NCBI RefSeq assembly: GCF_003865345.1
Contig: NZ_RMVE01000003.1
Location: forward strand, 372,001 to 436,000
Source: Nonlabens xiamenensis
GTDB taxonomy: Bacteria > Bacteroidota > Bacteroidia > Flavobacteriales > Flavobacteriaceae
Reading direction: 5' to 3'
DNA: 64,000 nucleotides
This document shows positions 1 through 64,000 of this stretch, one piece after another. The position numbers and the translations under genes were made by a program. How positions within the stretch are numbered: the stretch's first letter is position 1; each line of letters starts with the position of its first letter. The notes beneath the pieces were generated by a model that worked only from the letters and a program-made list of their open reading frames with translations, was not told the DNA's origin and did not search any database.

Positions 1-78
1 GATGGTTACTTAACTAAGGCTGATGCTTATAATATTCCAGACAGTGAAGACGAACTATTGGCAAAATTTGAAGAATGA
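1..78 (+). CDS. C-terminal end of an unidentified protein (partial)
   Basis: The first 25 codons are open in frame 1 and end at TGA 76-78. The tail is acidic and ends ELLAKFEE. Too little is present to name a family. It is read in the same direction as the GAPDH gene, 206 bp downstream, which has its own candidate promoter. Confidence 0.5.
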   Translation, partial: DGYLTKADAYNIPDSEDELLAKFEE

Positions 79-247
79 AAAACGGCTTGTCATGATCGTT
101 TAAAAATCATAGCTGTCCTTTGGCACAGGAACGCTTTTTAGCTTGGGAAATATATGTACCTCGAACATTGTCAGGTAGAAATTATTACAGCTCGAACGGA
201 GAGAAAAATTAATGATACAAAATCAAACGAAAACGTTATAGTCTTCT

Positions 248-255
248 TACTTTTG
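248..255 (+). promoter_or_regulatory. Candidate -7 box for the GAPDH gene
   Basis: TACTTTTG matches the Bacteroidota -7 consensus TAnnTTTG and lies 30 bp before the GAPDH start. I see no clear TTG 19-21 bp upstream, so it is a half-match only. Confidence 0.4.
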
Positions 256-284
256 CAAAAATTTTAAACTACAAAATCATATTT

Positions 285-1736
285 ATGAGTAAGTCCATTG
301 ACACTTATGAAAAAGAGCTCGCTTTCCAAACCGACAGGAGACGTGCAGCGGTAGCGTTTATTAAAGCGGTAAGCGATTTATGGTACGACAGGTCCATTGA
401 GCTTGTTCTCTTCAGGAATCAGTTGATCGATCGCAACGTGAGCGAGATTATCAATCTGCATGAATATGCAGGTGAGTTTGTGCAAAAGCCTATTTCTGTT
501 TTTGACAGTGTCGAGATCGCACAGGCTATTCTCTCTTTGGACATGCCGCCAGCAAAACTGGACATTGGTAAGTTGACTTATGAATACCACCTGGAGGACA
601 ATGATGTTCAGGACGCGATGAGTTTTGTAATGAAAAAATTAGGGGATGCTAAAATGGCGGAAGAAATCGTTCCCAAAGATGTGGTCCTATACGGGTTTGG
701 TAGAATTGGTCGTCTATTGGCCAGAGAGCTAATGACCAAAGCCGGTAAAGGGAGCCAGTTGAGATTACGTGCCGTCGTCACTCGTGGCGCCATCACTGAA
801 TCAGTGTTGGAAAAAAGAGCTTCACTCCTGGCTCAAGATAGTGTACACGGAGACTTTTCTGGAACGGTGAGCTACAATCTTGCCGAAGAAGCCCTATTAG
901 TCAACGGCACAACGGTCAAAATGATCAGTGCCGATGCTCCAGAAGATATAGACTATACCGCTTATGGAATTAAAGATGCCTTGATTATTGATAACACCGG
1001 AGCATTTAGGGACAAAGAAGCTTTGAGCAGACACTTAAAGGCTAAAGGGGCACACAAGGTGTTATTGACTGCTCCAGGTAAGGGTATTCCTAACATCGTT
1101 CATGGTGTAAATCACTTTGAAAATGATCCGGATGTGATTGATATTTTCTCTGCTGCCAGTTGTACGACCAATGCGATCACACCAGTGCTTAAAGCCATTG
1201 AAGATAGTTATGGGGTAGTCAAAGGACATTTAGAAACGATACATGCCTATACCAATGACCAGAACCTCGTAGACAATATGCACGGTAAATACCGTAGAGG
1301 ACGTGCAGCGGCTTTGAATATGGTGATAACCGAAACCGGTGCAGGTAAGGCTGTGAGTAAAGCTCTACCTTCTTTTGAAGGCAAACTTACTTCCAATGCA
1401 ATTAGGGTACCAGTACCCAATGGATCCCTGGCCATACTCAATTTAGAACTGGAAAATACCACTACAGTAGACGCCCTCAATTCCACGCTTAAAAAATATG
1501 CACTGGAAGGTGATTTGGTCGAGCAAATCAAATATTCGATTGACAACGAATTAGTCTCTAGTGATATTATAGGGTCAAATGCACCCTCCATTTACGATTC
1601 CAATGCAACGATCGTAGGACCAGATGGTAAGAATGTAGTATTGTACGTTTGGTATGATAATGAATATGGGTATAGCCACCAAGTTATTCGTTTGGCCAAA
1701 TATATAGCCAAAGTAAGACGATATACATACTATTAA
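285..1736 (+). CDS. gap: Glyceraldehyde-3-phosphate dehydrogenase, long form
   Basis: This 483-residue protein interconverts glyceraldehyde-3-phosphate and 1,3-bisphosphoglycerate in the cytoplasm. The Rossmann glycine motif YGFGRIGR is at residues 136-143 and the catalytic cysteine in ASCTTN is Cys293. Ordinary GAPDH has about 330 residues; here about 130 residues precede the Rossmann fold and have no GAPDH motif. The stretch after the second beta strand (RAVVTRG) lacks the aspartate that usually selects NAD, which hints at NADP use and a gluconeogenic role; that is inference. Similar long GAPDHs are known in flavobacteria, often beside a normal one. It is monocistronic, with a strong terminator at 1755. 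Confidence 0.93.
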   Translation: MSKSIDTYEKELAFQTDRRRAAVAFIKAVSDLWYDRSIELVLFRNQLIDRNVSEIINLHEYAGEFVQKPISVFDSVEIAQAILSLDMPPAKLDIGKLTYEYHLEDNDVQDAMSFVMKKLGDAKMAEEIVPKDVVLYGFGRIGRLLARELMTKAGKGSQLRLRAVVTRGAITESVLEKRASLLAQDSVHGDFSGTVSYNLAEEALLVNGTTVKMISADAPEDIDYTAYGIKDALIIDNTGAFRDKEALSRHLKAKGAHKVLLTAPGKGIPNIVHGVNHFENDPDVIDIFSAASCTTNAITPVLKAIEDSYGVVKGHLETIHAYTNDQNLVDNMHGKYRRGRAAALNMVITETGAGKAVSKALPSFEGKLTSNAIRVPVPNGSLAILNLELENTTTVDALNSTLKKYALEGDLVEQIKYSIDNELVSSDIIGSNAPSIYDSNATIVGPDGKNVVLYVWYDNEYGYSHQVIRLAKYIAKVRRYTYY

Positions 1737-1754
1737 TAGTTGATCTTGATTTAA

Positions 1755-1799
1755 ATCAAAAGCCATTTGCAGTCTTGCAAATGGCTTTTGATCTTTTTT
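1755..1799 (+). terminator. Intrinsic terminator of the GAPDH gene
   Basis: A perfect 17-bp stem (1755-1771 with 1776-1792) with a GTCT loop is followed by six T at 1794-1799. It lies between convergent genes and may also stop the opposing minus-strand gene. Confidence 0.85.
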
Positions 1800-1819
1800 G
1801 AAATCTTTTTATCGCCGAA

Positions 1820-2473
1820 TTAGATTCTTTCGTACTCCTCCACACTCTCAAATTGTTCTAGTGCTTCGCCAATCAAAGTTTCACCTTTTACAATTTCGAA
1901 GGTAGCTTGATTAGCAGTATTATCAAATAGCACGCTGACCAATGTATGTGCAACATCTGCCCTAGATATCTCTCCCTGCTTACGCAATTTGGCATCCAGC
2001 ATCACATGTTTAGTTCCAGGTTCTTCGGTCAGGCTTCCTGGTCTTACGATGGTGTAATTGAGTCCAGAATCACGTAAGTGCTGGTCGGCCGCTTGTTTGG
2101 CCTCCAAATAATCTTGAAGCTCCTTCACCTGCTCAGGATGGTCAGCTCCCATGGAACTGAGCATCACGAATTTTTTAACCTTGTGTTTTGCGGCATTATC
2201 GATCAATTTAATCGCTCCGTTTTTATCGACCTCTTCTAGATTTTTTCCTCCAGAACCCGCTGCAAATATCAATTTATCAATACCCGCCGTAGTTCCTTCC
2301 AAGGATCTGGTCAGATCTTTGTGCAATGTCCCTACGCCCATGGCATTAAATTTGGCCTTTTGATGTTCTGAACGTACCATGGCGACAGGCTCAAAATATT
2401 GGGATTCCTTAAGTAAGTGTATAATTTTATTTCCGGTAGCGCCAGTGGCGCCTGCTACTAGTATCTTTTCCAT
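1820..2473 (-). CDS. NAD(P)-binding atypical SDR family protein
   Basis: A 217-residue cytoplasmic protein of the NmrA/YwnB-like atypical short-chain dehydrogenase group. GATGATGNK near the N-terminus is the GxxGxxG dinucleotide site; LSSMGAD and YLEAK lie where SDRs carry the catalytic Ser and YxxxK. Substrate is unknown. An in-frame ATG 13 codons upstream (2512) exists, but the conserved fold begins right at MEKILVAGATG, so 2473 is chosen. A palindrome flanked by direct repeats lies upstream at 2521-2550, suggesting control by a local repressor, as is common for such genes (HxlR-type regulation is a guess). Confidence 0.8.
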   Translation of the reverse strand: MEKILVAGATGATGNKIIHLLKESQYFEPVAMVRSEHQKAKFNAMGVGTLHKDLTRSLEGTTAGIDKLIFAAGSGGKNLEEVDKNGAIKLIDNAAKHKVKKFVMLSSMGADHPEQVKELQDYLEAKQAADQHLRDSGLNYTIVRPGSLTEEPGTKHVMLDAKLRKQGEISRADVAHTLVSVLFDNTANQATFEIVKGETLIGEALEQFESVEEYERI

Positions 2474-2520
2474 GCACATAAGTAAACAAACTTTACGCCA
2501 GGCTAGCTCCAAGTGATTTG

Positions 2521-2550
2521 TCTTAACAAGTGTTTACACTTATCTTAACA
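2521..2550. promoter_or_regulatory. Candidate operator upstream of the SDR gene
   Basis: The inverted repeat AAGTGT-TT-ACACTT (2528-2541) is flanked by direct repeats TCTTAACA at 2521-2528 and 2543-2550, 22 bp apart (about two helical turns). It sits about 50 bp before the gene start. The binding protein is not identified. Confidence 0.4.
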
Positions 2551-2608
2551 AATAGCAATAGTTTTTAGGTATCCCATCAAGGTTCAGGTCAAATTTGGCA
2601 GTGTAGCA

Positions 2609-2638
2609 CAAAAAAACGCCTCGAGTAACGAGGCGTTT
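2609..2638 (-). terminator. Intrinsic terminator of rpmE2
   Basis: Ten-bp stem 2614-2623 / 2629-2638 with an AGTAA loop; on the minus strand it is followed by a run of T (A at 2610-2616 on the plus strand). Confidence 0.8.
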
Positions 2639-2661
2639 CATATAATGTAAATGCGTAGGAA

Positions 2662-2916
2662 TTATTTTTTCTTGAACTTAGAGTATTTGTTCTTGAATTT
2701 GTCAATACGTCCAGCAGTATCAATCAACTTGCTTTCACCTGTATAGAATGGATGAGATAGACGCGAAATCTCCAATTTGATCAATGGATATTCAGTTCCC
2801 TCAACGTCAATCGTTTCATTGGTATCTGCAGTAGATTTAGTGATAAAGACTTCGTCGTTGGACATGTCTTTGAAAGCGACTAATCTATAATTCTCTGGGT
2901 GTATTCCTTTTTGCAT
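2662..2916 (-). CDS. rpmE2: 50S ribosomal protein L31, type B
   Basis: An 84-residue ribosomal large subunit protein that starts [11 protein letters not shown]. The zinc-binding cysteines of type A L31 are absent, and the internal insertion and basic tail ([12 protein letters not shown]) fit type B. The ATG at 2946 is ten codons further up but lies inside the promoter region (the -7 box is 2944-2951), which fixes the start at 2916. Confidence 0.93.
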
Positions 2917-2943
2917 GATATAAATCTTATTCTTTTGCGGCTG

Positions 2944-2973
2944 CAAATTTAACTATTTTTCTTTAAACCACAA
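2944..2973 (-). promoter_or_regulatory. Promoter of rpmE2
   Basis: On the minus strand, TTG (2973-2971), exactly 19 bp, then TAAATTTG (2951-2944). This matches the Bacteroidota -33/-7 pattern at its usual spacing and gives a leader of about 20 nt. Confidence 0.7.
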
Positions 2974-3204
2974 CAATGAGCTTAAATTAAAATGATGAAT
3001 GTTTTTTATTGACATTTTGATCAACGATGGGTTCTACTTTAGCTCGAACATTTCTTTCAGTTGATACCCGGCCACTACAAACTTAAGCAAAGTTAACCCG
3101 TGATTGATCCCCCGCGGAAAACTTTTACCCCTATCATCCTAATTCTTGAAGGGAGTCCATGCAATATCCGCATCGGTTCTGCTTTAAAGCTCGAATGGAG
3201 GATT

Positions 3205-3212
3205 TATATTTG
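3205..3212 (+). promoter_or_regulatory. Candidate -7 box of the first DUF4199 gene
   Basis: TATATTTG matches TAnnTTTG and lies 28 bp before ATG 3241. Its position makes the upstream in-frame start at 3100 unlikely. Confidence 0.5.
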
Positions 3213-3240
3213 CAAGCAACATCCAAATAAACCGTACCCG

Positions 3241-3729
3241 ATGGACGCAAAGATCAAACGTGATTCCTTTTATATAGGCTTAGTTGGAGCATTCCTTACT
3301 GCAGGCATATACATCTATATGTGGCAAGCTCAGGATTACCTCAATGCCGGTCTCAATACCTCCTTATATCTATATCCGATTATTTTTGGGGTAGCGGCGC
3401 AAATTTGGGGAAGAAAAATTATGCAGGGCAAGATTGCTTTTAAACAAACCGTTTTGGCTTACTTCATTTGTATAGTCCTGATATTTTTTACCGAATCGAT
3501 CACGCATTATATTTTACTCAATCACATCAATCCAGAAGCAAAAGATATTTTATTGGAAGCCTGGAAAGGGGTCGGCGAGCAACAAAAAGGTCTGGCGCGC
3601 GATCAGGTATTTAAGGCACCAACTTTCAGCTTATCTGAATTCGCCCTTGGCTTTGCAACTAAAACTATGATATTCACTGTTGTCGGCTTGATTACTGGAC
3701 TATTTGTGAGTAAGATTCCGCAGCGATAA
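3241..3729 (+). CDS. DUF4199 family membrane protein
   Basis: A 162-residue inner-membrane protein with about four hydrophobic segments (roughly residues 11-30, 42-56, 68-92 and 136-158) and a more polar loop around residues 93-135. Length and layout fit DUF4199, a Bacteroidota family of unknown role. A longer frame opens at 3100, but the extra 47 residues are not family-like and the -7 box at 3205 falls inside them. A second DUF4199 gene follows, then a GT2 glycosyltransferase, an arrangement I recall as common in this phylum. Confidence 0.75.
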   Translation: MDAKIKRDSFYIGLVGAFLTAGIYIYMWQAQDYLNAGLNTSLYLYPIIFGVAAQIWGRKIMQGKIAFKQTVLAYFICIVLIFFTESITHYILLNHINPEAKDILLEAWKGVGEQQKGLARDQVFKAPTFSLSEFALGFATKTMIFTVVGLITGLFVSKIPQR

Positions 3730-3745
3730 AGCCAGATTTACTACT

Positions 3746-3753
3746 TATATTTG
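3746..3753 (+). promoter_or_regulatory. Candidate -7 box of the second DUF4199 gene
   Basis: TATATTTG matches TAnnTTTG about 100 bp before ATG 3854. No clear -33 element was seen. Confidence 0.35.
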
Positions 3754-3853
3754 ACTAGCTGACCTGTTTAAACTTTACGGCTAACAATGAAAGTTTTGAA
3801 CCCTTCATTTTCAGATTATTAGCTAAACAATAACCCATAAAAGAATACCCAAC

Positions 3854-4414
3854 ATGACCCAATTTCTAACTAAACCAGCCGTTAAATTCGGCCTTATTGG
3901 ATTCTTGATCTACATGATTGCCTATTTTGTTATGTGGCAAGTGAATCTGGCCTTGTTTTTGAATCCGCTGATCACCTATCCTCTTGCTATTTCTGTCTTC
4001 GTATTCGGAATTCTGGCTCAGGTAGCTCAGAAGAAACTAGATGGCGGCTACATTAGTTTCAGTCGAGTTTTGGTGGTATTTATCATTACCGTAGTCATAG
4101 GTTATGCTGGCTATGCTGTTGCTGCCATCTTAATCTTTAATGTTATTGATCCTGGAGCAAAAACTACGATCTTGGAACTCACCATCGAGATGGCTATGGA
4201 AATGACCAATCGCATGTTAGGGTGGTTTGGTCTAGAGGCGCAAACACCGACACTTAGTAAAGAACAAATGCGTCAAAGTATGAGTTTGGGAATGGAACCT
4301 TTCGGTATCCCCAGTATTATAATTGGATATGTGAGCAATCTAATTATCTGTACCATCGGCGGACTTATCAGTAGCCTAGTGATCAAAAATGAAAAAGCCT
4401 ACGAATTTGAATAA
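3854..4414 (+). CDS. DUF4199 family membrane protein
   Basis: A 186-residue paralogue of the preceding gene, with hydrophobic segments at about residues 12-30, 38-55, 68-95 and 155-178 and a Met-rich amphipathic loop at about 108-150. The function is unknown. Its 3' end overlaps the glycosyltransferase start by 26 bp, so the two are probably translated together; a role in presenting or regulating the glycosyltransferase substrate is only inference. Confidence 0.8.
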   Translation: MTQFLTKPAVKFGLIGFLIYMIAYFVMWQVNLALFLNPLITYPLAISVFVFGILAQVAQKKLDGGYISFSRVLVVFIITVVIGYAGYAVAAILIFNVIDPGAKTTILELTIEMAMEMTNRMLGWFGLEAQTPTLSKEQMRQSMSLGMEPFGIPSIIIGYVSNLIICTIGGLISSLVIKNEKAYEFE

Positions 4415-5384
4415 TCCGCAGCTTTCGATTGTCATCCCACTGCTCAATGAAGCAAAATCACTGCCGGAACTCCAATCCTGGATTGATCGAGTACTCGAGT
4501 CTGTGTCCCTGGATTATGAAGTCATATATATTGATGATGGAAGTACCGATACAAGCTGGAGTTGGATTAGTTCGCTTTCGCGAAAGCGTCAACATGAATC
4601 TCCCTCCCGACCCGTAAAAGGCATAAGATTCCAGGCCAATTATGGAAAATCTCAAGCACTTCACGCAGGTTTCCAGCTTGCTCAAGGCGATGTGGTCATC
4701 ACCATGGATGCAGATTTACAAGATTCTCCAGAAGAAATACCCGCCCTCTACAGCATGATCGTGGATCAGGGCTATGATTTAGTGAGCGGTTGGAAAAAGA
4801 AGCGTTATGACTCGGTGCTATCTAAAAACTTACCCAGTAAATTGTTCAACTGGGCTGCAAGACGTACCAGCGGCGTGCAGCTCAATGACTTTAATTGTGG
4901 CCTCAAGGCTTATAAAAAAGCGGTGGTTAAGAATATAGATGTACATGGAGAAATGCACCGATATATTCCAGTATTGGCCAAAAATGCGGGATACTCCAAT
5001 ATCACCCAGAAGGAAGTACAACATCAGGCCAGGAAATACGGAACTACCAAGTTCGGTTACGATAGATTTATCAACGGTTTTCTCGATCTGATCACGATCG
5101 CCTTTATCTCCAAATATGCCAAACGCCCGATGCACTTATTCGGCAGCCTGGGTGTGATTATGTTTGTTTTGGGATTTGTTATTGCGGCATATGTAGGCGG
5201 TGCCAAGCTCTATAACCTGGCTAATGATTTGCCGTATCGCTTAGTTACGGACAATCCCTGGTTCTTTATTGCCTTGACCTCTATGATATTGGGAACCCTG
5301 TTTTTTGTAGCTGGATTTTTGGGCGAACTCATTTTGCGCAGTGGTGCTAGGAACGAGCGTTACAAGATCGCAGAGCAACTTTAA
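4389..5384 (+). CDS. Family 2 glycosyltransferase, DPM1/ArnC-like membrane type
   Basis: A 331-residue polyprenyl-phosphate-type sugar transferase. The GT-A domain has LSIVIPLLNE near residue 13, YIDDGSTD near 47 and the metal-binding DADLQD near 103. Two hydrophobic helices near the C-terminus (about 245-270 and 295-320) would anchor it in the inner membrane, as in ArnC/GtrB-like enzymes that charge undecaprenyl phosphate. The sugar is not known. The start overlaps the preceding DUF4199 gene. An iterated palindrome at 4573-4588 is read through as SLSRKR. Confidence 0.88.
   Translation: MKKPTNLNNPQLSIVIPLLNEAKSLPELQSWIDRVLESVSLDYEVIYIDDGSTDTSWSWISSLSRKRQHESPSRPVKGIRFQANYGKSQALHAGFQLAQGDVVITMDADLQDSPEEIPALYSMIVDQGYDLVSGWKKKRYDSVLSKNLPSKLFNWAARRTSGVQLNDFNCGLKAYKKAVVKNIDVHGEMHRYIPVLAKNAGYSNITQKEVQHQARKYGTTKFGYDRFINGFLDLITIAFISKYAKRPMHLFGSLGVIMFVLGFVIAAYVGGAKLYNLANDLPYRLVTDNPWFFIALTSMILGTLFFVAGFLGELILRSGARNERYKIAEQL
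4573..4588. repeat. Iterated palindrome CGCTTTCGCGAAAGCG
   Basis: Exact 16-bp copy inside the glycosyltransferase gene, translated as SLSRKR. Confidence 0.9.
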
Positions 5385-5438
5385 GCTTTCCCAGAAAAGC
5401 TAATCACCAGCATAGAAAAGGGAGCCAAGAAGTATCCT

Positions 5439-5446
5439 TATCTTTG
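5439..5446 (+). promoter_or_regulatory. Candidate -7 box of the phosphohexomutase gene
   Basis: TATCTTTG matches TAnnTTTG, 25 bp before ATG 5471. It overlaps the TTG at 5444 that could otherwise be taken as a start, arguing for 5471. Confidence 0.5.
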
Positions 5447-5470
5447 TTGTATCAATCAGTAAGACAAACC

Positions 5471-7186
5471 ATGGACAAGAACCTTATACTCAGCACGGCC
5501 CGCACCTGGACCAAGGCACCTTTTGATGAAGAAACAATCACCCGCACCCTTGCCCTGATCACCGCAGATAATGAAGAATTCCGCGAGTCCTTTTATAAAG
5601 ACTTAGAATTTGGTACGGGAGGTATGAGGGGAGTCATGGGTGTAGGTACAAACCGCATTAATAAATATACCTTGGGTAAGAACACCCAGGGACTCTCACA
5701 GTATCTCAAACAACAATTTCCAAACGAGCAGGTCAAGGTAGCCATCGCCTACGATTGTCGCCATAACTCCAAAGAACTAGCCCAGGTAGTTGCCGAGGTA
5801 TTTAGTGCCAACGGTATTTTGGTCTACCTGTTTGAAGATTTGAGACCAACTCCCCTACTATCCTATACGGTGAGACGTAAATCTTGTCATGCTGGAATCG
5901 TACTGACAGCGAGTCACAATCCGCCAGAATACAATGGATATAAAGTGTACTGGCAAGACGGAGGCCAACTGGTTCCTCCTCAAGACAAGGAGATTCTTGA
6001 CTTAATTAATAGCCTGGATTTTACGGATATCAATTTTGAAGGAGACGATAGTTTGATCCAACTATTGACCGAGGAAGACGATCACGCTTTTATCGAGGAC
6101 AGCATCAAAGCGGCCAGGATTGCTGGGGATGTAGATCGCTCTAGATTAAAAATTGTTTTTACCAGTCTGCACGGAACCAGTATCACGCTTTTACCGGAAA
6201 CCTTGAAGCGCGCTGGTTATACTGACTTGCACGTGGTGAAGGAACAGGCATTTCCTGATGGAGATTTCCCAACGGTCACCTCGCCTAACCCAGAAGAACC
6301 AGAGGCATTGGCACTTGCTGTCCAACTGGCCAATAAAATTAATGCCGATATGGTCATCGGTACAGATCCAGATGCGGACAGATTAGGAATAGCCGTACGC
6401 GACCAACACGGAGAGATGAGCTTGCTGAATGGAAACCAAACCATGATTGCCATGACCAATTTCCTGCTCCAGCAAACCGATCTGACGTCATTGAAGGATC
6501 CCTTTATTGGTTCCACGATTGTTTCCACGCCTATGATGCATGAACTGGCCCTATCGCATAAAGTGGAATGTAAAGAGGTACTGACCGGATTCAAATGGAT
6601 TGCTAAAATGATCAAGGATTGTCCGCAACAAGATTTTATAGGCGGCGGGGAAGAGAGTTTTGGATATATGGTTGGTGATTTTTTACGTGACAAAGATGCC
6701 ATCACCTCGAGTTTATTGGCTTGTGAGATGTATGCCTATGCCAAAGCCCAACATTCTACAGTTTTTGAGGAGTTGGTTAAGCTTTATGTCAAGCATGGCT
6801 TTTATCAAGAGAAATTGGTTTCGTTGGTCAAAAAAGGAATATCTGGCGCCGCCGAGATCAGCAAGATGATGGTCGATCTCAGGGAACAACCACCCGCTCA
6901 GATTGCAGGACAAGATGTGATTATTATTGAGGACTACGCTACGAGCCTGCGACAGAATAAACATTTGGATAAGACCGAACGATTAGATATCCCAAAATCT
7001 AATGTGTTGATTTTTTATCTTGCCGATGGCTCAAAAATTGCCGCTAGGCCCAGCGGTACTGAACCAAAAATTAAATTTTATATCTCGGTCAAGGCGCCGC
7101 TTTCTTCTCCTGATCAGTACGATGTGGTGTATGAAGAGCTTCAACAAAAAATTAAAGGCATTCTAGCCGACTTTGACATTCAATAA
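5471..7186 (+). CDS. Phospho-sugar mutase (phosphoglucomutase/phosphomannomutase)
   Basis: A 571-residue cytoplasmic alpha-D-phosphohexomutase that moves phosphate between C1 and C6 of glucose or mannose. All four signature loops are visible: TASHNPPEYNGYK with the phosphoserine, the metal-binding GTDPDADRLG, the sugar-binding GGGEESFGY and the phosphate-binding RPSGTEPKIKFY near the C-terminus. Glucose versus mannose preference cannot be read. The gene stops at 7186 and the ABC exporter starts at 7187, so they form one transcription unit, consistent with envelope polysaccharide or lipid assembly together with the upstream glycosyltransferase. Confidence 0.9.
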   Translation: MDKNLILSTARTWTKAPFDEETITRTLALITADNEEFRESFYKDLEFGTGGMRGVMGVGTNRINKYTLGKNTQGLSQYLKQQFPNEQVKVAIAYDCRHNSKELAQVVAEVFSANGILVYLFEDLRPTPLLSYTVRRKSCHAGIVLTASHNPPEYNGYKVYWQDGGQLVPPQDKEILDLINSLDFTDINFEGDDSLIQLLTEEDDHAFIEDSIKAARIAGDVDRSRLKIVFTSLHGTSITLLPETLKRAGYTDLHVVKEQAFPDGDFPTVTSPNPEEPEALALAVQLANKINADMVIGTDPDADRLGIAVRDQHGEMSLLNGNQTMIAMTNFLLQQTDLTSLKDPFIGSTIVSTPMMHELALSHKVECKEVLTGFKWIAKMIKDCPQQDFIGGGEESFGYMVGDFLRDKDAITSSLLACEMYAYAKAQHSTVFEELVKLYVKHGFYQEKLVSLVKKGISGAAEISKMMVDLREQPPAQIAGQDVIIIEDYATSLRQNKHLDKTERLDIPKSNVLIFYLADGSKIAARPSGTEPKIKFYISVKAPLSSPDQYDVVYEELQQKIKGILADFDIQ

Positions 7187-9007
7187 ATGAACTATTTTAA
7201 GGAGATTCTCCATTACGCGAGGCCATACAGAAGATATGGAGCGCTGAACATCCTTTGCAATGTTTTTTTTGCATTATTTGGGGCGCTGAGTTTTATCTCG
7301 TTGATCCCCATGTTGGACGTTCTTTTTGATAAAACAATGCAAGTAACTACCATTCCTGAGTGGACCGGTATTCTGGACTTGATGACATATATCAAGAGCT
7401 ACATGGGTTGGTACATTACAACTCAAGTTGATCATAAAGAACAAGCCTTGATTATCGTAATTGCCTTAGTATTAACTCTATTCTTTCTTAAAAACCTTTT
7501 TGGATATTTAGGAATGTATTATATCGCTTATTTGCGTAATGGGGTCTTACGTGACATCAGAAATGATTTATATGCAAAAATCGTTCACCTTCCCATCTCC
7601 TACTTCTCAGAAAAAAGAAAAGGTGATGTCATCGCCCGCACCAGTGCAGACGTGCTTCAAATTCAAAACAGTTTTCTATCCATACTCGAACTGATTGTCA
7701 AAGAACCTTTGAACATTATTTTTTCTTTAGGATTGATGATCGTGATCAGTCCAAAGCTCACTGTTTTTATGCTTTTATTTCTACCTGTCTCCGGATTTTT
7801 GATTTCTAGGTTGGGAAAAAAGTTAAAAAAACGCAGCGGGCAGGTGCAGCAAGAACAAGGTTATTTTATGTCTTTATTGGAAGAAACCCTGGGCGGTCTT
7901 AAGGTAATCAAGGGCTTCAATGCAGAAGAGCGATTGGAAAACAGTTTCCAACAGAGCACAAATCGGTTGTACAGGTTTGCCGTCAAATTGAACCACCGTA
8001 AAGGACTGGCCAGCCCGGTAAGCGAATTTCTCGGTATTCTTGTTATTGGGATTCTCTTGTGGTACGGTGGACGTTTGGTAATTGTTGAAAACGTGATTGA
8101 TGGTACTACTTTTATTGGTTTTATGTTGTTAGCTTATGGAATTCTAACCCCTGCCAAAGCACTATCCAAGGCCAGCTATCAAGTTAAGGAAGGAAACGCT
8201 GCAGCGCAACGAATTCTAGAAATCTTGAAAACCGACAATGAGATTGAAGACCAACCAGAGGCGATTGATGTTACCGCTTTCGCGAAAGCGATACAATTGG
8301 ACAAGGTGACATTTGCCTACAAGGATGAACCTGTACTCAAGGACTTTTCACTTAACATACCCAAAGGTAGCAGTGTCGCGTTGGTAGGACAAAGCGGCTC
8401 TGGAAAAAGTACAATTGCCAATTTGCTCACTCGTTTCTACGATGTAGAAGATGGTACGATCAGCATTGATGGCCAGCCCATCAAGGAGGTCAGTCTGAAA
8501 AGTTTGAGGGATCAAATGGCTCTCGTTACACAAGACAGTATTCTTTTCAATGATACGATCGCAACAAATGTTGCCTTAAGTAACAAAGATGCCTCAGAAG
8601 AAAGTATTATCGACGCGCTCAAAATTGCTAATGCCTGGGAGTTTGTCAAAGATTTACCTGATGGTATCCACACCAATATAGGCGACAGTGGAAATAAGTT
8701 AAGTGGCGGTCAAAAGCAACGGCTCTCGATTGCCCGTGCGGTACTTAAAAACGCCCCTATTCTGATCCTTGATGAGGCCACAAGTGCGCTTGATACTGAA
8801 AGTGAACGTTTGGTTCAGGATGCGTTAGAAAAAGTAATGAAAAATCGTACCTCGATTGTGATTGCTCACCGCCTATCTACCATTCAAAACGCAGATATGA
8901 TCGTGGTGATGAAAAAAGGACGAATCGTGGAACAAGGAACACATATCGAACTCATGGCGAAAAATGGGCTTTACCACGGACTTGTAGGTATGCAAAGTCT
9001 GGGATAA
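7187..9007 (+). CDS. ABC exporter, fused permease and ATPase (MsbA-like)
   Basis: A 606-residue half-transporter. Residues 1-330 hold about six membrane helices of the type I exporter fold; the ATPase domain has Walker A GQSGSGKST at 401-409, signature LSGGQKQR, Walker B ILILDEATSALD and the switch histidine in IAHRLST. It is most like lipid or lipid-linked-sugar flippases (MsbA group); the substrate is inferred from context only. The start codon abuts the mutase stop. The iterated palindrome at 8275 is translated as AFAKA (364-368) in the linker between the permease and ATPase domains, where sequence is presumably flexible. Confidence 0.9.
   Translation: MNYFKEILHYARPYRRYGALNILCNVFFALFGALSFISLIPMLDVLFDKTMQVTTIPEWTGILDLMTYIKSYMGWYITTQVDHKEQALIIVIALVLTLFFLKNLFGYLGMYYIAYLRNGVLRDIRNDLYAKIVHLPISYFSEKRKGDVIARTSADVLQIQNSFLSILELIVKEPLNIIFSLGLMIVISPKLTVFMLLFLPVSGFLISRLGKKLKKRSGQVQQEQGYFMSLLEETLGGLKVIKGFNAEERLENSFQQSTNRLYRFAVKLNHRKGLASPVSEFLGILVIGILLWYGGRLVIVENVIDGTTFIGFMLLAYGILTPAKALSKASYQVKEGNAAAQRILEILKTDNEIEDQPEAIDVTAFAKAIQLDKVTFAYKDEPVLKDFSLNIPKGSSVALVGQSGSGKSTIANLLTRFYDVEDGTISIDGQPIKEVSLKSLRDQMALVTQDSILFNDTIATNVALSNKDASEESIIDALKIANAWEFVKDLPDGIHTNIGDSGNKLSGGQKQRLSIARAVLKNAPILILDEATSALDTESERLVQDALEKVMKNRTSIVIAHRLSTIQNADMIVVMKKGRIVEQGTHIELMAKNGLYHGLVGMQSLG
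8275..8290. repeat. Iterated palindrome CGCTTTCGCGAAAGCG
   Basis: Exact copy, translated as AFAKA in the interdomain linker of the ABC exporter. Confidence 0.9.
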
Positions 9008-9034
9008 TATCTATATTTAAATAAAATAATTCCA

Positions 9035-9550
9035 ATGAAATCAACCATCTTTAGTGTACTGTTTATCTGCGCTGCTGCCCTTAGTGTAAGTGCGCAAAAA
9101 TCCACCAGTGAAATCATGGCGCAAGCCATGGAAAAGGCTGAGATGGAACAAAAACATATCTTAGTGAAGTTTGAGGCTTCGTGGTGCGTTTGGTGTAAAC
9201 GCATGACCAAACAGTTGAATGACCCAGCCGTAAAAGATTATTTTGACCAAAACTATATCATCACACCCTTGGTGGTGTTAGAATCAAGCAACAACAAAAA
9301 TTTGGAAAATAAAGGCTCACTTGATTTCCTAACAAAATTCAATGGTGAAAAAGCCGGGTTACCATTCTTTGTGATTCTAAACGCCAAAGGTGAACTTGTT
9401 GAAGATTCTTTCAATGACCAAGGGCAGAACTTAGGTTGCCCAGCTTCCGCAGAAGAAGTGGATACTTTTTTAAAGATATTGGAGACCACCTCTAATTTAT
9501 CTGAAAAAGATGCCAAAGCCGTCAAAGAAGTGTTTACCTTAAAAGATTAA
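9035..9550 (+). CDS. Exported thioredoxin-family protein
   Basis: A 171-residue protein with a Sec signal peptide (cleavage near VSA-QK at residue 20) and a thioredoxin fold of the Thioredoxin_7 type. The redox pair is C51-V-W-C54 in the ASWCVWCKRM motif; PFFVILN further on contains the expected proline next to the active site. It should act in the periplasm on disulfides. It begins 27 bp after the ABC exporter and may share its transcript; its end overlaps the convergent histidine kinase gene by 4 bp. Confidence 0.85.
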   Translation: MKSTIFSVLFICAAALSVSAQKSTSEIMAQAMEKAEMEQKHILVKFEASWCVWCKRMTKQLNDPAVKDYFDQNYIITPLVVLESSNNKNLENKGSLDFLTKFNGEKAGLPFFVILNAKGELVEDSFNDQGQNLGCPASAEEVDTFLKILETTSNLSEKDAKAVKEVFTLKD

Positions 9551-11622
9551 ACTGCATCTGAGGAGGTAACTTTTAAAAATTTAAATAGCATTTTAGAAAC
9601 GATCTCAGGCTTGACTGGTTTTGAGATAAAGTCGTCACAACCAGCTTCCATGGCTTTTTGCTTATCTGATATTGTCGTGTAAGCAGTTTGCATAACCACT
9701 GGTATTTGAGCGTTATAGGTCTTGATGAGTTCAGTGGCTCGATATCCATTCATGATCGGCATTTGAATATCCATAAATACCAGATCCACATGTTCTCCGG
9801 AACGCACGTGGTCTACGGCTTCTTGTCCGTTTTCTGCCCGCAGGACCTGGATGTCAAATTCTGAGTTACGATCCAGCAATGCCTTCAGAAACATAAAATT
9901 GAGTTGTACGTCTTCGGCAATAAGCACTTTAAAAAGGGGACTCTCTGACCTCAATTTTCTTTGCTGAGGTTGACATTCTTCACTAGGGCCAATGTCGTGT
10001 ACAGGAACCCAAATTTCCACTTCGGTACCCTTACCCAATTTGGAGTGTATTTCCAATCGCCCATTCATTAAGTCTGCATAGGCTTTAGAGATTGTGAGTC
10101 CCAGACCAAGGCCTTCATAAAGCTCTGTGGTGTCCTGATTGGATTTGGAATAGCTGTCAAAGATGGACTCGAGTCGTTTTTCAGAGATACCGATGCCTGT
10201 GTCAGAGATAGAAACGTACAATTGATCGTCAATGATTTTGCCAGATAAAGAAATGCTACCAGAAGCGGTGAATTTGATAGCGTTATTCAAGGTATGCAGT
10301 ATTATTTTTCTCAATTTCGCTTGATCTACAAGAACGCAGTTCTGCGATTCATCAATAGGTACATTCAGGTCATATTTGATTTTCTTTTGAATGGCCTGGT
10401 CTTTAAATTTATCATAACATTGTTGAATAAGCAGCTTTACATCCGTACTTGTATTTAGGGTTTTGATTTGATTACTTTGAAGAAGTGACACTTCCAATAC
10501 GTTATCCATCATGTCCATTAACCGCAGACAACCCTGATTGATAATATTTATATACTCTAGCCTCGTTTCTCTATCGACATGATTGTTCTTTAATAAGCCA
10601 GAGAAACCCATGACCGCATTCATAGGGGTGCGCATCTCATGGGTAATATTATTGATAAAGGAAGTTTTAAGTATACTGCTTTCTTCCGCTTTTTCTTTGG
10701 CTTGTTCTAATTGTTTTGTTCTGCGCTTGATCGTATACTTAAGGTATCTGTTGATCACGAGAAGAGCAAGAAGAAAACTGAGAATTAAAATAGTAGCTGT
10801 TATCCAGAAACGTTCTGTTTTATAAATAGGCTTATTGAACATCACCAACCAGCGATTGATCACCTCCTTTTTCTCCTCGTACGTTATTTCATTAAGCCCT
10901 TTATAAAGAAGACTGTTCAGCATCTCATTGTCCTTGACTGCTGCCATGGAAGGATCATAATCCCTACCTAAATTGCCCAGAACTATCAAATCCTCAAGCC
11001 CCTTAGACTCAGTAAAATAAGTAACTACAGTTTGCGGCCCAATAAAATAAGCTTGTTTATTTTGCAACAGTTTTCTTAAACATTCCTCATCGGTAGCGCA
11101 GTTGGAAATGACATTCGCCTCTGGAAAATCTCTAAGAATACTTTCAGATATGGCAAAATCCTTGGGCAGATAAAAGTCGGCTGTAGAAAGGGAGTCACGA
11201 TCGTAAGACTTCTGCTGATCTTTGTGTCCCACAATAACAAATGGAGTTTCAAAAAGCTTGGTATAAAATTTCAGATATTCTTTCCTAGATTCTGTTTCTT
11301 GTACTTCCAGTATCCAATCTATTTTCCCATTTTGTGCATCTTCGATCACTACTGAAAAATCTGAATATTCCACTACCTCAAACTTAGTATCCAGCTTTTT
11401 TTCCAATAATTTCAAATAATCGTAGAGTATTCCCTCTGGATTACCTTCTTCATTTTTAAATATGTAAGGTGGATAATAGGGATAAACTGCAACTTTGACC
11501 GGATCATTGTTTTTTAACCAGTCCCTTTCCTCTTTCGTTAATACATCTCCTGAGGAACAAGCAAACGCAATGCCGGTGAGCACACTTATAAATAAGATAA
11601 AGCGAGGTAGTCTTTGAATCAT
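9547..11622 (-). CDS. Hybrid histidine kinase with periplasmic solute-binding sensor
   Basis: A 691-residue membrane sensor. An N-terminal signal (residues 1-22) is followed by a solute-binding-protein-like (SBP_bac_3) domain at about 38-262, one membrane helix at 273-291, a short coiled coil, HisKA with the phospho-acceptor H328 in THEMRTPMN, HATPase (N box around NAIKF 447-451, DTGIGI 474-479, GLGLGLT 504-510), and a receiver at about 565-690 with phospho-acceptor D618 and K668. CSSG at residues 22-25 could be a lipobox, though the preceding residues fit poorly. No separate regulator or output domain is nearby, so the signal must pass to an unlinked partner. The ligand is unknown; amino-acid-like compounds are usual for this sensor fold. 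Confidence 0.9.
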   Translation of the reverse strand: MIQRLPRFILFISVLTGIAFACSSGDVLTKEERDWLKNNDPVKVAVYPYYPPYIFKNEEGNPEGILYDYLKLLEKKLDTKFEVVEYSDFSVVIEDAQNGKIDWILEVQETESRKEYLKFYTKLFETPFVIVGHKDQQKSYDRDSLSTADFYLPKDFAISESILRDFPEANVISNCATDEECLRKLLQNKQAYFIGPQTVVTYFTESKGLEDLIVLGNLGRDYDPSMAAVKDNEMLNSLLYKGLNEITYEEKKEVINRWLVMFNKPIYKTERFWITATILILSFLLALLVINRYLKYTIKRRTKQLEQAKEKAEESSILKTSFINNITHEMRTPMNAVMGFSGLLKNNHVDRETRLEYINIINQGCLRLMDMMDNVLEVSLLQSNQIKTLNTSTDVKLLIQQCYDKFKDQAIQKKIKYDLNVPIDESQNCVLVDQAKLRKIILHTLNNAIKFTASGSISLSGKIIDDQLYVSISDTGIGISEKRLESIFDSYSKSNQDTTELYEGLGLGLTISKAYADLMNGRLEIHSKLGKGTEVEIWVPVHDIGPSEECQPQQRKLRSESPLFKVLIAEDVQLNFMFLKALLDRNSEFDIQVLRAENGQEAVDHVRSGEHVDLVFMDIQMPIMNGYRATELIKTYNAQIPVVMQTAYTTISDKQKAMEAGCDDFISKPVKPEIVSKMLFKFLKVTSSDAV

Positions 11623-11738
11623 ATGATGACGTTTGTCTTTTAAAGATACACAAAAAAGTAGCTTGGCAACGGCTAATCAACGATCTACCTGACTGGAAAT
11701 GGTGTTGGTTAAAAATAGTAGGAGTCAGACTTTCCATT

Positions 11739-11746
11739 TAATTTTG
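11739..11746 (+). promoter_or_regulatory. Candidate -7 box upstream of the RluA N-domain paralogue
   Basis: TAATTTTG matches TAnnTTTG, 21 bp before ATG 11767. No good -33 element. Confidence 0.35.
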
Positions 11747-11766
11747 CACTCAGAATCCCAAACAAG

Positions 11767-12759
11767 ATGGAATTTAAATTGTTAGACCTATCTGATACCG
11801 TCCAATTTCCAGAAATTTTCCCCTCGCCGTTCCAGAAAAACCCAATAGAATTGGCTCAACGGGCGGCGCTGGACCTACAAGCTTACTTAAAAACTCAACA
11901 GGACTGGAAGCATGATTTTGGAATTAGGACCCCCACTAGCCCAGGGGCCATGGGGAAGATGTTTGGGGTACTGGTAGTCAAGGATCATCAGAATCGCCTT
12001 GGTTATCTATCTGCCTTTTCTGGTCAACTTCAAGATCGTACCAGTCATCAGCCTCCATTTGTTCCACCAGTATTCGGCGAGCTAAAAGATGTAGATTATT
12101 GTACGTCAGAATACGAAGCTTTCAGCTCGATGAATCGTAAAATTAAAGCATTGGAGAATTCGTCTGAATTATTACAGCTCGAGAAGCAGGTCAATGAGCA
12201 ACGTGAGATTCACCAACAACTTCTATCCACCCAAAAATTAAAGCATCGACAACAAAAGCAACTGCGCAGAAAAAGATTGGCCTGTCTGCCCCCAGACAAG
12301 TCCAACAAAGCATTCAAGCAAATGGAAGCTGCACATCTACAAGCCGAGCTGAACGAGAAGTTTATGTTGAAGGAGTACGAGATTTATTTGGGAGGTAAAA
12401 TAGAAGATTCACTCAACGCATTGGGTGCTTTACAAGAACAAATTCAATTATTGAAGAAACAACGTCAGCAGCGTTCGCGAAAGCTGGGAGAATGGATATT
12501 TGATCACTATGACTTTCTCAATTCTCAGGGTGCCGTTAAGAATGTTCGCCAACTCTTTTCAGAAACGCCTCCGGCTGCTGCTGGAGACTGTGCAGCCCCC
12601 AAGCTCCTACAGTTTGCCTATAAAAATGGCTATCAACCTATTGCGATGGCAGAATTTTGGTGGGGTAAGACCAATAAATTAGGGGATAAAAAGCATGGCG
12701 AATTTTACCCTGCTTGTGAGGCAAAATGCCGTCCAATTCTAGAGTTTATGCTGTCTTAA
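11767..12759 (+). CDS. Stand-alone paralogue of the RluA-associated N-terminal domain
   Basis: A 330-residue protein that aligns along its whole length with residues 1 to about 345 of the next gene's product but lacks the pseudouridine synthase domain. Shared blocks are GKMFGVLVVKD, the KEYxIYL segment after a long basic coiled coil (about 130-240), GDCAAPKLLQFAY, MAEFW and HGxFYPxCxxxCxPxL. It ends exactly where the catalytic domain of the neighbour would begin. The invariant cysteines suggest a metal site or catalytic centre, but no function is established. The 16-bp gap to the next gene suggests an operon, probably from tandem duplication followed by loss of the 3' half. Confidence 0.8.
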   Translation: MEFKLLDLSDTVQFPEIFPSPFQKNPIELAQRAALDLQAYLKTQQDWKHDFGIRTPTSPGAMGKMFGVLVVKDHQNRLGYLSAFSGQLQDRTSHQPPFVPPVFGELKDVDYCTSEYEAFSSMNRKIKALENSSELLQLEKQVNEQREIHQQLLSTQKLKHRQQKQLRRKRLACLPPDKSNKAFKQMEAAHLQAELNEKFMLKEYEIYLGGKIEDSLNALGALQEQIQLLKKQRQQRSRKLGEWIFDHYDFLNSQGAVKNVRQLFSETPPAAAGDCAAPKLLQFAYKNGYQPIAMAEFWWGKTNKLGDKKHGEFYPACEAKCRPILEFMLS

Positions 12760-12775
12760 TATTGAACTGGAGCTA

Positions 12776-14491
12776 ATGAATAGCTTATTTTTGCCAGGCA
12801 AAACTTTACCTGCCTTGCCTACCCAACTTCATCCTTTTATTGCACCCCTTAACGCCTCGGGAGCTCCCGAACGATTCACCTTTCCTTTTAACTATGACCC
12901 TCATCCCTGGGCCATTGAGGCCAGCAGGCAATTGCAATCATATCTTGAAGATATGGATGATTGGTTTTTAGATTTGGGGTTAGGATCCTCAGATCAGGGC
13001 CTCCTTCAAGGAAAAATGTTTGGGGTGCTGGTGGTAAAAGATAGGGATGGCCGACTGGGACAACTTTGGGCTTATTCGGGTGTTGTCACAGGCGGTAATG
13101 ATCACGCTGACTTTGTACCTTTAGTCTTTGATATTTTTGAGAAAAATGGCCATTATGTACAAGAAAACCATCGACTTGAAAAGCTGACCGAGCAAATCAA
13201 TGTATTGATTCAAGATAAAGATTACCAAGCCAACCGCCAGAAATTAAAAAATCTTCAAAGCAAGCACATCCATCTTCTCGATGAGCTTAAGGAAAAGCAC
13301 AGAACCCAAAAAATTCAACGCCGCAAACAACGGGCACAGAAAAAATTGGAGTTGAGCACCGATAAGTATGAAAAGTTTTTAGAAAAACAAGGTTACCTGA
13401 GCATGCAGGCCAAGTTCATGCAGAAGGAATACGCCATTTATCTGGATGAGAAAATTAGAAATCTGCGTAGAGAAGTAGAAGTGATCGACGGACAAATCGA
13501 CAAGCTTTCAAAGCATCGCAAGCAAAGTTCGCAAAAATTGCAGGAAAGGGTTTTCACGCAATATCAATTACTCAATGCCAATGGAGAAAGCAAATCTGCT
13601 TTGGATATTTTTAAGAACATACCTCCATATTTCCCGCCTTCTGGGACTGGCGATTGCGCGGCGCCCAAGCTTTTGCAATTTGCTTATACCCATGGTTATA
13701 CTCCACTGACGATGGCCGAGTTTTGGTATGGTGAATCACCAGATTCTCAAGTGCGGCAACACGGAAATTTTTATCCAAGTTGCAGGTCCAGGTGTGAGCC
13801 ACTGCTCCAACACATGCTCAAAGGCTTGGAAGTGGATGAGAATCCACTATTGCAGCTTCAAAATAATGTTAGCGATCTAAACATTCATTATCAGGATGAA
13901 CATCTCGTAGTGATCCACAAACCTGCCGATTTTTTATCAGTTCCAGGAAAAAATATTACTGATTCAGTCCTTCAGAGGCTCAGGGAAAAATTTCCTGATG
14001 CTACTGGCCCCCTACTGGTTCACCGCTTGGACATGGGTACCTCTGGCATTTTGGTGGCGGGATTGAGCAAGGAAGTTCATCAAGATCTTCAGGATCAATT
14101 TATCAGACGTAGCGTCGAAAAAAGATATGTTGCTATACTTAATGGCATCCCGGATCAGGACTACGGATACATAGATTTACCCCTGCGGGTTGACCTGGAT
14201 AATAGACCATATCAACTGGTGGACCCTGTACATGGCAAAAACGCCCGCACAAAGTTTGAGATTATTGAAAAGTCAGACGGTCGCAGCCGGGTACATTTTT
14301 ACCCCATCACCGGTCGTACTCATCAATTACGTGTGCATGCGGCTCATAGAGATGGTTTAGGTTGTCCCATTGTTGGGGATGACCTCTATGGCGCTTCTTC
14401 AGACCGACTCTACTTGCATGCTGAAAGCTTGCGCTTTAGGCATCCTATTTCCGGAGAAACAATGAGTATGGAAATTCCAGCCGAATTTTAG
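12776..14491 (+). CDS. RluA-family pseudouridine synthase with N-terminal extension
   Basis: A 571-residue protein. Residues 1 to about 350 are the extension shared with the upstream gene, including a coiled coil (about 125-265) and GDCAAPKLLQFAY and FYPSCRSRC. Residues about 365-571 form an RluA-type pseudouridine synthase, with the catalytic aspartate in HRLDMGTSG and GRTHQLRVH in the second conserved block. It should isomerise uridine in rRNA or tRNA; the target cannot be told. I recall the same fused architecture in other Bacteroidota and gammaproteobacteria, so the fusion is the ancestral state and the upstream gene the oddity. Confidence 0.88.
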   Translation: MNSLFLPGKTLPALPTQLHPFIAPLNASGAPERFTFPFNYDPHPWAIEASRQLQSYLEDMDDWFLDLGLGSSDQGLLQGKMFGVLVVKDRDGRLGQLWAYSGVVTGGNDHADFVPLVFDIFEKNGHYVQENHRLEKLTEQINVLIQDKDYQANRQKLKNLQSKHIHLLDELKEKHRTQKIQRRKQRAQKKLELSTDKYEKFLEKQGYLSMQAKFMQKEYAIYLDEKIRNLRREVEVIDGQIDKLSKHRKQSSQKLQERVFTQYQLLNANGESKSALDIFKNIPPYFPPSGTGDCAAPKLLQFAYTHGYTPLTMAEFWYGESPDSQVRQHGNFYPSCRSRCEPLLQHMLKGLEVDENPLLQLQNNVSDLNIHYQDEHLVVIHKPADFLSVPGKNITDSVLQRLREKFPDATGPLLVHRLDMGTSGILVAGLSKEVHQDLQDQFIRRSVEKRYVAILNGIPDQDYGYIDLPLRVDLDNRPYQLVDPVHGKNARTKFEIIEKSDGRSRVHFYPITGRTHQLRVHAAHRDGLGCPIVGDDLYGASSDRLYLHAESLRFRHPISGETMSMEIPAEF

Positions 14492-14553
14492 AACTGCCTT
14501 GTGAATAATTAATCTGCTCGACGGTGGTCTCAGTTAGCTGAGGGTCGTATTTT

Positions 14554-14561
14554 TAACTTTG
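14554..14561 (+). promoter_or_regulatory. Candidate -7 box of rmuC
   Basis: TAACTTTG matches TAnnTTTG, 19 bp before ATG 14581. Confidence 0.4.
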
Positions 14562-14580
14562 AAATTTTAGTCGTTTTCTT

Positions 14581-16053
14581 ATGCCTCAAGAATTGAATTG
14601 GTTGTTGTTTTTATTGTTAGGAGTTCTAATGGGAGCATTGGTGGCTTGGTTTTTTGCCAAGACTAAATTCAAAGGCGCGCAGGAATTGTTGGAATCAGAG
14701 CGCAATCGACTTCTAGAGGAAGTTGAGACGCTGAGGTCGATCGTACAGGAAAGAGATAATTTACGCCTTCAGAACAGCCAGTTTGGCGCCCAGCTTGAAC
14801 AAAGAATAGAGCAAGTCAAGGAACTGGCAGCCCGTTTAGAAAAATCTGAAAAGGAATATAGGGACAAGGTGCTGGAAAAGGAAAATTTGCAAGTACTGTT
14901 GGCAGAGCAACGTACCGCTTTCGCGAAAGCGGAAGAAAAACATGCAGAAGCCCAAAACGAAATTGAAAAACTCAACGAAAAATTCACCAAAGAATTCGAG
15001 AACCTGGCCAACAAGATCCTCGATGAAAAAAGCACCAAGTTTACCGACCAAAATAAAAAGAACATCGAGCAGATCCTGAGTCCGCTGCAGGAAAAAATCA
15101 AGAGTTTTGAAAAGCGTGTGGAAGACACCCACAAAGATACTATCGATCGACAGAGTGCTTTAAGACAACAAATTCTGGGACTTAAGGAACTCAACCAACA
15201 AATGAGCAAGGAGACCAGCAACCTCACCAAAGCCCTGAAGGGAGATGCCAAGATGCGAGGTAACTGGGGTGAGCTTGTATTAGAACGTGTATTAGAAAAA
15301 TCAGGATTGGTCAAGGACTCTGAATATGTGGTACAGCAAAGTCATAAGGATCAAGATGGACGCACGGTTTTTCCTGATGTGATTGTGAACCTTCCTTCTG
15401 ACAAGAAGATGATCATTGACTCCAAAGTTTCCCTGAATGCCTATGAACGCTACGTAAATGAAGAAGAGGAAGAATTACAGGAAAGATACCTCAGAGAGCA
15501 TGTGTTGGCCTTAAAGAAACATGTCAATGATCTTTCTGCCAAAAACTACCACGATCTCTATAGGATTGAAAGCCCTGACTTTGTGTTACTTTTTGTGCCT
15601 ATTGAACCGGCTTTTGCGATCGCTCTTCAACGAGAACCTCATCTTTATAGCGAGGCTTTTGAGAAAAATATTGTTATTGTTACACCTACTACCCTATTGG
15701 CTACTCTCCGAACCATAGATACCATGTGGCAGAACGAAAAACAACAACGTAATGCGATGGATATTGCCAATGCGGCAGGCGCTTTGTACGATAAATTTGT
15801 CGGACTTTCAGAAGATTTGATCAAAGTGGGTTCACAGTTGGACACCGTTAAAAAATCATATTCTGCCAGCATGAATAAACTTACAGAAGGATCTGGAAAC
15901 CTTATTGGACGGGTGGAACGTCTTAAAAGATTAGGCGCCAAGGCCAATAAAGCCTTGAATCAAAAGTTGGTCAATCGCGCCATTGAAAATGATCCGGATT
16001 ATTTGGAAGCCCAAAATTCTAACGATCAGGACCCTTCAGCCAATAAAGGATAA
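14581..16053 (+). CDS. rmuC: DNA recombination protein RmuC
   Basis: A 490-residue protein with one N-terminal membrane helix (about 7-25), a long coiled coil to about residue 200, and the RmuC nuclease-like domain, seen in GNWGELVLERVLE and the DVIVNLP...IIDSKVS stretch, a restriction-endonuclease-like D...D-x-K arrangement. RmuC limits inversions at short inverted repeats in E. coli, which is worth noting in a genome with an iterated palindrome. The palindrome itself lies in the coiled coil at 14916, read as AFAKA (residue 113 on). Confidence 0.92.
   Translation: MPQELNWLLFLLLGVLMGALVAWFFAKTKFKGAQELLESERNRLLEEVETLRSIVQERDNLRLQNSQFGAQLEQRIEQVKELAARLEKSEKEYRDKVLEKENLQVLLAEQRTAFAKAEEKHAEAQNEIEKLNEKFTKEFENLANKILDEKSTKFTDQNKKNIEQILSPLQEKIKSFEKRVEDTHKDTIDRQSALRQQILGLKELNQQMSKETSNLTKALKGDAKMRGNWGELVLERVLEKSGLVKDSEYVVQQSHKDQDGRTVFPDVIVNLPSDKKMIIDSKVSLNAYERYVNEEEEELQERYLREHVLALKKHVNDLSAKNYHDLYRIESPDFVLLFVPIEPAFAIALQREPHLYSEAFEKNIVIVTPTTLLATLRTIDTMWQNEKQQRNAMDIANAAGALYDKFVGLSEDLIKVGSQLDTVKKSYSASMNKLTEGSGNLIGRVERLKRLGAKANKALNQKLVNRAIENDPDYLEAQNSNDQDPSANKG
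14916..14931. repeat. Iterated palindrome CGCTTTCGCGAAAGCG
   Basis: Exact copy, translated as AFAKA in the coiled coil of RmuC. Confidence 0.9.
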
Positions 16054-16149
16054 TAAGGTGTACTCAATGCATTTTTTAAACGCAATAATCTGAATATCAA
16101 TTATTTTTATTGGTATGATATATTTAGAACATTTGGTCTAAATATTTGA

Positions 16150-16258
16150 TTATTACGTAAAAGCGTAATAAATTTGAATTATTACGTAAAAGCGTAATAA
16201 ACATAGATTATTACGTATATGCGTAATAAACACCAATTATTACGTAAAAGCGTAATAA
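16150..16258. promoter_or_regulatory. Array of four 22-bp inverted repeats at 29-bp period upstream of satD-like gene
   Basis: Units lie at 16150-16171, 16179-16200, 16208-16229 and 16237-16258. Each is TTATTACG, six bases, CGTAATAA. Units 1, 2 and 4 have the same centre (TAAAAG); unit 3 has TATATG. Spacers are 7 bp and unrelated in sequence, so the starts are exactly 29 bp apart. The last unit ends 24 bp before the start codon. This is a typical multi-site operator or iteron-like binding array; the likely binder is the helix-turn-helix of the SatD-like protein itself, which is inference. Confidence 0.85.
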
Positions 16259-16282
16259 CTTATAGTACATTAATTATTGTTT

Positions 16283-16909
16283 ATGCCTATGGAAGTAATT
16301 ATTGCTGGTGATATAGTGGATTCCCAAAAGAACCCGCCAGAATTATACCTGGAAATATTGAAGTCAATACTCCTTAAATATTCCCGAACCAACATGTTTC
16401 AAATGTACAGAGGAGATAGCTTTCAGGCCTGGATCAACAAGCCCGAAGATGCCTTAAAAGCGGCCATAGAAATCAAGGCTGCCTTAAAAAGAAATGAGGG
16501 TTTGGACGTACGTATCGCCATCGGATTGGGCAGTATCAATCTAATTGATAACAACATTGCTGTTTCAACTGGCACTGCGCTGACCAGATCTGGAGCGTTG
16601 TTGGATTCCTTAAAGTCTCGCGAGCAGAATCTGATGGTAGACGCTGATAGCCCTTTGGATATCTATATGAACACTGCTTTACAAATGGCCTTGCTCTATA
16701 TGGATGAGTGGACTGAAAATAGCGCCGCAACCATTCATGCCGTTTTAGACCAACCAGCTACTACCCAAGAAGCTTTAGGTAAGTTATTGGGAATACGGCA
16801 AGCAACCGCCAGTCGTCGCCTGGATCGTGGATACTGGAAGGAAACTCAAATATTGCTAGGTTTGTTTGTTCAATATTATAAAGATGTAAGCCATGCACAT
16901 ACTAGCTAG
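16283..16909 (+). CDS. SatD-like protein with C-terminal helix-turn-helix
   Basis: A 208-residue cytoplasmic protein of the SatD family. The N-terminal half has GDIVDS (9-14), RGDSFQ (43-48), RIAIGLG (77-83) and a small-residue helix near 94-105, an order resembling class III nucleotide cyclases (two metal aspartates, then the RIGIHTG strand); whether it is active is unknown. Residues 161-180 (TQEALGKLL...TASRRL) look like a helix-turn-helix. Starts at 16283 and 16289 are both possible; a TTG at 16277 is less likely. The four-palindrome array ends 24 bp upstream, suggesting autoregulation. It overlaps the next gene by 17 bp. Confidence 0.75.
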   Translation: MPMEVIIAGDIVDSQKNPPELYLEILKSILLKYSRTNMFQMYRGDSFQAWINKPEDALKAAIEIKAALKRNEGLDVRIAIGLGSINLIDNNIAVSTGTALTRSGALLDSLKSREQNLMVDADSPLDIYMNTALQMALLYMDEWTENSAATIHAVLDQPATTQEALGKLLGIRQATASRRLDRGYWKETQILLGLFVQYYKDVSHAHTS

Positions 16910-17600
16910 ACTATTGATTGCTCACTTATTGGGTGATTTTGTTTTTCAAAATGATTGGTTTGCCAAAAAGAAAAGCCAGTATCAACTGCGTTCCTACCAC
17001 CTGTATCTACATGCAGTTATCCATGCAGGGCTATCTTGGATACTACTTTGGGAATGGAAATACTGGTATGTGTTTCCAATTATAGGGGTGAGTCATTTGG
17101 CCATAGATGCAGGAAAGCTATACCTATCTGGAAAATGGAACAAGCGCTGGTTATTTGCGTTAGACCAATTGGCACACCTGCTTGTATTGATAGGACTTTA
17201 CCTGGCTATGACCAACAAGGAGTTCCTTTGGTGGGAAGGATTTGAATTAATAGCATGGCCTTTGATATGCTGTATTCTCTTTCTGACTACACCGGTAGCG
17301 ATTATGCTTAAAGTATTTTTTACCCGCTGGACTCTGACTGAAGAAGATACAGGCATATACGGATTGAAAAATGCAGGCAAGTGGATAGGGATTATTGAGA
17401 GGTTACTTATCTTTTTATTTATCATCACAGATCATTTTAGCGCAGTAGGATTGTTACTTACGGCCAAATCTGTTTTCAGATTTGGAGATTTAAGTAAAGC
17501 CAAAAACATGAAGCTTACAGAATATGTTTTGATCGGGACATTGCTTAGTTTTGGAATCGCTATTCTGGTGGGATTACTTTTTAAAGGACTTTACTTATGA
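16893..17600 (+). CDS. DUF3307 family membrane protein
   Basis: A 235-residue integral membrane protein with about six hydrophobic segments. Conserved-looking polar residues sit in or next to them: HLLGDFVFQ near residue 11, HAxxHAG near 40, HLAIDAGK near 70 and LDQLAH near 94. Such buried His/Asp pairs suggest a metal site or intramembrane catalysis, but no activity is known for DUF3307. It overlaps the SatD-like gene by 17 bp and the next gene by 4 bp, so the three are translationally coupled. I recall SatD and DUF3307 genes being neighbours in other Bacteroidota. Confidence 0.78.
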   Translation: MHILARLLIAHLLGDFVFQNDWFAKKKSQYQLRSYHLYLHAVIHAGLSWILLWEWKYWYVFPIIGVSHLAIDAGKLYLSGKWNKRWLFALDQLAHLLVLIGLYLAMTNKEFLWWEGFELIAWPLICCILFLTTPVAIMLKVFFTRWTLTEEDTGIYGLKNAGKWIGIIERLLIFLFIITDHFSAVGLLLTAKSVFRFGDLSKAKNMKLTEYVLIGTLLSFGIAILVGLLFKGLYL

Positions 17601-17965
17601 AAAAGATTTTAGGTATCATATTGACTGTTATTGTGCTGATGATGGTGTCGTGGTACGCATTTTTGTATTTCGCCAATTACTCTGATGGTTACCGCAGTGG
17701 CGAACTGATCAAATTTTCCCATAAGGGCTTTTTAGTTAAAACATGGGAAGGCGAAATTTCACAAGGCATCAGCGGTGCACAAATTTTTTCTTTTTCGGTC
17801 ATGGACAAGGAAGATGAAGTGATTAAAAAGCTACAGGAATACCAGGGAGAATACGTTAAACTCAAATATGAAGAAAAGTTTGGAACTTTCTTCTTTTGGG
17901 GTGATACCAAGTACTTTATTACCGAGGTAAGTCTGGAACAAAGCCCACATTTTAACAGGAATTGA
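17597..17965 (+). CDS. Small membrane-anchored protein, third gene of the SatD/DUF3307 unit
   Basis: A 122-residue protein with an N-terminal membrane helix (about 4-26) and a small soluble domain probably outside the membrane, ending in a beta-rich stretch with GTFFFWGDTKYF. Homologues are, from memory, sometimes labelled 6-phosphogluconate dehydrogenase, but nothing of that enzyme is visible here and the name should not be used. It begins inside the stop of the DUF3307 gene (ATGA overlap), so it belongs to the same operon. Function unknown. Confidence 0.7.
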   Translation: MKKILGIILTVIVLMMVSWYAFLYFANYSDGYRSGELIKFSHKGFLVKTWEGEISQGISGAQIFSFSVMDKEDEVIKKLQEYQGEYVKLKYEEKFGTFFFWGDTKYFITEVSLEQSPHFNRN

Positions 17966-18063
17966 AAGGACAACTACCTCCGTTAACCATAAAAATAAAT
18001 GGAGGTGCAGTGTATCATTCTTTATTTTAGGTTACTAGCCTATTCATTATCAAAATATCTGAC

Positions 18064-18609
18064 ATGAACGATCAATTCAAATCTCCTGAACAGTCCAGAG
18101 TGGTCTTATCCATCCTCATGCTTCCCTCTCATGCTAATTTTTCTGGGAAAATTCACGGAGGTTATATTTTGTCATTGATTGATCAAATCGCTTTTGCCTG
18201 TGCATCAAAGCACAGTGGGCACTATTGCGTCACTGCAAGTGTTGATGTCGTTGATTTTATGGCGCCTATTGAGGTGGGCGAAATGGTAACGCTAAAGGCC
18301 TCTATCAATTACGTGGGAAGAACCTCCATGGTTGTAGGGATCAGAGTAGAAGCAGAAAATATTCAGACGGGAGAAAGTAAGCATTGCAACTCGTCATTTG
18401 TGACCATGGTGGCCAAAGATGAGCACAGTAAAACGGTAAGTGTCCCCGGGTTAAAAATCAGTAATGAAACTCATGTACGTCGTTTTGCCAGAGCCATCAA
18501 GCGAAAACAACTCAAAAACAAAAGCTCCGAAGAAATACAATCGGCCAATTTTTCAGATGAAAAATATAAAGAGGCATTGAAGGAGTACAATGTTCAGGTC
18601 AACCTCTAA
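18064..18609 (+). CDS. Acyl-CoA thioesterase, hotdog fold
   Basis: A 181-residue cytoplasmic enzyme of the YciA/BACH group that hydrolyses acyl-CoA to free acid and CoA. The hotdog helix and its catalytic region are seen in NFSGKIHGGYILSLIDQ, followed by the strands containing DFMAPIEVGE and YVGRTSM. The C-terminal 45 residues are highly charged and beyond the core fold. Chain length is not predictable. The gene stands alone, about 100 bp after the SatD unit. Confidence 0.85.
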   Translation: MNDQFKSPEQSRVVLSILMLPSHANFSGKIHGGYILSLIDQIAFACASKHSGHYCVTASVDVVDFMAPIEVGEMVTLKASINYVGRTSMVVGIRVEAENIQTGESKHCNSSFVTMVAKDEHSKTVSVPGLKISNETHVRRFARAIKRKQLKNKSSEEIQSANFSDEKYKEALKEYNVQVNL

Positions 18610-18663
18610 CAGTTTGTATGCACCTAACTATCAAGGAATTGATCTAGATATGGGTTCATGAGG

Positions 18664-19515
18664 TTAAAATACCCGTACCAGATTGAATCCAAAGTAAAAG
18701 CGCCCATCGGTCCAGTCACCTGCACCCTGACTTAAAAAACCATTGGTGAGCATGGGCTGAGCATTAGTAAAGTGCATCTGAAATACATGCCCCCCGGTTT
18801 CAAGATCTACACCAATACTCAATGGATTAACAAATGGACTGTCCTCGGCCCTGTTGAGGTGATAACCATAGTCTGCATTGATGCTCCATCTGTTTGACAA
18901 TTTATATCTAGCCCCTAATCCCACAGCATATTGGGAATTATCTTGCTCATCCAATGGAACAAAGTTTTGATGAAAAAAAGTGGGACTGATCTGACCAGAC
19001 AAGCGATCTGACAGCTTTCTGGCAACAATTAGCTGGGCAGTATACCCCAATCGATCCACAAACTCCAATTTGGGATAAATAGCCTTGTCTAATTCTGTGT
19101 TGGCATCCATGGCAGTAAATAAGGCAACAGAAAACGGAAATCCTTCCAACTCCTGAGATTTCAAACGAAACTTAGAGGCCAATTGATAGGTTTTGTTGAA
19201 TCCGCTGCGACTGGCTTCTATATGCATCCATGGCGTAAGGCCGTAAACAAATTGAAATCTCGTCACGGCGTTATCTAAACCAAAAAGATCGTCAATACCG
19301 TTTTCCACACTGCCAAAGCGGTGCGAAATGACCACTTGTAACTCTTTAGGAGCAACCAGTTTAGTGGTTTCAAAATTGACCACTTTCAGGGATTTCCAGG
19401 TAGCAAATACCGTCTTGTCCTGCTCAGGCTCCAGCCCCTCCAACAAATCATCTTCTTGAGCCATGGCCACTAGGCTAAAGCAAAACAATAGCATTCCGAT
19501 AAAAAATCTTTTCAT
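18664..19515 (-). CDS. DUF5777 family outer-membrane beta-barrel protein
   Basis: A 283-residue protein with a signal peptide (cleavage after VAMA, residue 19) and alternating beta strands ending in an aromatic-terminated strand (FYFGFNLVRVF), as for outer-membrane barrels. The motif VVISHRFGSVENGIDDLFGLDN is typical of DUF5777 as I recall it (only part quoted here matters: HRFGS...DDLFGLD). Function unknown. It lies next to haem-motif proteins and YceI, an association that suggests a shared envelope redox or lipid function, which is inference. Confidence 0.75.
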   Translation of the reverse strand: MKRFFIGMLLFCFSLVAMAQEDDLLEGLEPEQDKTVFATWKSLKVVNFETTKLVAPKELQVVISHRFGSVENGIDDLFGLDNAVTRFQFVYGLTPWMHIEASRSGFNKTYQLASKFRLKSQELEGFPFSVALFTAMDANTELDKAIYPKLEFVDRLGYTAQLIVARKLSDRLSGQISPTFFHQNFVPLDEQDNSQYAVGLGARYKLSNRWSINADYGYHLNRAEDSPFVNPLSIGVDLETGGHVFQMHFTNAQPMLTNGFLSQGAGDWTDGRFYFGFNLVRVF

Positions 19516-19639
19516 ATATGGGTAATGGTTTGGATTTGAATTGAATTTATCGACCCTGGTCGGTATTGAAAACAGTTGGTTGATTTAAAATAAAAATAAT
19601 GGCAGGGTTATACCCCACCATTACTAAGTTTGCTCAAAT

Positions 19640-20407
19640 TTATTGTTTGAAAAATTTCTGTACTGCCACCTGATCATCTACGCTTACGTGACTCAGGTAC
19701 ATGCCGCTAGCCAGGTGACTGATATCCAATTGGTCTTCTCGATTAATTTCACGCTGGATGACGGTTTGACCACTCATATTATAAATCTTCAAATTAGCCT
19801 GTTCAGCATTGGCTAGGACAAAATTAAGATTTGATGAAGCTATGGAAGGAAATAAACGGTAAGCGCTAATTGATTCGTCTGAATTAGTTAAGACCGCCGT
19901 AGAATTACCGCTGATCATCTGGTCTCCACCGTTACCACTGGCATTATTAGCCTGAATGGTAGCGTAGTAAAAAGTCACCGGTCCTTCATCAGTGGCTGGT
20001 GCAGTCCAGTCCAAGTTCCAGTTATTGGAACTATTACCTGATCCCGTGTGGGTCAGCCCGGCATTGTCCGAACGTAACATTGTACCAGTTCCTGCGGTCC
20101 ACGAACCCACCTTTGTACCTCCGGCAGTTTCGGCAGTGATGTTAAATCCAAACTTAGAAACACTACTCCCATTGATGGCCAAATTGAGAGTGTAGGTTTG
20201 ATTGGCCGCATAGGCAGTAGGCACATTGCTTAAGACTGGTGTTCCACCGTGGTTAGCACCTGGACTATGACATTGTGTACAGGTGTTACCACCATCTCCC
20301 GGAGATCCAGAAAAACTACCTGGTTGACCGCTTGAAAAAGCTACCAGTATGCATAAGGCTATAGGAATAACGGTTAGAATGCTGTAAAAGGAGTAATTTT
20401 TTCTCAT
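19640..20407 (-). CDS. T9SS cargo with choice-of-anchor V domain and CxxCH motif
   Basis: A 255-residue exported protein. After a signal peptide (about 1-27) comes GDGGNTCTQCHSPG, a CxxCH motif that could bind c-type haem, then a Reeler-like choice-of-anchor V beta domain (about 55-165) and a C-terminal type A sorting domain (about 180-255; YRLFPS, IYNMSGQTV, LASGMYLSHV, ending VQKFFKQ). It should be exported through the type IX system served by PorQ and anchored on the cell surface. Confidence 0.85.
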   Translation of the reverse strand: MRKNYSFYSILTVIPIALCILVAFSSGQPGSFSGSPGDGGNTCTQCHSPGANHGGTPVLSNVPTAYAANQTYTLNLAINGSSVSKFGFNITAETAGGTKVGSWTAGTGTMLRSDNAGLTHTGSGNSSNNWNLDWTAPATDEGPVTFYYATIQANNASGNGGDQMISGNSTAVLTNSDESISAYRLFPSIASSNLNFVLANAEQANLKIYNMSGQTVIQREINREDQLDISHLASGMYLSHVSVDDQVAVQKFFKQ

Positions 20408-20418
20408 AACAATTGAAT

Positions 20419-20802
20419 TTAGGGATTATTGATTATTATAGCTTGATCAATTTTAATTTCCTCCAGAAGGTCATCGTAGCCTACACACCTTCCTTTGATC
20501 ATTAAAACTGTATTATTGGTAGAACTTAACTCCTCAGCTAATTCTATAAAAACTTTGTTGTCTAAAGTTATATTGAAAGACTCCTGAGAAGTGATTTTTC
20601 CTTGTACCTGGATCACTTGATCTATAATATCGCGATCGTTCTCTGTGTCTGCATCCTGAAAAATAGCTAGCAATTCATCTGCTTCATAGGTAGCAATAGC
20701 ATCTTCTGAGGCGATGTCCCTATGATCTTGATAGATAAAATAATAACCGCTCAACCCTACAAGAGCAATTAAAATCAGCACGACCAATAATATTTTTTTC
20801 AT
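20419..20802 (-). CDS. Membrane-anchored OB-fold (tRNA_anti-like) protein
   Basis: A 127-residue protein with an N-terminal membrane helix or signal (about 4-24) and a small OB-fold domain (about 50-125) seen in VIQVQGKITS, VFIELAEE and VLMIKGRCVGYDDLL. This fits the tRNA_anti-like family, whose extracytoplasmic members have no known substrate. It is probably co-transcribed with the T9SS protein (11 bp apart) and divergent from the cytochrome-like lipoprotein gene. Confidence 0.7.
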   Translation of the reverse strand: MKKILLVVLILIALVGLSGYYFIYQDHRDIASEDAIATYEADELLAIFQDADTENDRDIIDQVIQVQGKITSQESFNITLDNKVFIELAEELSSTNNTVLMIKGRCVGYDDLLEEIKIDQAIIINNP

Positions 20803-20876
20803 TGTAGGAACAATTAAAGTAAATTTAGTTTAAATTTATAACAAACTGTTGATATTCAACAAATAAAACACTCCGT

Positions 20877-21233
20877 GTGAAAAACATCATTTTCCTTTTG
20901 TTAATTTCTTGGTTATTTTTTTCTTGTTCAGCAACCAGTCCAGAAGACCTAGTAGACGATGAACCCATCACTGCATCGGTCACCTATAATGACGACATTA
21001 GTCCCATTGTGGAAAGCCAGTGTCTTTCCTGCCATAATGATAATTTTATGTCTGGCGGCAACAGTTATAGCAGTTACGTGCAATTCAGAGATGCTGTAGA
21101 AAATGGAGAGGTGATCAATCGCATCACCAGACCTGTGGGAGATCCTGAAAAAATGCCCCAAGGCGGACAATTACCCGATAGCAGTATCAATCTAATCATC
21201 CAGTGGCAAGCCGATGGATATCTTGAAAATTAA
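20877..21233 (+). CDS. Cytochrome c-like lipoprotein
   Basis: A 118-residue protein that starts with GTG; no ATG is available before the signal sequence. The lipobox-like LFFSC places the lipidated cysteine at residue 17. CLSCH is a single covalent haem motif, and MPQGG downstream may offer the methionine ligand. It should sit in the periplasm or outer membrane as an electron carrier or haem-binding protein. YceI follows 2 bp later, so the two form an operon. Confidence 0.8.
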   Translation: MKNIIFLLLISWLFFSCSATSPEDLVDDEPITASVTYNDDISPIVESQCLSCHNDNFMSGGNSYSSYVQFRDAVENGEVINRITRPVGDPEKMPQGGQLPDSSINLIIQWQADGYLEN

Positions 21234-21235
21234 AT

Positions 21236-21778
21236 ATGATGAAGACATTTTTCCTCTTAGTTACTATACTCTGTAGTTTAACGATAACTGCTCAAAAGAA
21301 AATTCTGACCAAAACCGCCAGTATCTCTTTTGAAGGTTCTGTGGATTCCTTTGAACCAGTGCAAGCCGAAAATAAAAATGTAACTGTGGTGATGGACGAG
21401 CAAGGCAATCTTGCCGCATTGGCATTGATGCGCGGATTTAAGTTTCCTATAGCGCTAATGGAAGAGCATTTTAATGAGAATTACATGGAAAGTGATCAAT
21501 ACCCCAAGGCGGTGTTAAGAGGTACGATTGTCAATTTTACGAGTATTCCACAGGATGGCATCGCTCATAACGTAGAATTGAAAGGAAATCTTGAAATGCA
21601 TGGGGTTAAACGCGCTGTAACCGTTCCTATCCGAATTACAAGATCAGGCGATACTTACGGTATAACAGCCACTTTTGACATACTACCCAGACACTACGAT
21701 ATAGCAATTCCATCTGTTGTACGCAACAAAATTGCAGAAAGTATCAAGGTGACCGTAAAGGCCAATCTATCCGAATAA
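21236..21778 (+). CDS. YceI-family periplasmic lipid-binding protein
   Basis: A 180-residue protein with a signal peptide (about 1-20) and the YceI lipocalin-like barrel: ASISFEGSVDSFEP at the start, MRGFKFP, the DQYPKAVLRG strand and DILPRHYDI near the end. YceI proteins bind isoprenoid or quinone-like lipids in the periplasm. Two adjacent ATG codons (21236 and 21239) are possible starts. It is coupled to the upstream cytochrome-like lipoprotein, which supports a joint redox-lipid role by inference. Confidence 0.85.
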   Translation: MMKTFFLLVTILCSLTITAQKKILTKTASISFEGSVDSFEPVQAENKNVTVVMDEQGNLAALALMRGFKFPIALMEEHFNENYMESDQYPKAVLRGTIVNFTSIPQDGIAHNVELKGNLEMHGVKRAVTVPIRITRSGDTYGITATFDILPRHYDIAIPSVVRNKIAESIKVTVKANLSE

Positions 21779-21787
21779 GCGCACCGA

Positions 21788-23314
21788 TTACTCGTTAACC
21801 CTGACGGCATTCAGCTCATAGAAGAAAATATCCTGGTTGGGTATGTCAAAACTAATTCCTTTGACATTCCCATAGGCATCCTTTTCAAAATTCACCGTTC
21901 CAAAACCAAACCACGCCTGTGGATGATCCCATACTATTTCGTAGGCATCGTAATTAAAATGCTCCAGACTGCTGTTCAATAATGGGGAATGTTCCCAAAG
22001 TAAACGCAGTTTCCCCTCTTCTTCAACTACCTCAAAATTTCCGTAGATATCTGCATGATAGGTACCAGTGATGGTCTTTCTATCTAAGATGGGTGTTGTT
22101 CCTTTTACTCGCTTTGAACGTCGGTCAGCCACTCTTGTATCACTGGCTTTCCAATTTTTATAACTCACCTGCATCTGGCTGCTCCAATCTTTTTCATCTC
22201 TGCCTAGGTAGCGGTCCAAAATGTAAAAAGCAATAGCGTTGGTTGGAGCTCGTAAACCATTGGTTAGCACCACAACACCTAATTTTTCATCAGGTAGCAT
22301 TTGCACAGTGGATATCATACCGTCATATCCACCGCCATGTCGAACTCTGAAGTGCCCATAATAATCCCCCAGAAACCACCCTAATCCATACCCGTTGTAT
22401 TGACTACCAGTGGCATTGCGATTTACCTGATTGGTGGTAAAGCTGTTGTGCAGGGTCCACATGCGATTTCGGTTGGAAATATTAAATAAGGTATCAGAAC
22501 CATGCACTCCGTGATTCATATTGAAAATCATCCATTTGCCCATGTCGTGCACACTAGAAATCAATCCGCCGGTGGATTGTATATTGTCCCAAGCTACCCA
22601 CGGAGTGATGTAGTGATCATCATTTGCGTCCAAAGCATGCGGAGTTGCCACATTGCTCTTGTTTTTCAAGTCTTTTACACTCACTACCGTATCATCCATG
22701 TTCAGTGGCTGTAAGAATCGTTCCTGAACGTTTTCTTTAAAGGACTTTCCTGTTACTTTTTCAATTAAGTCCCCAGCGGTAATAAACATCAAGTTAGAAT
22801 ATCCATAACCCGCCCTAAATTCGTAGGCTTGAGGGACAAATTTTATTCGACGCACGATTTCTTCTGTGGTAAAGGTTGATTTGTACCAAATTGCATCCCC
22901 AGAAAAGTTCCCTAATCCCACGTTGTGACTCAATAAGTCTTCTACCGTCACCATCTGTGAGATTACAGGGTCATAAACTTCAAAATAAGGTAAGTATTGC
23001 TGTACCTTGTCTTTCCAGTCCAGCTTCCCCTCTTCTACCAGCTGGGCAATAATAGCCGCAGTAAATGCTTTGGTGTTGCTAGCAATGGCATATAAGGTGT
23101 GCTCGTCTGGACTAGTTTTACCACCCAATTCCTTGACTCCGTATCCTTTTTCAAAAACGATCTTCCCATCCTTGACGATGGCCACACTCAAACCAGGTAT
23201 TTCCCACTCCTTTTGAGTTTTAGCGATATAACTATCTATTTGTTTTAAGTCCGGTTGTTGGGCCTGTAGGCTTAGACTGAGCAAAAGGACCAAGGTCATC
23301 AAAAGATTTCTCAT
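21788..23314 (-). CDS. Serine hydrolase, class C beta-lactamase-like
   Basis: A 508-residue exported enzyme with a signal peptide (about 1-18). The catalytic motifs of the penicillin-binding protein/class C fold are present: SNTK (SxxK), YSN and HGGG in place of KTG. The C-terminal 130 residues form a DUF3471-like beta domain. Such proteins hydrolyse peptides, esters or D-amino acid peptides; resistance to beta-lactams cannot be assumed. It ends 10 bp from the convergent YceI gene. Confidence 0.87.
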   Translation of the reverse strand: MRNLLMTLVLLLSLSLQAQQPDLKQIDSYIAKTQKEWEIPGLSVAIVKDGKIVFEKGYGVKELGGKTSPDEHTLYAIASNTKAFTAAIIAQLVEEGKLDWKDKVQQYLPYFEVYDPVISQMVTVEDLLSHNVGLGNFSGDAIWYKSTFTTEEIVRRIKFVPQAYEFRAGYGYSNLMFITAGDLIEKVTGKSFKENVQERFLQPLNMDDTVVSVKDLKNKSNVATPHALDANDDHYITPWVAWDNIQSTGGLISSVHDMGKWMIFNMNHGVHGSDTLFNISNRNRMWTLHNSFTTNQVNRNATGSQYNGYGLGWFLGDYYGHFRVRHGGGYDGMISTVQMLPDEKLGVVVLTNGLRAPTNAIAFYILDRYLGRDEKDWSSQMQVSYKNWKASDTRVADRRSKRVKGTTPILDRKTITGTYHADIYGNFEVVEEEGKLRLLWEHSPLLNSSLEHFNYDAYEIVWDHPQAWFGFGTVNFEKDAYGNVKGISFDIPNQDIFFYELNAVRVNE

Positions 23315-23617
23315 GATAGTAATATTTAGGGGAAAGATAGTGGTTGTTCCGCTTTCGCGAAAGCGATATGTGCTGTACTTTACCTTTGAATCCTCTTAAG
23401 CCTCAAGTTGAATGCACGGCTGGTAGCACAATTTAGATCAGCCTTGTCCCATTCATAAATTATGCATACCATGTTTTTGAATTTTCCGTTCATTGTTTGC
23501 TCCCTACTATTGGCGAGTAGTTTTTAGATAATGGTGGAGGAAATCTAACCTTTCTGAAGGGTGACAATGAGTCAATTTGTCTCAGCTTTTCTAAACCTCG
23601 GGTGAATAAGGAATGAA
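23315..23617. other. Intergenic region holding one iterated palindrome
   Basis: No gene or RNA is visible on either strand. It contains the palindrome at 23350-23365, 36 bp upstream of the serine hydrolase start. No TAnnTTTG box was found for the hydrolase. Confidence 0.5.
23350..23365. repeat. Iterated palindrome CGCTTTCGCGAAAGCG
   Basis: Exact copy between genes, in the upstream region of the serine hydrolase. Confidence 0.9.
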
Positions 23618-23980
23618 TTATCGCTTTTCAAAATACGGGGAGTTTGCTCTTATCAATAGCTGTTTCATTCTTTTTTGAGACGGGATCCAGATCCACAAGC
23701 CGATGATATTCAGAAATAATACAAAAAAGCTTTCGCTCCATTTGCGTGATTGACGTACAGGCATTTTTTTCCAAATAAACCATACGGCGTAAAACCCTGG
23801 TATAAACTTGAGCAGTATCCAATAATAAGATGGCAATCCCCAAGGATTCAAAAAGGAGAAATCAAAGTCAAAACCTAAGTCTAGAATTAAAAAGATAAGT
23901 AATATCACGGTATAAATGGTCATCAACCTGCGCAACCGTTGTAAATGTAATAAGGTCGCTTGCTGTTCTTGTGTTTCCAT
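23618..23980 (-). CDS. Small membrane protein of unknown function
   Basis: A 120-residue protein with three hydrophobic segments (about 20-40, 48-70 and 84-100) and basic ends. I do not recognise a family. It has a normal ATG and no overlap with neighbours, lies downstream of carB on the same strand but after that gene's terminator, and could be a real minor gene. Confidence 0.5.
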   Translation of the reverse strand: METQEQQATLLHLQRLRRLMTIYTVILLIFLILDLGFDFDFSFLNPWGLPSYYWILLKFIPGFYAVWFIWKKMPVRQSRKWSESFFVLFLNIIGLWIWIPSQKRMKQLLIRANSPYFEKR

Positions 23981-24007
23981 AGCTTAGAAGATAGAAAATA
24001 TGGATTA

Positions 24008-24039
24008 CAAAAACAAATCCCGATGCAGGGCATCGGGAT
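24008..24039 (-). terminator. Intrinsic terminator of carB
   Basis: Ten-bp GC-rich stem 24017-24026 / 24030-24039 with a 3-nt loop, followed on the minus strand by TTTGTTTTTGT. Confidence 0.8.
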
Positions 24040-24061
24040 CGTTGTTGTTGAAATAGAAATA

Positions 24062-26914
24062 TTATTTGCTTAAGTACATTCTGCGCCGGGCGTACAAATC
24101 ATAGAATTCGTCGTCTTTCAGGCTGTCCACAAACAGAATGCTTTCTCCAGTTGACTTCATTTCAGGTCCCAGTCGCTTATCTACGTTAGGGAATTTATTA
24201 AAGGAGAACACAGGTTGCTTGATGGCATAACCATTCAATTGAGGATTGAAGTCAAAGTCAGTGACCTTGTTGTGTCCGAGCATGATCTTGGTGGCATAGT
24301 TGACATATGGTTCACCATAAGCTTTGGCGATAAATGGTACCGTACGCGAGGCACGCGGATTAGCTTCAATGATATAAACCATATCATCTTTGATGGCAAA
24401 TTGAATATTGATCAAGCCCACGGTCTTCAGTGCCAGCGCAATCTTCTTGGTATGATCTTTAATCTGTTGCATTACCAGGTCGCCCAAGTTAAATGGTGGC
24501 AAAGTAGCGTTTGAGTCTCCAGAGTGGACTCCACAAGGCTCGATGTGCTCCATGATCCCGATGATATATACATTTTCTCCATCACAGATCGCATCAGCTT
24601 CTGCTTCTATTGCTCCGTCCAGGTAATGATCCAACAGCAATACATTATTAGGAATCTTACGCAGAATATCTACTACATGTGCTTCCAGCTCATCCTTATT
24701 GATCACGATCTTCATACCCTGGCCACCCAATACATAAGAAGGTCTCACCAGTATCGGAAAATCAAGTTTATCGGCGACCTTTAGGGCTTCATCAGGTGTG
24801 GTGGCGGTATCAAATTCTGGATAAGGGATATTATTCTCCTTGAGCAAGTTGGAAAATTCTCCTCTGTCCTCGGCGAGGTCCAGTGCCTCATAGGTAGTCC
24901 CCATGATTTTGATCCCGTATCTGTCCAGTTTTTCGGCCAATTTTAAGGCGGTTTGACCTCCCAATTGCACGATCACACCTTCAGGCTTTTCATGACGTAT
25001 GATGTCATAAATATGTTCCCAGAAGACAGGCTCAAAATAAAGTTTATCGGCTGTATCAAAGTCGGTAGATACCGTTTCTGGATTACAGTTGATCATGATG
25101 GTTTCATACCCACATTCTTGCGCAGCATAGACTCCATGCACACAGCAGTAATCAAATTCGATTCCCTGACCTATTCGGTTAGGGCCTGATCCTAATACTA
25201 TGATTTTCTTTTTGTCACTGACCACACTTTCATTTTGCGTGTAGCGCTTACCATCGGCGGTCTCAATATCAGCTTCAAAAGTAGAATAATAGTAGGGTGT
25301 AACTGCGGGAAACTCTGCCGCACAGGTATCTACCAGTTTGTACACTCGGTTGATGTTCAGTTCGTCCCTTTTGTTATAGACTTCACTTTCCAGGCAACCT
25401 AACATATGAGCGATCTGGCGGTCAGCAAATCCTTTTTGTTTGGCCTCCAGGAGCAGCTTTCGCGAAAGCGTATCTATCTTATATTTCCCGATCTCTTTTT
25501 CCAAAAGGAAAAGTTCCTCAAACTGCTTGAGGTACCACATGTCGATTTTGGTAATCTCGTGGATGCGAGAAAGTGATATTCCCATGGCAATCGCATCGTA
25601 CAAGGCAAAGACACGGTCCCAACTCGCGTGTGTCAACTTGTCGATCACCTGGTTATAGTCGGTATATCCTTTTCCATCTGCGCCCAGACCATTTCTTTTG
25701 ATCTCTAGCGATTGGGTCGCTTTGTGCAAAGCTTCCTGGAAGGATCTACCTATTCCCATCACTTCACCTACAGCTTTCATCTGTAGACCCAATGTGCGAT
25801 CAGAACCTTCAAACTTATCAAAGTTCCAACGAGGGATTTTTACAATCACATAATCCAATGTTGGCTCAAAAAGCGCAGAAGTAGTTCCCGTAATCTGGTT
25901 ATTCAACTCGTCCAGGGAGTAGCCCAATGCTAGTTTTGTAGCCACCTTGGCGATTGGATATCCGGTAGCTTTACTGGCTAGTGCCGAAGATCTGGATACA
26001 CGCGGATTGATTTCAATGGCAATGATATCTTCTTTTTCATCTGGACTTACCGCAAACTGTACGTTACAACCACCCTCAAACTCACCAATACTGCGCATCA
26101 TATGGATAGCCATGTCACGCATTTTCTGATAAGTCCTATCAGAGAGCGTCATGGCTGGTGCTACTGTGATCGAGTCACCAGTATGGATTCCCATCGGGTC
26201 CATATTTTCAATCGTACAGATGATAACAACATTGTCATTTTTGTCCCTGAGCAATTCCAGCTCATATTCCTTCCATCCCAACAAGGCCTTATCGATCATC
26301 ACCTCATGGATAGGCGATGCTTCAAGCCCTCGGGTGAGGAGTTCGTCATAATCTTCCTCTTTATACACAATAGCTGCACCCGCACCTCCCAAGGTAAACG
26401 AAGAGCGAATACAAAGAGGGAACCCAAATTCCTGGGCAATTTCTTTTCCTTTAAGGAAAGAGGTCGCTGTAGCTTGTGGAGCCATACCTACTCCGATTTC
26501 GCTCATCAAAGCGCGAAATTTCTCTCTATCTTCTGTAATGTTGATAGCATCGATATCCACACCGATCAAGTCCACATCATGGTCTTCCCAGATTCCTTTT
26601 TCCTGAGCTTCGATACATAAGTTCAAAGCGGTTTGTCCACCCATAGTAGGCAAAACGGCATCGATCTGTGGGTGCTCTGCAAGGATCTTTCTGAGCGAAT
26701 TGGTATTGAGCGGAAGGAGATAAACATGATCGGCCATACTGGGGTCGGTCATGATGGTCGCAGGATTGGAATTGATCAGGATGGTTTCAATTCCTTCTTC
26801 TCTTAACGATCGTAAGGATTGCGAACCCGCATAATCAAATTCGCAGGCTTGACCGATGATGATGGGACCGCTCCCGATGATGAGAATGGATTTGAGATCG
26901 CTTCTTTTAGGCAT
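24062..26914 (-). CDS. carB: Carbamoyl-phosphate synthase large subunit, short form
   Basis: A 950-residue enzyme making carbamoyl phosphate from ammonia (from CarA), bicarbonate and two ATP, for pyrimidines and arginine. Both ATP-grasp halves are present: IIGSGPIIIGQACEFDYAG starts the first and VLGSGPNRIGQGIEFDY the second. The protein ends at YARRRMYLSK, about where the C-terminal MGS-like allosteric domain of the 1073-residue E. coli enzyme would begin, so control by UMP or ornithine through that domain is absent. As far as I recall this short form is normal in Flavobacteriia. The palindrome core at 25456 is read as LSRKL. Confidence 0.95.
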   Translation of the reverse strand: MPKRSDLKSILIIGSGPIIIGQACEFDYAGSQSLRSLREEGIETILINSNPATIMTDPSMADHVYLLPLNTNSLRKILAEHPQIDAVLPTMGGQTALNLCIEAQEKGIWEDHDVDLIGVDIDAINITEDREKFRALMSEIGVGMAPQATATSFLKGKEIAQEFGFPLCIRSSFTLGGAGAAIVYKEEDYDELLTRGLEASPIHEVMIDKALLGWKEYELELLRDKNDNVVIICTIENMDPMGIHTGDSITVAPAMTLSDRTYQKMRDMAIHMMRSIGEFEGGCNVQFAVSPDEKEDIIAIEINPRVSRSSALASKATGYPIAKVATKLALGYSLDELNNQITGTTSALFEPTLDYVIVKIPRWNFDKFEGSDRTLGLQMKAVGEVMGIGRSFQEALHKATQSLEIKRNGLGADGKGYTDYNQVIDKLTHASWDRVFALYDAIAMGISLSRIHEITKIDMWYLKQFEELFLLEKEIGKYKIDTLSRKLLLEAKQKGFADRQIAHMLGCLESEVYNKRDELNINRVYKLVDTCAAEFPAVTPYYYSTFEADIETADGKRYTQNESVVSDKKKIIVLGSGPNRIGQGIEFDYCCVHGVYAAQECGYETIMINCNPETVSTDFDTADKLYFEPVFWEHIYDIIRHEKPEGVIVQLGGQTALKLAEKLDRYGIKIMGTTYEALDLAEDRGEFSNLLKENNIPYPEFDTATTPDEALKVADKLDFPILVRPSYVLGGQGMKIVINKDELEAHVVDILRKIPNNVLLLDHYLDGAIEAEADAICDGENVYIIGIMEHIEPCGVHSGDSNATLPPFNLGDLVMQQIKDHTKKIALALKTVGLINIQFAIKDDMVYIIEANPRASRTVPFIAKAYGEPYVNYATKIMLGHNKVTDFDFNPQLNGYAIKQPVFSFNKFPNVDKRLGPEMKSTGESILFVDSLKDDEFYDLYARRRMYLSK
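25456..25469. repeat. Iterated palindrome, 14-bp core
   Basis: GCTTTCGCGAAAGC with flanks A and G instead of C and G; inside carB, minus-strand reading LSRK. Confidence 0.85.
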
Positions 26915-26962
26915 GTTTTTGAATGGTTTTTATGGGACTTAAATATCGTGATTTTGAGGTAT

Positions 26963-26999
26963 AAAAAAAGGCGTTGATTCCAGAGAATCAACGCCTTTT
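26963..26999 (-). terminator. Intrinsic terminator of rpmH
   Basis: Fifteen-bp stem 26966-26980 / 26985-26999 with a CAGA loop. On the minus strand it runs into seven T (A at 26963-26969 on the plus strand). Confidence 0.85.
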
Positions 27000-27020
27000 A
27001 TATTTAGTAATGAACAATCA

Positions 27021-27185
27021 TTATCGTTTGTGTCTTCTTTCGGTAGATACAGAGAGCTTCTTACGTCCTTTAGCTCGACGACGGGCAAGGACCTTGCGAC
27101 CGTTAACAGATGCCATACGCTCTCTGAAACCGTGCTTGTTTCTTCTCTTTCTCTTACTTGGTTGATATGTTCTCTTCTGTGCCAT
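27021..27185 (-). CDS. rpmH: 50S ribosomal protein L34
   Basis: A 54-residue, very basic protein starting [20 protein letters not shown] and containing [10 protein letters not shown] and [13 protein letters not shown], all diagnostic of L34. It has its own promoter (27245-27274), a leader hairpin (27213-27228) and a terminator. Note that the usual rpmH neighbours at chromosome origins (dnaA, rnpA) are not here. Confidence 0.96.
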
Positions 27186-27207
27186 AGCTTGAAATCTGTA
27201 TCTATAT

Positions 27208-27228
27208 ATAAAAAGGCATCACTGCCTT
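27208..27228 (-). promoter_or_regulatory. Leader hairpin with T-run upstream of rpmH
   Basis: Stem AAGGCA-GTGA-TGCCTT (27228-27213, minus strand) directly followed by TTTTTATATA, between the rpmH promoter and start codon. It resembles a weak terminator and could act as an attenuator or autogenous site. Confidence 0.4.
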
Positions 27229-27244
27229 CGTTTTTAATCGGGTG

Positions 27245-27274
27245 CAAAGATAACAAGTCTTTCTTATCACACAA
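27245..27274 (-). promoter_or_regulatory. Promoter of rpmH
   Basis: On the minus strand TTG (27274-27272), exactly 19 bp, then TATCTTTG (27252-27245); a full Bacteroidota -33/-7 match, about 60 bp before the start codon. Confidence 0.75.
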
Positions 27275-27411
27275 TAGCAATCTGAAGTTTTTTTGGAAGT
27301 GTAGCGATAAATATACCGCCATACGGTTGTGCACCCGCATCACAAACTTGGTTCAGCAAATCATTGTACCGATTTCAAGCAAGGCAAAGCAAGCTTTCAA
27401 GAGCAAATCCT

Positions 27412-27419
27412 TATCTTTG
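27412..27419 (+). promoter_or_regulatory. Candidate -7 box of the TPR protein gene
   Basis: TATCTTTG, 21 bp before ATG 27441; no matching -33 element. Confidence 0.4.
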
Positions 27420-27440
27420 CAGGCTGAAAAATGACCTTCC

Positions 27441-27956
27441 ATGTTTAACAAAAACATCAAACTGGTATTGGCTGCGCTTGTCGTCGCTTATGCCGTATAT
27501 CAATTTACCAGGAACGAGATCATGACCGGTATATTTCTGGTACTTTTTGCCGGAATTTTTGTCTTTCTCTATTTTAAAAACGAAATCATCTTGTTGGCTT
27601 TTTTAAGATTGAGAAAACAAGATTTTGCGGGTGCCAAAAAATGGTTGGACAAAATCAAGAATCCTGAGGCTGCGTTGGTCACCAAGCAACAGGGATATTA
27701 CAACTACCTTCACGGATTAATGATTTCTCAGGAAAGTATGACCAAAGCCGAAAAGTATTTTAAAAAAGCCATCAAATTAGGTTTGAACATGGACCAGGAT
27801 CTGGCTGTCGCCAAACTGAACTTGGCTGGAATTGCAATGACCAAAAGACGTAAACGCGAGGCCACTACCCTACTTACCGAAGCCAAAAAACTGGACAAAC
27901 ACGGGATGCTCACCGATCAAATCAAAATGATGAAGCAGCAGATGAAGAAGATTTAA
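27441..27956 (+). CDS. TPR-containing small membrane protein
   Basis: A 171-residue protein with two N-terminal membrane helices (about 7-23 and 28-46) and a cytoplasmic region with about two tetratricopeptide-like repeats (residues 84-110 with YNYLHGLMI...AEKYFKKAIKLG, and 117-150 with AKLNLAGIAM...TLLTEAKKL). It probably acts as a protein-binding scaffold; the partner is unknown. Confidence 0.75.
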   Translation: MFNKNIKLVLAALVVAYAVYQFTRNEIMTGIFLVLFAGIFVFLYFKNEIILLAFLRLRKQDFAGAKKWLDKIKNPEAALVTKQQGYYNYLHGLMISQESMTKAEKYFKKAIKLGLNMDQDLAVAKLNLAGIAMTKRRKREATTLLTEAKKLDKHGMLTDQIKMMKQQMKKI

Positions 27957-28095
27957 GTAAAGGCCAACCTTAAGTTGAACCGATAAGAACAATAAGCTCT
28001 ATGATGAGTTGCAAGAGTCCAGGCCTATAGTTGAAGTTGCCTTTAGGTTAAAAATTTAAATTTCCTGACAGCTCGTTTTCCTGCTCTACTTCAGT

Positions 28096-28980
28096 TCAAA
28101 ATTGACCAGATACACTTAATAACATTCGGTGGACATATTTTTTGCTCCTGTAGGCACGAATCTTAGGCTGACCATATTGCTGCCATTTACTCAATTGTAA
28201 CATGACCGGTGTGATTCCTGGATTCTTTTCTGCACTATTCCCAGTGATGTGAAGTATGCCTTGGACAGATTTAATCCCATAAATAATATATCCTTGGTCA
28301 GGCAGTTGAATGTTGTGTTCACTCAGATCTACCGTAACCCAACCACGTCCTCTAAAATCAACCACGTGTTGCTCTTTATCTTGGGGTAATAAATCTTTCA
28401 AATCGCTCAAATCATCATTGGCAGTATGCAACAAAATGACCTCAAAGCTACTCAAATAACTTCTTCCTGGTATGAATGGGCCTGGACCTCTAAAATGAAC
28501 TTTTAGTTCGTCCACATATTTTCCTGCTTGGGTACTATCAATTTGGAACAAGGTTCCAGTAGCACCACCACTATGCATGGTGTAAGGGATTCGTTTAGCT
28601 TTTGTTGGCCCTATGGTGAGTACCTGCTTCTTTGAACTTACAACGATTTCATCCAATCTGCCACGAGTGTCGATTGGAAAAGGCTTTAGGAAATCGTGCT
28701 GAAAAGGAAGTTTAAACTTCTCGAAGCTTTTATGAATGATGATTGAGTCAGCCTGGTTATACAACTCTTGTGGAATACAGATACTTCCCTTTTGATGATC
28801 GTATTGGATAGTTGCTACCTCTTTTTTGTGAATCTTAATATAGAAATCTGACAGGTCCGTATTGTTTTGCTGATCAACTAGCTTTAATTCAAGACAATCG
28901 GTTTGACCCTCACATATAAATACATTCATAAGTAGCCCAAGCCAAAGCAGGCTTGGGCAATTATTGGTTAGAAATACCAT
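28096..28980 (-). CDS. Exported protein with carboxypeptidase-regulatory-like N-terminus
   Basis: A 294-residue protein with a signal peptide (about 1-25, ending ICEGQ). Residues about 28-100 look like a small beta domain with LVDQQNNTDLSDFYIKI, similar to CarboxypepD_reg-like domains; the rest has IVVSSKKQ (a pattern seen at the junction to plug domains) and beta-rich sequence with GPGPFIPGRSYLSSF. No enzyme motif was seen. I cannot assign a function. Confidence 0.6.
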   Translation of the reverse strand: MVFLTNNCPSLLWLGLLMNVFICEGQTDCLELKLVDQQNNTDLSDFYIKIHKKEVATIQYDHQKGSICIPQELYNQADSIIIHKSFEKFKLPFQHDFLKPFPIDTRGRLDEIVVSSKKQVLTIGPTKAKRIPYTMHSGGATGTLFQIDSTQAGKYVDELKVHFRGPGPFIPGRSYLSSFEVILLHTANDDLSDLKDLLPQDKEQHVVDFRGRGWVTVDLSEHNIQLPDQGYIIYGIKSVQGILHITGNSAEKNPGITPVMLQLSKWQQYGQPKIRAYRSKKYVHRMLLSVSGQF

Positions 28981-28989
28981 ATTAAATTT

Positions 28990-29217
28990 TTACCATCCAT
29001 TAGCCCAATCTTCGTATGTACAAGCCAAGCCCAGAATCTCCTGTGTGCGTAGCCCTATCCAAAATCGTCTCACTGAAACTGTCATGTCAAAAGCAAATCC
29101 AATAAACTCACCATCTTTATTATATCTCGGTGTCCATTCCGATCTTTCTATTTCTTGCCTACACCAAAACCAGCCTTCCGTAGATACATCGGATGAATTG
29201 TTTTCTAAAATAAGGAA
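28990..29217 (-). pseudogene. Coding-like open frame without a start codon
   Basis: An open frame of 75 codons between stops 29218-29220 and 28990-28992 on the minus strand. It reads like real protein (EGWFWCRQEIERSEW, NKDGEFIGFAFDMTVSVRRF, ending YEDWANGW) but has no ATG, GTG or TTG before residue 11; the first ATG would leave 31 residues. It may be a 3' remnant, a frameshifted gene, or a small gene with a rare start. Family not recognised. Confidence 0.35.
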
Positions 29218-29301
29218 TTAAAAAAGAAAGAATCAATTTTAAGATGGATCCTAAGGGTTTTTAAATGCAGAGCTCACATTGAAACGGGAATATAAATCAA
29301 C

Positions 29302-30225
29302 TTAAAACTCAAACACCCGCCCGTCAAGAGCTAGTTCGCTGTCTTTAAAAACAGTTTGCGCCTCTTCCTTAAAGAGCTCGTAATCCCCATACCTGGAGGA
29401 ATAATGGCCTAGTATCAAAGTACCTACCCCAGCTTTTTGTGCTATCGTAGCAGCTTGGGCAGCCGTGCTATGTTTGGTTTTTTCACACAAATGCTCATGA
29501 GAACTCAAAAAAGTACTTTCATGGTACAAGGCGGTGACTCCTTTGATTTGGGGAACAATATCTTCTTTGTACACCGTATCACTGCAAAAGGCATAGCTTT
29601 TGGCTGGGTCGCCATCTGTGGTCAGTTCTTCATTGGGAATGACTTCTCCGTTCTCTAAAGCAAAATCATGACCTTGCTTGATCTTGCGGTAATAGGCATG
29701 GTCGATTCCATATTCCTCACAAGCGACAATATCCAGGTGTCTGTCTCCGGGCTTTTCTCTGAATAAAAACCCATGGGTAAAAATACGATGCTCCAGTGGG
29801 ATGGTTTCAACCGTCAATTTCTCATCTTCATAGAGTAACTGTACGTTTTGTTCCGCGCTTTCGCGAAAGCGTAAATCAAAAGAAGTGTAAACTCCAGCCA
29901 ACTTAAGCTGCAAAAGAATGAGTTCCTTTATACCCTTTGGACCGTAAACATGCAAAGCCGATTCCCTGCCCAACAAACAGAAAGTTGAGATCAGACCTAT
30001 CAATCCATAAACATGGTCACCGTGCAGGTGCGAAATAAAAATGTGTTTGATCCGGCTAAATTTGACCTTGTTCTTGCGCAGCGCCATCTGTGTGCCTTCT
30101 CCACAATCAATGAGGAAAAGATGCCCCTTCATTTCAAGGACCTGGGCCGTTGGACGGGCATTATCCCGAGGTGTGGCACTATGACATCCTAAAATGGTAA
30201 GTTTCAAACTAAGCGTTTTTGGCAA
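29302..30225 (-). CDS. rnz: Ribonuclease Z
   Basis: A 307-residue metallo-beta-lactamase-fold endonuclease that trims tRNA 3' ends. TILGCHSATP starts the fold, IDCGEGTQ follows, and SHLHGDHVYGL carries the HxHxDH zinc motif; FCSDTVY and LILGHYSSRY supply later metal ligands. It processes tRNAs lacking encoded CCA, consistent with the CCA-less tRNA end at 63926. It is the last gene of a pyrR-pyrB-STAS-like-rnz run. The palindrome at 29856 is translated as RFRES. Confidence 0.93.
   Translation of the reverse strand: MPKTLSLKLTILGCHSATPRDNARPTAQVLEMKGHLFLIDCGEGTQMALRKNKVKFSRIKHIFISHLHGDHVYGLIGLISTFCLLGRESALHVYGPKGIKELILLQLKLAGVYTSFDLRFRESAEQNVQLLYEDEKLTVETIPLEHRIFTHGFLFREKPGDRHLDIVACEEYGIDHAYYRKIKQGHDFALENGEVIPNEELTTDGDPAKSYAFCSDTVYKEDIVPQIKGVTALYHESTFLSSHEHLCEKTKHSTAAQAATIAQKAGVGTLILGHYSSRYGDYELFKEEAQTVFKDSELALDGRVFEF
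29856..29871. repeat. Iterated palindrome CGCTTTCGCGAAAGCG
   Basis: Exact copy inside rnz, minus-strand reading RFRESA, a third reading frame compared with AFAKA and LSRK copies. Confidence 0.9.
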
Positions 30226-30282
30226 TTAAAAGTAGATGATTCTGGAACCGAACTTTCCCAATAAAAAGAGAAAGGATGTGTT

Positions 30283-30615
30283 CTAAAAGCCCAGATCTCG
30301 TTCGATCTCTTCCATTTCAATGACATCTTCGGCTTCCTGAAGTGTTGGCACTACCATGAGTTCTTCTGGAATATCATCTGGGGACAAAGCATCGTTAACC
30401 AATACAAATGATTGCCTGGTGGCGCGGTGCTGGTTGCTTAATTCCAAAAAATTAACCAGTTGCATCAGGCTAGCCTCCTTGTACTGTAACAAGTCGACGA
30501 TGATATTTTCTCCTTCAAATTGTTTAAAAATGCCCTCGAGAAAAGGGGCGAACTTTTCTATATCGTTGTGCTCATCTTTGAGCAAAATGTATTTATCGTG
30601 TTTTTTACTGATCAT
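30283..30615 (-). CDS. Small STAS-like protein between pyrB and rnz
   Basis: A 110-residue protein, start MISKKHDKYILLKDE at 30615 (an ATG at 30672 lies inside pyrB). The alternation of NIIVDLLQYKEAS, LMQLVNFLELSNQHR and SFVLVNDALSPDDIPEEL resembles STAS/anti-anti-sigma folds, though no phosphorylatable serine is certain. It overlaps the 3' end of pyrB by 11 bp. Function unknown. Confidence 0.65.
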   Translation of the reverse strand: MISKKHDKYILLKDEHNDIEKFAPFLEGIFKQFEGENIIVDLLQYKEASLMQLVNFLELSNQHRATRQSFVLVNDALSPDDIPEELMVVPTLQEAEDVIEMEEIERDLGF

Positions 30616-31543
30616 TACGTCTGATTTTTGCAGCGACCAGGTAGAGTACGGCCATACGTATGGCCACACCATTTTCGACCTGGTTCAAAATAATGGCTTG
30701 GTCTGAGTCTGCCACATCACTGGTGATTTCTACACCGCGATTGATCGGACCTGGATGCATGATGACGATCTCTTTATCCAAACTGTCCAACAACTCACGA
30801 TTCACACCGTATTGTTGAACGTATTCCCGCACACTGGGGAAATAAGAAATATCCATACGCTCATTCTGTACCCGCAACATATTAGCGACATCGCACCATT
30901 CCAGTGCTTTTCTCAAGTTGAGCTCCACCTTGACCCCTAGTGAAGCGATGTGTTTGGGCAAAAGGGTGGCTGGCCCACAAACCATCACCTCAGCACCTAG
31001 TTTTTGCAGGCAGTAGATGTTGCTTAAGGCTACCCGACTGTGCAATATATCTCCAACGATCACTACTTTTTTACCGCTGAGATCTCCCAGCTTTTCTCTA
31101 ATAGAATATGCGTCGAGCAAAGCTTGAGTCGGATGTTCATGAGCGCCATCACCCGCGTTGACGATACGGGCATTGACGTGCTTTGAAAGAAAAACTCCTG
31201 CACCAGGGTTGGGATGTCGCATGACAACCAGGTCCACCTTCATGGCGAGAATATTGTTCACCGTATCTACCAGCGTTTCCCCTTTCTTCACCGAACTCTG
31301 AGCAGCGCTAAAATTGATCACGTCGGCGCTGAGTCTTTTTTCGGCCAACTCAAAAGAAAGTTTGGTTCGGGTAGAATTTTCAAAAAATAAATTGGCAATC
31401 GTTATATCCCTTAGGCTAGGAACTTTTTTGATGGGGCGATTGATCACCTCTTTGAACTGGTCGGCTGTGCGGTGAATCAGCTGTATATCTTCTGGAGTGA
31501 GATATTTGATCCCCAAAACATTATCGACACTCAACTCACTCAT
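30605..31543 (-). CDS. pyrB: Aspartate carbamoyltransferase catalytic subunit
   Basis: A 312-residue enzyme joining carbamoyl phosphate and aspartate in pyrimidine synthesis. The carbamoyl-phosphate loop ENSTRTKLSFE and HPTQALLDAYS are present, and HPGPINRGVEI near the C-terminus completes the aspartate site. No pyrI is adjacent, so allosteric control through a regulatory subunit is not supported here; PyrR, encoded just upstream and overlapping by 4 bp, may control expression. Confidence 0.95.
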   Translation of the reverse strand: MSELSVDNVLGIKYLTPEDIQLIHRTADQFKEVINRPIKKVPSLRDITIANLFFENSTRTKLSFELAEKRLSADVINFSAAQSSVKKGETLVDTVNNILAMKVDLVVMRHPNPGAGVFLSKHVNARIVNAGDGAHEHPTQALLDAYSIREKLGDLSGKKVVIVGDILHSRVALSNIYCLQKLGAEVMVCGPATLLPKHIASLGVKVELNLRKALEWCDVANMLRVQNERMDISYFPSVREYVQQYGVNRELLDSLDKEIVIMHPGPINRGVEITSDVADSDQAIILNQVENGVAIRMAVLYLVAAKIRRNDQ

Positions 31544-32088
31544 GCGTTGTCATTTTTAAGCAGATATACGGCATCCTCTCCCGTATTCTCTTGCCACATT
31601 ACCTTTACTTTTTGGTTGTTGATCGCATCTACCTGTCGGCCGTTGTAATCGGGCTGAATGGGAAGGTGCCTTGAAAAACGTCTATCGATCAAGGTGAGTA
31701 ATTCTATACTCTGAGGTCGGCCAAAAGACTGAAGAGCCGTCAATGCCGCTCTTATACTGCGACCAGTATAAAGCACGTCATCAACAATCACCACCTTTTT
31801 ATTTTCTACCAGAAAATCAATTTCGGTCGAATTGGCTTTTAAAGGTTCGTCGTTGCGCCTGAAATCATCCCTGTAAAAGGTAATATCCAACAATCCTGTT
31901 TGCAAATTCTTGATTTTGTATTCTTGGGTAAGCAACTGTTCCAAACGTTTCAAAAGATAACTCCCTCTGGGTTGAAGACCGATCAGAGCAGTATTTTCAA
32001 AACTATCGTGATTTTCAATCAACTGGCAGGCCAGCCTGTTCAGGATCAAATGCAGGGCGGTGGCGTCGAGAAGTAACTTTTGACTCAT
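31540..32088 (-). CDS. pyrR: Bifunctional pyrimidine regulatory protein / uracil phosphoribosyltransferase
   Basis: A 182-residue PyrR-type protein. The PRPP-binding loop is VVIVDDVLYTGRSIRAAL and the fold starts with MSQKLLLDATALHLI, which sets the start at 32088 rather than at the in-frame ATG at 32199. PyrR attenuates pyr operons in Gram-positives and has UPRT activity; which role applies in flavobacteria is not shown, and I saw no PyrR-type leader between 32089 and 32207. Confidence 0.9.
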   Translation of the reverse strand: MSQKLLLDATALHLILNRLACQLIENHDSFENTALIGLQPRGSYLLKRLEQLLTQEYKIKNLQTGLLDITFYRDDFRRNDEPLKANSTEIDFLVENKKVVIVDDVLYTGRSIRAALTALQSFGRPQSIELLTLIDRRFSRHLPIQPDYNGRQVDAINNQKVKVMWQENTGEDAVYLLKNDNA

Positions 32089-32208
32089 TAAGGACTGCTG
32101 ATTGGGACAAAGATACATATTTTGCCTCATGACCACCGTACTTTTTTGATCGCATTCGATGTGGATTAGTTGAGACCGCATACTAGGCCTGGCTCTCAAT
32201 AGAGAACA

Positions 32209-32239
32209 AAAAAAATCCCCTACCGCAGGGTAAGGGATT
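32209..32239 (-). terminator. Intrinsic terminator of rpsA
   Basis: Stem AAATCCCCTAC (32213-32223) / GTAAGGGATTT (32230-32240) with one G-U pair, followed on the minus strand by eight T. Confidence 0.8.
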
Positions 32240-32261
32240 TTGGTTAATTAAAAGGCAATGA

Positions 32262-34118
32262 TTATTTACCTTCCATTCTATCTTTAAGGGCCTGCAGTTT
32301 GGCATTGGCATCACCCAAGGTAGGCTTGGATTCTTCCTGCGCTTTGGCAGCCGCCTGCTGTACGTTCTTGGCTTCTTCTTCCTTGTGAAGAACCATGTGA
32401 GAACCTACGACTCTCTTGAATTCTTTATTGAACTCGATGATTTGGATTTCTGCCTTATCACCTTTCTTCAATTTAGATCCATCTTCTTTTTCCAAGTGAC
32501 GAGATGGGATGAATACAGAGATATCTTCGTTGAAGTTAACTACTGCACCTTTGTCCACCATTTCGGTAATTTCTACCTCATGTTTGGTACCCATTCCAAA
32601 TTCGTCCTCATACTTATCCCATGGGTTTGGCATAGTTTGCTTGTGGCCTAGAGACAATTTGCGTCCTTCAACATCAAGCTCCAATACTACTACCTCCAGG
32701 GTATCTCCTACAGCACAGAATTCGCTTGGGTGCTTCACTTTCTTAGTCCAGGAAAGGTCAGAAATGTAGATCAATCCGTCTACTCCTTCTTCCAATTCTA
32801 CAAACACACCAAAGTTAGTGAAGTTTCTCACGGTACCTTTGTGACGTGAACCAACTGGGTACTTACTAGTAATATCAGTCCAAGGATCAGGATTCAATTG
32901 CTTCATACCAAGAGACATCTTGCGATCTTCTCTATCGATGGTCAATACCTCAGCCTCGATCTCGTCTCCTACCTTGACAAAGTCACCAGCACTTCTCAAG
33001 TGCGTAGACCATGACATTTCAGATACGTGTACCAGACCTTCTACTCCTTCTTCTACTTCTACAAACGCACCATAGTCGGCGATGACTACTACTTTACCTT
33101 TCACACGGTCTCCTGGCTTGATTTTGTCAGACAAAGCTTCCCATGGGTGAGCTTCAAGCTGCTTCAAACCAAGTTGGATACGTGACTTGTCCTCATCAAA
33201 GTCAAGGATAACCACGTTTAGGGTCTGGTCTAGCTCTACCACCTCATTCGGATGATTGATACGAGACCAAGAAAGATCAGTGATGTGTACAAGTCCGTCA
33301 ACACCTCCAAGGTCAACAAACACACCGTAAGAAGTAATATTCTTTACGACACCTTCCAATACCTGTCCTTTTTCCAAACGAGAGATAATTTCCTTCTTTT
33401 GCTCTTCGATATCTGCTTCGATAAGTGCTTTGTGGGAAACAACTACGTTTTTGAATTCGTGGTTAATTTTCACCACTTTGAATTCCATAGTTTTATCTAC
33501 ATACTGGTCGTAATCACGGATAGGCTTGACGTCGATCTGCGAACCAGGAAGGAAAGCTTCTATACCAAATACATCTACGATCATACCACCTTTGGTACGA
33601 CATTTTACATAACCGTTAACGATCTCGCCGGTATCGTGTGCATTGTTCACACGCTCCCATGCTTTGATCAAACGTGCTTTACGGTGAGAAAGGACCAATT
33701 GTCCTGTCGCATCTTCACGCACATCTACGAGCACCTCAACCTTATCACCTTCTTTCAAATGTGGGTTGTAACGGAACTCGTTTAGAGAAATCACACCTTC
33801 AGACTTGGCATTGATGTCAATGATGGCATCACGATCAGTCATTTTGATTACAGTTCCCTCGATTACATCGTTGTCAATAGTGTCAACAAAGTTTTCGGCA
33901 ACCAGTTTTTCAAATTTTTGAAGTTGCTCTTCATCTACCTTTTCAATTCCTTCGCTGTAACGCTCCCAGTCAAAAGAGTCTAGGAATGCTTCAGGATCTT
34001 CCTGTTGCGGAGAAGTAGTTGTTGAGGCAGATGCTTTCTCTACTCGTTCTTGAACTTGTGTTTCGGTCACACCTTCTTGTGCTGCCTCAAGTTCTTGTTT
34101 TGTTGTTTCTTCAGCCAT
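32262..34118 (-). CDS. rpsA: 30S ribosomal protein S1
   Basis: A 618-residue RNA-binding ribosomal protein that helps mRNA binding. About six S1 OB-fold repeats are visible, each with the YGVFVDLGGVDGLVHITDLSW-like core (for example GAFVEVEEGVEGLVHVSEMSW and FGVFVELEEGVDGLIYISDLSW, quoted in part), preceded by an acidic N-terminal segment. The start MAEETTKQE at 34118 is preferred to the ATG at 34172, which adds a non-conserved stretch. In Bacteroidota, whose mRNAs usually lack Shine-Dalgarno sites, S1 is expected to matter for initiation. Confidence 0.95.
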   Translation of the reverse strand: MAEETTKQELEAAQEGVTETQVQERVEKASASTTTSPQQEDPEAFLDSFDWERYSEGIEKVDEEQLQKFEKLVAENFVDTIDNDVIEGTVIKMTDRDAIIDINAKSEGVISLNEFRYNPHLKEGDKVEVLVDVREDATGQLVLSHRKARLIKAWERVNNAHDTGEIVNGYVKCRTKGGMIVDVFGIEAFLPGSQIDVKPIRDYDQYVDKTMEFKVVKINHEFKNVVVSHKALIEADIEEQKKEIISRLEKGQVLEGVVKNITSYGVFVDLGGVDGLVHITDLSWSRINHPNEVVELDQTLNVVILDFDEDKSRIQLGLKQLEAHPWEALSDKIKPGDRVKGKVVVIADYGAFVEVEEGVEGLVHVSEMSWSTHLRSAGDFVKVGDEIEAEVLTIDREDRKMSLGMKQLNPDPWTDITSKYPVGSRHKGTVRNFTNFGVFVELEEGVDGLIYISDLSWTKKVKHPSEFCAVGDTLEVVVLELDVEGRKLSLGHKQTMPNPWDKYEDEFGMGTKHEVEITEMVDKGAVVNFNEDISVFIPSRHLEKEDGSKLKKGDKAEIQIIEFNKEFKRVVGSHMVLHKEEEAKNVQQAAAKAQEESKPTLGDANAKLQALKDRMEGK

Positions 34119-34237
34119 GTTGTTGCTGATTAAAATTTGTATTCCAGAGGATGGCGGAAACTGACAGAACACCTCTAGAAGATATTTTTATAACTTTTTG
34201 ATTCCCAACCGGTTTCCTTGTTCTCGATTTGGGAGTG

Positions 34238-34271
34238 CAAAAATACATTCTTTTTTTTAGATATCCTACAA
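34238..34271 (-). promoter_or_regulatory. Candidate promoter of rpsA
   Basis: On the minus strand TTG (34271-34269), 23 bp, then TATTTTTG (34245-34238). The -7 box is a perfect TAnnTTTG; the spacing is a little long. Confidence 0.45.
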
Positions 34272-34301
34272 CTGTTCTGGCATAAATGCTTGTGAGTGTT
34301 T

Positions 34302-34317
34302 CGCTTTCGCGAAAGCG
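34302..34317. repeat. Iterated palindrome CGCTTTCGCGAAAGCG
   Basis: Exact copy between divergent genes. Confidence 0.9.
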
Positions 34318-34438
34318 AATATCAAAAAGCTTGAGGCAGGATATTCAGCTCACTCATTCAAAAGGTCGTTTGACTCATTCTCGCTTTTTAAAATCTAGCA
34401 TTGGAAATAATTTAGACCTGAATTAAAAAACACCTCCA

Positions 34439-36571
34439 ATGAAAAATTTTATGATTTTTATTGTCATCTGCCTCACAAATCTGACAATGGCACAACAAAC
34501 TATTACGGGAACCGTCAGCGATGCCGATGGTCCGCTATTCGGTGCAACGGTTGTTGTAAAAGGCACCAAAAAAGCAACTACCACCGATTATGACGGAAAA
34601 TACACCATTCAAGCCAGTATAGAGGATAGCCTTATATTCAGCTTTTCTGGCTATGACAGTCAGGAAGTACTGGTAGGAAATCAGCGTGAAATAAACGTAC
34701 AATTAACCAGCAGTCTAGATCAGGTGGTGATTACTGGTTACCGTACCAGAACAAAAGCTGCCTTAAAGGTGTCATCAGAAACTATATCTTCTAGGCCAAA
34801 TAGGTCTGTTATTCAGAGGTTGTCTGGTCAGACAACAGGAATTCAAATCACCACTGCAAGCGGCCAGCCCGGCGCAAATTCTAGCATATCAGTTAGAGGA
34901 CAAGCCTCCATAAGAAGTAATAATAGTCCGTTGATTGTCATCAATGGTTATATAGCCAGCAGGGATGATTTAAGCCAGATAAATGCCGATAAAGTTTCTG
35001 AGGTAAAAATTTTAAAAGATGCCGCTGCAACAGCCATTTACGGGAATCGTGGATCCAACGGTGTCATCTTAGTCAATACACAAGGTCGCAAAAAATTGAA
35101 AAAAGCTGATAAGCTATTGCACCAAATCAAAGATCTTTTTCACAATGAATCCTATAAGGAAATTGAGGAAAACAAATTTGAACAAACCTATACTGCTCCG
35201 CTCAGCACTTTTTCTATTGATGTGGACAAGGCCTCTTATGCCAATGTGCGCAGAATGATCAATCAAGGCCAACAAGTTCATCCAGATGCAGTGAAAATTG
35301 AAGAAATGATCAATTACTTCACTTACGACTACGATCAACCTACAGATGAGCATCCTTTTGCAGTCCACACCGAACTTACACAAACCCCATGGAACGAGGA
35401 TACCCAATTGGTTAAGATCGGATTACAGGGGAAAATTTATGAAGAAAAGGATTTGCCGCCATCCCACCTGACTTTTCTTATCGATGTTTCTGGATCTATG
35501 TCTTCGCCCAATAAGCTTCCTTTATTGCAATCTGCTTTCCATCTCCTGGTTCAAAAATTACGCCCAGAAGACAAAGTGTCCATCGTTGTTTATGCAGGTG
35601 CTGCTGGGCTTGTACTGGAACCTACCTCTGGAAATAATAAACAGAAGATTTTGGAAGCATTGAACAGCTTGAAAGCCGGAGGTTCCACCGCAGGTGGTGA
35701 AGGTATCGAACTCGCCTATGATATCGCCCAAAAGCATTTCATCAAAGAAGGAAATAACAGGGTAATTCTTGCCACCGATGGTGACTTTAATGTTGGTGCA
35801 TCTAGCGATAATGCCATGGAAGAAATGATTGTAGAAAAAAGGAAAACTGGGGTTTTTCTTTCTGTTTTGGGAATGGGTTACGGGAATTACAAAGATGCCA
35901 AACTTGAGATTTTGGCCGATAAAGGCAACGGGAACCATTCTTATATCGACAATATGCAGGAAGCACGTAAGGTGTTTGGCCAAGAATACGGCGGTAGCTT
36001 ATACACCATTGCCAAGGATGTCAAACTACAAGTGGAATTCAATCCTAAAAACGTACAGGCCTACCGGCTTATCGGCTACGAAAACAGATTGCTTGCCACA
36101 GAAGACTTTGTGGATGATACCAAAGATGCAGGGGAACTAGGGGCCGGACATACCGTAACCGCACTATATGAGATTATACCTACTGGAAGTCAAAGCGAAC
36201 ACCTCAAAGCATTAACCAATTTAAAATACACCAACACCCAATTTGCCCATGCTTTTGATGACGAGTTGTTCACCGTGAAATTGAGGTATAAAAAACCAGA
36301 TGGAGACCAAAGTATTTTGCTAGAATCTATACAAGAAAATGAGTTGACCAAAGCTGGAACTGACATGCAGTTTGCCGCTGCGGTGGCCCTGTTTGGAATG
36401 CAATTGAGACGCAGTGACTTTAGTAATGGAGCAACATTAGAAGATATTGTCCAATTAGCTAAAGCAGGTCGAGGAAAGGACGAGGACGGCTACCGTGCGG
36501 AGTTTGTTAGATTGGTGGAAGCCTATGCAGCTACCACAGTAAACAATATGTCCTATTTACAACAAAATTAA
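34439..36571 (+). CDS. CTD-plug-vWA fusion protein (YfbK-like)
   Basis: A 710-residue exported protein. Signal peptide about 1-18; CarboxypepD_reg-like domain about 20-100 (TGTVSDADGPLFGATVVVKG); a TonB-receptor plug domain about 100-216 (VVITGYR, SISVRGQASI, SPLIVINGY, ILKDAAATAIYGNRGSNGVI); then a YfbK-type von Willebrand factor A region with MIDAS residues in IDVSGSM, GGSTAGG and ATDGDFN. The SusC-like beta barrel that normally follows the plug is missing altogether. The protein probably sits in the periplasm or outer membrane and binds metal-dependent partners; the plug may dock to another barrel (inference). Confidence 0.88.
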   Translation: MKNFMIFIVICLTNLTMAQQTITGTVSDADGPLFGATVVVKGTKKATTTDYDGKYTIQASIEDSLIFSFSGYDSQEVLVGNQREINVQLTSSLDQVVITGYRTRTKAALKVSSETISSRPNRSVIQRLSGQTTGIQITTASGQPGANSSISVRGQASIRSNNSPLIVINGYIASRDDLSQINADKVSEVKILKDAAATAIYGNRGSNGVILVNTQGRKKLKKADKLLHQIKDLFHNESYKEIEENKFEQTYTAPLSTFSIDVDKASYANVRRMINQGQQVHPDAVKIEEMINYFTYDYDQPTDEHPFAVHTELTQTPWNEDTQLVKIGLQGKIYEEKDLPPSHLTFLIDVSGSMSSPNKLPLLQSAFHLLVQKLRPEDKVSIVVYAGAAGLVLEPTSGNNKQKILEALNSLKAGGSTAGGEGIELAYDIAQKHFIKEGNNRVILATDGDFNVGASSDNAMEEMIVEKRKTGVFLSVLGMGYGNYKDAKLEILADKGNGNHSYIDNMQEARKVFGQEYGGSLYTIAKDVKLQVEFNPKNVQAYRLIGYENRLLATEDFVDDTKDAGELGAGHTVTALYEIIPTGSQSEHLKALTNLKYTNTQFAHAFDDELFTVKLRYKKPDGDQSILLESIQENELTKAGTDMQFAAAVALFGMQLRRSDFSNGATLEDIVQLAKAGRGKDEDGYRAEFVRLVEAYAATTVNNMSYLQQN

Positions 36572-36583
36572 GTTTGGGGGTGG

Positions 36584-36653
36584 AAACCTCGCGGCAACAA
36601 AGCCTGACCGACCTAAAAGCCAAAGGTATGGCCAGGAGCTGCGAGGTTTTTTA
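36584..36653 (+). terminator. Terminator with long branched loop after the vWA gene
   Basis: AAACCTCGC (36584-36592) pairs with GCGAGGTTT (36641-36649), followed by TTTTTT. The 48-nt loop can itself pair as GGC/GCC and CCTG/CAGG, so it might be a small structured RNA rather than a plain terminator. Confidence 0.5.
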
Positions 36654-36685
36654 AATTATCTATTTTAGAGGTTTTACGAAAAGCC

Positions 36686-37141
36686 ATGAATAGTAAAGCA
36701 AACACACCCAAAGCTTATCTGGAAGAGCTTCCTTCAGACCGACGGGAACCTATTAAAAAAATTCGCCAACAAATCCTGGATCACCTACCAGACGGATTTG
36801 AAGAGGGAATGCTTTATGGGATGCTGGGCTATTATGTGCCAAAAAAAATATACGAACCTGGGTACCATGTAGGAAAAGAGTGGACTCCACTACCTTTTAT
36901 CAATCTCGCTTCCCAAAAAAATTATATCGCCCTCTATCATTCTGGGATATATGCCAACGCAGACTTGCACGATTGGTTTGTCCAAGCCTATAGCCAGCAC
37001 AGCCAGTACAAATTGGATATGGGGAAAAGCTGTATCCGCTTTAAACGCATGGATGATATTCCTTATGATCTAATCGGACAATTATGCGGCAAAATGACCC
37101 CAGCAGAATGGATTGAAATCTACGAGCGGAGAAAAAAATAA
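36686..37141 (+). CDS. DUF1801 family protein (YdhG-like)
   Basis: A 151-residue cytoplasmic protein of the YdhG/DUF1801 fold, with the N-terminal PKAYLEELPSDRREPIKKIRQ helix, GFEEGMLYGMLGYYVPK, FINLASQKNYIALYH and KSCIRFKRMDDIP. Members have no firmly known activity. It has no operon partner; cmk is convergent, 3 bp away. Confidence 0.8.
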   Translation: MNSKANTPKAYLEELPSDRREPIKKIRQQILDHLPDGFEEGMLYGMLGYYVPKKIYEPGYHVGKEWTPLPFINLASQKNYIALYHSGIYANADLHDWFVQAYSQHSQYKLDMGKSCIRFKRMDDIPYDLIGQLCGKMTPAEWIEIYERRKK

Positions 37142-37144
37142 GAT

Positions 37145-37846
37145 TTAGGCAGAAGCTTTGTTAATCGCCTCCTTTGACCAGCGAACCAATTGTTCAAATT
37201 GTTCCTCCCTATTCATGTGTGAGGTATCGAGTAATTTGGCATCAGGCAATTGAACCAGTGGGCTATCCTCTCGCGTTGAGTCGATATGATCCCTTTCAAG
37301 TACGTTTTTCAGCACCTCATCGTAAGAGACGTGATCGCCACGTCCAGTGAGTTCGTCATATCTGCGCTGTGCCCTTACTTCTGGATCAGCAGTCATAAAG
37401 ATCTTTAATTCAGCCTCGGGAAATACTACACTACCTATATCCCGACCGTCCATAACAATACCCTTTTCCTTACCCATGGCTTTTTGTTGCTCAACGAGTT
37501 TAGCACGAACTTCTGAAATGGCTGCTATTTGACTTACGGTATTACTGACCTCTAGGGTACGGATGTCTTTTTCGATATTTTTATCATTCAGATATACATC
37601 AGCACGATCGGTAACGGGATTGTGCTTGAAATAGATGGTAAGGGAAGGTAACTGATCTACAAGTGCAACACGATCCAATTGATCTTCTTTGATCATATTT
37701 TCGCTTAAAGCGAAAAAAGCCACAGCCCTATACATCGCTCCAGTATCCACATACACATAATGTAAATGGGCGGCCAGTTGTTTGGCAGCGGTACTTTTAC
37801 CCGTACTGGAGTGTCCGTCGATGGCAATGATAATTTTGTTTTTCAT
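37145..37846 (-). CDS. cmk: Cytidylate kinase
   Basis: A 233-residue (d)CMP kinase that feeds CDP/dCDP synthesis. P-loop AIDGHSSTGKST at residues 6-17; DTGAMYRAV, VMDGRDIGSVVFP and RAQRRYDEL are the substrate and lid motifs. It starts right after porQ (stop 37847), a gene pair I recall as conserved in Bacteroidota. An unrelated perfect 19-bp inverted repeat (TTTTCGCTT-A-AAGCGAAAA, 37698-37716) lies inside it and may be a diverged copy of the iterated palindrome. Confidence 0.93.
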   Translation of the reverse strand: MKNKIIIAIDGHSSTGKSTAAKQLAAHLHYVYVDTGAMYRAVAFFALSENMIKEDQLDRVALVDQLPSLTIYFKHNPVTDRADVYLNDKNIEKDIRTLEVSNTVSQIAAISEVRAKLVEQQKAMGKEKGIVMDGRDIGSVVFPEAELKIFMTADPEVRAQRRYDELTGRGDHVSYDEVLKNVLERDHIDSTREDSPLVQLPDAKLLDTSHMNREEQFEQLVRWSKEAINKASA

Positions 37847-38926
37847 TTATTGCAAATTGATGTTGACCCCAAAAAGGCTGGTATGAGATGCGAGTGTATA
37901 TCTCGCGTGGGTATAACTGAACCTTAATTTATTCATTTTAAGGGAAAAACCAGCACTCACGCCAGAAAATGCCCTGGTATTCTGTATACGCAATTCCTCT
38001 GCCCTTCTAAAACTATAGCCCAATCTCACTTCAAATACCTGTTCAGGGAAAATTTCCAATCCCAACACTGTATGACGTAATATATTATTAAAAAAACCAG
38101 GTTCTTCTGGAATTACATTACCGTCCAAATCGGTTTGCGCATTGGCATCATTAGAAAAAGCGATGTTCCATTTTTGAAGATTTTCCAGCGTCACATGAAG
38201 TCGCAAAGGCAAGTTTTTCATGGTATTGGAAAAGCCAGCCGATATTTCCAAAGGCAGTTTTTCATATATCTCGTTGTAGGGGGTAAATTGAGTTCCCAAA
38301 TTGCGCACTACCACAGCTGCACGTATCGCTTTATCCTCATCGTAGTAAAGTAGGCCTAGATCTACTGCTCCTCCAGTTGAAGTAAAGTTTTCCAATTGAG
38401 ACGTAATCAATTTGAGATTACCACCAACATAAAAATCCGACCACGGAATATTATAACTGTAACCAAAAGAAACAGCCACCTCATTTCCACCAAATTCGCC
38501 AGTAGAATTGCCTTGTTCATCATAGCCGTCAAATGACCCGTAGTTGAGATAAGTAACTCCAGCGTGAAAAGTCTGCACGTGTCGATCCCAAGTGTAGGCA
38601 TAACTGGCAGTACCATAATTCACATCGCCTAAATAATTGACATAATTAACCTGCAACTGATTATCCATCTTAGGGTTAATGGTCGCCGGATTATAGATTC
38701 CTGAAGTAGGGTCGTAATCCACAGCGGTTAATACCCGACCTCCTAATGCTGCTTGTTTGGTACCTGCTACCAAGTTCAGAAACTGATAGGTGGATTCACC
38801 GCCAATTTGCGCCTGAACGGATAAGACTGGAACTAAAAGAAATAAACCAAATAACGTGTAAAAAGTACCTGACCAGCGACAGGACAGACTGGAACAACGC
38901 GTGAAGACAGGTTTAATATTTGGCAT
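37847..38926 (-). CDS. porQ: Type IX secretion system protein PorQ
   Basis: A 359-residue outer-membrane beta-barrel protein of the type IX secretion system, with a long basic signal peptide (about 1-40, cleavage near VQA-QIGG). The N-terminal ESTYQFLNLVAGTKQAALGG and later NPATINPKMDNQL are typical of PorQ; the rest is alternating strand sequence. It works with the Por/Gld machine that exports the T9SS cargo found in this window (19640, 47971, 51278, 53354). No other T9SS machine genes are here. Confidence 0.88.
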   Translation of the reverse strand: MPNIKPVFTRCSSLSCRWSGTFYTLFGLFLLVPVLSVQAQIGGESTYQFLNLVAGTKQAALGGRVLTAVDYDPTSGIYNPATINPKMDNQLQVNYVNYLGDVNYGTASYAYTWDRHVQTFHAGVTYLNYGSFDGYDEQGNSTGEFGGNEVAVSFGYSYNIPWSDFYVGGNLKLITSQLENFTSTGGAVDLGLLYYDEDKAIRAAVVVRNLGTQFTPYNEIYEKLPLEISAGFSNTMKNLPLRLHVTLENLQKWNIAFSNDANAQTDLDGNVIPEEPGFFNNILRHTVLGLEIFPEQVFEVRLGYSFRRAEELRIQNTRAFSGVSAGFSLKMNKLRFSYTHARYTLASHTSLFGVNINLQ

Positions 38927-38992
38927 TAAGAAATTCTAAGATCGCTATGCTGATAACGGATGCAAGTTTAAAATATTTTTAAGAGTCCGAAG

Positions 38993-40333
38993 CTAATTAC
39001 TGGCTGAATCTACATTTTTTACTCTTACCAAGCCATCTTCATCTATGCGATCCAAGGTGACATCCTGTAAGGTATTGACCAATGCTGGGTCCCAGTATGT
39101 TTTTACTTTCACGTAATTTTCTGTAAATCCCTGAATAAAACCTTCCTTGTTTTCGGCTTCCCAAAGAACGGTTTTTTGTTTACCTAGCTGACTTTCATAA
39201 AAGGCCCGGCGTTTTTTGGCCGATAAACCGCGTAACATTTTAGAACGCTTCTTGCGAACTTTGAGAGGAACAGCGCCCTCCATCGTTGCTGCGGGTGTAT
39301 TATCTCTTTCAGAATAGGTAAAAACATGTAGATATGAGATATCCAAATCACTTAAGTAATTATAGGTATCCAAGAAGTGATCATCTGTCTCTCCTGGAAA
39401 GCCTACGATCACATCCACCCCTATACAACAATCTGGCATGGTGCTCTTAATTCTTTCCACCCGATCAGTATAGAGTTCGCGGTTGTAGCGTCTACGCATT
39501 TTACCCAACAATTCGTTGTTTCCCACCTGCAACGGAATATGAAAGTGAGGAACAAAAGCATTGGCCCCTGACACAAAATCAATGGTCTCATTTTTCAACA
39601 GATTGGGTTCGATAGAAGATATGCGCAACCTTTCAATCCCTTGCACTCGATCCAGCGCGTGCACTAAATCCAAAAAGGTATGCTGATGGCGTTTATTTCC
39701 AAATTCTCCCTTTCCATAATCACCGATATTGACACCTGTAAGTACGATTTCCTTGATACCTTGCTCTGAAATCTGCCGGGCATTTTCCATCACATTTTCT
39801 AAAGTATCACTGCGCGAGATACCTCTGGCCAATGGTATGGTACAGTAAGTACATTTATAATCACATCCGTCCTGCACTTTTAAAAAAGCGCGGGTACGAT
39901 CGCCGTTAGAATAAGATCCCACGTAGAAATCGGCTTCGTCAATCTCACAAGAATGGATCTGGGCAGGTAGCTCCTTGGACAACTGATTGAGGTAATCGGT
40001 GATTTTAAACTTTTCGGTAGCACCTAAGACCAGGTCCACCCCTTGCACTGCTGCTAGTTCTTCTGGTTTAAGTTGGGCATAACAACCCACGGCGATCACA
40101 AACGCATCCTCATTTAGTTGATGGGCTTTTTTGACAATGCTTTTAAAACGCTTATCTGCATTTTCAGTCACACTACAGGTATTGATCACATAAATATCAG
40201 CCGTTTGATCAAACTCTACCCGGTCAAATCCTTCCTGAGCAAAACTGCGTGCAATAGTACTGGTCTCGCTGAAGTTGAGCTTACAGCCTAAGGTATAAAA
40301 GGCAACAGATTTAGTATCAGTCTCCACAAGCAT
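38993..40333 (-). CDS. mtaB: tRNA threonylcarbamoyladenosine methylthiotransferase
   Basis: A 446-residue radical SAM enzyme that makes ms2t6A37 in tRNA. The N-terminal UPF0004 domain has cysteines in LGCKLNFSE, NTCSVTE and VGCYAQ; the radical SAM cluster motif is GCDYKCTYCTIP; the C-terminal TRAM domain is near 370-440. The order fits MtaB rather than MiaB or RimO. It is separated from porQ by 66 bp on the same strand. Confidence 0.9.
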   Translation of the reverse strand: MLVETDTKSVAFYTLGCKLNFSETSTIARSFAQEGFDRVEFDQTADIYVINTCSVTENADKRFKSIVKKAHQLNEDAFVIAVGCYAQLKPEELAAVQGVDLVLGATEKFKITDYLNQLSKELPAQIHSCEIDEADFYVGSYSNGDRTRAFLKVQDGCDYKCTYCTIPLARGISRSDTLENVMENARQISEQGIKEIVLTGVNIGDYGKGEFGNKRHQHTFLDLVHALDRVQGIERLRISSIEPNLLKNETIDFVSGANAFVPHFHIPLQVGNNELLGKMRRRYNRELYTDRVERIKSTMPDCCIGVDVIVGFPGETDDHFLDTYNYLSDLDISYLHVFTYSERDNTPAATMEGAVPLKVRKKRSKMLRGLSAKKRRAFYESQLGKQKTVLWEAENKEGFIQGFTENYVKVKTYWDPALVNTLQDVTLDRIDEDGLVRVKNVDSASN

Positions 40334-40484
40334 AAGATCCTCAGATTTTTGGCCTGCAAAGATAGGCGTTTTTTACAGAGGAGAAAGCTCCGGAACAATG
40401 GCAGTTAGCCTGTACAAGTTTGCGATCGAGTAATAGGAGATGACTTGAGAATTGCCCAACTAATAACTCACAACTATAAAAAGC

Positions 40485-40850
40485 CTACTCCTCACCCTTA
40501 TCATAAAAAAACTGCTCTCGCCAGATTTTGCCATCCTTCACCTGATATACCCCTATTTCATTCATTTGAGATCGTTGACCACTAGGTTTGTGGGTGGTAT
40601 CCATCCAAAAAGTCACTGCAAAATGATTATCGGCAACCATGGGATCAGAGACTTTGGTACCGTGCACCTCAAAATTTTCTTCCCACCACTGGCCTTTTTT
40701 CTGGAGACCTTCCATGCCATGCACTTCTTTCATGGGTTCTGACATTTCGATGCTCGTGATATTTGAACTGTACAATTCTTGATAGGCCTTTTCCTCCTGT
40801 TGGTTGCGGCAATAGGCCACAAGCTGGTCTGCTACTTCTTTAGTGGTCAT
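40485..40850 (-). CDS. SnoaL-like / NTF2-fold protein
   Basis: A 121-residue protein with the cone-shaped NTF2/SnoaL fold: an N-terminal helix, AYQELYSSNITSIEM, EGLQKKGQWWEEN, HFAVTFWMDTTHK and IGVYQVKDGKIWREQFFYD. Members range from ketosteroid isomerases to stress proteins; the ligand is unknown here. It stands alone. Confidence 0.8.
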   Translation of the reverse strand: MTTKEVADQLVAYCRNQQEEKAYQELYSSNITSIEMSEPMKEVHGMEGLQKKGQWWEENFEVHGTKVSDPMVADNHFAVTFWMDTTHKPSGQRSQMNEIGVYQVKDGKIWREQFFYDKGEE

Positions 40851-40963
40851 GATAATAGGTTTAAGATTAGTTCTAGAAAGTTAAGAAAAATTCCGCTGAA
40901 CCAGGGCAAGAATTTTTAGCTGAGTAATTGTTATAAATGAGCCCTGTAACCGACCTTTGTATC

Positions 40964-41569
40964 ATGGAGAAACAAGTTTCTAAAACAACTCTCGGATTGA
41001 ACCTGCCCACGGATCCGCGATGGGTAGATCTGGCCGCCATGAGCTTACAGGATATACTAACTGACCATGCCTTTTGTGAGCAAAAAGCAGCCAGTAATAT
41101 CATTTCGATCATTCAAATGCACTCAGATAAACCCATGATTGTTGAAGAATTGTCGCCGGTGGTGACCGAGGAATGGGGACATTTCAGGCAAGTCTTGAAC
41201 GAACTCAAAAAACGCGGGATGACCTTGGGAATTCAGCGTAGGGACGAGTATGTAAAAAAGCTTATGAAAGGTCGACCCAGCGGACAGGGCCGTCAGGCAG
41301 CATTTTTGGATCAGCTGTTGATCTGTGCCCTGATCGAGGCTCGCAGTTGTGAAAGGTTTAAAACGCTTTCGCAAAAACTGGAAGATCCAGAGCTACAGGA
41401 ATTCTATCATAAATTTATGGTGGCCGAAGCAGCGCATTATAAATTGTTCTTACGACTTGCCAAAAACTATTTTGACGAACAAAAAGTAATGGAGCGTTGG
41501 AATTACTGGCTGGAATATGAAGCCAGCTTCCTCCCTCTGCTGGAGGTACGTGGGGATCGCATGCATTGA
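40964..41569 (+). CDS. miaE: tRNA-(ms2io6A)-hydroxylase
   Basis: A 201-residue ferritin-like di-iron oxygenase that hydroxylates the isopentenyl group of ms2i6A37 in tRNA. Iron ligands lie in EQKAA, EEWGHF, EARSCERF and EAAHY, the spacing expected for MiaE. The start MEKQVSK at 40964 is preferred over 40937. A second A37-modification gene (mtaB) is about 600 bp away on the other strand. Confidence 0.87.
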   Translation: MEKQVSKTTLGLNLPTDPRWVDLAAMSLQDILTDHAFCEQKAASNIISIIQMHSDKPMIVEELSPVVTEEWGHFRQVLNELKKRGMTLGIQRRDEYVKKLMKGRPSGQGRQAAFLDQLLICALIEARSCERFKTLSQKLEDPELQEFYHKFMVAEAAHYKLFLRLAKNYFDEQKVMERWNYWLEYEASFLPLLEVRGDRMH

Positions 41570-41711
41570 AAAAGTTGGGGTGACTTTCAATCAAACAATT
41601 GTGATGAACAAACAGTGGCATCTCGACCTTCAATACTCAGGATGCAATTTTTAAGTCCATCCTTACAACGCCATATTAGCCATTCTGGTCAGCAACAATG
41701 AAAATAAGCAG

Positions 41712-42776
41712 ATGATCCAAAAAGTAAAAAAACAATTTACAGAACAACGCTATCGCTGGTGGCTCAGAGCCAGCATCATTGTGATTTATCTGATCATAGT
41801 CGCTGGTGCCGTGGTACGTATGACCGGAAGTGGTATGGGATGTCCAGATTGGCCCAAGTGTTTTGGGGTTTGGATTCCTCCTACTGAACAGAGCCAACTT
41901 GAATTTTCGCCGAATACCCCATACAAGGATGGTATGGTTATTATCGTCGATAAGGAACTACGGGTGGCTGCCACAGATTTTACCTCTTCAGATACCTATT
42001 TGGAATCCAATTGGGAGCCTTATACCAAACACGACTATGCAATTTTTAATGTCTATCATACCTGGACCGAATACATCAATAGATTAATCGGAGCTCTGGG
42101 TGGAGTTGTGGTATTTTTTATGTTCCTGTTTTCATTGCGGTACATCAGGCGACGCCCTAAGATCACCCTGCTCAGTTTTCTAGCAGTGGTTGCCATGGGC
42201 GTTCAAGGGGTGATCGGTAAAATTGTAGTGGACACCAATCTATCTCCAGCATTGATCACCTTTCACATGATCTTTGCCCTCCTTATCGTGGGACTGCTGG
42301 TTTATCTACTGCATAAAGTAAAGCCGGTAGACTATAGGTACAAGACCAATCCGGTGATGCCTAAATTTGCTTTGGTCTTAATTGTGCTCACTTTAGTTCA
42401 GGTCGGATTGGGTACACAGGTGCGCCAATTTATTGACGAGCAAATCGACCTATGGGGTTACCCTTTACAGTCTTATTGGCTGGAAAATAATGGCCCATTG
42501 GTTTTTTATATACATCGTAGTTTTTCCTTGGTACTCTTGGTGTTAAATGCGTGGTTTATATACAAAGCCATTACCCATTTCAAACATCCGAAATCTACCT
42601 ATCTGATCCTTGGACTTTTGATACTGATTACAATTGTAAGCGGTGTTTTCATGAACTATATGGATTTCCCGTTTGGATCACAAGCGGTGCATTTGGTAAT
42701 CGCCTCCATCATTTTGGGGGTTCAATTTTATTTATGGATGCGATTGCGGGTGGCTGATGATACTACTACTCTTTAA
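41712..42776 (+). CDS. ctaA: Heme A synthase (COX15/CtaA)
   Basis: A 354-residue membrane enzyme oxidising heme O to heme A for cytochrome oxidase. About eight membrane helices carry the haem-ligand histidines in VYHTWTEYINR, LITFHMIFA, YIHRSFSL and QAVHLVIAS. MTGSGMGCPDWPKCFG after the first helix has the conserved cysteine pair. The large extracytoplasmic loop after it (about 50-110) is typical of the Bacteroidota form. The usual partner ctaB is not in the window. Confidence 0.9.
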   Translation: MIQKVKKQFTEQRYRWWLRASIIVIYLIIVAGAVVRMTGSGMGCPDWPKCFGVWIPPTEQSQLEFSPNTPYKDGMVIIVDKELRVAATDFTSSDTYLESNWEPYTKHDYAIFNVYHTWTEYINRLIGALGGVVVFFMFLFSLRYIRRRPKITLLSFLAVVAMGVQGVIGKIVVDTNLSPALITFHMIFALLIVGLLVYLLHKVKPVDYRYKTNPVMPKFALVLIVLTLVQVGLGTQVRQFIDEQIDLWGYPLQSYWLENNGPLVFYIHRSFSLVLLVLNAWFIYKAITHFKHPKSTYLILGLLILITIVSGVFMNYMDFPFGSQAVHLVIASIILGVQFYLWMRLRVADDTTTL

Positions 42777-42892
42777 GGTCTAGCGATGTTTGTATTCAAC
42801 CGATGCTTTTGGGAACAAAAGCCAGTTGACGAAAGGCCTCCGTTGAACCGCAATATTAACGATTGACTTCATCATAAACGCCGTAAATCCGT

Positions 42893-42900
42893 TATCTTTG
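42893..42900 (+). promoter_or_regulatory. Candidate -7 box of the pRiA4b ORF-3-like gene
   Basis: TATCTTTG, 24 bp before ATG 42924; no TTG at the usual distance. Confidence 0.4.
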
Positions 42901-42923
42901 CCGACCTTAAATTTTGACTTTAA

Positions 42924-43451
42924 ATGATCTATAGAATTCGAGTCATCCTGGATGCCTCCACTGACTGTTTTAGGGATATCGAGATTGATGGTGCCAGTAA
43001 TTTGGAAGAATTTCACAACGTCATCACACAATCCTTTCAATTGGAAGGTGATGAAATGGCCAGTTTCTATGCCAGTGACGAGGAATGGAATCAAGGTGAG
43101 GAATTTTGCTTGTTTGATATGAGCGAGGGCACCGCACCCGTGCAGAAAATGTGCGATACCCAATTAGAGGACGTCATGGGCAAAGAAAAGACAAGGATGA
43201 TTTATGTCTATGATTTTCTTTCCATGTGGACCTTTTTGGTAGAGTTGGCCGATGTGGCTGGACCTGTGGATGGCACTTCTTATCCCCAAGTTATTTTTGC
43301 CATGGGCGAACTCCCAGATTCCCCTCCAGATAAAAATTTTGAAGCTGATCCCAGATTCCACGACGGTGAAGAAGAGTACCGTGGTGACTTAGATGATGAC
43401 GATGATAACTTCTACGATGAAGAATCCTTTGACGAATACGACCTTTACTAA
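42924..43451 (+). CDS. Plasmid pRiA4b ORF-3 family protein
   Basis: A 175-residue protein of the pRiA4b ORF-3 (PF07929) family, with IYRIRVIL, NLEEFHNVITQSF and YVYDFLSMWTFLVEL as conserved blocks and an extremely acidic tail (about 150-175). Members occur on plasmids and chromosomes; the function is unknown. The acidic tail suggests binding to a basic protein or DNA mimicry (inference). The next gene starts 4 bp later. Confidence 0.8.
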   Translation: MIYRIRVILDASTDCFRDIEIDGASNLEEFHNVITQSFQLEGDEMASFYASDEEWNQGEEFCLFDMSEGTAPVQKMCDTQLEDVMGKEKTRMIYVYDFLSMWTFLVELADVAGPVDGTSYPQVIFAMGELPDSPPDKNFEADPRFHDGEEEYRGDLDDDDDNFYDEESFDEYDLY

Positions 43452-43454
43452 GCC

Positions 43455-44513
43455 ATGATCAACCTTTATAATACAAGAATAGAAAACCTCGCCATTCACC
43501 GCGTCGGTAACAAAAACAAAGGTGAGATGTTACTTACCTCCAGCGACAGCACCTCCCTGGACGATGAGATGCATGCTTTACTGAAGGAATATTTCCTGAA
43601 ACCCTTCCGTTCTAAGGAAGAGGCTTACTACAGTTTTTTCCACGATGAGGATCTTGAATTTCACGAGATGTACGCTTTCGCGAAAGCGATATTCTCCACC
43701 CCTGCCTCCTTACTGGACAACAGTAAAAAGATTGCTAAACACCTCTATCAGCAATCGGTACACCCACATATCAGAAGCGGCGAACTCTACGTTTGCTATT
43801 TTGATAATGTAATGGTGGACAATAACAAAACCGATGCTATCGGAATCTTCAAAAGTGAGATTAAACAGGACTTCCTGCAGTTTGAAGAACAGGAAGACAA
43901 TCTTAAAATGATTCTACAACAAGGCGTCAACCTCAACAAACTAGACAAAGGGGCTATTATATTTAATGTAGAAGCTGAATCTGGCTATAAAATACTATCA
44001 GTAGACTCCAATAGGTATGATGCCAAATATTGGCTAGAAAGTTTTTTAGGTGTGGATGTTTTTGAAGATGAAAACTTTTTTACCAAGAAATACTTGAAAT
44101 TCTGCCAGGATTTTGCCAAGGAAGTTGTGCTTCCTGCAGAAGATAAAAAAGAAGAAGTAATGTTTATGAATCGGGCGGTGAATCACTTTGCCAAAAATGA
44201 TGCTTTTGAAGAAACTGCTTTTCTGAATGAGACATTGGACAACCCAGATTTGATTCCGGAATTCAAAAACTATAAGGTAGAAAAAGGGCCCAAATACTCC
44301 ATTGAAGATGTATCGAGTTTCCCGATTTCCAATCAAGCCGTAACCGCGGCCCGTAAAGGCATCAAAAGTGTGATCAACCTGGATACTCATGTACAGATCA
44401 AGATGGACTTTACAAATCCCGACAGCGCAGATAAGTTTATTGAAAAAGGTTGGGACGAGGAGCGACAGATGTATTACTATCTGGTCTATTTTAACCGCGA
44501 GGAGAAAAAATAA
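43455..44513 (+). CDS. Nucleoid-associated protein, NdpA/YejK family
   Basis: A 352-residue member of the 37-kDa nucleoid-associated protein family (PF04245). IENLAIHRVGNK starts the domain, FFHDEDLEFHEMYAFAKAIF and GELYVCYFDNVMVDN are typical blocks. It is expected to bind DNA or the nucleoid. It is probably co-transcribed with the pRiA4b ORF-3 gene. The palindrome at 43673 encodes AFAKA (residue 74 on). Confidence 0.85.
   Translation: MINLYNTRIENLAIHRVGNKNKGEMLLTSSDSTSLDDEMHALLKEYFLKPFRSKEEAYYSFFHDEDLEFHEMYAFAKAIFSTPASLLDNSKKIAKHLYQQSVHPHIRSGELYVCYFDNVMVDNNKTDAIGIFKSEIKQDFLQFEEQEDNLKMILQQGVNLNKLDKGAIIFNVEAESGYKILSVDSNRYDAKYWLESFLGVDVFEDENFFTKKYLKFCQDFAKEVVLPAEDKKEEVMFMNRAVNHFAKNDAFEETAFLNETLDNPDLIPEFKNYKVEKGPKYSIEDVSSFPISNQAVTAARKGIKSVINLDTHVQIKMDFTNPDSADKFIEKGWDEERQMYYYLVYFNREEKK
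43673..43688. repeat. Iterated palindrome CGCTTTCGCGAAAGCG
   Basis: Exact copy inside the nucleoid-associated protein gene, read as AFAKA. Confidence 0.9.
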
Positions 44514-44547
44514 AGACCTTCTCTTATCGGCCTAAGACCATTAAAAC

Positions 44548-44590
44548 GCTGGAACCGCTATGATGTCGTTCCAGCCTTTGTTTTTAGCAA
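44548..44590 (+). terminator. Intrinsic terminator of the nucleoid-associated protein gene
   Basis: GCTGGAAC (44548-44555) pairs with GTTCCAGC (44568-44575), followed by CTTTGTTTTT. Confidence 0.6.
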
Positions 44591-44600
44591 ATATTGTTTC

Positions 44601-44786
44601 TTATTTGATTACCAATTTTATAGTTTGCGTGGTGGTCTTAAAGAAATAGATTCCGACTGATTGGGTCGATAGATCTACTCTGAGATCATCACCAGCAGCT
44701 ACTTCTCTTCCAGCGGCGTCATACACCGACCATGTTTGTTGAGAACTAGTGTGAAATGCACCTGTATGACTGGGATCGGGAAACAT
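44601..44786 (-). pseudogene. Orphan T9SS type A sorting domain (gene remnant)
   Basis: A 61-codon frame that is just a C-terminal sorting domain: FPDPSHTGAF, WSVYDAAGREV, LSTQSVGIYFFKT and final KLVIK. No signal peptide or cargo domain is attached; an in-frame TGA lies six codons before its ATG. About 90 bp upstream, ATG 44878 starts MKTFFVVVW, a signal-peptide-like beginning in another frame. The likely history is a secreted-protein gene that lost its middle. Confidence 0.6.
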
Positions 44787-45076
44787 GATTATATTTTCTC
44801 AATCGGCCATTGATCTACAACAACACAGCGGCTGAGTTGGGCACTCCTGCACCACACCACAACAAAAAAAGTCTTCATGATAAAGGGATGAAGAGTTGAT
44901 GTAAAAATCAATCTACATTGATCCACAGCTCAAAGTTTGCTCAGTATCTATCTTAATTACTGTCAACAATGAGGACTGCCGATATCCCTTGCGAAGGCTA
45001 AACGTGGTTTAAACGAATCAGTAACTAGATCTGTTTTTAAACCAAATAGTCATATACAAGCTAAATCTAGCATAAT

Positions 45077-46141
45077 TTAATGATCGACATCATGATAATT
45101 GCGTTTCACAAAGTTGAGTGCTGTATTCAGCACACCCCCCATGTTTCGGGCGGTTTTAAACTTGATATCGCCGGTGAATTGGTGGAGTTCGCGTCTTAAC
45201 TCCTTAAATTTCCCCGGTGTGGAAAGATAATCGGCTTTCATACATTTGATCAAGTGCTTATACCTGGTTTGGGTATTGATCAGACGTTTGGCGATCAAAG
45301 CACGCTCTTCTTTTTTGTATTGTTCGATACTTTCATTTTTCAGACAATCGGCTACATTCATCACCATGGCCACATTTTCTTTAAAAAACTGTGGTCGGTA
45401 TACTTTCAGTTTACCTTCATAAGATTGTTGGTCAAAATCAATGGCCCTGATGGCATAACTTACGCGATCAAAATCATGGGTGGGTATGACGACATAATTA
45501 TAGGCCCTCATATCCCCCAACAAACGGATCAGACAGCGCTCGTTGAATTTGACAAATTCTTTGGCGATTTGGGTGAGTTCCTGGTGATCACAACCATCCA
45601 TATAATCTTCAATGAATTCGTCACCAGGTATTCCGGCAATATGTTCTTCAATTAAGGTGTCTTTATACACTAAGAAATTGATACGGTGTGGTGAGAGCAG
45701 GTGTTCGAGTTCAAGCCCGTAAACCCGGGAGGCATCGGCTTTTTTTACGTAGAAATAGGTAAAACCGTCATTCAGGATATTCCTGATTTTGATCCTGAAG
45801 GGTTTGGTATTGCCAAACGTGCAGTAGTCTACTGCATCCACACTCAGGTAATCCAGGGACTCATCCCGGCCATCACTGTGGAGTATATCATATATTTTTT
45901 TGAGGTGATTGTCAATATGGATACGCTCGTAGTCTGGATAATAACAACGCACCCATAACGTATCTTCATCATTTTTATCATAAACAGTAACGGAGCCTGA
46001 AAACCTCAACAAATCGTCATAGGACACCGGGATGCTCGTGCTTCTGTTATATTTTTTTACGTAAGCCGCGAGCGAAGTGGCAATGGGGAAAGTAGGCTTC
46101 TTTTCTGAAAGCAATTTATCGTTCAGCACCTTTTGACTCAT
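45077..46141 (-). CDS. Kinase-fold-like conserved protein of unknown function
   Basis: A 354-residue cytoplasmic protein I cannot place in a named family. The residue order is that of a protein-kinase-like fold: a lysine in FYVKKADA (133-134) with a following glutamate in LELEH (144-146), a hinge-like IEEHIAGIPGDEF, a catalytic-loop-like LGDMRAYN (D210, N215) and a DFG-like IDFDQ (234-238). These could be ATP and metal ligands, but the glycine loop is not clear. The N-terminal 100 residues and C-terminal 100 residues are unlike known kinases. It is divergent from the ABC transporter operon. Confidence 0.6.
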   Translation of the reverse strand: MSQKVLNDKLLSEKKPTFPIATSLAAYVKKYNRSTSIPVSYDDLLRFSGSVTVYDKNDEDTLWVRCYYPDYERIHIDNHLKKIYDILHSDGRDESLDYLSVDAVDYCTFGNTKPFRIKIRNILNDGFTYFYVKKADASRVYGLELEHLLSPHRINFLVYKDTLIEEHIAGIPGDEFIEDYMDGCDHQELTQIAKEFVKFNERCLIRLLGDMRAYNYVVIPTHDFDRVSYAIRAIDFDQQSYEGKLKVYRPQFFKENVAMVMNVADCLKNESIEQYKKEERALIAKRLINTQTRYKHLIKCMKADYLSTPGKFKELRRELHQFTGDIKFKTARNMGGVLNTALNFVKRNYHDVDH

Positions 46142-46199
46142 AGATTCGGTAACATTTTTTGTTTCTTTCAGTCACATAATACAACAAAAAAGCTTATTC

Positions 46200-47096
46200 A
46201 TGGAAACAATCCTTGAAATTAATGACCTGCATAAAAAATATGGTAACCTGACTGCGGTGGATCATATTTCCTTTACCATAGAAAAAGGACATGTGTACGG
46301 CATACTAGGTCCCAACGGGAGTGGTAAATCAACCACACTAGGAATGGTGTTAAGTGTGGTCAATCCTACCAGCGGAAATTATTCATGGTTCGATGGAACC
46401 ACGACGACTCATCAAGCACTGAAAAGAATTGGCGCTATTATTGAACGCCCCAATTTTTATCCGAGTATGAGTGCGGTACAAAACCTTAAATTGGTTTGCA
46501 AGATCAAGGAAATCGACTACTCAAAAGTTGAAGAAAAGCTAGAGCTTGTGGATTTGCTTTCGCGAAAGCACTCTCCCTTTAAAACCTATTCATTAGGGAT
46601 GAAACAGCGTTTGGCCATCGCTAGCGCGCTACTCAATGATCCCGAAATCCTTATACTGGATGAACCTACCAATGGACTGGATCCGCAGGGAATAAGACAG
46701 ATCAGGGATATTATTCAGAAAATTGCAGCCACTGGCACTACTATATTGCTGGCTTCTCATTTGCTAGACGAAGTGGAAAAAGTCTGCAGCCATGTGATAG
46801 TGTTGAGAAAAGGACAGATGTTGTATTCAGGCCCTGTAGATGAAATGAATAATAACCATGGTTCCATTGTTATCGACGCTCCTAATCGCGATGATTTGTT
46901 TGCCTTTATCAACAATCAGAACTATGCCGGATCCATTGAAAAATTGGCAGATGGTTTTGAAGTTATCTTAATAAAGGATGTAGACAACAGCCAGATCAAC
47001 AAGGATGCCTTTGACCAGGGGATTCATCTGAGCACGCTTTTCCACAAAAAACAAAGTTTGGAAGACCAATTCATCGAACTTACCAACCAATTATAA
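46200..47096 (+). CDS. ABC transporter ATP-binding protein
   Basis: A 298-residue ATPase subunit: Walker A GPNGSGKST (about 37-45), signature YSLGMKQRLA, Walker B LILDEPTNGLDPQG and switch histidine in LASHLLDE. The C-terminal 70 residues are the usual accessory region of this export-type group. The next gene encodes the matching permease 8 bp downstream. The iterated palindrome core (46556) is translated as LSRK just before the signature motif. Confidence 0.92.
   Translation: METILEINDLHKKYGNLTAVDHISFTIEKGHVYGILGPNGSGKSTTLGMVLSVVNPTSGNYSWFDGTTTTHQALKRIGAIIERPNFYPSMSAVQNLKLVCKIKEIDYSKVEEKLELVDLLSRKHSPFKTYSLGMKQRLAIASALLNDPEILILDEPTNGLDPQGIRQIRDIIQKIAATGTTILLASHLLDEVEKVCSHVIVLRKGQMLYSGPVDEMNNNHGSIVIDAPNRDDLFAFINNQNYAGSIEKLADGFEVILIKDVDNSQINKDAFDQGIHLSTLFHKKQSLEDQFIELTNQL
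46556..46569. repeat. Iterated palindrome, 14-bp core with T/A flanks
   Basis: TGCTTTCGCGAAAGCA at 46555-46570: both outer bases differ from the 16-mer but remain complementary, so the dyad is kept. Confidence 0.85.
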
Positions 47097-47104
47097 TTCC
47101 TACC

Positions 47105-47947
47105 ATGAAAAGACTAATCGACATAGAATTCCATAAATTCAAGTACAGTAAAAGCAGTAAGGTGCTCACGATTATTTATTTGGTGATCGTATTTGCCTTA
47201 ATGTTTGTAGGATTATATGAAGTTCCTTTTAAAGGTGCAAAGGCCAGTCTTTCGGACTTAGGGATTTTTGACTTTCCCTACATCTGGCATTTGAGCCCTT
47301 ACATCCTTAGTTTTCTAAAATTTCTGATCGCCATTGTGATTGTATCTCTTACGGCAAGTGAATACAGTAATCGAACCTTAAAGCAAAATCTGATCGACGG
47401 TTTGAGCAAAAAAGAACTGGTATTGTCCAAGTTTTATTTGGTGGTTGCTTTGGCTCTTGTAGTGACTCTATTGGTCTTTCTGGTTTGTTTATTCCTGGGC
47501 TACCTGTATTCTGATATCACCGAATTCAATTTAGTATTTCGGGATGTAGAATATGTCGGCGCTTTTTTTCTGAGTCATCTCACTTTCTTTGCTTTTTGCT
47601 TATTTGCTGGTATTTTGGTCAAGCGCAGTGCTTTTGCACTGGGACTCATAGGCATCTGGTGTATTTTTGAATTGTTAACTTTTTTATTTACCTCCCACAT
47701 TGATTTGAGGTTTGGTTACGGAATTTGGGATGTATTGCGTGATATCTTACCCATGTCTTCTATATCTAATTTGATAGTAGAACCATTTACCAAGGTAAGT
47801 CTTGTAAAAAATGGATGGGAAACTTTATCGCAAAGCGAATTTGAAAAAGATTACAGCGTGCGCTGGATCAATGTGCTGGTTTGCCTGGGATGGACGACAT
47901 TGTTTACATTTTGGTCTTATCGATTGTTAAAACGCAGGGATTTGTGA
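47105..47947 (+). CDS. ABC transporter permease
   Basis: A 280-residue inner-membrane protein with about six helices (segments near 20-38, 60-82, 105-132, 150-170, 176-196 and 252-270) of the ABC-2 type, starting with the basic MKRLIDIEFHKFKY. It forms an exporter with the preceding ATPase. It ends 23 bp before the first T9SS surface-protein gene, so readthrough into that cluster is possible. Substrate unknown. Confidence 0.82.
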   Translation: MKRLIDIEFHKFKYSKSSKVLTIIYLVIVFALMFVGLYEVPFKGAKASLSDLGIFDFPYIWHLSPYILSFLKFLIAIVIVSLTASEYSNRTLKQNLIDGLSKKELVLSKFYLVVALALVVTLLVFLVCLFLGYLYSDITEFNLVFRDVEYVGAFFLSHLTFFAFCLFAGILVKRSAFALGLIGIWCIFELLTFLFTSHIDLRFGYGIWDVLRDILPMSSISNLIVEPFTKVSLVKNGWETLSQSEFEKDYSVRWINVLVCLGWTTLFTFWSYRLLKRRDL

Positions 47948-47970
47948 TACTTCTGTGGTAAATTCGCGCC

Positions 47971-50900
47971 ATGCGCAGAAAAACCTTAGTACTACTCCTG
48001 TTTTTTATGATTTCTCTAGGCTTTATGGCCCAGGCACAACTACAGGCATCTAATTGGTATTTTGGTTTTAATGCTGGGATAAGTTTTGATCCTGCTACTG
48101 GAGCGGTTACTGCGCTTACGGATGGCCAAGTAAGTACCAATGAAGGTTGCGCATCTATTTCCGATGAAAATGGTCAGTTATTATTCTACACTGATGGAAC
48201 TGTAGTTTTTGACCGTAGCCATCAAATCATGCAAAATGGTCAGGGACTGAGAGGAAACCCTTCTAGTACTCAAAGTGCGATCATCATCCCAAAACCTCAG
48301 AACCCAGACATTTATTACATCTTTACTGTAGACAATCCGGTAGGGCGTCAAGGTGGTGGAGATGGAGTGAATTATTATGAAGTGGACATGACGCTGAATC
48401 TGGGCATGGGCGCTGTAACCACCAACATAGCCAATCCGCCGCAACTTTTGTTTGACAGTTCTGAAAAATTGACCGCTATTAATCACGCGACCAATGATGA
48501 GATCTTTGTGACCACTTTGGCAAGTGCTGGGGGCGGAGCAACCTTTGATACCTTTTACACGTACAAGGTTGGTGTCAATGGAGTAGATCCAATTCCCGTG
48601 CAGTCCACAGTCGCCTCCCCTGTTTCCGAGAGAAGAGGTAATCTCAAGTTTTCTCCTGATGGCAGATTTCTCGTTTCATGTAATATGACTGCAGGTACTT
48701 ATATCTATGATTTTGACCAGACCACCGGCGCGGTATCAAATGAGAGACGTGTACAGGTCAATGCTCCCAATATCGCAGGATATGGCGTGGAGTTTTCTCC
48801 AGATAGCAGTCTTCTGTATGTAACAGCCTCCAACGATGCCCAATCGGCCCAGGCTACAGCACATAACTCTTCATTATATCAATACGAATTAACCCCACAA
48901 AATTTATCGAATGTTTTACTGGCTGGGACTGTCATCGATCAGCGTCAAGGATACAGAGGCTCCCTTCAATTAGGACTGGATGGTCGGATTTATAGAGCAC
49001 TTTCTGAAAGCTACAATAGTGGCCGCGGGTTTTTGGGTGTGATCAATAATCCAAATGTACCTGGCCCTGGATGTAACTATCAGCACGACGCTATCCCTCT
49101 GGCTGGGCGACTTTCCACCCAAGGATTGCCGCCATTTATTCAAAGTTTTTTTGCTTTGATCCAAGTAGAAAACACCTGTTTTGGAGATGCGACTACCTTT
49201 GAATTTCAGACCGATACACCTCCTACCAGCGTACTTTGGGATTTTGGAGATGGAACGACCTCTTCTCTAGAGAATCCAGATCACATCTACGCCACCCCAG
49301 GAATTTACAATGTCACACTCACTTTAACTACTGGAGGGGCTTCACGTGTGTATAGAAAAAATGTACAAATCTTTGAATCTCCTGTAGCCAATGCACCTAC
49401 TGATATCAATGTTTGTGATTTGGGTCAAGACACAGCAGAAACTATTGATCTAGCAAATGTTATATCTCCACAGGTGCTGGGAACTCAGGATCCCACCATT
49501 TTTAACGTATCCTATTTTGTCTCAGACACAGATGCGATGGACAATATGAATGAATTGTCTTTGCCTTATACACTTACCCAACCCTCCGTAAGACTTTACG
49601 CCCGAATAGCCAATAATAACAACGCGGATTGTTTTGATTTGGTTGATTTTGAACTGAGGTTGTTTGAACAACCTATAGCAAATCCAACTAGTGATCTGGA
49701 GCAATGTGATGATGATTTTGACGGCTTGGCAACGTTTGACTTGCGCTCCCAAGATCAAACAATACTAGCTGGGCAAGATCCCAACCTTTTTGACATTTCC
49801 TACCACCGGTCGCAGGCAGATGCTGATGCAGGACAACAAGCCTTGCCAGATCTCTACACTAATGAAACTCCTTTTAATCAAACTGTCTTCGTTCGCATCC
49901 AAAACCGAAATGAGCAAACCTGTGAGGACACGACCCAAAGTTTTGTACTGATCGTTCATCCGAAACCTGTAGCGATTGACTCCCAAGCCTTCCAATGTGA
50001 TGAAGATGGTACGCCAGACGGTCGGACGATTTTTAATTTATCTAATTTTGACAGTACCGTTTCTGCCGCAGCTACTGGTGTTGATGTTCAATATTACCTG
50101 AATCAAACAGATGCTGATCAGCAAAATAACCCCCTAGACAAAAACTCCTTCACCAATGCAACTGCAATGCAGGTGGTAACTGCTAGGGTCACGGATACGA
50201 CCACAGGATGCTATACCTTAAGCCAGATTACCTTGTCAGTGAGTGCCAGTGATGCACAGGATACCAGCCTGGAATCTTGCGATGATGATGGTACTGAAGA
50301 TGGCTTTGCTTTATTTGACCTCAACAATGCAGATAGCGATGTGTTAGCAAATGCACCAGCTGGGGTACAACTTAATTACTATGCGAACTATGATGAGGCG
50401 CTTACGGAACAAAATCCTCTTCCGGTCATGTTCACCAATACTACCGCCTTCAATCAGACCATATTTGCAAGAGCAGAGTCAGCCGATGGAAACTGCTATG
50501 GGATCGCTGAAATTGAATTAGTGGTTAATCCATTACCCAATATTGAAAGGGTAGAACTGATTGATTATTGCGGTAATGATCCACAGCCCCTCCAAATAGA
50601 CAGTGGTTTATTACAAGGAACGCCCAGCGATTACAGTTACCTCTGGAGTACAGGCGAGATGACCGAGTCCATTACAGTTTCTACAGGTGGAAATTATCAG
50701 GTTACAGTAACGGATGCTAATGGTTGCTCACAAGATCGTGAAGTCACTGTGATTATTTCAGAACCCGCTACAATTGATGCCATCGATATCGTTCATGCAG
50801 GTAGTGGTACCCAGGGGTCTATCACAGCAGTTGTGTCTGGCTTGGGCTCTTATGAATACCGCATCAGTCTGGATGAACCCTATCAAGACAGTCCACTATT

Positions 50901-51246
50901 TCTAAATGTTCCACCTGGTTTCCACACACTTTATGTTAGGGATAAAAATGGTTGTGGTGTAACAACGCAGGAATTTAGTATAGTAGGATACCCCAGGTTT
51001 TTTACACCTAACAGCGACGGTTACAATGATTTTTGGCAACTCAGTGGCGTTAGTAATGTTTTTGAACCCAATACCCAGATTTTCATTTTTGATCGATACG
51101 GTAAGTTGTTGAAACAAATTTCTCCCGAGGGACCTGGTTGGGACGGCACGTTTAATGGGACCCCTTTGCCATCCAGCGATTACTGGTTCAAGGCGACCTT
51201 GCTTGACGGCACCACTTTTGCCGCACACTTTACTTTAAAGAGATAA
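47971..51246 (+). CDS. T9SS type B surface protein 1 (propeller, PKD, four Cys-Asp modules)
   Basis: A 1091-residue exported protein. Signal peptide about 1-22; an N-terminal propeller-like domain about 25-400 starting QASNWYFGFNAGI; a PKD domain (VLWDFGDGTT, about 410-465); four modules of about 80 residues each beginning with a CDxxxDG-type acidic loop (INVCDLGQD, LEQCDDDFDG, FQCDEDGTPDG, ESCDDDGTEDG); a further beta region; and the type B gliding-motility-associated sorting domain (FFTPNSDGYNDFW ... WDGTFNG) at about 1000-1091. It is exported by the type IX system and probably anchored at the surface. The acidic loops suggest calcium binding (inference). Confidence 0.9.
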   Translation: MRRKTLVLLLFFMISLGFMAQAQLQASNWYFGFNAGISFDPATGAVTALTDGQVSTNEGCASISDENGQLLFYTDGTVVFDRSHQIMQNGQGLRGNPSSTQSAIIIPKPQNPDIYYIFTVDNPVGRQGGGDGVNYYEVDMTLNLGMGAVTTNIANPPQLLFDSSEKLTAINHATNDEIFVTTLASAGGGATFDTFYTYKVGVNGVDPIPVQSTVASPVSERRGNLKFSPDGRFLVSCNMTAGTYIYDFDQTTGAVSNERRVQVNAPNIAGYGVEFSPDSSLLYVTASNDAQSAQATAHNSSLYQYELTPQNLSNVLLAGTVIDQRQGYRGSLQLGLDGRIYRALSESYNSGRGFLGVINNPNVPGPGCNYQHDAIPLAGRLSTQGLPPFIQSFFALIQVENTCFGDATTFEFQTDTPPTSVLWDFGDGTTSSLENPDHIYATPGIYNVTLTLTTGGASRVYRKNVQIFESPVANAPTDINVCDLGQDTAETIDLANVISPQVLGTQDPTIFNVSYFVSDTDAMDNMNELSLPYTLTQPSVRLYARIANNNNADCFDLVDFELRLFEQPIANPTSDLEQCDDDFDGLATFDLRSQDQTILAGQDPNLFDISYHRSQADADAGQQALPDLYTNETPFNQTVFVRIQNRNEQTCEDTTQSFVLIVHPKPVAIDSQAFQCDEDGTPDGRTIFNLSNFDSTVSAAATGVDVQYYLNQTDADQQNNPLDKNSFTNATAMQVVTARVTDTTTGCYTLSQITLSVSASDAQDTSLESCDDDGTEDGFALFDLNNADSDVLANAPAGVQLNYYANYDEALTEQNPLPVMFTNTTAFNQTIFARAESADGNCYGIAEIELVVNPLPNIERVELIDYCGNDPQPLQIDSGLLQGTPSDYSYLWSTGEMTESITVSTGGNYQVTVTDANGCSQDREVTVIISEPATIDAIDIVHAGSGTQGSITAVVSGLGSYEYRISLDEPYQDSPLFLNVPPGFHTLYVRDKNGCGVTTQEFSIVGYPRFFTPNSDGYNDFWQLSGVSNVFEPNTQIFIFDRYGKLLKQISPEGPGWDGTFNGTPLPSSDYWFKATLLDGTTFAAHFTLKR

Positions 51247-51277
51247 GTCTAAAATCCCTATTTTTACAGATAGGAGC

Positions 51278-53329
51278 ATGAAGCAAATCATTCTTATTTT
51301 ATGTTTGAGTTGTTGCGCTTTCGCGAAAGCGCAATTGCAATCAGCCAACTGGTATTTTGGTATCAATGCCGGAATAGACTTCAATTCTGGGTCTGCTGTT
51401 CCAACAAATGATGGCCAACTGGTCACAGGTGAAGGCTGTGCGACTATATCAGATGAAGTGGGCAACCTTCTTTTTTATACAGATGGATCGCTAGTATATG
51501 ATGCCTCCCATAACATCATGCCCAATGGCTCAGGCTTAAAAGGTAATTCATCTAGCACCAGCAGTGCGATCATCGTACCCCAACCTGGTAATCCCAGGCT
51601 CTTCTACATTTTTACCGTTGATACTGATGATTTAAATTATACAAATAATGAGGGCTTTCACTACAGTATCGTTGATATGGATTTAAATGCGGGATTGGGA
51701 GATGTAGACCCTGCTAACAAAAACATCAATTTACTCCCACTGGTTTCAGAAAAATTAACCGCCATCTCCAATGCCAGCGGCGACGGTTTTTGGGTAATCA
51801 CCCAATTTGAAGACAATTATTTTGCCTATTCCATTACGGCCGCCGGCTTAAACCCCACACCGGTCATCTCTCAGGTAACTCCGTTTATCGAATTAGTCAA
51901 TACAAATTTCTCCAATGTTGACGTCGCAGCAATGCGTGGATATATTAAGGTAAATGCTCGAGGTAATAAGCTTGTTGCTGCTCACTTTTCAAACAACAAC
52001 TCTGCCGAATTTTCAGGTATTACTTCCATCAATTTTGCAAGAAGTACAGCTTATGCCAATGGTGGCGAACTGTACCTTTACGATTTTGACAACGCAACTG
52101 GGGTGATTTCAAATCCCCAACCTTTGATGACCCGTAGCGATGGAGCTTCCTTTTATGGTGTAGAGTTTTCTCCCAATGGTCGCTATTTGTATGCAGAAGC
52201 AGATTATATGACTCCTTCTGTAACGCAGATTTTTGATTTTGACAGAGGTGAGATATTGCAGTTTGATTTGACTGCTTCAAACATTGCTGGAAGCCGTACG
52301 CTGGTCCATCAGGATAATTTTAATACATTCAGGGGAGCCCTGCAATTAGGATTAGACGGTCAAATTTACCATTCACGAATCAATGAGAGTGCGCTGAGTG
52401 TAATTAATGATCCAGATGCAGCCGGTCCATCAGCCAATTATGTTTATAACCAATTTGCTTTGGCTCCAAATACGATTGCATGGTATGGTTTACCCATTTT
52501 TGTTCAGTCATTTTTGTTAGATGGTTCAATAAATGCCAATAACCATTGCTTTGGTGAACCCCAAGTTTTTGAAATCAACACTTCTGCTAATATTGTTTCA
52601 GTCAACTGGGACTTTGGAGACCCAAATTCTGGGCTTGCAAATACTTCAACGGAATTGATGCCCACCCATCTCTTTTCGGCTCCAGGGACATATACTGTCA
52701 GGGTAATAGTGGATACACTAGTCCAGGTATTTGAGTTAGAAATTGATATCGAAGTCTTTGAAAATGTATCGCTGGACCTGGAAATTACTCCCTTATCTTC
52801 CTGCGACACAGGATTTGACAAAGCCGTTTTTGATTTAACTGAAGTAGCTCAAATGGTGATCGACCTTCAGCCAAATTTAAGGGTCAGCTTTTATGAGAGC
52901 TCAGAAGATGCTAACTTGGGAATAAACGCCATCATGAACACTGACACTTATGTAAATCAATATAAAATTCAGGAGTTGTACGTTCGGGTTGAAAATGACA
53001 ACTGTTTTCAGGTCATACCCTTTATTATTCAGGTGGAAGAGTGCACAATTGAAATTTTTAATGTCGTGACCCCTGACGGTGACGGAAGAAATGATACTTT
53101 AATCGTTTCTGGATTGAGAAATATCTATGATAACTTTAAATTGTATATATTTAGCAGGTATGGACAAAAAGTATGGGTAGGAAGCAATAAAACCCAGGAC
53201 TGGGACGGCACTTCCAACACAGGCCTTTTCTCACCTGGTAAAAGGTTACCTACAGGTACTTATTTCTATATTTTAGAGCTAAACGAACCTAATCAAAAAC
53301 CCTTATCGGGATACGTGTATTTACAGTAA
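51278..53329 (+). CDS. T9SS type B surface protein 2 (propeller, PKD, one module)
   Basis: A 683-residue paralogue of the preceding gene, with the same start (SANWYFGINAGIDF) after the signal peptide, propeller-like domain to about 415, a PKD domain (VSVNWDFGDPN), a single Cys-Asp module (SSCDTGFD) and the type B sorting domain (VVTPDGDGRNDTL ... GTYFYILEL). The iterated palindrome at 51316 encodes AFAKA (14-18) at the signal cleavage region, just before QLQSANWYFG, and is extended there to a 22-bp dyad (TTG...CAA). The gene begins 31 bp after its neighbour. Confidence 0.9.
   Translation: MKQIILILCLSCCAFAKAQLQSANWYFGINAGIDFNSGSAVPTNDGQLVTGEGCATISDEVGNLLFYTDGSLVYDASHNIMPNGSGLKGNSSSTSSAIIVPQPGNPRLFYIFTVDTDDLNYTNNEGFHYSIVDMDLNAGLGDVDPANKNINLLPLVSEKLTAISNASGDGFWVITQFEDNYFAYSITAAGLNPTPVISQVTPFIELVNTNFSNVDVAAMRGYIKVNARGNKLVAAHFSNNNSAEFSGITSINFARSTAYANGGELYLYDFDNATGVISNPQPLMTRSDGASFYGVEFSPNGRYLYAEADYMTPSVTQIFDFDRGEILQFDLTASNIAGSRTLVHQDNFNTFRGALQLGLDGQIYHSRINESALSVINDPDAAGPSANYVYNQFALAPNTIAWYGLPIFVQSFLLDGSINANNHCFGEPQVFEINTSANIVSVNWDFGDPNSGLANTSTELMPTHLFSAPGTYTVRVIVDTLVQVFELEIDIEVFENVSLDLEITPLSSCDTGFDKAVFDLTEVAQMVIDLQPNLRVSFYESSEDANLGINAIMNTDTYVNQYKIQELYVRVENDNCFQVIPFIIQVEECTIEIFNVVTPDGDGRNDTLIVSGLRNIYDNFKLYIFSRYGQKVWVGSNKTQDWDGTSNTGLFSPGKRLPTGTYFYILELNEPNQKPLSGYVYLQ
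51316..51331. repeat. Iterated palindrome CGCTTTCGCGAAAGCG in a signal peptide
   Basis: Exact copy; the dyad extends to 51313-51334. Translated as AFAKA at the end of the signal peptide of T9SS surface protein 2. Confidence 0.9.
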
Positions 53330-53353
53330 CAAACCAAAATTAAAAATAGCCCA

Positions 53354-55987
53354 ATGAAAAAAGTATTACTCTTATCAATCTTCTTTCTATCCACCTGGAT
53401 GTCCTTCGCACAGGAAGAGTCCTCGTGGTGGATCTTTGGTATTGAGGCAGCAGTCGAATTTACCCCAAATCCCCAAAACCGTTCTAGTGACCCTGTAGTA
53501 CTCAACTCAGGTTACGCTCAGGAAGAAGGTGTTGGGACTATCTCTGATGACTCAGGTAACCTTTTGTTTTTTACCAATGGTCAAACGGTATTCAACCGAA
53601 ATGGAGATGTAATGCCCAACGGAGACGGGTTACTTGGCGGAACATCTGCTACACAGGCTTCTATCGTAGTTAAAGCTCCAGAAACACCAGGAGTTTATTT
53701 CATTTTTACAGTAGGTAATGGAAATACCACACCTCTGGCCTATTCTCGAATAGAAATGGCTTTGAATGGTGGTCTCGGTGATGTCGTTCCAGGTATCAAG
53801 AACGTTGTGCTTCTTGACACTTGTGCAGAAAAAGTTTCTGCGACTATCCAAACGGGAACAAATAATGCCTATGTAATGACCTTTGCCAGAAGTAGCGCGA
53901 CTGCTACTTCTCCTGGTTCTGGAGTTAACAATGCGTTATTTGCTTGGGAGGTTAGAGGTATTCCTTCAGCAGGTGTTTCCTTCGTAAATGCTGCTCCCGT
54001 GGCTCAAGGCGGAAACGGAGGCTTGCCTTATTATACAACGCCAACAGCTGCCTCGGGTGCTGATAGGGGAATGTTGAGAATTTCGCCAGATGGTACTAAA
54101 TTGGTAGTTTGTAACCAAAATGCCTTTACAGGTTTTGAAGGCGCCGTATTGTATGACTTTAACCCTAGTAACGGTCAGTTTGGTGGAAACGGTCTAATAT
54201 TACATACTGGACCAGTATACGGTGCAGAGTTTTCAGCCACCTCCCAGTATCTGTACCATGATGAAAGTGACGACTACGGTTCAACTGGGGATAACCCGCC
54301 TCTTGGATCTGAAATGAAAAATCTTTATCAATATAGTCTTTGCGATCAGGCCAACATTGTTTCCTCCAAGCAAACTATTGGTAGTTTTACTGGTATAGGT
54401 AGAGGAACACTTCAATTGGCCAAGGACAACAATATTTATATAGCCCATAACGGTGCGCAAAGTCTTGGTAGAATTAGTAACGTTGACACTCCCACACCGT
54501 TGGTTGAACTCAATGCTATAGATATTTCTCCTGGTAGATCTAAGCAAGGGCTACCTGTATTTATCCAGTCAGAATTTTCGAGCTCCTTTGTGGTGAATGA
54601 TCAATGTCAAGGAGATGCCACCGAATTCGTGTTGGCTTGTCTACCACAAGTCGCAGCCTCCAACTGGGATTTTGGCGACGGGAATACCACCATGGTGACT
54701 GGACCTAGTGTAGTGACGAATACTTATGCCAATCCAGGCACCTATACTGTTAGTGTAAACGTAACTAATGTCTCTGGAGATGTGCGTAACTTCAGCCAGG
54801 ATATTACAATTTTTGAAAATGGTATTGTGGATCCAGTGGATAACACTTTGCTAGATTATTGTGATGACGATAATTCAGGCTCTGAGATTGTAGACCTGAG
54901 CGTATTTACCTCTGACGTACTAGGAGGTCAAGATCCCAATACATTTGACATCAGTTATCACGCTAATATGCAGGATGCTGATGACGGTGTAAACCCATTG
55001 CCACTAAATTATGATCAATCTATAGGTACTTCTACCATTTGGGTCAGAATTGCAAACCGAACTTCGCCCATCGATGACGGTTGTAGCGCTATTGGCTCTT
55101 TTGACCTCACGGTAAGCTCAACACCTAATCTGACCAATATACCTGATTTCGAACTTTGTGACGAGCCGAATGGTGATGGACAGGAAGATTTTGATCTGGA
55201 TGGCTACCTTAGCGTGATCGATAATGCCGCAGGAAATCCTGTAGATGTAGCATACACCATTTATAATAGTGATACAGATGCGCAGACGGAAACCAATCCT
55301 ATTGACACATCTGTTCTATATACAAGTTCAGGAGGACCTGAAGTGTTGTATGTGAGATTGCAAAATACAAATGATGCTGACTGTTTTGGAGTTACTCCAT
55401 TTAATTTGGTCATCAGCCAAGCTCCCGCAATTGGAACAGCTCCAGACCTTACCGAGTGTGATGAGGCTCCAATTGATGGAATGCTGGTATTTGATTTAAG
55501 CCAACAGGATTCCTTTATAGATCCAAACGGTGGCAATACAGTTAGCTACTATAGCTCACAGGCAGATGCGGAATCAGGTGCAAATGCGTTACCAACTGAT
55601 TATAATGCTTCCAATGGTGAGCAAGTTTTTGCCAGATTACAAAACCCTGATGGTTGTTATAATACTACCTCATTTACCATCACCGTAGAAACTTGTGAAA
55701 TAGTATTCCCTGAAGGCTTCTCTCCCAACAATGATGGCCTTAATGATACTTTCTCGATTCCAGGATTGGTAGAACAGTATGACAACTTTAATTTAAAAGT
55801 GTTTAATAGAAATGGTAGCGTGGTCTATGAAACAAGCGCTTCTAACTATGAAGAGTTTGCGGGCATACCAAATTCTGGGCTTGCAGCTGGAGACGGTTTG
55901 CTGCCTACCGGTGTTTATTTCTACGTCATTCAATACAATGAGTCAGATATTGAAGACACGGCGAGTTGGGTTTACATCAATTATTAA
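53354..55987 (+). CDS. T9SS type B surface protein 3 (propeller, PKD, three modules)
   Basis: An 877-residue paralogue. Signal peptide about 1-19 (MSFAQEESSWW follows), propeller-like domain to about 420, PKD domain (SNWDFGDGN), three Cys-Asp modules (DYCDDDNSG, ELCDEPNGDG, TECDEAPIDG) and the type B sorting domain (GFSPNNDGLNDTF ... GVYFYVIQY). The first 400 residues are the most diverged of the three. It is the last gene of the run and has a terminator at 56010. Confidence 0.9.
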   Translation: MKKVLLLSIFFLSTWMSFAQEESSWWIFGIEAAVEFTPNPQNRSSDPVVLNSGYAQEEGVGTISDDSGNLLFFTNGQTVFNRNGDVMPNGDGLLGGTSATQASIVVKAPETPGVYFIFTVGNGNTTPLAYSRIEMALNGGLGDVVPGIKNVVLLDTCAEKVSATIQTGTNNAYVMTFARSSATATSPGSGVNNALFAWEVRGIPSAGVSFVNAAPVAQGGNGGLPYYTTPTAASGADRGMLRISPDGTKLVVCNQNAFTGFEGAVLYDFNPSNGQFGGNGLILHTGPVYGAEFSATSQYLYHDESDDYGSTGDNPPLGSEMKNLYQYSLCDQANIVSSKQTIGSFTGIGRGTLQLAKDNNIYIAHNGAQSLGRISNVDTPTPLVELNAIDISPGRSKQGLPVFIQSEFSSSFVVNDQCQGDATEFVLACLPQVAASNWDFGDGNTTMVTGPSVVTNTYANPGTYTVSVNVTNVSGDVRNFSQDITIFENGIVDPVDNTLLDYCDDDNSGSEIVDLSVFTSDVLGGQDPNTFDISYHANMQDADDGVNPLPLNYDQSIGTSTIWVRIANRTSPIDDGCSAIGSFDLTVSSTPNLTNIPDFELCDEPNGDGQEDFDLDGYLSVIDNAAGNPVDVAYTIYNSDTDAQTETNPIDTSVLYTSSGGPEVLYVRLQNTNDADCFGVTPFNLVISQAPAIGTAPDLTECDEAPIDGMLVFDLSQQDSFIDPNGGNTVSYYSSQADAESGANALPTDYNASNGEQVFARLQNPDGCYNTTSFTITVETCEIVFPEGFSPNNDGLNDTFSIPGLVEQYDNFNLKVFNRNGSVVYETSASNYEEFAGIPNSGLAAGDGLLPTGVYFYVIQYNESDIEDTASWVYINY

Positions 55988-56009
55988 ATCCCGCTAAACA
56001 GCTTAAGTT

Positions 56010-56042
56010 AAGTCCCAACCTATTTGGTTGGGACTTTTTTTT
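56010..56042 (+). terminator. Intrinsic terminator after the T9SS surface-protein cluster
   Basis: Stem 56010-56020 / 56026-56036 (11 bp, AAGTCCCAACC) with TATTT loop, then eight T. Confidence 0.85.
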
Positions 56043-56239
56043 GCTTCATAGATAATGTATAAAAATTGTGCTGTGACCTCACGGAGTTAACGATCCATGC
56101 TTTACAATAGATGGCACGCCAAATTATCACAAGTATCAAACGCAGTCAACATTTATAGGCATTGACAAAAAAGCAGCTATCGAGGTAGTTGCAATCCAAC
56201 CACAACCGCCCTCCTACTATAACGATTGAAAATTTTGTT
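56043..56239. other. Region between terminator and MarR operator without a clear gene
   Basis: A 50-codon open frame without a start (56077-56226, plus strand; reads HGVNDPCFTIDGTPNYH and FIGIDKKAAIEVV) has a coding look but is too short to judge. Nothing else seen. Confidence 0.3.
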
Positions 56240-56265
56240 ATTTTACTATGCACGCATAATAAAAT
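56240..56265. promoter_or_regulatory. Candidate MarR operator
   Basis: A 26-bp dyad: ATTTTA-C-TATGC-AC-GCATA-A-TAAAAT with one mismatched pair, 27 bp before the MarR gene. Its size and position fit an autoregulatory MarR-family site. Confidence 0.6.
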
Positions 56266-56292
56266 TAAGTATATTGCAACATATTTCAGAAT

Positions 56293-56751
56293 ATGAGAGA
56301 TAAGACGATAGATTATATTTTAAGAGCGACCTGGATGTCTGTTTCAAAAATGTACAATGAACAGGCAGCGGTCAAAGGCAGTACCATGTCTACTGGATTT
56401 GCCTTAATCAGTATTGATCCTGAATCTGGTACTCCCAGTACAGCCTTGGGACCAAAAATGGGAATGGAAGCCACTTCCCTATCTAGAACACTCAAAATGA
56501 TGGAAAACAAAGGCTTGATCGAAAGACGTAAAAACCCAGAAGATGGACGCAGTGTTTTGATTCACCTCACCGATTTTGGGATGGAGATGCGCGAATTTTC
56601 TAAATCTGTTGTTAAAACCTTCGATCAAACCGTTAGGGATGAAATAGATCCAGAAAAATTGGATACCTTTCTAGAAGTTGCCTATAAAATCAATGAGATC
56701 GTCAACTCCAAAAAAATTTTCAAACAAAAATCTTTATTAGTTCAAAAATAA
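56293..56751 (+). CDS. MarR-family transcriptional regulator
   Basis: A 152-residue winged-helix regulator. The recognition helix region is GMEATSLSRTLKMMENKGLI and the wing is RRKNPEDGRSVLIHLT, with dimerisation helices at both ends. It starts a four-gene beta-oxidation unit, with the next start only 2 bp downstream, so it likely represses the operon until acyl-CoA or fatty acid binds (inference by position; FadR-like role). The dyad at 56240 is its likely site. Confidence 0.88.
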   Translation: MRDKTIDYILRATWMSVSKMYNEQAAVKGSTMSTGFALISIDPESGTPSTALGPKMGMEATSLSRTLKMMENKGLIERRKNPEDGRSVLIHLTDFGMEMREFSKSVVKTFDQTVRDEIDPEKLDTFLEVAYKINEIVNSKKIFKQKSLLVQK

Positions 56752-56752
56752 A

Positions 56753-59161
56753 ATGGGAAAACGCAGAATAAAACACGTAACCGTCATAGGTTCAGGTATC
56801 ATGGGAAGCGGGATTGCCTGTCACTTTGCCAACATAGGCTGTGAAGTACGTTTGCTAGACATCGTACCGCGAGAGCTTACTGAAAAAGAGAAAGCCAAAG
56901 GCCTGACCCTGGAAGATAAAGCGGTGCGCAACCGTATAGTGAATGAAAATCTTCAATCTGCCATTAAAAGCAAACCAGCACCTCTGTACGATACTTCCTT
57001 TGCCAAGAGAATCTCTACTGGAAATTTAGAAGACGATTTGCACACGATCAAAAATACTGATTGGATCATTGAGGTAGTGGTCGAGCGCCTGGATATCAAA
57101 AAATCAGTTTTTGAGAAAATAGAACAATACCGCACGCCGGGAACTCTGATTACTTCAAACACTTCGGGTATTCCCATTGCTTTCATGAATGAAGGACGTA
57201 GTGAGGATTTCCAAAAACATTTTGCAGTAACCCATTTCTTTAATCCCCCACGTTACCTACAGTTGTTTGAAGTAGTTCCTGGACCCAACTGTGATCCAGA
57301 AGTTACCGATTTCCTTATGGAATACGGTGAAAAGTACCTGGGAAAGACAGCCGTTTTGGCCAAGGACACACCAGCCTTTATCGGTAATCGAATAGGAATA
57401 TTTTCTATCCAAAGTCTCTTCCACACCGTCAAGGAAATGGACATGACGGTAACTGAAGTCGATAAACTCACTGGTCCAGTGATTGGACGCCAGAAGTCCG
57501 CGACGTTTAGAACTGTTGATGTAGTAGGCTTGGATACCTTGGTACATGTCGCTAACGGAGTTTATGAAAACTGCCCTGAGGACGAACACCGAGATACCTT
57601 TAAGCTACCTGACTTCATCGATAAGATGATGGAAAACAAATGGTTAGGTTCCAAAACCGGTCAAGGTTTCTACAAAAAAGTGAAAAATGATGACGGGAAA
57701 AGCGAAATTCTAGCGTTGAACCTGGATTCCATGGACTATGAAAACCAAGGCAAAGCCAAATTTGCTACACTGGAAATGACCAAAACTATCGACAAGGTAG
57801 TCGATCGATTCCCAGTGTTGATAAAAGGTAAAGACAAGGCTGGCGAATTTTATCGCAAGAGTTTTGCTGCTTTATTTGCGTATGTACAGCATCGAATCCC
57901 AGAAATCTCTGACGAACTGTACCGCATTGATGATGCGATGAGTGCAGGTTTCGGATGGGAACATGGACCTTATCAAATCTGGGATGCCGTGGGTGTAGAG
58001 AAAGGTATCGAATTGATGAAGGCTATCGGGAAAGAGCCTGCAGCCTGGGTAACCGAAATGTTGGACAAAGGCTTTGACTCGTTTTATACGGTTAAAGATG
58101 GCGCCACCTACTACTACTCTATTCCAGATAAAGACTATGTGAAGAAACCTGGTCAGGATAGCGTAGTTATACTCGATAATATCAGACCTAGCCAAGAGAT
58201 ATGGAGCAACTCTGGAGTATCCATTCAAGACCTGGGAGATGGTATCATCAACTGTGAATTCCGTTCCAAGATGAATTCCATCGGTGGTGATGTTTTAGCC
58301 GGACTCAATAAAGCCATTGATCTTGCCGAAGAAAAGTACGACGGACTGGTAATCGCCAATCAAGGTACCAACTTTTCTGTGGGTGCCAATATAGGTATGA
58401 TCTTTATGATGGCTGTTGAACAGGAATACGACGAATTGAATATGGCTGTTAAGCAGTTTCAGAATACTTGTATGAGATTGCGATACAGCAGCATTCCTAC
58501 CGTTGTTGCCCCTCACCAGATGACGCTGGGAGGTGGTTGTGAAATGTCCCTGCACGCCGACGCCGTTGTCGCTGCCGCCGAGACTTACATTGGTTTGGTT
58601 GAATTTGGGGTTGGATTGATCCCTGGTGGTGGTGGTTCTAAAGAAATGACGTTGAGAGCGGCAGATGGCTTTGAAAAAGGCGACGTGGAATTGAACCGAC
58701 TCAGAGAGTACTTTCTGACTATCGGACAAGCCAAAGTAGCTACCAGTGCTTATGAGGCCTATGACCTCGGAATTTTGCAACATGGAAAAGATAAAGTGGT
58801 AGTCAACCCGGCTCATCAGATCGCTTTCGCGAAAGCGCAAGCCCGAATGATGGCTGATATGGGTTATACACAACCACCTGCCCGAAAAGATATCAAGGTT
58901 TTGGGTAAACAAGCCTTGGGAATGTTTTACGTAGGAACCGATGCGATGAAGGCTGGGAACTATATCAGTGAACATGACTTGAAAATCGCCAACAAATTGG
59001 CTTACGTTATGGCAGGAGGTGATTTGAGTCAGGCACAGGAAGTCAGTGAGCAATATCTATTGGATTTGGAGCGCGAGGCATTCTTGAGCCTTACTGGAGA
59101 ACGCAAAACGCTTGAACGTTTGCAGCACATGATCCAGAAAGGAAAACCATTGAGAAACTAA
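56753..59161 (+). CDS. fadN: 3-hydroxyacyl-CoA dehydrogenase / enoyl-CoA hydratase
   Basis: An 802-residue bifunctional beta-oxidation enzyme of the FadN layout: NAD-binding dehydrogenase first (VIGSGIMGSGIACHF, residues about 11-25; NPPRYLQLFEVVPG) and a crotonase domain in the C-terminal half (GGGCEMSLHADAVV, EFGVGLIPGGGGSKEM). It performs the hydration and oxidation of enoyl-CoA. Family members are about 790-800 residues. It precedes the thiolase and acyl-CoA dehydrogenase of the same pathway. The palindrome at 58822 encodes AFAKA (residue 691 on). Confidence 0.92.
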   Translation: MGKRRIKHVTVIGSGIMGSGIACHFANIGCEVRLLDIVPRELTEKEKAKGLTLEDKAVRNRIVNENLQSAIKSKPAPLYDTSFAKRISTGNLEDDLHTIKNTDWIIEVVVERLDIKKSVFEKIEQYRTPGTLITSNTSGIPIAFMNEGRSEDFQKHFAVTHFFNPPRYLQLFEVVPGPNCDPEVTDFLMEYGEKYLGKTAVLAKDTPAFIGNRIGIFSIQSLFHTVKEMDMTVTEVDKLTGPVIGRQKSATFRTVDVVGLDTLVHVANGVYENCPEDEHRDTFKLPDFIDKMMENKWLGSKTGQGFYKKVKNDDGKSEILALNLDSMDYENQGKAKFATLEMTKTIDKVVDRFPVLIKGKDKAGEFYRKSFAALFAYVQHRIPEISDELYRIDDAMSAGFGWEHGPYQIWDAVGVEKGIELMKAIGKEPAAWVTEMLDKGFDSFYTVKDGATYYYSIPDKDYVKKPGQDSVVILDNIRPSQEIWSNSGVSIQDLGDGIINCEFRSKMNSIGGDVLAGLNKAIDLAEEKYDGLVIANQGTNFSVGANIGMIFMMAVEQEYDELNMAVKQFQNTCMRLRYSSIPTVVAPHQMTLGGGCEMSLHADAVVAAAETYIGLVEFGVGLIPGGGGSKEMTLRAADGFEKGDVELNRLREYFLTIGQAKVATSAYEAYDLGILQHGKDKVVVNPAHQIAFAKAQARMMADMGYTQPPARKDIKVLGKQALGMFYVGTDAMKAGNYISEHDLKIANKLAYVMAGGDLSQAQEVSEQYLLDLEREAFLSLTGERKTLERLQHMIQKGKPLRN
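58822..58837. repeat. Iterated palindrome CGCTTTCGCGAAAGCG
   Basis: Exact copy inside the fadN-like gene, read as AFAKA. Confidence 0.9.
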
Positions 59162-59281
59162 ACGTAAAGTAATGGGACTGAACAATAGAGGTAGAGTCTT
59201 AGACTTATAAAACTGGTCTTACCTATCCAGAAATAAACGGATCATGAGTTCCATTTTGTTGAACAATATCAAACACTAACA

Positions 59282-60475
59282 ATGAGTACAACAGCATATA
59301 TAGTAGCCGCCAAAAGAACAGCGGTAGGAAAATCGGGAAGAGGCGTATTTCGCTTTAAGCGACCTGACGAACTCGCAGCAGAAACCATCCAGGGAATGCT
59401 TAAGGAGGTTCCTGGACTGGATCCTTCCAAAATCGATGATATGATCGTAGGGAATGCCATGCCAGAAGCAGAGCAAGGTCTTAATATGGCCAGACAAATA
59501 TCCCTTTTGGCGCTCGACCGGGTGGATGTTCCTGGAATCAGTATCAATCGCTGGTGCGCCTCTGGATTAGATGCCATTGGTGCGGCCGTCGCTAGGGTAC
59601 AATCTGGGATGGCCCAATGTGTAGTTGCCGGTGGGGTAGAAAGCATGAGTTATGTTCCTATGGGTGGGTATAAACCAACCCCAGATTATCAATTGGCTAA
59701 ACAAGGCCATGAAGACTATTATTGGGGAATGGGACTTACCGCTGAAGAGGTAGCCAACGAATACAATGTTTCCCGTGAAGAACAGGATCAATTTGCCTAT
59801 GATTCTCACATGAAGGCACTAAAGGCCCAGGATGAAGACAGATTTCAGGACCAAATCGTTCCTATCGAGGTAGAAGAAACCTACCTAGATGAGGATGGAA
59901 AGAAAAAGACGCGCACTTATACCGTGACCAAAGATGAAGGTCCCAGAAGGGGAACCAGTTTGGAAGCCTTGGCCAAGTTGAGACCAGTTTTTGCCGCCGG
60001 AGGAAGCGTTACCGCAGGAAATAGTTCGCAAACCAGTGATGGAGCAGCTTTCACATTGGTAATGAGCGAAGAAATGGTCAACGAATTAGGTATCAAACCT
60101 ATCGCGAGATTGGTGAGTTTTGCTGTTGCTGCCGTAGAACCTAGAATCATGGGAATTGCACCTATCAAGGCTATCCCAAAAGCTTTGGAGCAAGCTGGCT
60201 TAAAACAAGAAGATATGGCCCTGATCGAATTGAATGAGGCCTTTGCCAGTCAATCCGTTGCTGTCGTAAAGGAATTGGGTCTGGATAAAGACATCGTTAA
60301 TGTCAATGGTGGTGCCATTGCTTTGGGTCACCCGCTGGGATGTTCCGGAGCGAAGCTATCTGTTCAGATTTTTGATGAAATGCGCAAAAGAGGCAACCAA
60401 AACAAATACTGCATGGTCACCATGTGTGTAGGGACTGGCCAAGGTGCTGCTGGTATTTTTGAGTTTTTGAATTAA
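59282..60475 (+). CDS. Acetyl-CoA C-acyltransferase (thiolase)
   Basis: A 397-residue thiolase that cleaves 3-ketoacyl-CoA. The nucleophilic cysteine is in NRWCASGLDAIG (about residue 91), the catalytic histidine in GGAIALGHPLGCSG and the second cysteine in MCVGTGQGAAG. It is the FadA/FadI partner of the preceding enzyme, 120 bp downstream of it. Confidence 0.93.
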   Translation: MSTTAYIVAAKRTAVGKSGRGVFRFKRPDELAAETIQGMLKEVPGLDPSKIDDMIVGNAMPEAEQGLNMARQISLLALDRVDVPGISINRWCASGLDAIGAAVARVQSGMAQCVVAGGVESMSYVPMGGYKPTPDYQLAKQGHEDYYWGMGLTAEEVANEYNVSREEQDQFAYDSHMKALKAQDEDRFQDQIVPIEVEETYLDEDGKKKTRTYTVTKDEGPRRGTSLEALAKLRPVFAAGGSVTAGNSSQTSDGAAFTLVMSEEMVNELGIKPIARLVSFAVAAVEPRIMGIAPIKAIPKALEQAGLKQEDMALIELNEAFASQSVAVVKELGLDKDIVNVNGGAIALGHPLGCSGAKLSVQIFDEMRKRGNQNKYCMVTMCVGTGQGAAGIFEFLN

Positions 60476-60579
60476 TCAGAGACGCAGCAGTCTTTACGGC
60501 AGGAAAGCATAGCCTTGAAATAAGTATTGGGAGATAGCCCAGTGCCATAAACAATTAAAGAAAAGCAAGATTTTATAAC

Positions 60580-62385
60580 ATGGAAACTTTAGAAAAAAAA
60601 CAACTCATACGCGGAGGACAGTTCATCGTCAAGGAATCTGATCCGCAGGATATTTTTACTCCAGAAGATTTTTCTGAGGAGCAGGTGATGATGAAGGAAT
60701 CGGTCACCGAATTTGTGGATAAGGAAATTGTACCGCATAAGGAAAGATTTGAAAAGAAAGATTATGCGCTGACAGAAGAAGTTATGCGTAAAGCTGGTGA
60801 AATGGGCTTCCTGGGGGTTGCCGTACCAGAAGAATACGATGGGTTGGGAATGGGCTTTGTATCTACCATGCTCGTTTGTGATTACATTTCTGGAGCCACT
60901 GGATCTATTGCTACAGCCTTTGGAGCACATACTGGTATTGGTACCATGCCGATCACCCTATATGGAACTGAAGAGCAAAAGAAAAAGTACGTCCCTAAAT
61001 TGGCTACCGGAGAATGGTTTGGCGCTTACTGTTTGACGGAGCCTGGAGCTGGATCTGATGCCAATTCAGGTAAGACAAAAGCCGAGTTGACTGAAGACGG
61101 TAAACACTACAAAATCAATGGCCAGAAAATGTGGATCTCCAACGCTGGTTTCTGTAATGTTTTTATCGTTTTTGCCCGTATTGAAGATGACAAGAATATT
61201 ACCGGATTTATCGTAGAAAATGATCCTGAAAACGGTATTTCCATGAATCCGGAAGAACACAAATTGGGAATCCACTCCTCTTCTACCCGTCAGGTTTTCT
61301 TTAATGACACCATGGTGCCTGTAGAAAATATGTTGGCTGGCCGCGGAGAAGGCTTTAAAATCGCTATGAACGCCTTAAATGTTGGACGTATTAAACTTGC
61401 CGCAGCCTGTTTGGACGCTCAACGCAGGGTAATCTCCTTGGCTACTCAATACGCCAATGAGCGCGAGCAATTTAAAACACCAATTGCCAAATTTGGTGCC
61501 ATCCGCAAGAAATTGGCTGATATGGCCACCAGTGCCTATGTGGGTGAAAGTGCTTCTTACCGTGCCGCCAAGGATATAGAAAATCGGATCCATATACGTC
61601 AGGAAGAAGGTGCTGCTTTCGCGGAAGCGGAATTAAAAGGAGTTGAAGAATTTGCGATAGAATGTTCCATTCTTAAGGTAGCTGTTTCTGAAGATATCCA
61701 AAATTGTTCTGATGAAGGTATCCAAATCTATGGCGGAATGGGCTTTAGCGCTGATGCACCCATGGAAGCTGCCTGGAGAGATGCTCGTATTTCCAGAATT
61801 TATGAAGGTACCAATGAAATCAATCGAATGCTAGCCGTAGGTATGTTGGTCAAAAAAGCCATGAAAGGACATGTGGACCTTTTGGGTCCTGCACAAGCCG
61901 TGGGTAGCGAGTTGACCTCCATCCCTTCTTTTGACACACCAGATTTCTCGGCACCATTATCAGAAGAAATGGATATGGTCAAGAAGTTGAAAAAAGTATT
62001 TTTAATGGTGGCTGGTAGCGCTGTACAGAAATTGGGGACTGAATTGGAAAAACACCAACAGCTGTTAATGGCTGCCTCTGATATCTTGATTGAGATCTAC
62101 ATGGCAGAAAGCGCCATCCTGCGTACGCAAAAGAATATTGCGCGTACCAGCGAGGAAGCCCAAAAGGAACAAGTGGCTATGTCCAAGCTTTATCTCTACA
62201 ATGCTGTAAAAATCATACAGAACAGAGCTGAAGAAGGTATTTCTAGCTTTGCCGAAGGTGATGAGCAACGTATGATGTTAATGGGGCTAAAACGTTTTAC
62301 CAAATATGCTAACCTACCTAATATCGTGGCTTTGAGAAACACGATTGCAGACAAGGTGACTGAGGAAAACAAATACCCATTCTAA
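60580..62385 (+). CDS. Acyl-CoA dehydrogenase family protein, 600-residue type
   Basis: A 601-residue flavoenzyme that makes the trans-2-enoyl-CoA. The FAD and substrate motifs CLTEPGAGSDANS and WISNAGF are present, and the catalytic base is expected near the YEGTNEINRM motif at about residue 408. The C-terminal 170 residues extend beyond the usual 380-residue enzyme, as in VLCAD-like forms. A degenerate palindrome (61614-61629) is read as AFAEAE. A terminator follows. Confidence 0.92.
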   Translation: METLEKKQLIRGGQFIVKESDPQDIFTPEDFSEEQVMMKESVTEFVDKEIVPHKERFEKKDYALTEEVMRKAGEMGFLGVAVPEEYDGLGMGFVSTMLVCDYISGATGSIATAFGAHTGIGTMPITLYGTEEQKKKYVPKLATGEWFGAYCLTEPGAGSDANSGKTKAELTEDGKHYKINGQKMWISNAGFCNVFIVFARIEDDKNITGFIVENDPENGISMNPEEHKLGIHSSSTRQVFFNDTMVPVENMLAGRGEGFKIAMNALNVGRIKLAAACLDAQRRVISLATQYANEREQFKTPIAKFGAIRKKLADMATSAYVGESASYRAAKDIENRIHIRQEEGAAFAEAELKGVEEFAIECSILKVAVSEDIQNCSDEGIQIYGGMGFSADAPMEAAWRDARISRIYEGTNEINRMLAVGMLVKKAMKGHVDLLGPAQAVGSELTSIPSFDTPDFSAPLSEEMDMVKKLKKVFLMVAGSAVQKLGTELEKHQQLLMAASDILIEIYMAESAILRTQKNIARTSEEAQKEQVAMSKLYLYNAVKIIQNRAEEGISSFAEGDEQRMMLMGLKRFTKYANLPNIVALRNTIADKVTEENKYPF

Positions 62386-62405
62386 TTTTTAATTTTAAGT
62401 GAACT

Positions 62406-62436
62406 AAAGCCGCTTCCCGTTTGGAAAGCGGCTTTT
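62406..62436 (+). terminator. Intrinsic terminator of the beta-oxidation operon
   Basis: AAAGCCGCTT (62406-62415) pairs with AAGCGGCTTT, with a short irregular apex, followed by T-rich sequence. Confidence 0.75.
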
Positions 62437-62579
62437 GATTTTTAATGCAGTTCCAAAAATTTGATTGGCTAGGTCACAGAGGAAAGCATGCTACAGGTAA
62501 TTATTTAATATTTGTTCCACAAATGGTCTTAACATAAACTAAACATCATTGTTATGGACAAGGCTTAATTTTGCAGCCT

Positions 62580-63401
62580 ATGGATAAATTCTTCGAAAAC
62601 TTCGATTCAGAAAAATTGGCAGAACTAGCACTGGAATACGGTATTCCATTATTGAAAGCCGTGGTTCTCTATATCATAGGAGCCTGGTTGATCAAACGAG
62701 TGATGCGGCTTACGCGAAAGTTTTTTCAGGCCAAGGATTATGATATCACCTTGGAGAAGTTCTTGATGAACATTATCAAATGGGGTCTTTGGATCGTTTT
62801 GATCATTACTGTGGTGGGAACATTGGGCGTACAGACGACCAGTCTTGCGGCTGGATTGGCTGCCATCGGATTGGCAGTGGGGCTGGCCTTGCAGGGGTCC
62901 TTATCCAATTTTGCCGGAGGAGTGTTGCTGTTGTTGTTCAAGCCATTTAAAGTTGGTGATACCGTAGAAGCACAAGGTATTACTGGAACTATTAAAGAAA
63001 TAGATATATTACAGACTAAGGTAGTCACCTTTGACCGCAAGTTGGCCATCATTCCCAATGGACCGCTATTGAATGGAAATATCATAAACCACGATGTAGA
63101 AGGTATCCGTCGCTGCGATACCACCATCGGTGTGAGTTATGACGCAGATATACCTAAAACCATGGAGGCATTGCGCAAACTGGCTGCAGAGCATCCACTG
63201 ACATTAGAAGATCCTGCTCCTGTTATCGTAGTTGCAGCTAATGCGGATAGTAGCATAAATATCCACGTAAGACCCTATACAAAATCAGAAGATATGTGGA
63301 CAGTGTACTGGTATCTTCAAGAAAACTTTAAGCCCACGCTGGATGCTATAGGTGTTGAAATTCCTTACCCACACAGAACCCTGGTTCAAAAACCAGAGTA
63401 A
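62580..63401 (+). CDS. mscS: Small-conductance mechanosensitive channel, MscS type
   Basis: A 273-residue inner-membrane channel of the MscS fold. Helices at about 13-34, 55-75 and 80-106; the pore helix is in AAGLAAIGLAVGLALQGSLSNF, followed by the beta domain starting FKVGDTVEAQGITGTI and VVTFDRKLAIIPNGPLLNGNIINH, and a C-terminal alpha/beta domain. It opens on hypo-osmotic shock. Start at 62580 is preferred over a TTG at 62571. Confidence 0.92.
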   Translation: MDKFFENFDSEKLAELALEYGIPLLKAVVLYIIGAWLIKRVMRLTRKFFQAKDYDITLEKFLMNIIKWGLWIVLIITVVGTLGVQTTSLAAGLAAIGLAVGLALQGSLSNFAGGVLLLLFKPFKVGDTVEAQGITGTIKEIDILQTKVVTFDRKLAIIPNGPLLNGNIINHDVEGIRRCDTTIGVSYDADIPKTMEALRKLAAEHPLTLEDPAPVIVVAANADSSINIHVRPYTKSEDMWTVYWYLQENFKPTLDAIGVEIPYPHRTLVQKPE

Positions 63402-63413
63402 AAAGATTATTGA

Positions 63414-63555
63414 ACCGGCGGTGTGCTATTGCCTAATGGTGAAATAGTTGATAAAGGTAGATGCTACTACTCATTCAAAAAAGGATGATCATCCTGATGA
63501 GTTGATAGCGCATATCACCATTGACAGGAATCAAATAGCGCGGTTAGCGTTCTAA
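63414..63555 (+). pseudogene. Frameshifted remnant of a small gene
   Basis: Frame one from 63414 reads TGGVLLPNGEIVDKGRCYYS then FKK and hits TGA at 63486; shifting by one base after a run of six A (63477-63482) restores DDHPDELIAHITIDRNQ and IARLAF to TAA at 63555. No start codon. Family unknown. Confidence 0.4.
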
Positions 63556-63667
63556 TATTTCCAACTGAGCAAACCAATTTAAAATTCTCCTACCTTTTAT
63601 ACAGACCAGGAATACTCAACAAGTTTATTTTTCAAAGACTGGAGCAAGTAAGACAACAGAACATACA

Positions 63668-63793
63668 ATGGATGATTATTACCATTTCAAGCCACTTTAT
63701 GACTTAGGCAAAACATCACCAGTACAGTACGCCATGAAATTTCATGAGGCTATTACGAGCTCATTCTATAAAGGTTGCCTCTTTTTTCTATGA
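63668..63793 (+). CDS. Possible very small protein or remnant
   Basis: ATG-started 41-codon frame (MDDYYHFKPLYDLGK..., ending YKGCLFFL). Nothing recognisable; low support. Confidence 0.2.
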   Translation: MDDYYHFKPLYDLGKTSPVQYAMKFHEAITSSFYKGCLFFL

Positions 63794-63890
63794 TGAAGAA
63801 AAGTCGATATTATTCTAAGCGTTTTAAGATATGTCTTTGGATGAACTAGCAGTTCTGTTGTGGGACGTACAAAGAAAATTTATCACATCA

Positions 63891-63925
63891 AAAAAGCCTT
63901 TCTACAAATTGTAAAAAGGCTTTTT
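63891..63925 (-). terminator. Terminator of the tRNA locus
   Basis: AAAAAGCCTTT ... AAAGGCTTTTT stem (63891-63925), symmetric, directly downstream of the tRNA 3' end on the minus strand. Confidence 0.75.
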
Positions 63926-63955
63926 GTCGGGGTGGCAGGATTCGAACCTGCTCCT
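63926..63955 (-). tRNA. Fragment: 3' part of a tRNA (T-arm and acceptor strand), probably tRNA-Pro
   Basis: On the minus strand: T-stem GCAGG (63951-63947), loop TTCGAAT, CCTGC (63939-63935), then acceptor strand CACCCCG and A, with no encoded CCA. The acceptor sequence fits bacterial tRNA-Pro (5' CGGGGTG). The bases further upstream (63956-64000) form no anticodon or D arm, so this is a fragment and not a complete tRNA. It looks like the displaced 3' end left at the att site of an integrated element. Confidence 0.65.
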
Positions 63956-64000
63956 CTACTACCTTATTTATTAAACATTTAAAAACTGCGAACATAATAG

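Follow-up and report, generated by a model that had tools for sequence, protein, structure and literature searches.

A conserved tandem operator array before satD in Bacteroidota, probably an autoregulatory site of the satD-DUF3307 operon

The four inverted repeats that precede a satD-like gene in Nonlabens xiamenensis are a real operator array, widely conserved among Bacteroidota. From sequence comparison, we consider it highly probable that the array is the autoregulatory operator of a satD-DUF3307 operon, with SatD acting as the repressor. A preliminary description of this DNA had proposed an operator array for the helix-turn-helix (HTH) of the SatD-like protein, a proposal supported by the conserved arrays, by their confinement to satD or a satD remnant for the two half-site types searched genome-wide, and by the covariation of half-site with recognition helix.

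In the window (the whole stretch of 64,000 nucleotides that was analysed), the pattern TTATTACG-N6-CGTAATAA starts at 16150, 16179, 16208 and 16237. The units, at 16150-16171 (unit 1, TTATTACGTAAAAGCGTAATAA), 16179-16200 (unit 2), 16208-16229 (unit 3, TTATTACGTATATGCGTAATAA) and 16237-16258 (unit 4), are exact 22-bp dyads before the satD-like gene. Their arms are identical in all four and the period is exactly 29 bp. With up to three mismatches allowed, the pattern was found at just these four places in the window. One hundred dinucleotide shuffles of the window gave a mean of 0.30 matches and a maximum of 3, so that none reached four, and the four 22-bp repeats with invariant arms and exact period were borne out as first described. 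In the whole genome, the only exact matches were the four units of the window, the next best place having two mismatches; no exact match that could mark a further target was found beyond the satD array. With up to three mismatches, the array pattern had 17 genomic matches, fewer than the 34 of a reversed control pattern.

The satD-like gene occupies 16283-16909 on the forward strand. The distance of 24 bp between the end of the array (16258) and the start codon holds for the ATG at 16283; by alignment, another in-frame ATG, at 16289, agrees better with the relatives. The spacers had been taken as free in sequence, and here the first description needs correction. Three units have TAAAAG as their inner six letters and the remaining one has TATATG, the centres of the units in relatives are biased to A/T, and the first inter-unit spacer contains part of a TAnnTTTG promoter box.

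Among 23 Nonlabens genomes, 22 carry satD, including that of the window, and G015 lacks it. Dyads of the form TATTAC-N8-GTAATA, with at most two mismatches, precede satD in all 22. Most of these arrays comprise 3-5 units spaced at 28 or 29 bp, and two loci have a single pair at that spacing. (The named records matching the relatives in the genus are Nonlabens: L036, N. xylanidelens, and L037.) A dyad followed after N8 or N9 by a further half-site was found in exactly the 22 satD-bearing genomes, every printed place lying beside satD when compared by eye. This pattern was absent from the satD-less G015, and its reversed control occurred in 0 of 23 genomes.

When homologous loci were checked for inverted repeats, 284 of 309 distinct Bacteroidota loci proved to have arrays of TATNNN-N8-NNNATA dyads, 28 or 29 bp apart, ahead of satD (125 of 130 in a first set and 159 of 179 in a second). 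The first-set count excludes seven re-fetched loci (L036, L037, L116-L119 and L121) and two identical proteins, and the second-set counts exclude proteins identical to earlier ones. A locus was called when its score from a chained-dyad detector exceeded those of 30 shuffles made for that locus. The detector presupposes an N8 gap and a period of 27-30 bp; support free of a set period comes from a lag analysis and from a control with other periods. The lag analysis covered lags 10-89 with no period assumed. For 112 non-Nonlabens loci (108 distinct proteins) it gave a peak at 28 (0.479 vs. about 0.32), followed by 56 and 84, and for the 22 Nonlabens loci it gave peaks at 29 and 57. A detector score of at least 6 was reached by 257 of 309 upstream regions, 0 of 309 in-gene segments and 3 of 155 segments farther upstream. 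Set to other periods, the detector called 0 to 15 of 309. Of the 25 distinct loci with no array above shuffles, 14 have diverged SatDs (model score below 140) and 11 do not.

The commonest step between units is 28 bp, with 562 of 698 steps; the 29-bp step seen in the window accounts for 132. Arrays in the main sets have 2-6 units, most often three (149 of 284) or four (84 of 284); the longest array seen, at L389, has seven units at exact 28-bp steps upstream of satD. Of 393 exact pairs, 380 have a gap of 8 inside the dyad, a figure partly built in as the half-sites came from the N8 detector; of 299 gaps between dyads, 208 are 8 and 79 are 9. The direction of the half-sites therefore changes every 14 or 15 bp. 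In the 839 units of the 284 loci, conservation of the outer TAT and ATA is 91-98%, and the four central positions hold A or T in 93-98%. The core conserved in relatives is TAT-N14-ATA, not the eight-letter arms. Arrays with a 29-bp period and TATAAG half-sites were observed at L270-L275, L281-L284, L286 and L308, so that the period differs between SatD subfamilies.

Genome-wide searches with two half-site types, over 23 Nonlabens and 299 family genomes, did not find the array beside unrelated genes throughout genomes; it was confined to satD or a satD remnant. The TATTCC version was present in 12 of the 299 family genomes, 11 times at satD and once before a decayed satD remnant, with no match for the control pattern. 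In the remnant case (G132; L335 2496-2830, G132:C50), an intact array lies between rmuC and the decayed satD, and an unrelated gene on the opposite strand follows. Tandem dyads at constant spacing do resemble a mobile or structural repeat (REP-like, CRISPR-like or an integration site) that came to lie there by chance. The genome holds just four exact copies, all before satD, the position stays constant across genera while the sequence differs, and the array is missing from the satD-less G015; such a repeat is hardly credible as an explanation.

The middle letters of the half-site vary by lineage and track residue 176 of the SatD recognition helix. In the window this helix lies in an HTH at codons 143-180 counted from 16289 (16715-16828, forward strand), with helices at 143-154, 160-167 and 171-180. 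It reads Q171 A172 T173 A174 S175 R176 R177, and the codon of R176, the best predictor of the half-site, is at 16814-16816. With R at position 176 the half-site is mostly TATTAC, with Q TATTAG or TATAAG, with K TATTCC and with E TATCG or TATCTG, and with small residues it is often TATCAC/T. Consensus half-sites obtained in the everted orientation were reoriented under a fixed rule. In a table of column information, drawn up from the 270 of 284 arrays whose half-site begins with TAT, residue 176 is the top of 200 columns for letters 4, 5 and 6, and residues 172 and 173 are among the next.

A single-residue rule, taken from the first set of loci, was correct in 89 of 143 new loci, as compared to a mean of 26.6 and a maximum of 41 in 2000 permutations. 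The rule was scored on 143 of 159 arrays, the remainder carrying residues outside it. Of its 54 misses, 21 belong to three systematic classes, namely CTG where E occurs with N173 (12), ATG where A or T occurs with N173 (4), and CGT where G or T occurs with S173 (5); the other 33 lie outside these classes. These classes led us to a table of residues 173 and 176. In it, A,R gives TAC in 24 of 24 and T,R in 21 of 24, A,K gives TCC in 26 of 30, T,E gives CGT in 20 of 24, S,E gives CGG in 11 of 13, N,E gives CTG in 12 of 14, and A,Q gives AAG or TAG in 40 of 44. Thirty further loci were collected, of which 11 were used (the other 19 were the same as earlier ones). All 11 had arrays at a score of at least 5, nine could be scored, and the table was correct in eight of the nine; five of these eight are the same pair, S,G, and do not count as independent proofs.

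Shared descent was taken into account by comparing path-disjoint pairs of loci on a tree of the SatD N-domain and DUF3307, built from the 268 loci that have a TAT half-site and DUF3307. Of 31 pairs with unlike residues at 176, 17 have a different letter 5, as compared with 3 of the 103 pairs that share the residue (p = 1.5e-10). For letters 4-6 the sites differ in 24 of 31 and 28 of 103 pairs, respectively (p = 1.2e-6). Among the 429 SatD and DUF3307 columns with at least 80 pairs each, residue 176 ranks first for letter 5 and for letters 4-5; for letters 4-6 jointly it comes second among 436 columns, after a DUF3307 column that has few pairs. On the supported branches of the N-domain tree, each test had 4-7 pairs and none was significant, nearly all differing pairs going in the predicted direction.

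Because the half-site follows residue 176, the first of 429 columns on path-disjoint pairs for letter 5 and letters 4-5, it is very likely SatD that binds the array and controls the satD-DUF3307 operon. As in an autoregulatory operator array, the site sequence covaries with the recognition helix of the regulator, and the two half-site types searched genome-wide lie beside the regulator gene and nowhere else. Another DNA-binding protein, in place of SatD, might read the array. We regard this as very improbable, since letter 5 and letters 4-5 follow residue 176 above any other SatD or DUF3307 column on the path-disjoint pairs, and since no array of either half-site type searched was found away from satD or its remnant.

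Some loci depart from the general pattern. L042, L045 and L050 are exceptions to the correspondence of R with TATTAC. The dyads of L045 and L050 are lopsided, with TATCAC on one side and a GGATA- or GAATA-like arm on the other, and the SatD helix there reads QNT.SRR. Five arrays (L135, L060, L033, L124 and L052) were seen by eye to hold two half-site types, for example TATTCC farther upstream and TATCAC or TATCG nearer the gene. These mixed arrays may represent a specificity change under way, or sites for two proteins.

Bacteroidota promoters carry a TTTG element at -33, and a candidate for it lies at 16145-16148 on the forward strand of the window. After N20 it is followed by TAAATTTG (16169-16176, forward strand), a match to the flavobacterial sigma-A -7 consensus TAnnTTTG, which the portion of PMC9723704 used here places at -12 to -5. 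Unit 1 is enclosed by TTTG-N20-TAAATTTG; it fills the gap between the predicted -33 and -7 boxes and has its TA in common with the -7 box. By the box position given in that portion of PMC9723704, transcription would start near 16181, inside unit 2, and this unit would cover the predicted start. An imperfect 17-nt inverted repeat (82%) was observed at 16115-16150, directly 5' of unit 1 and extending into the -33 region.

The same phase is found in relatives, and the identity of the promoters is judged from it. TAnnTTTG keeps a set phase to the units: 104 box-unit pairings place its start at unit position +18, 29 at +16 and 18 at +7. The +18 position is used in 81 of 284 loci, and in 32 of the 104 pairings at +18 a TTG stands exactly N20 upstream. 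An exact TAnnTTTG lies inside or abuts 147 of the 284 arrays, which gives promoter overlap for about half of them. Since many units interleave with sigma-A boxes, this arrangement favours repression.

Two other readings bear on the promoter. SatD might bind the array and activate, or both activate and repress, the upstream units then serving as activator sites. TAnnTTTG does lie between the last two units at 16 of 22 Nonlabens loci, so that most units are upstream of the promoter. We think activation unlikely, since a box at +18 in 104 pairings means that a dyad fills the -33/-7 space and that the next unit would cover the start, three of the four units in the window are at or downstream of the predicted start, and the parallel protein HipB, in the parts of its literature drawn on here, is a repressor. 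Alternatively, the units might act as RNA hairpins in the leader, as attenuator or stability elements: units 2-4 of the window would be part of the leader transcript, where each might self-pair. Yet the fixed 28/29-bp lattice, the near-invariant TAT and ATA, the A/T-rich centre and the covariation with a residue of the HTH are what one expects of DNA sites, and in those 16 Nonlabens loci all units but the last are upstream of the box. Leader hairpins seem scarcely more than a bare chance, and repression by SatD remains the preferred reading.

SatD is predicted to combine a class III nucleotidyl-cyclase fold with an HTH. In the window the predicted fold covers codons 1-140 (16289-16708, forward strand, counted from 16289), and it is shared with class III nucleotidyl cyclases in a comparison that took the 1000 chains ranked highest by Foldseek. 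Active class III cyclases have a metal-binding Asp pair and catalytic Asn/Arg residues. The Asp pair is conserved in the SatD alignment; no catalytic Asn/Arg motif of the class III adenylyl and guanylyl cyclases was seen there, the stretch reading SNG.A...SG in most members, and cyclase activity of SatD is doubtful. Against Pfam SatD (PF16264), the window protein scored 18.8 bits (E = 1.3e-3), below the cut-off of 29. In an alignment of this protein with 57 of 80 named loci, 47 of the 58 members matched the family at E ≤ 0.1, the best at 3.5e-14. No PF16264 match was found in the genome of the window, which has the satD-like gene, or in 14 control genomes.

SatD had no match in 72,556 plasmid records at E = 1e-5, and viral contigs gave one distant relative. 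On the viral-classed contig IMGVR_UViG_3300012148_000149 (L333, 2880-2950), a distant SatD with 27% identity is preceded by ACAGC/GCTGT-type repeats at steps of about 29 bp, as judged by eye. Neither SatD nor DUF3307 had a match in a defence library at E up to 1. A toxin-antitoxin module was considered and not adopted: nearly all the listed genomes have a single match, plasmid copies were not found, and the partner is unlike HipA.

The partner is the second gene of the operon. It encodes a predicted membrane protein at 16893-17600 on the forward strand, overlaps the end of satD by 17 bp and matches DUF3307 at E = 8.5e-27. A DUF3307 gene starts between -120 and +300 bases from the satD end in 324 of 327 loci (306 of 309 distinct proteins). 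In 41 aligned sequences H11, D15, H40, H44, H68, D72, D91 and H95 are invariant, and a phage family matched by DUF3307 is named as a membrane protein. A small ORF follows at 17597-17965, its ATG overlapping the DUF3307 stop (ATGA); it has no Pfam match at E = 0.01 and is possibly the third gene of the operon. On the other side, rmuC (14581-16053) lies directly upstream of the satD region, and RmuC was matched in 75 of 327 satD loci, though many upstream flanks were just 400 bases long.

We propose that SatD would dimerise through its cyclase-fold domain and contact a TATNNN-N8-NNNATA dyad with one HTH per half-site. Invariant regions of SatD would read TAT, and residue 176, together with 172 and 173, would read letters 4-6. 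As a rule three to five dyads on the 28-29 bp lattice would interleave with the sigma-A boxes, bound SatD would act cooperatively along the array, and RNA polymerase would be excluded. Speculatively, a nucleotide-type ligand at the cyclase-fold domain may release SatD. A readable specificity code with autoregulation is very likely on these comparisons. It would give two almost unstudied families, SatD and DUF3307, a role that can be tested, and as the half-site is largely predictable from two residues, control of the operon could be annotated across Bacteroidota.

A broader reading, which we hold as possible and rather doubtful, is that SatDs form a large unrecognised family of nucleotide-sensing repressors that polymerise on a HipB-type 28-bp lattice and guard against harmful expression of DUF3307. 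The cyclase-fold domain would have been retained to receive a ligand and fused to an Xre/HipB-like HTH, and the 28-bp lattice would match the distance between the -33 and -7 elements of Bacteroidota promoters (TTTG-N20-TAnnTTTG). A SatD of Streptococcus bears the same family name. In the portion of PMC11323703 used here, SatD of the sat operon is tied to acid stress tolerance of S. mutans, and satD is essential in S. pyogenes emm1, emm28 and emm49 strains, yet found in 178 of 249 genomes. Speculating by analogy with this other phylum, a repressor guarding against a harmful partner would fit a gene both essential and accessory; if the broader reading were true, harm from unregulated DUF3307 would explain this state of satD in S. 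pyogenes.

Among the open-licence papers listed in our searches, we found nothing on SatD operators. Codes of this kind are described for other regulators. In the LacI family, according to the abstract of PMC2978694, two residues and two nucleotides form a code derived from sites near the regulator's own gene. The SatD code likewise comes from local regulation; LacI belongs to another HTH family, and the abstract makes no mention of a tandem lattice. Residue-base correlations in GntR and MerR regulators, in the parts of PMC4494728 and PMC5045206 drawn on here, serve in those other families as comparative evidence for protein-DNA contacts, the same kind of evidence as that for the SatD code.

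The closest parallel is HipB of E. coli. As described in the portions of PMC3376134 and PMC3920265 used here, HipB represses hipBA by binding cooperatively to four TATCC-N8-GGATA sites. In both systems the regulator gene is the first of a two-gene operon. When the SatD profile was compared with solved structures, HipB chains were the best sequence matches (E = 0.005, over the HTH only), and the helix reads QATIS in HipB (L334) and QATAS in SatD. The hipBA sites parse as TTATCC-N8-GGATAA-N8-TTATCC in the oligonucleotide given in the consulted part of PMC3376134 and in the promoter (L334), where one arm is ATATCC and one GGATAT. HipB sites and SatD arrays thus have in common the outer TAT letters, the N8 centre and the 6-N8-6-N8 lattice, and the geometry of TAT..-N8-..ATA with neighbours 28 bp apart was found across the SatD loci, the window itself having 29. 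There are also differences. In the hipBA promoter (L334), the O1-O2 and O3-O4 pairs are each spaced 28 bp with a 39-bp step between pairs, whereas SatD arrays are continuous. SatD has a predicted cyclase-fold domain and DUF3307 as its partner, not a HipA-type kinase toxin, and its half-sites vary widely between lineages. The preliminary description knew of no described regulator with this layout. That view is not supported, because HipB sites form the same lattice in pairs; the SatD lattice is a known layout that has been extended to longer runs and diversified in sequence. That the lattice occurs with both SatD and HipB suggests a recurrent way of bringing neighbouring HTH dimers into contact, with N8 dyads placed 28 bp apart.
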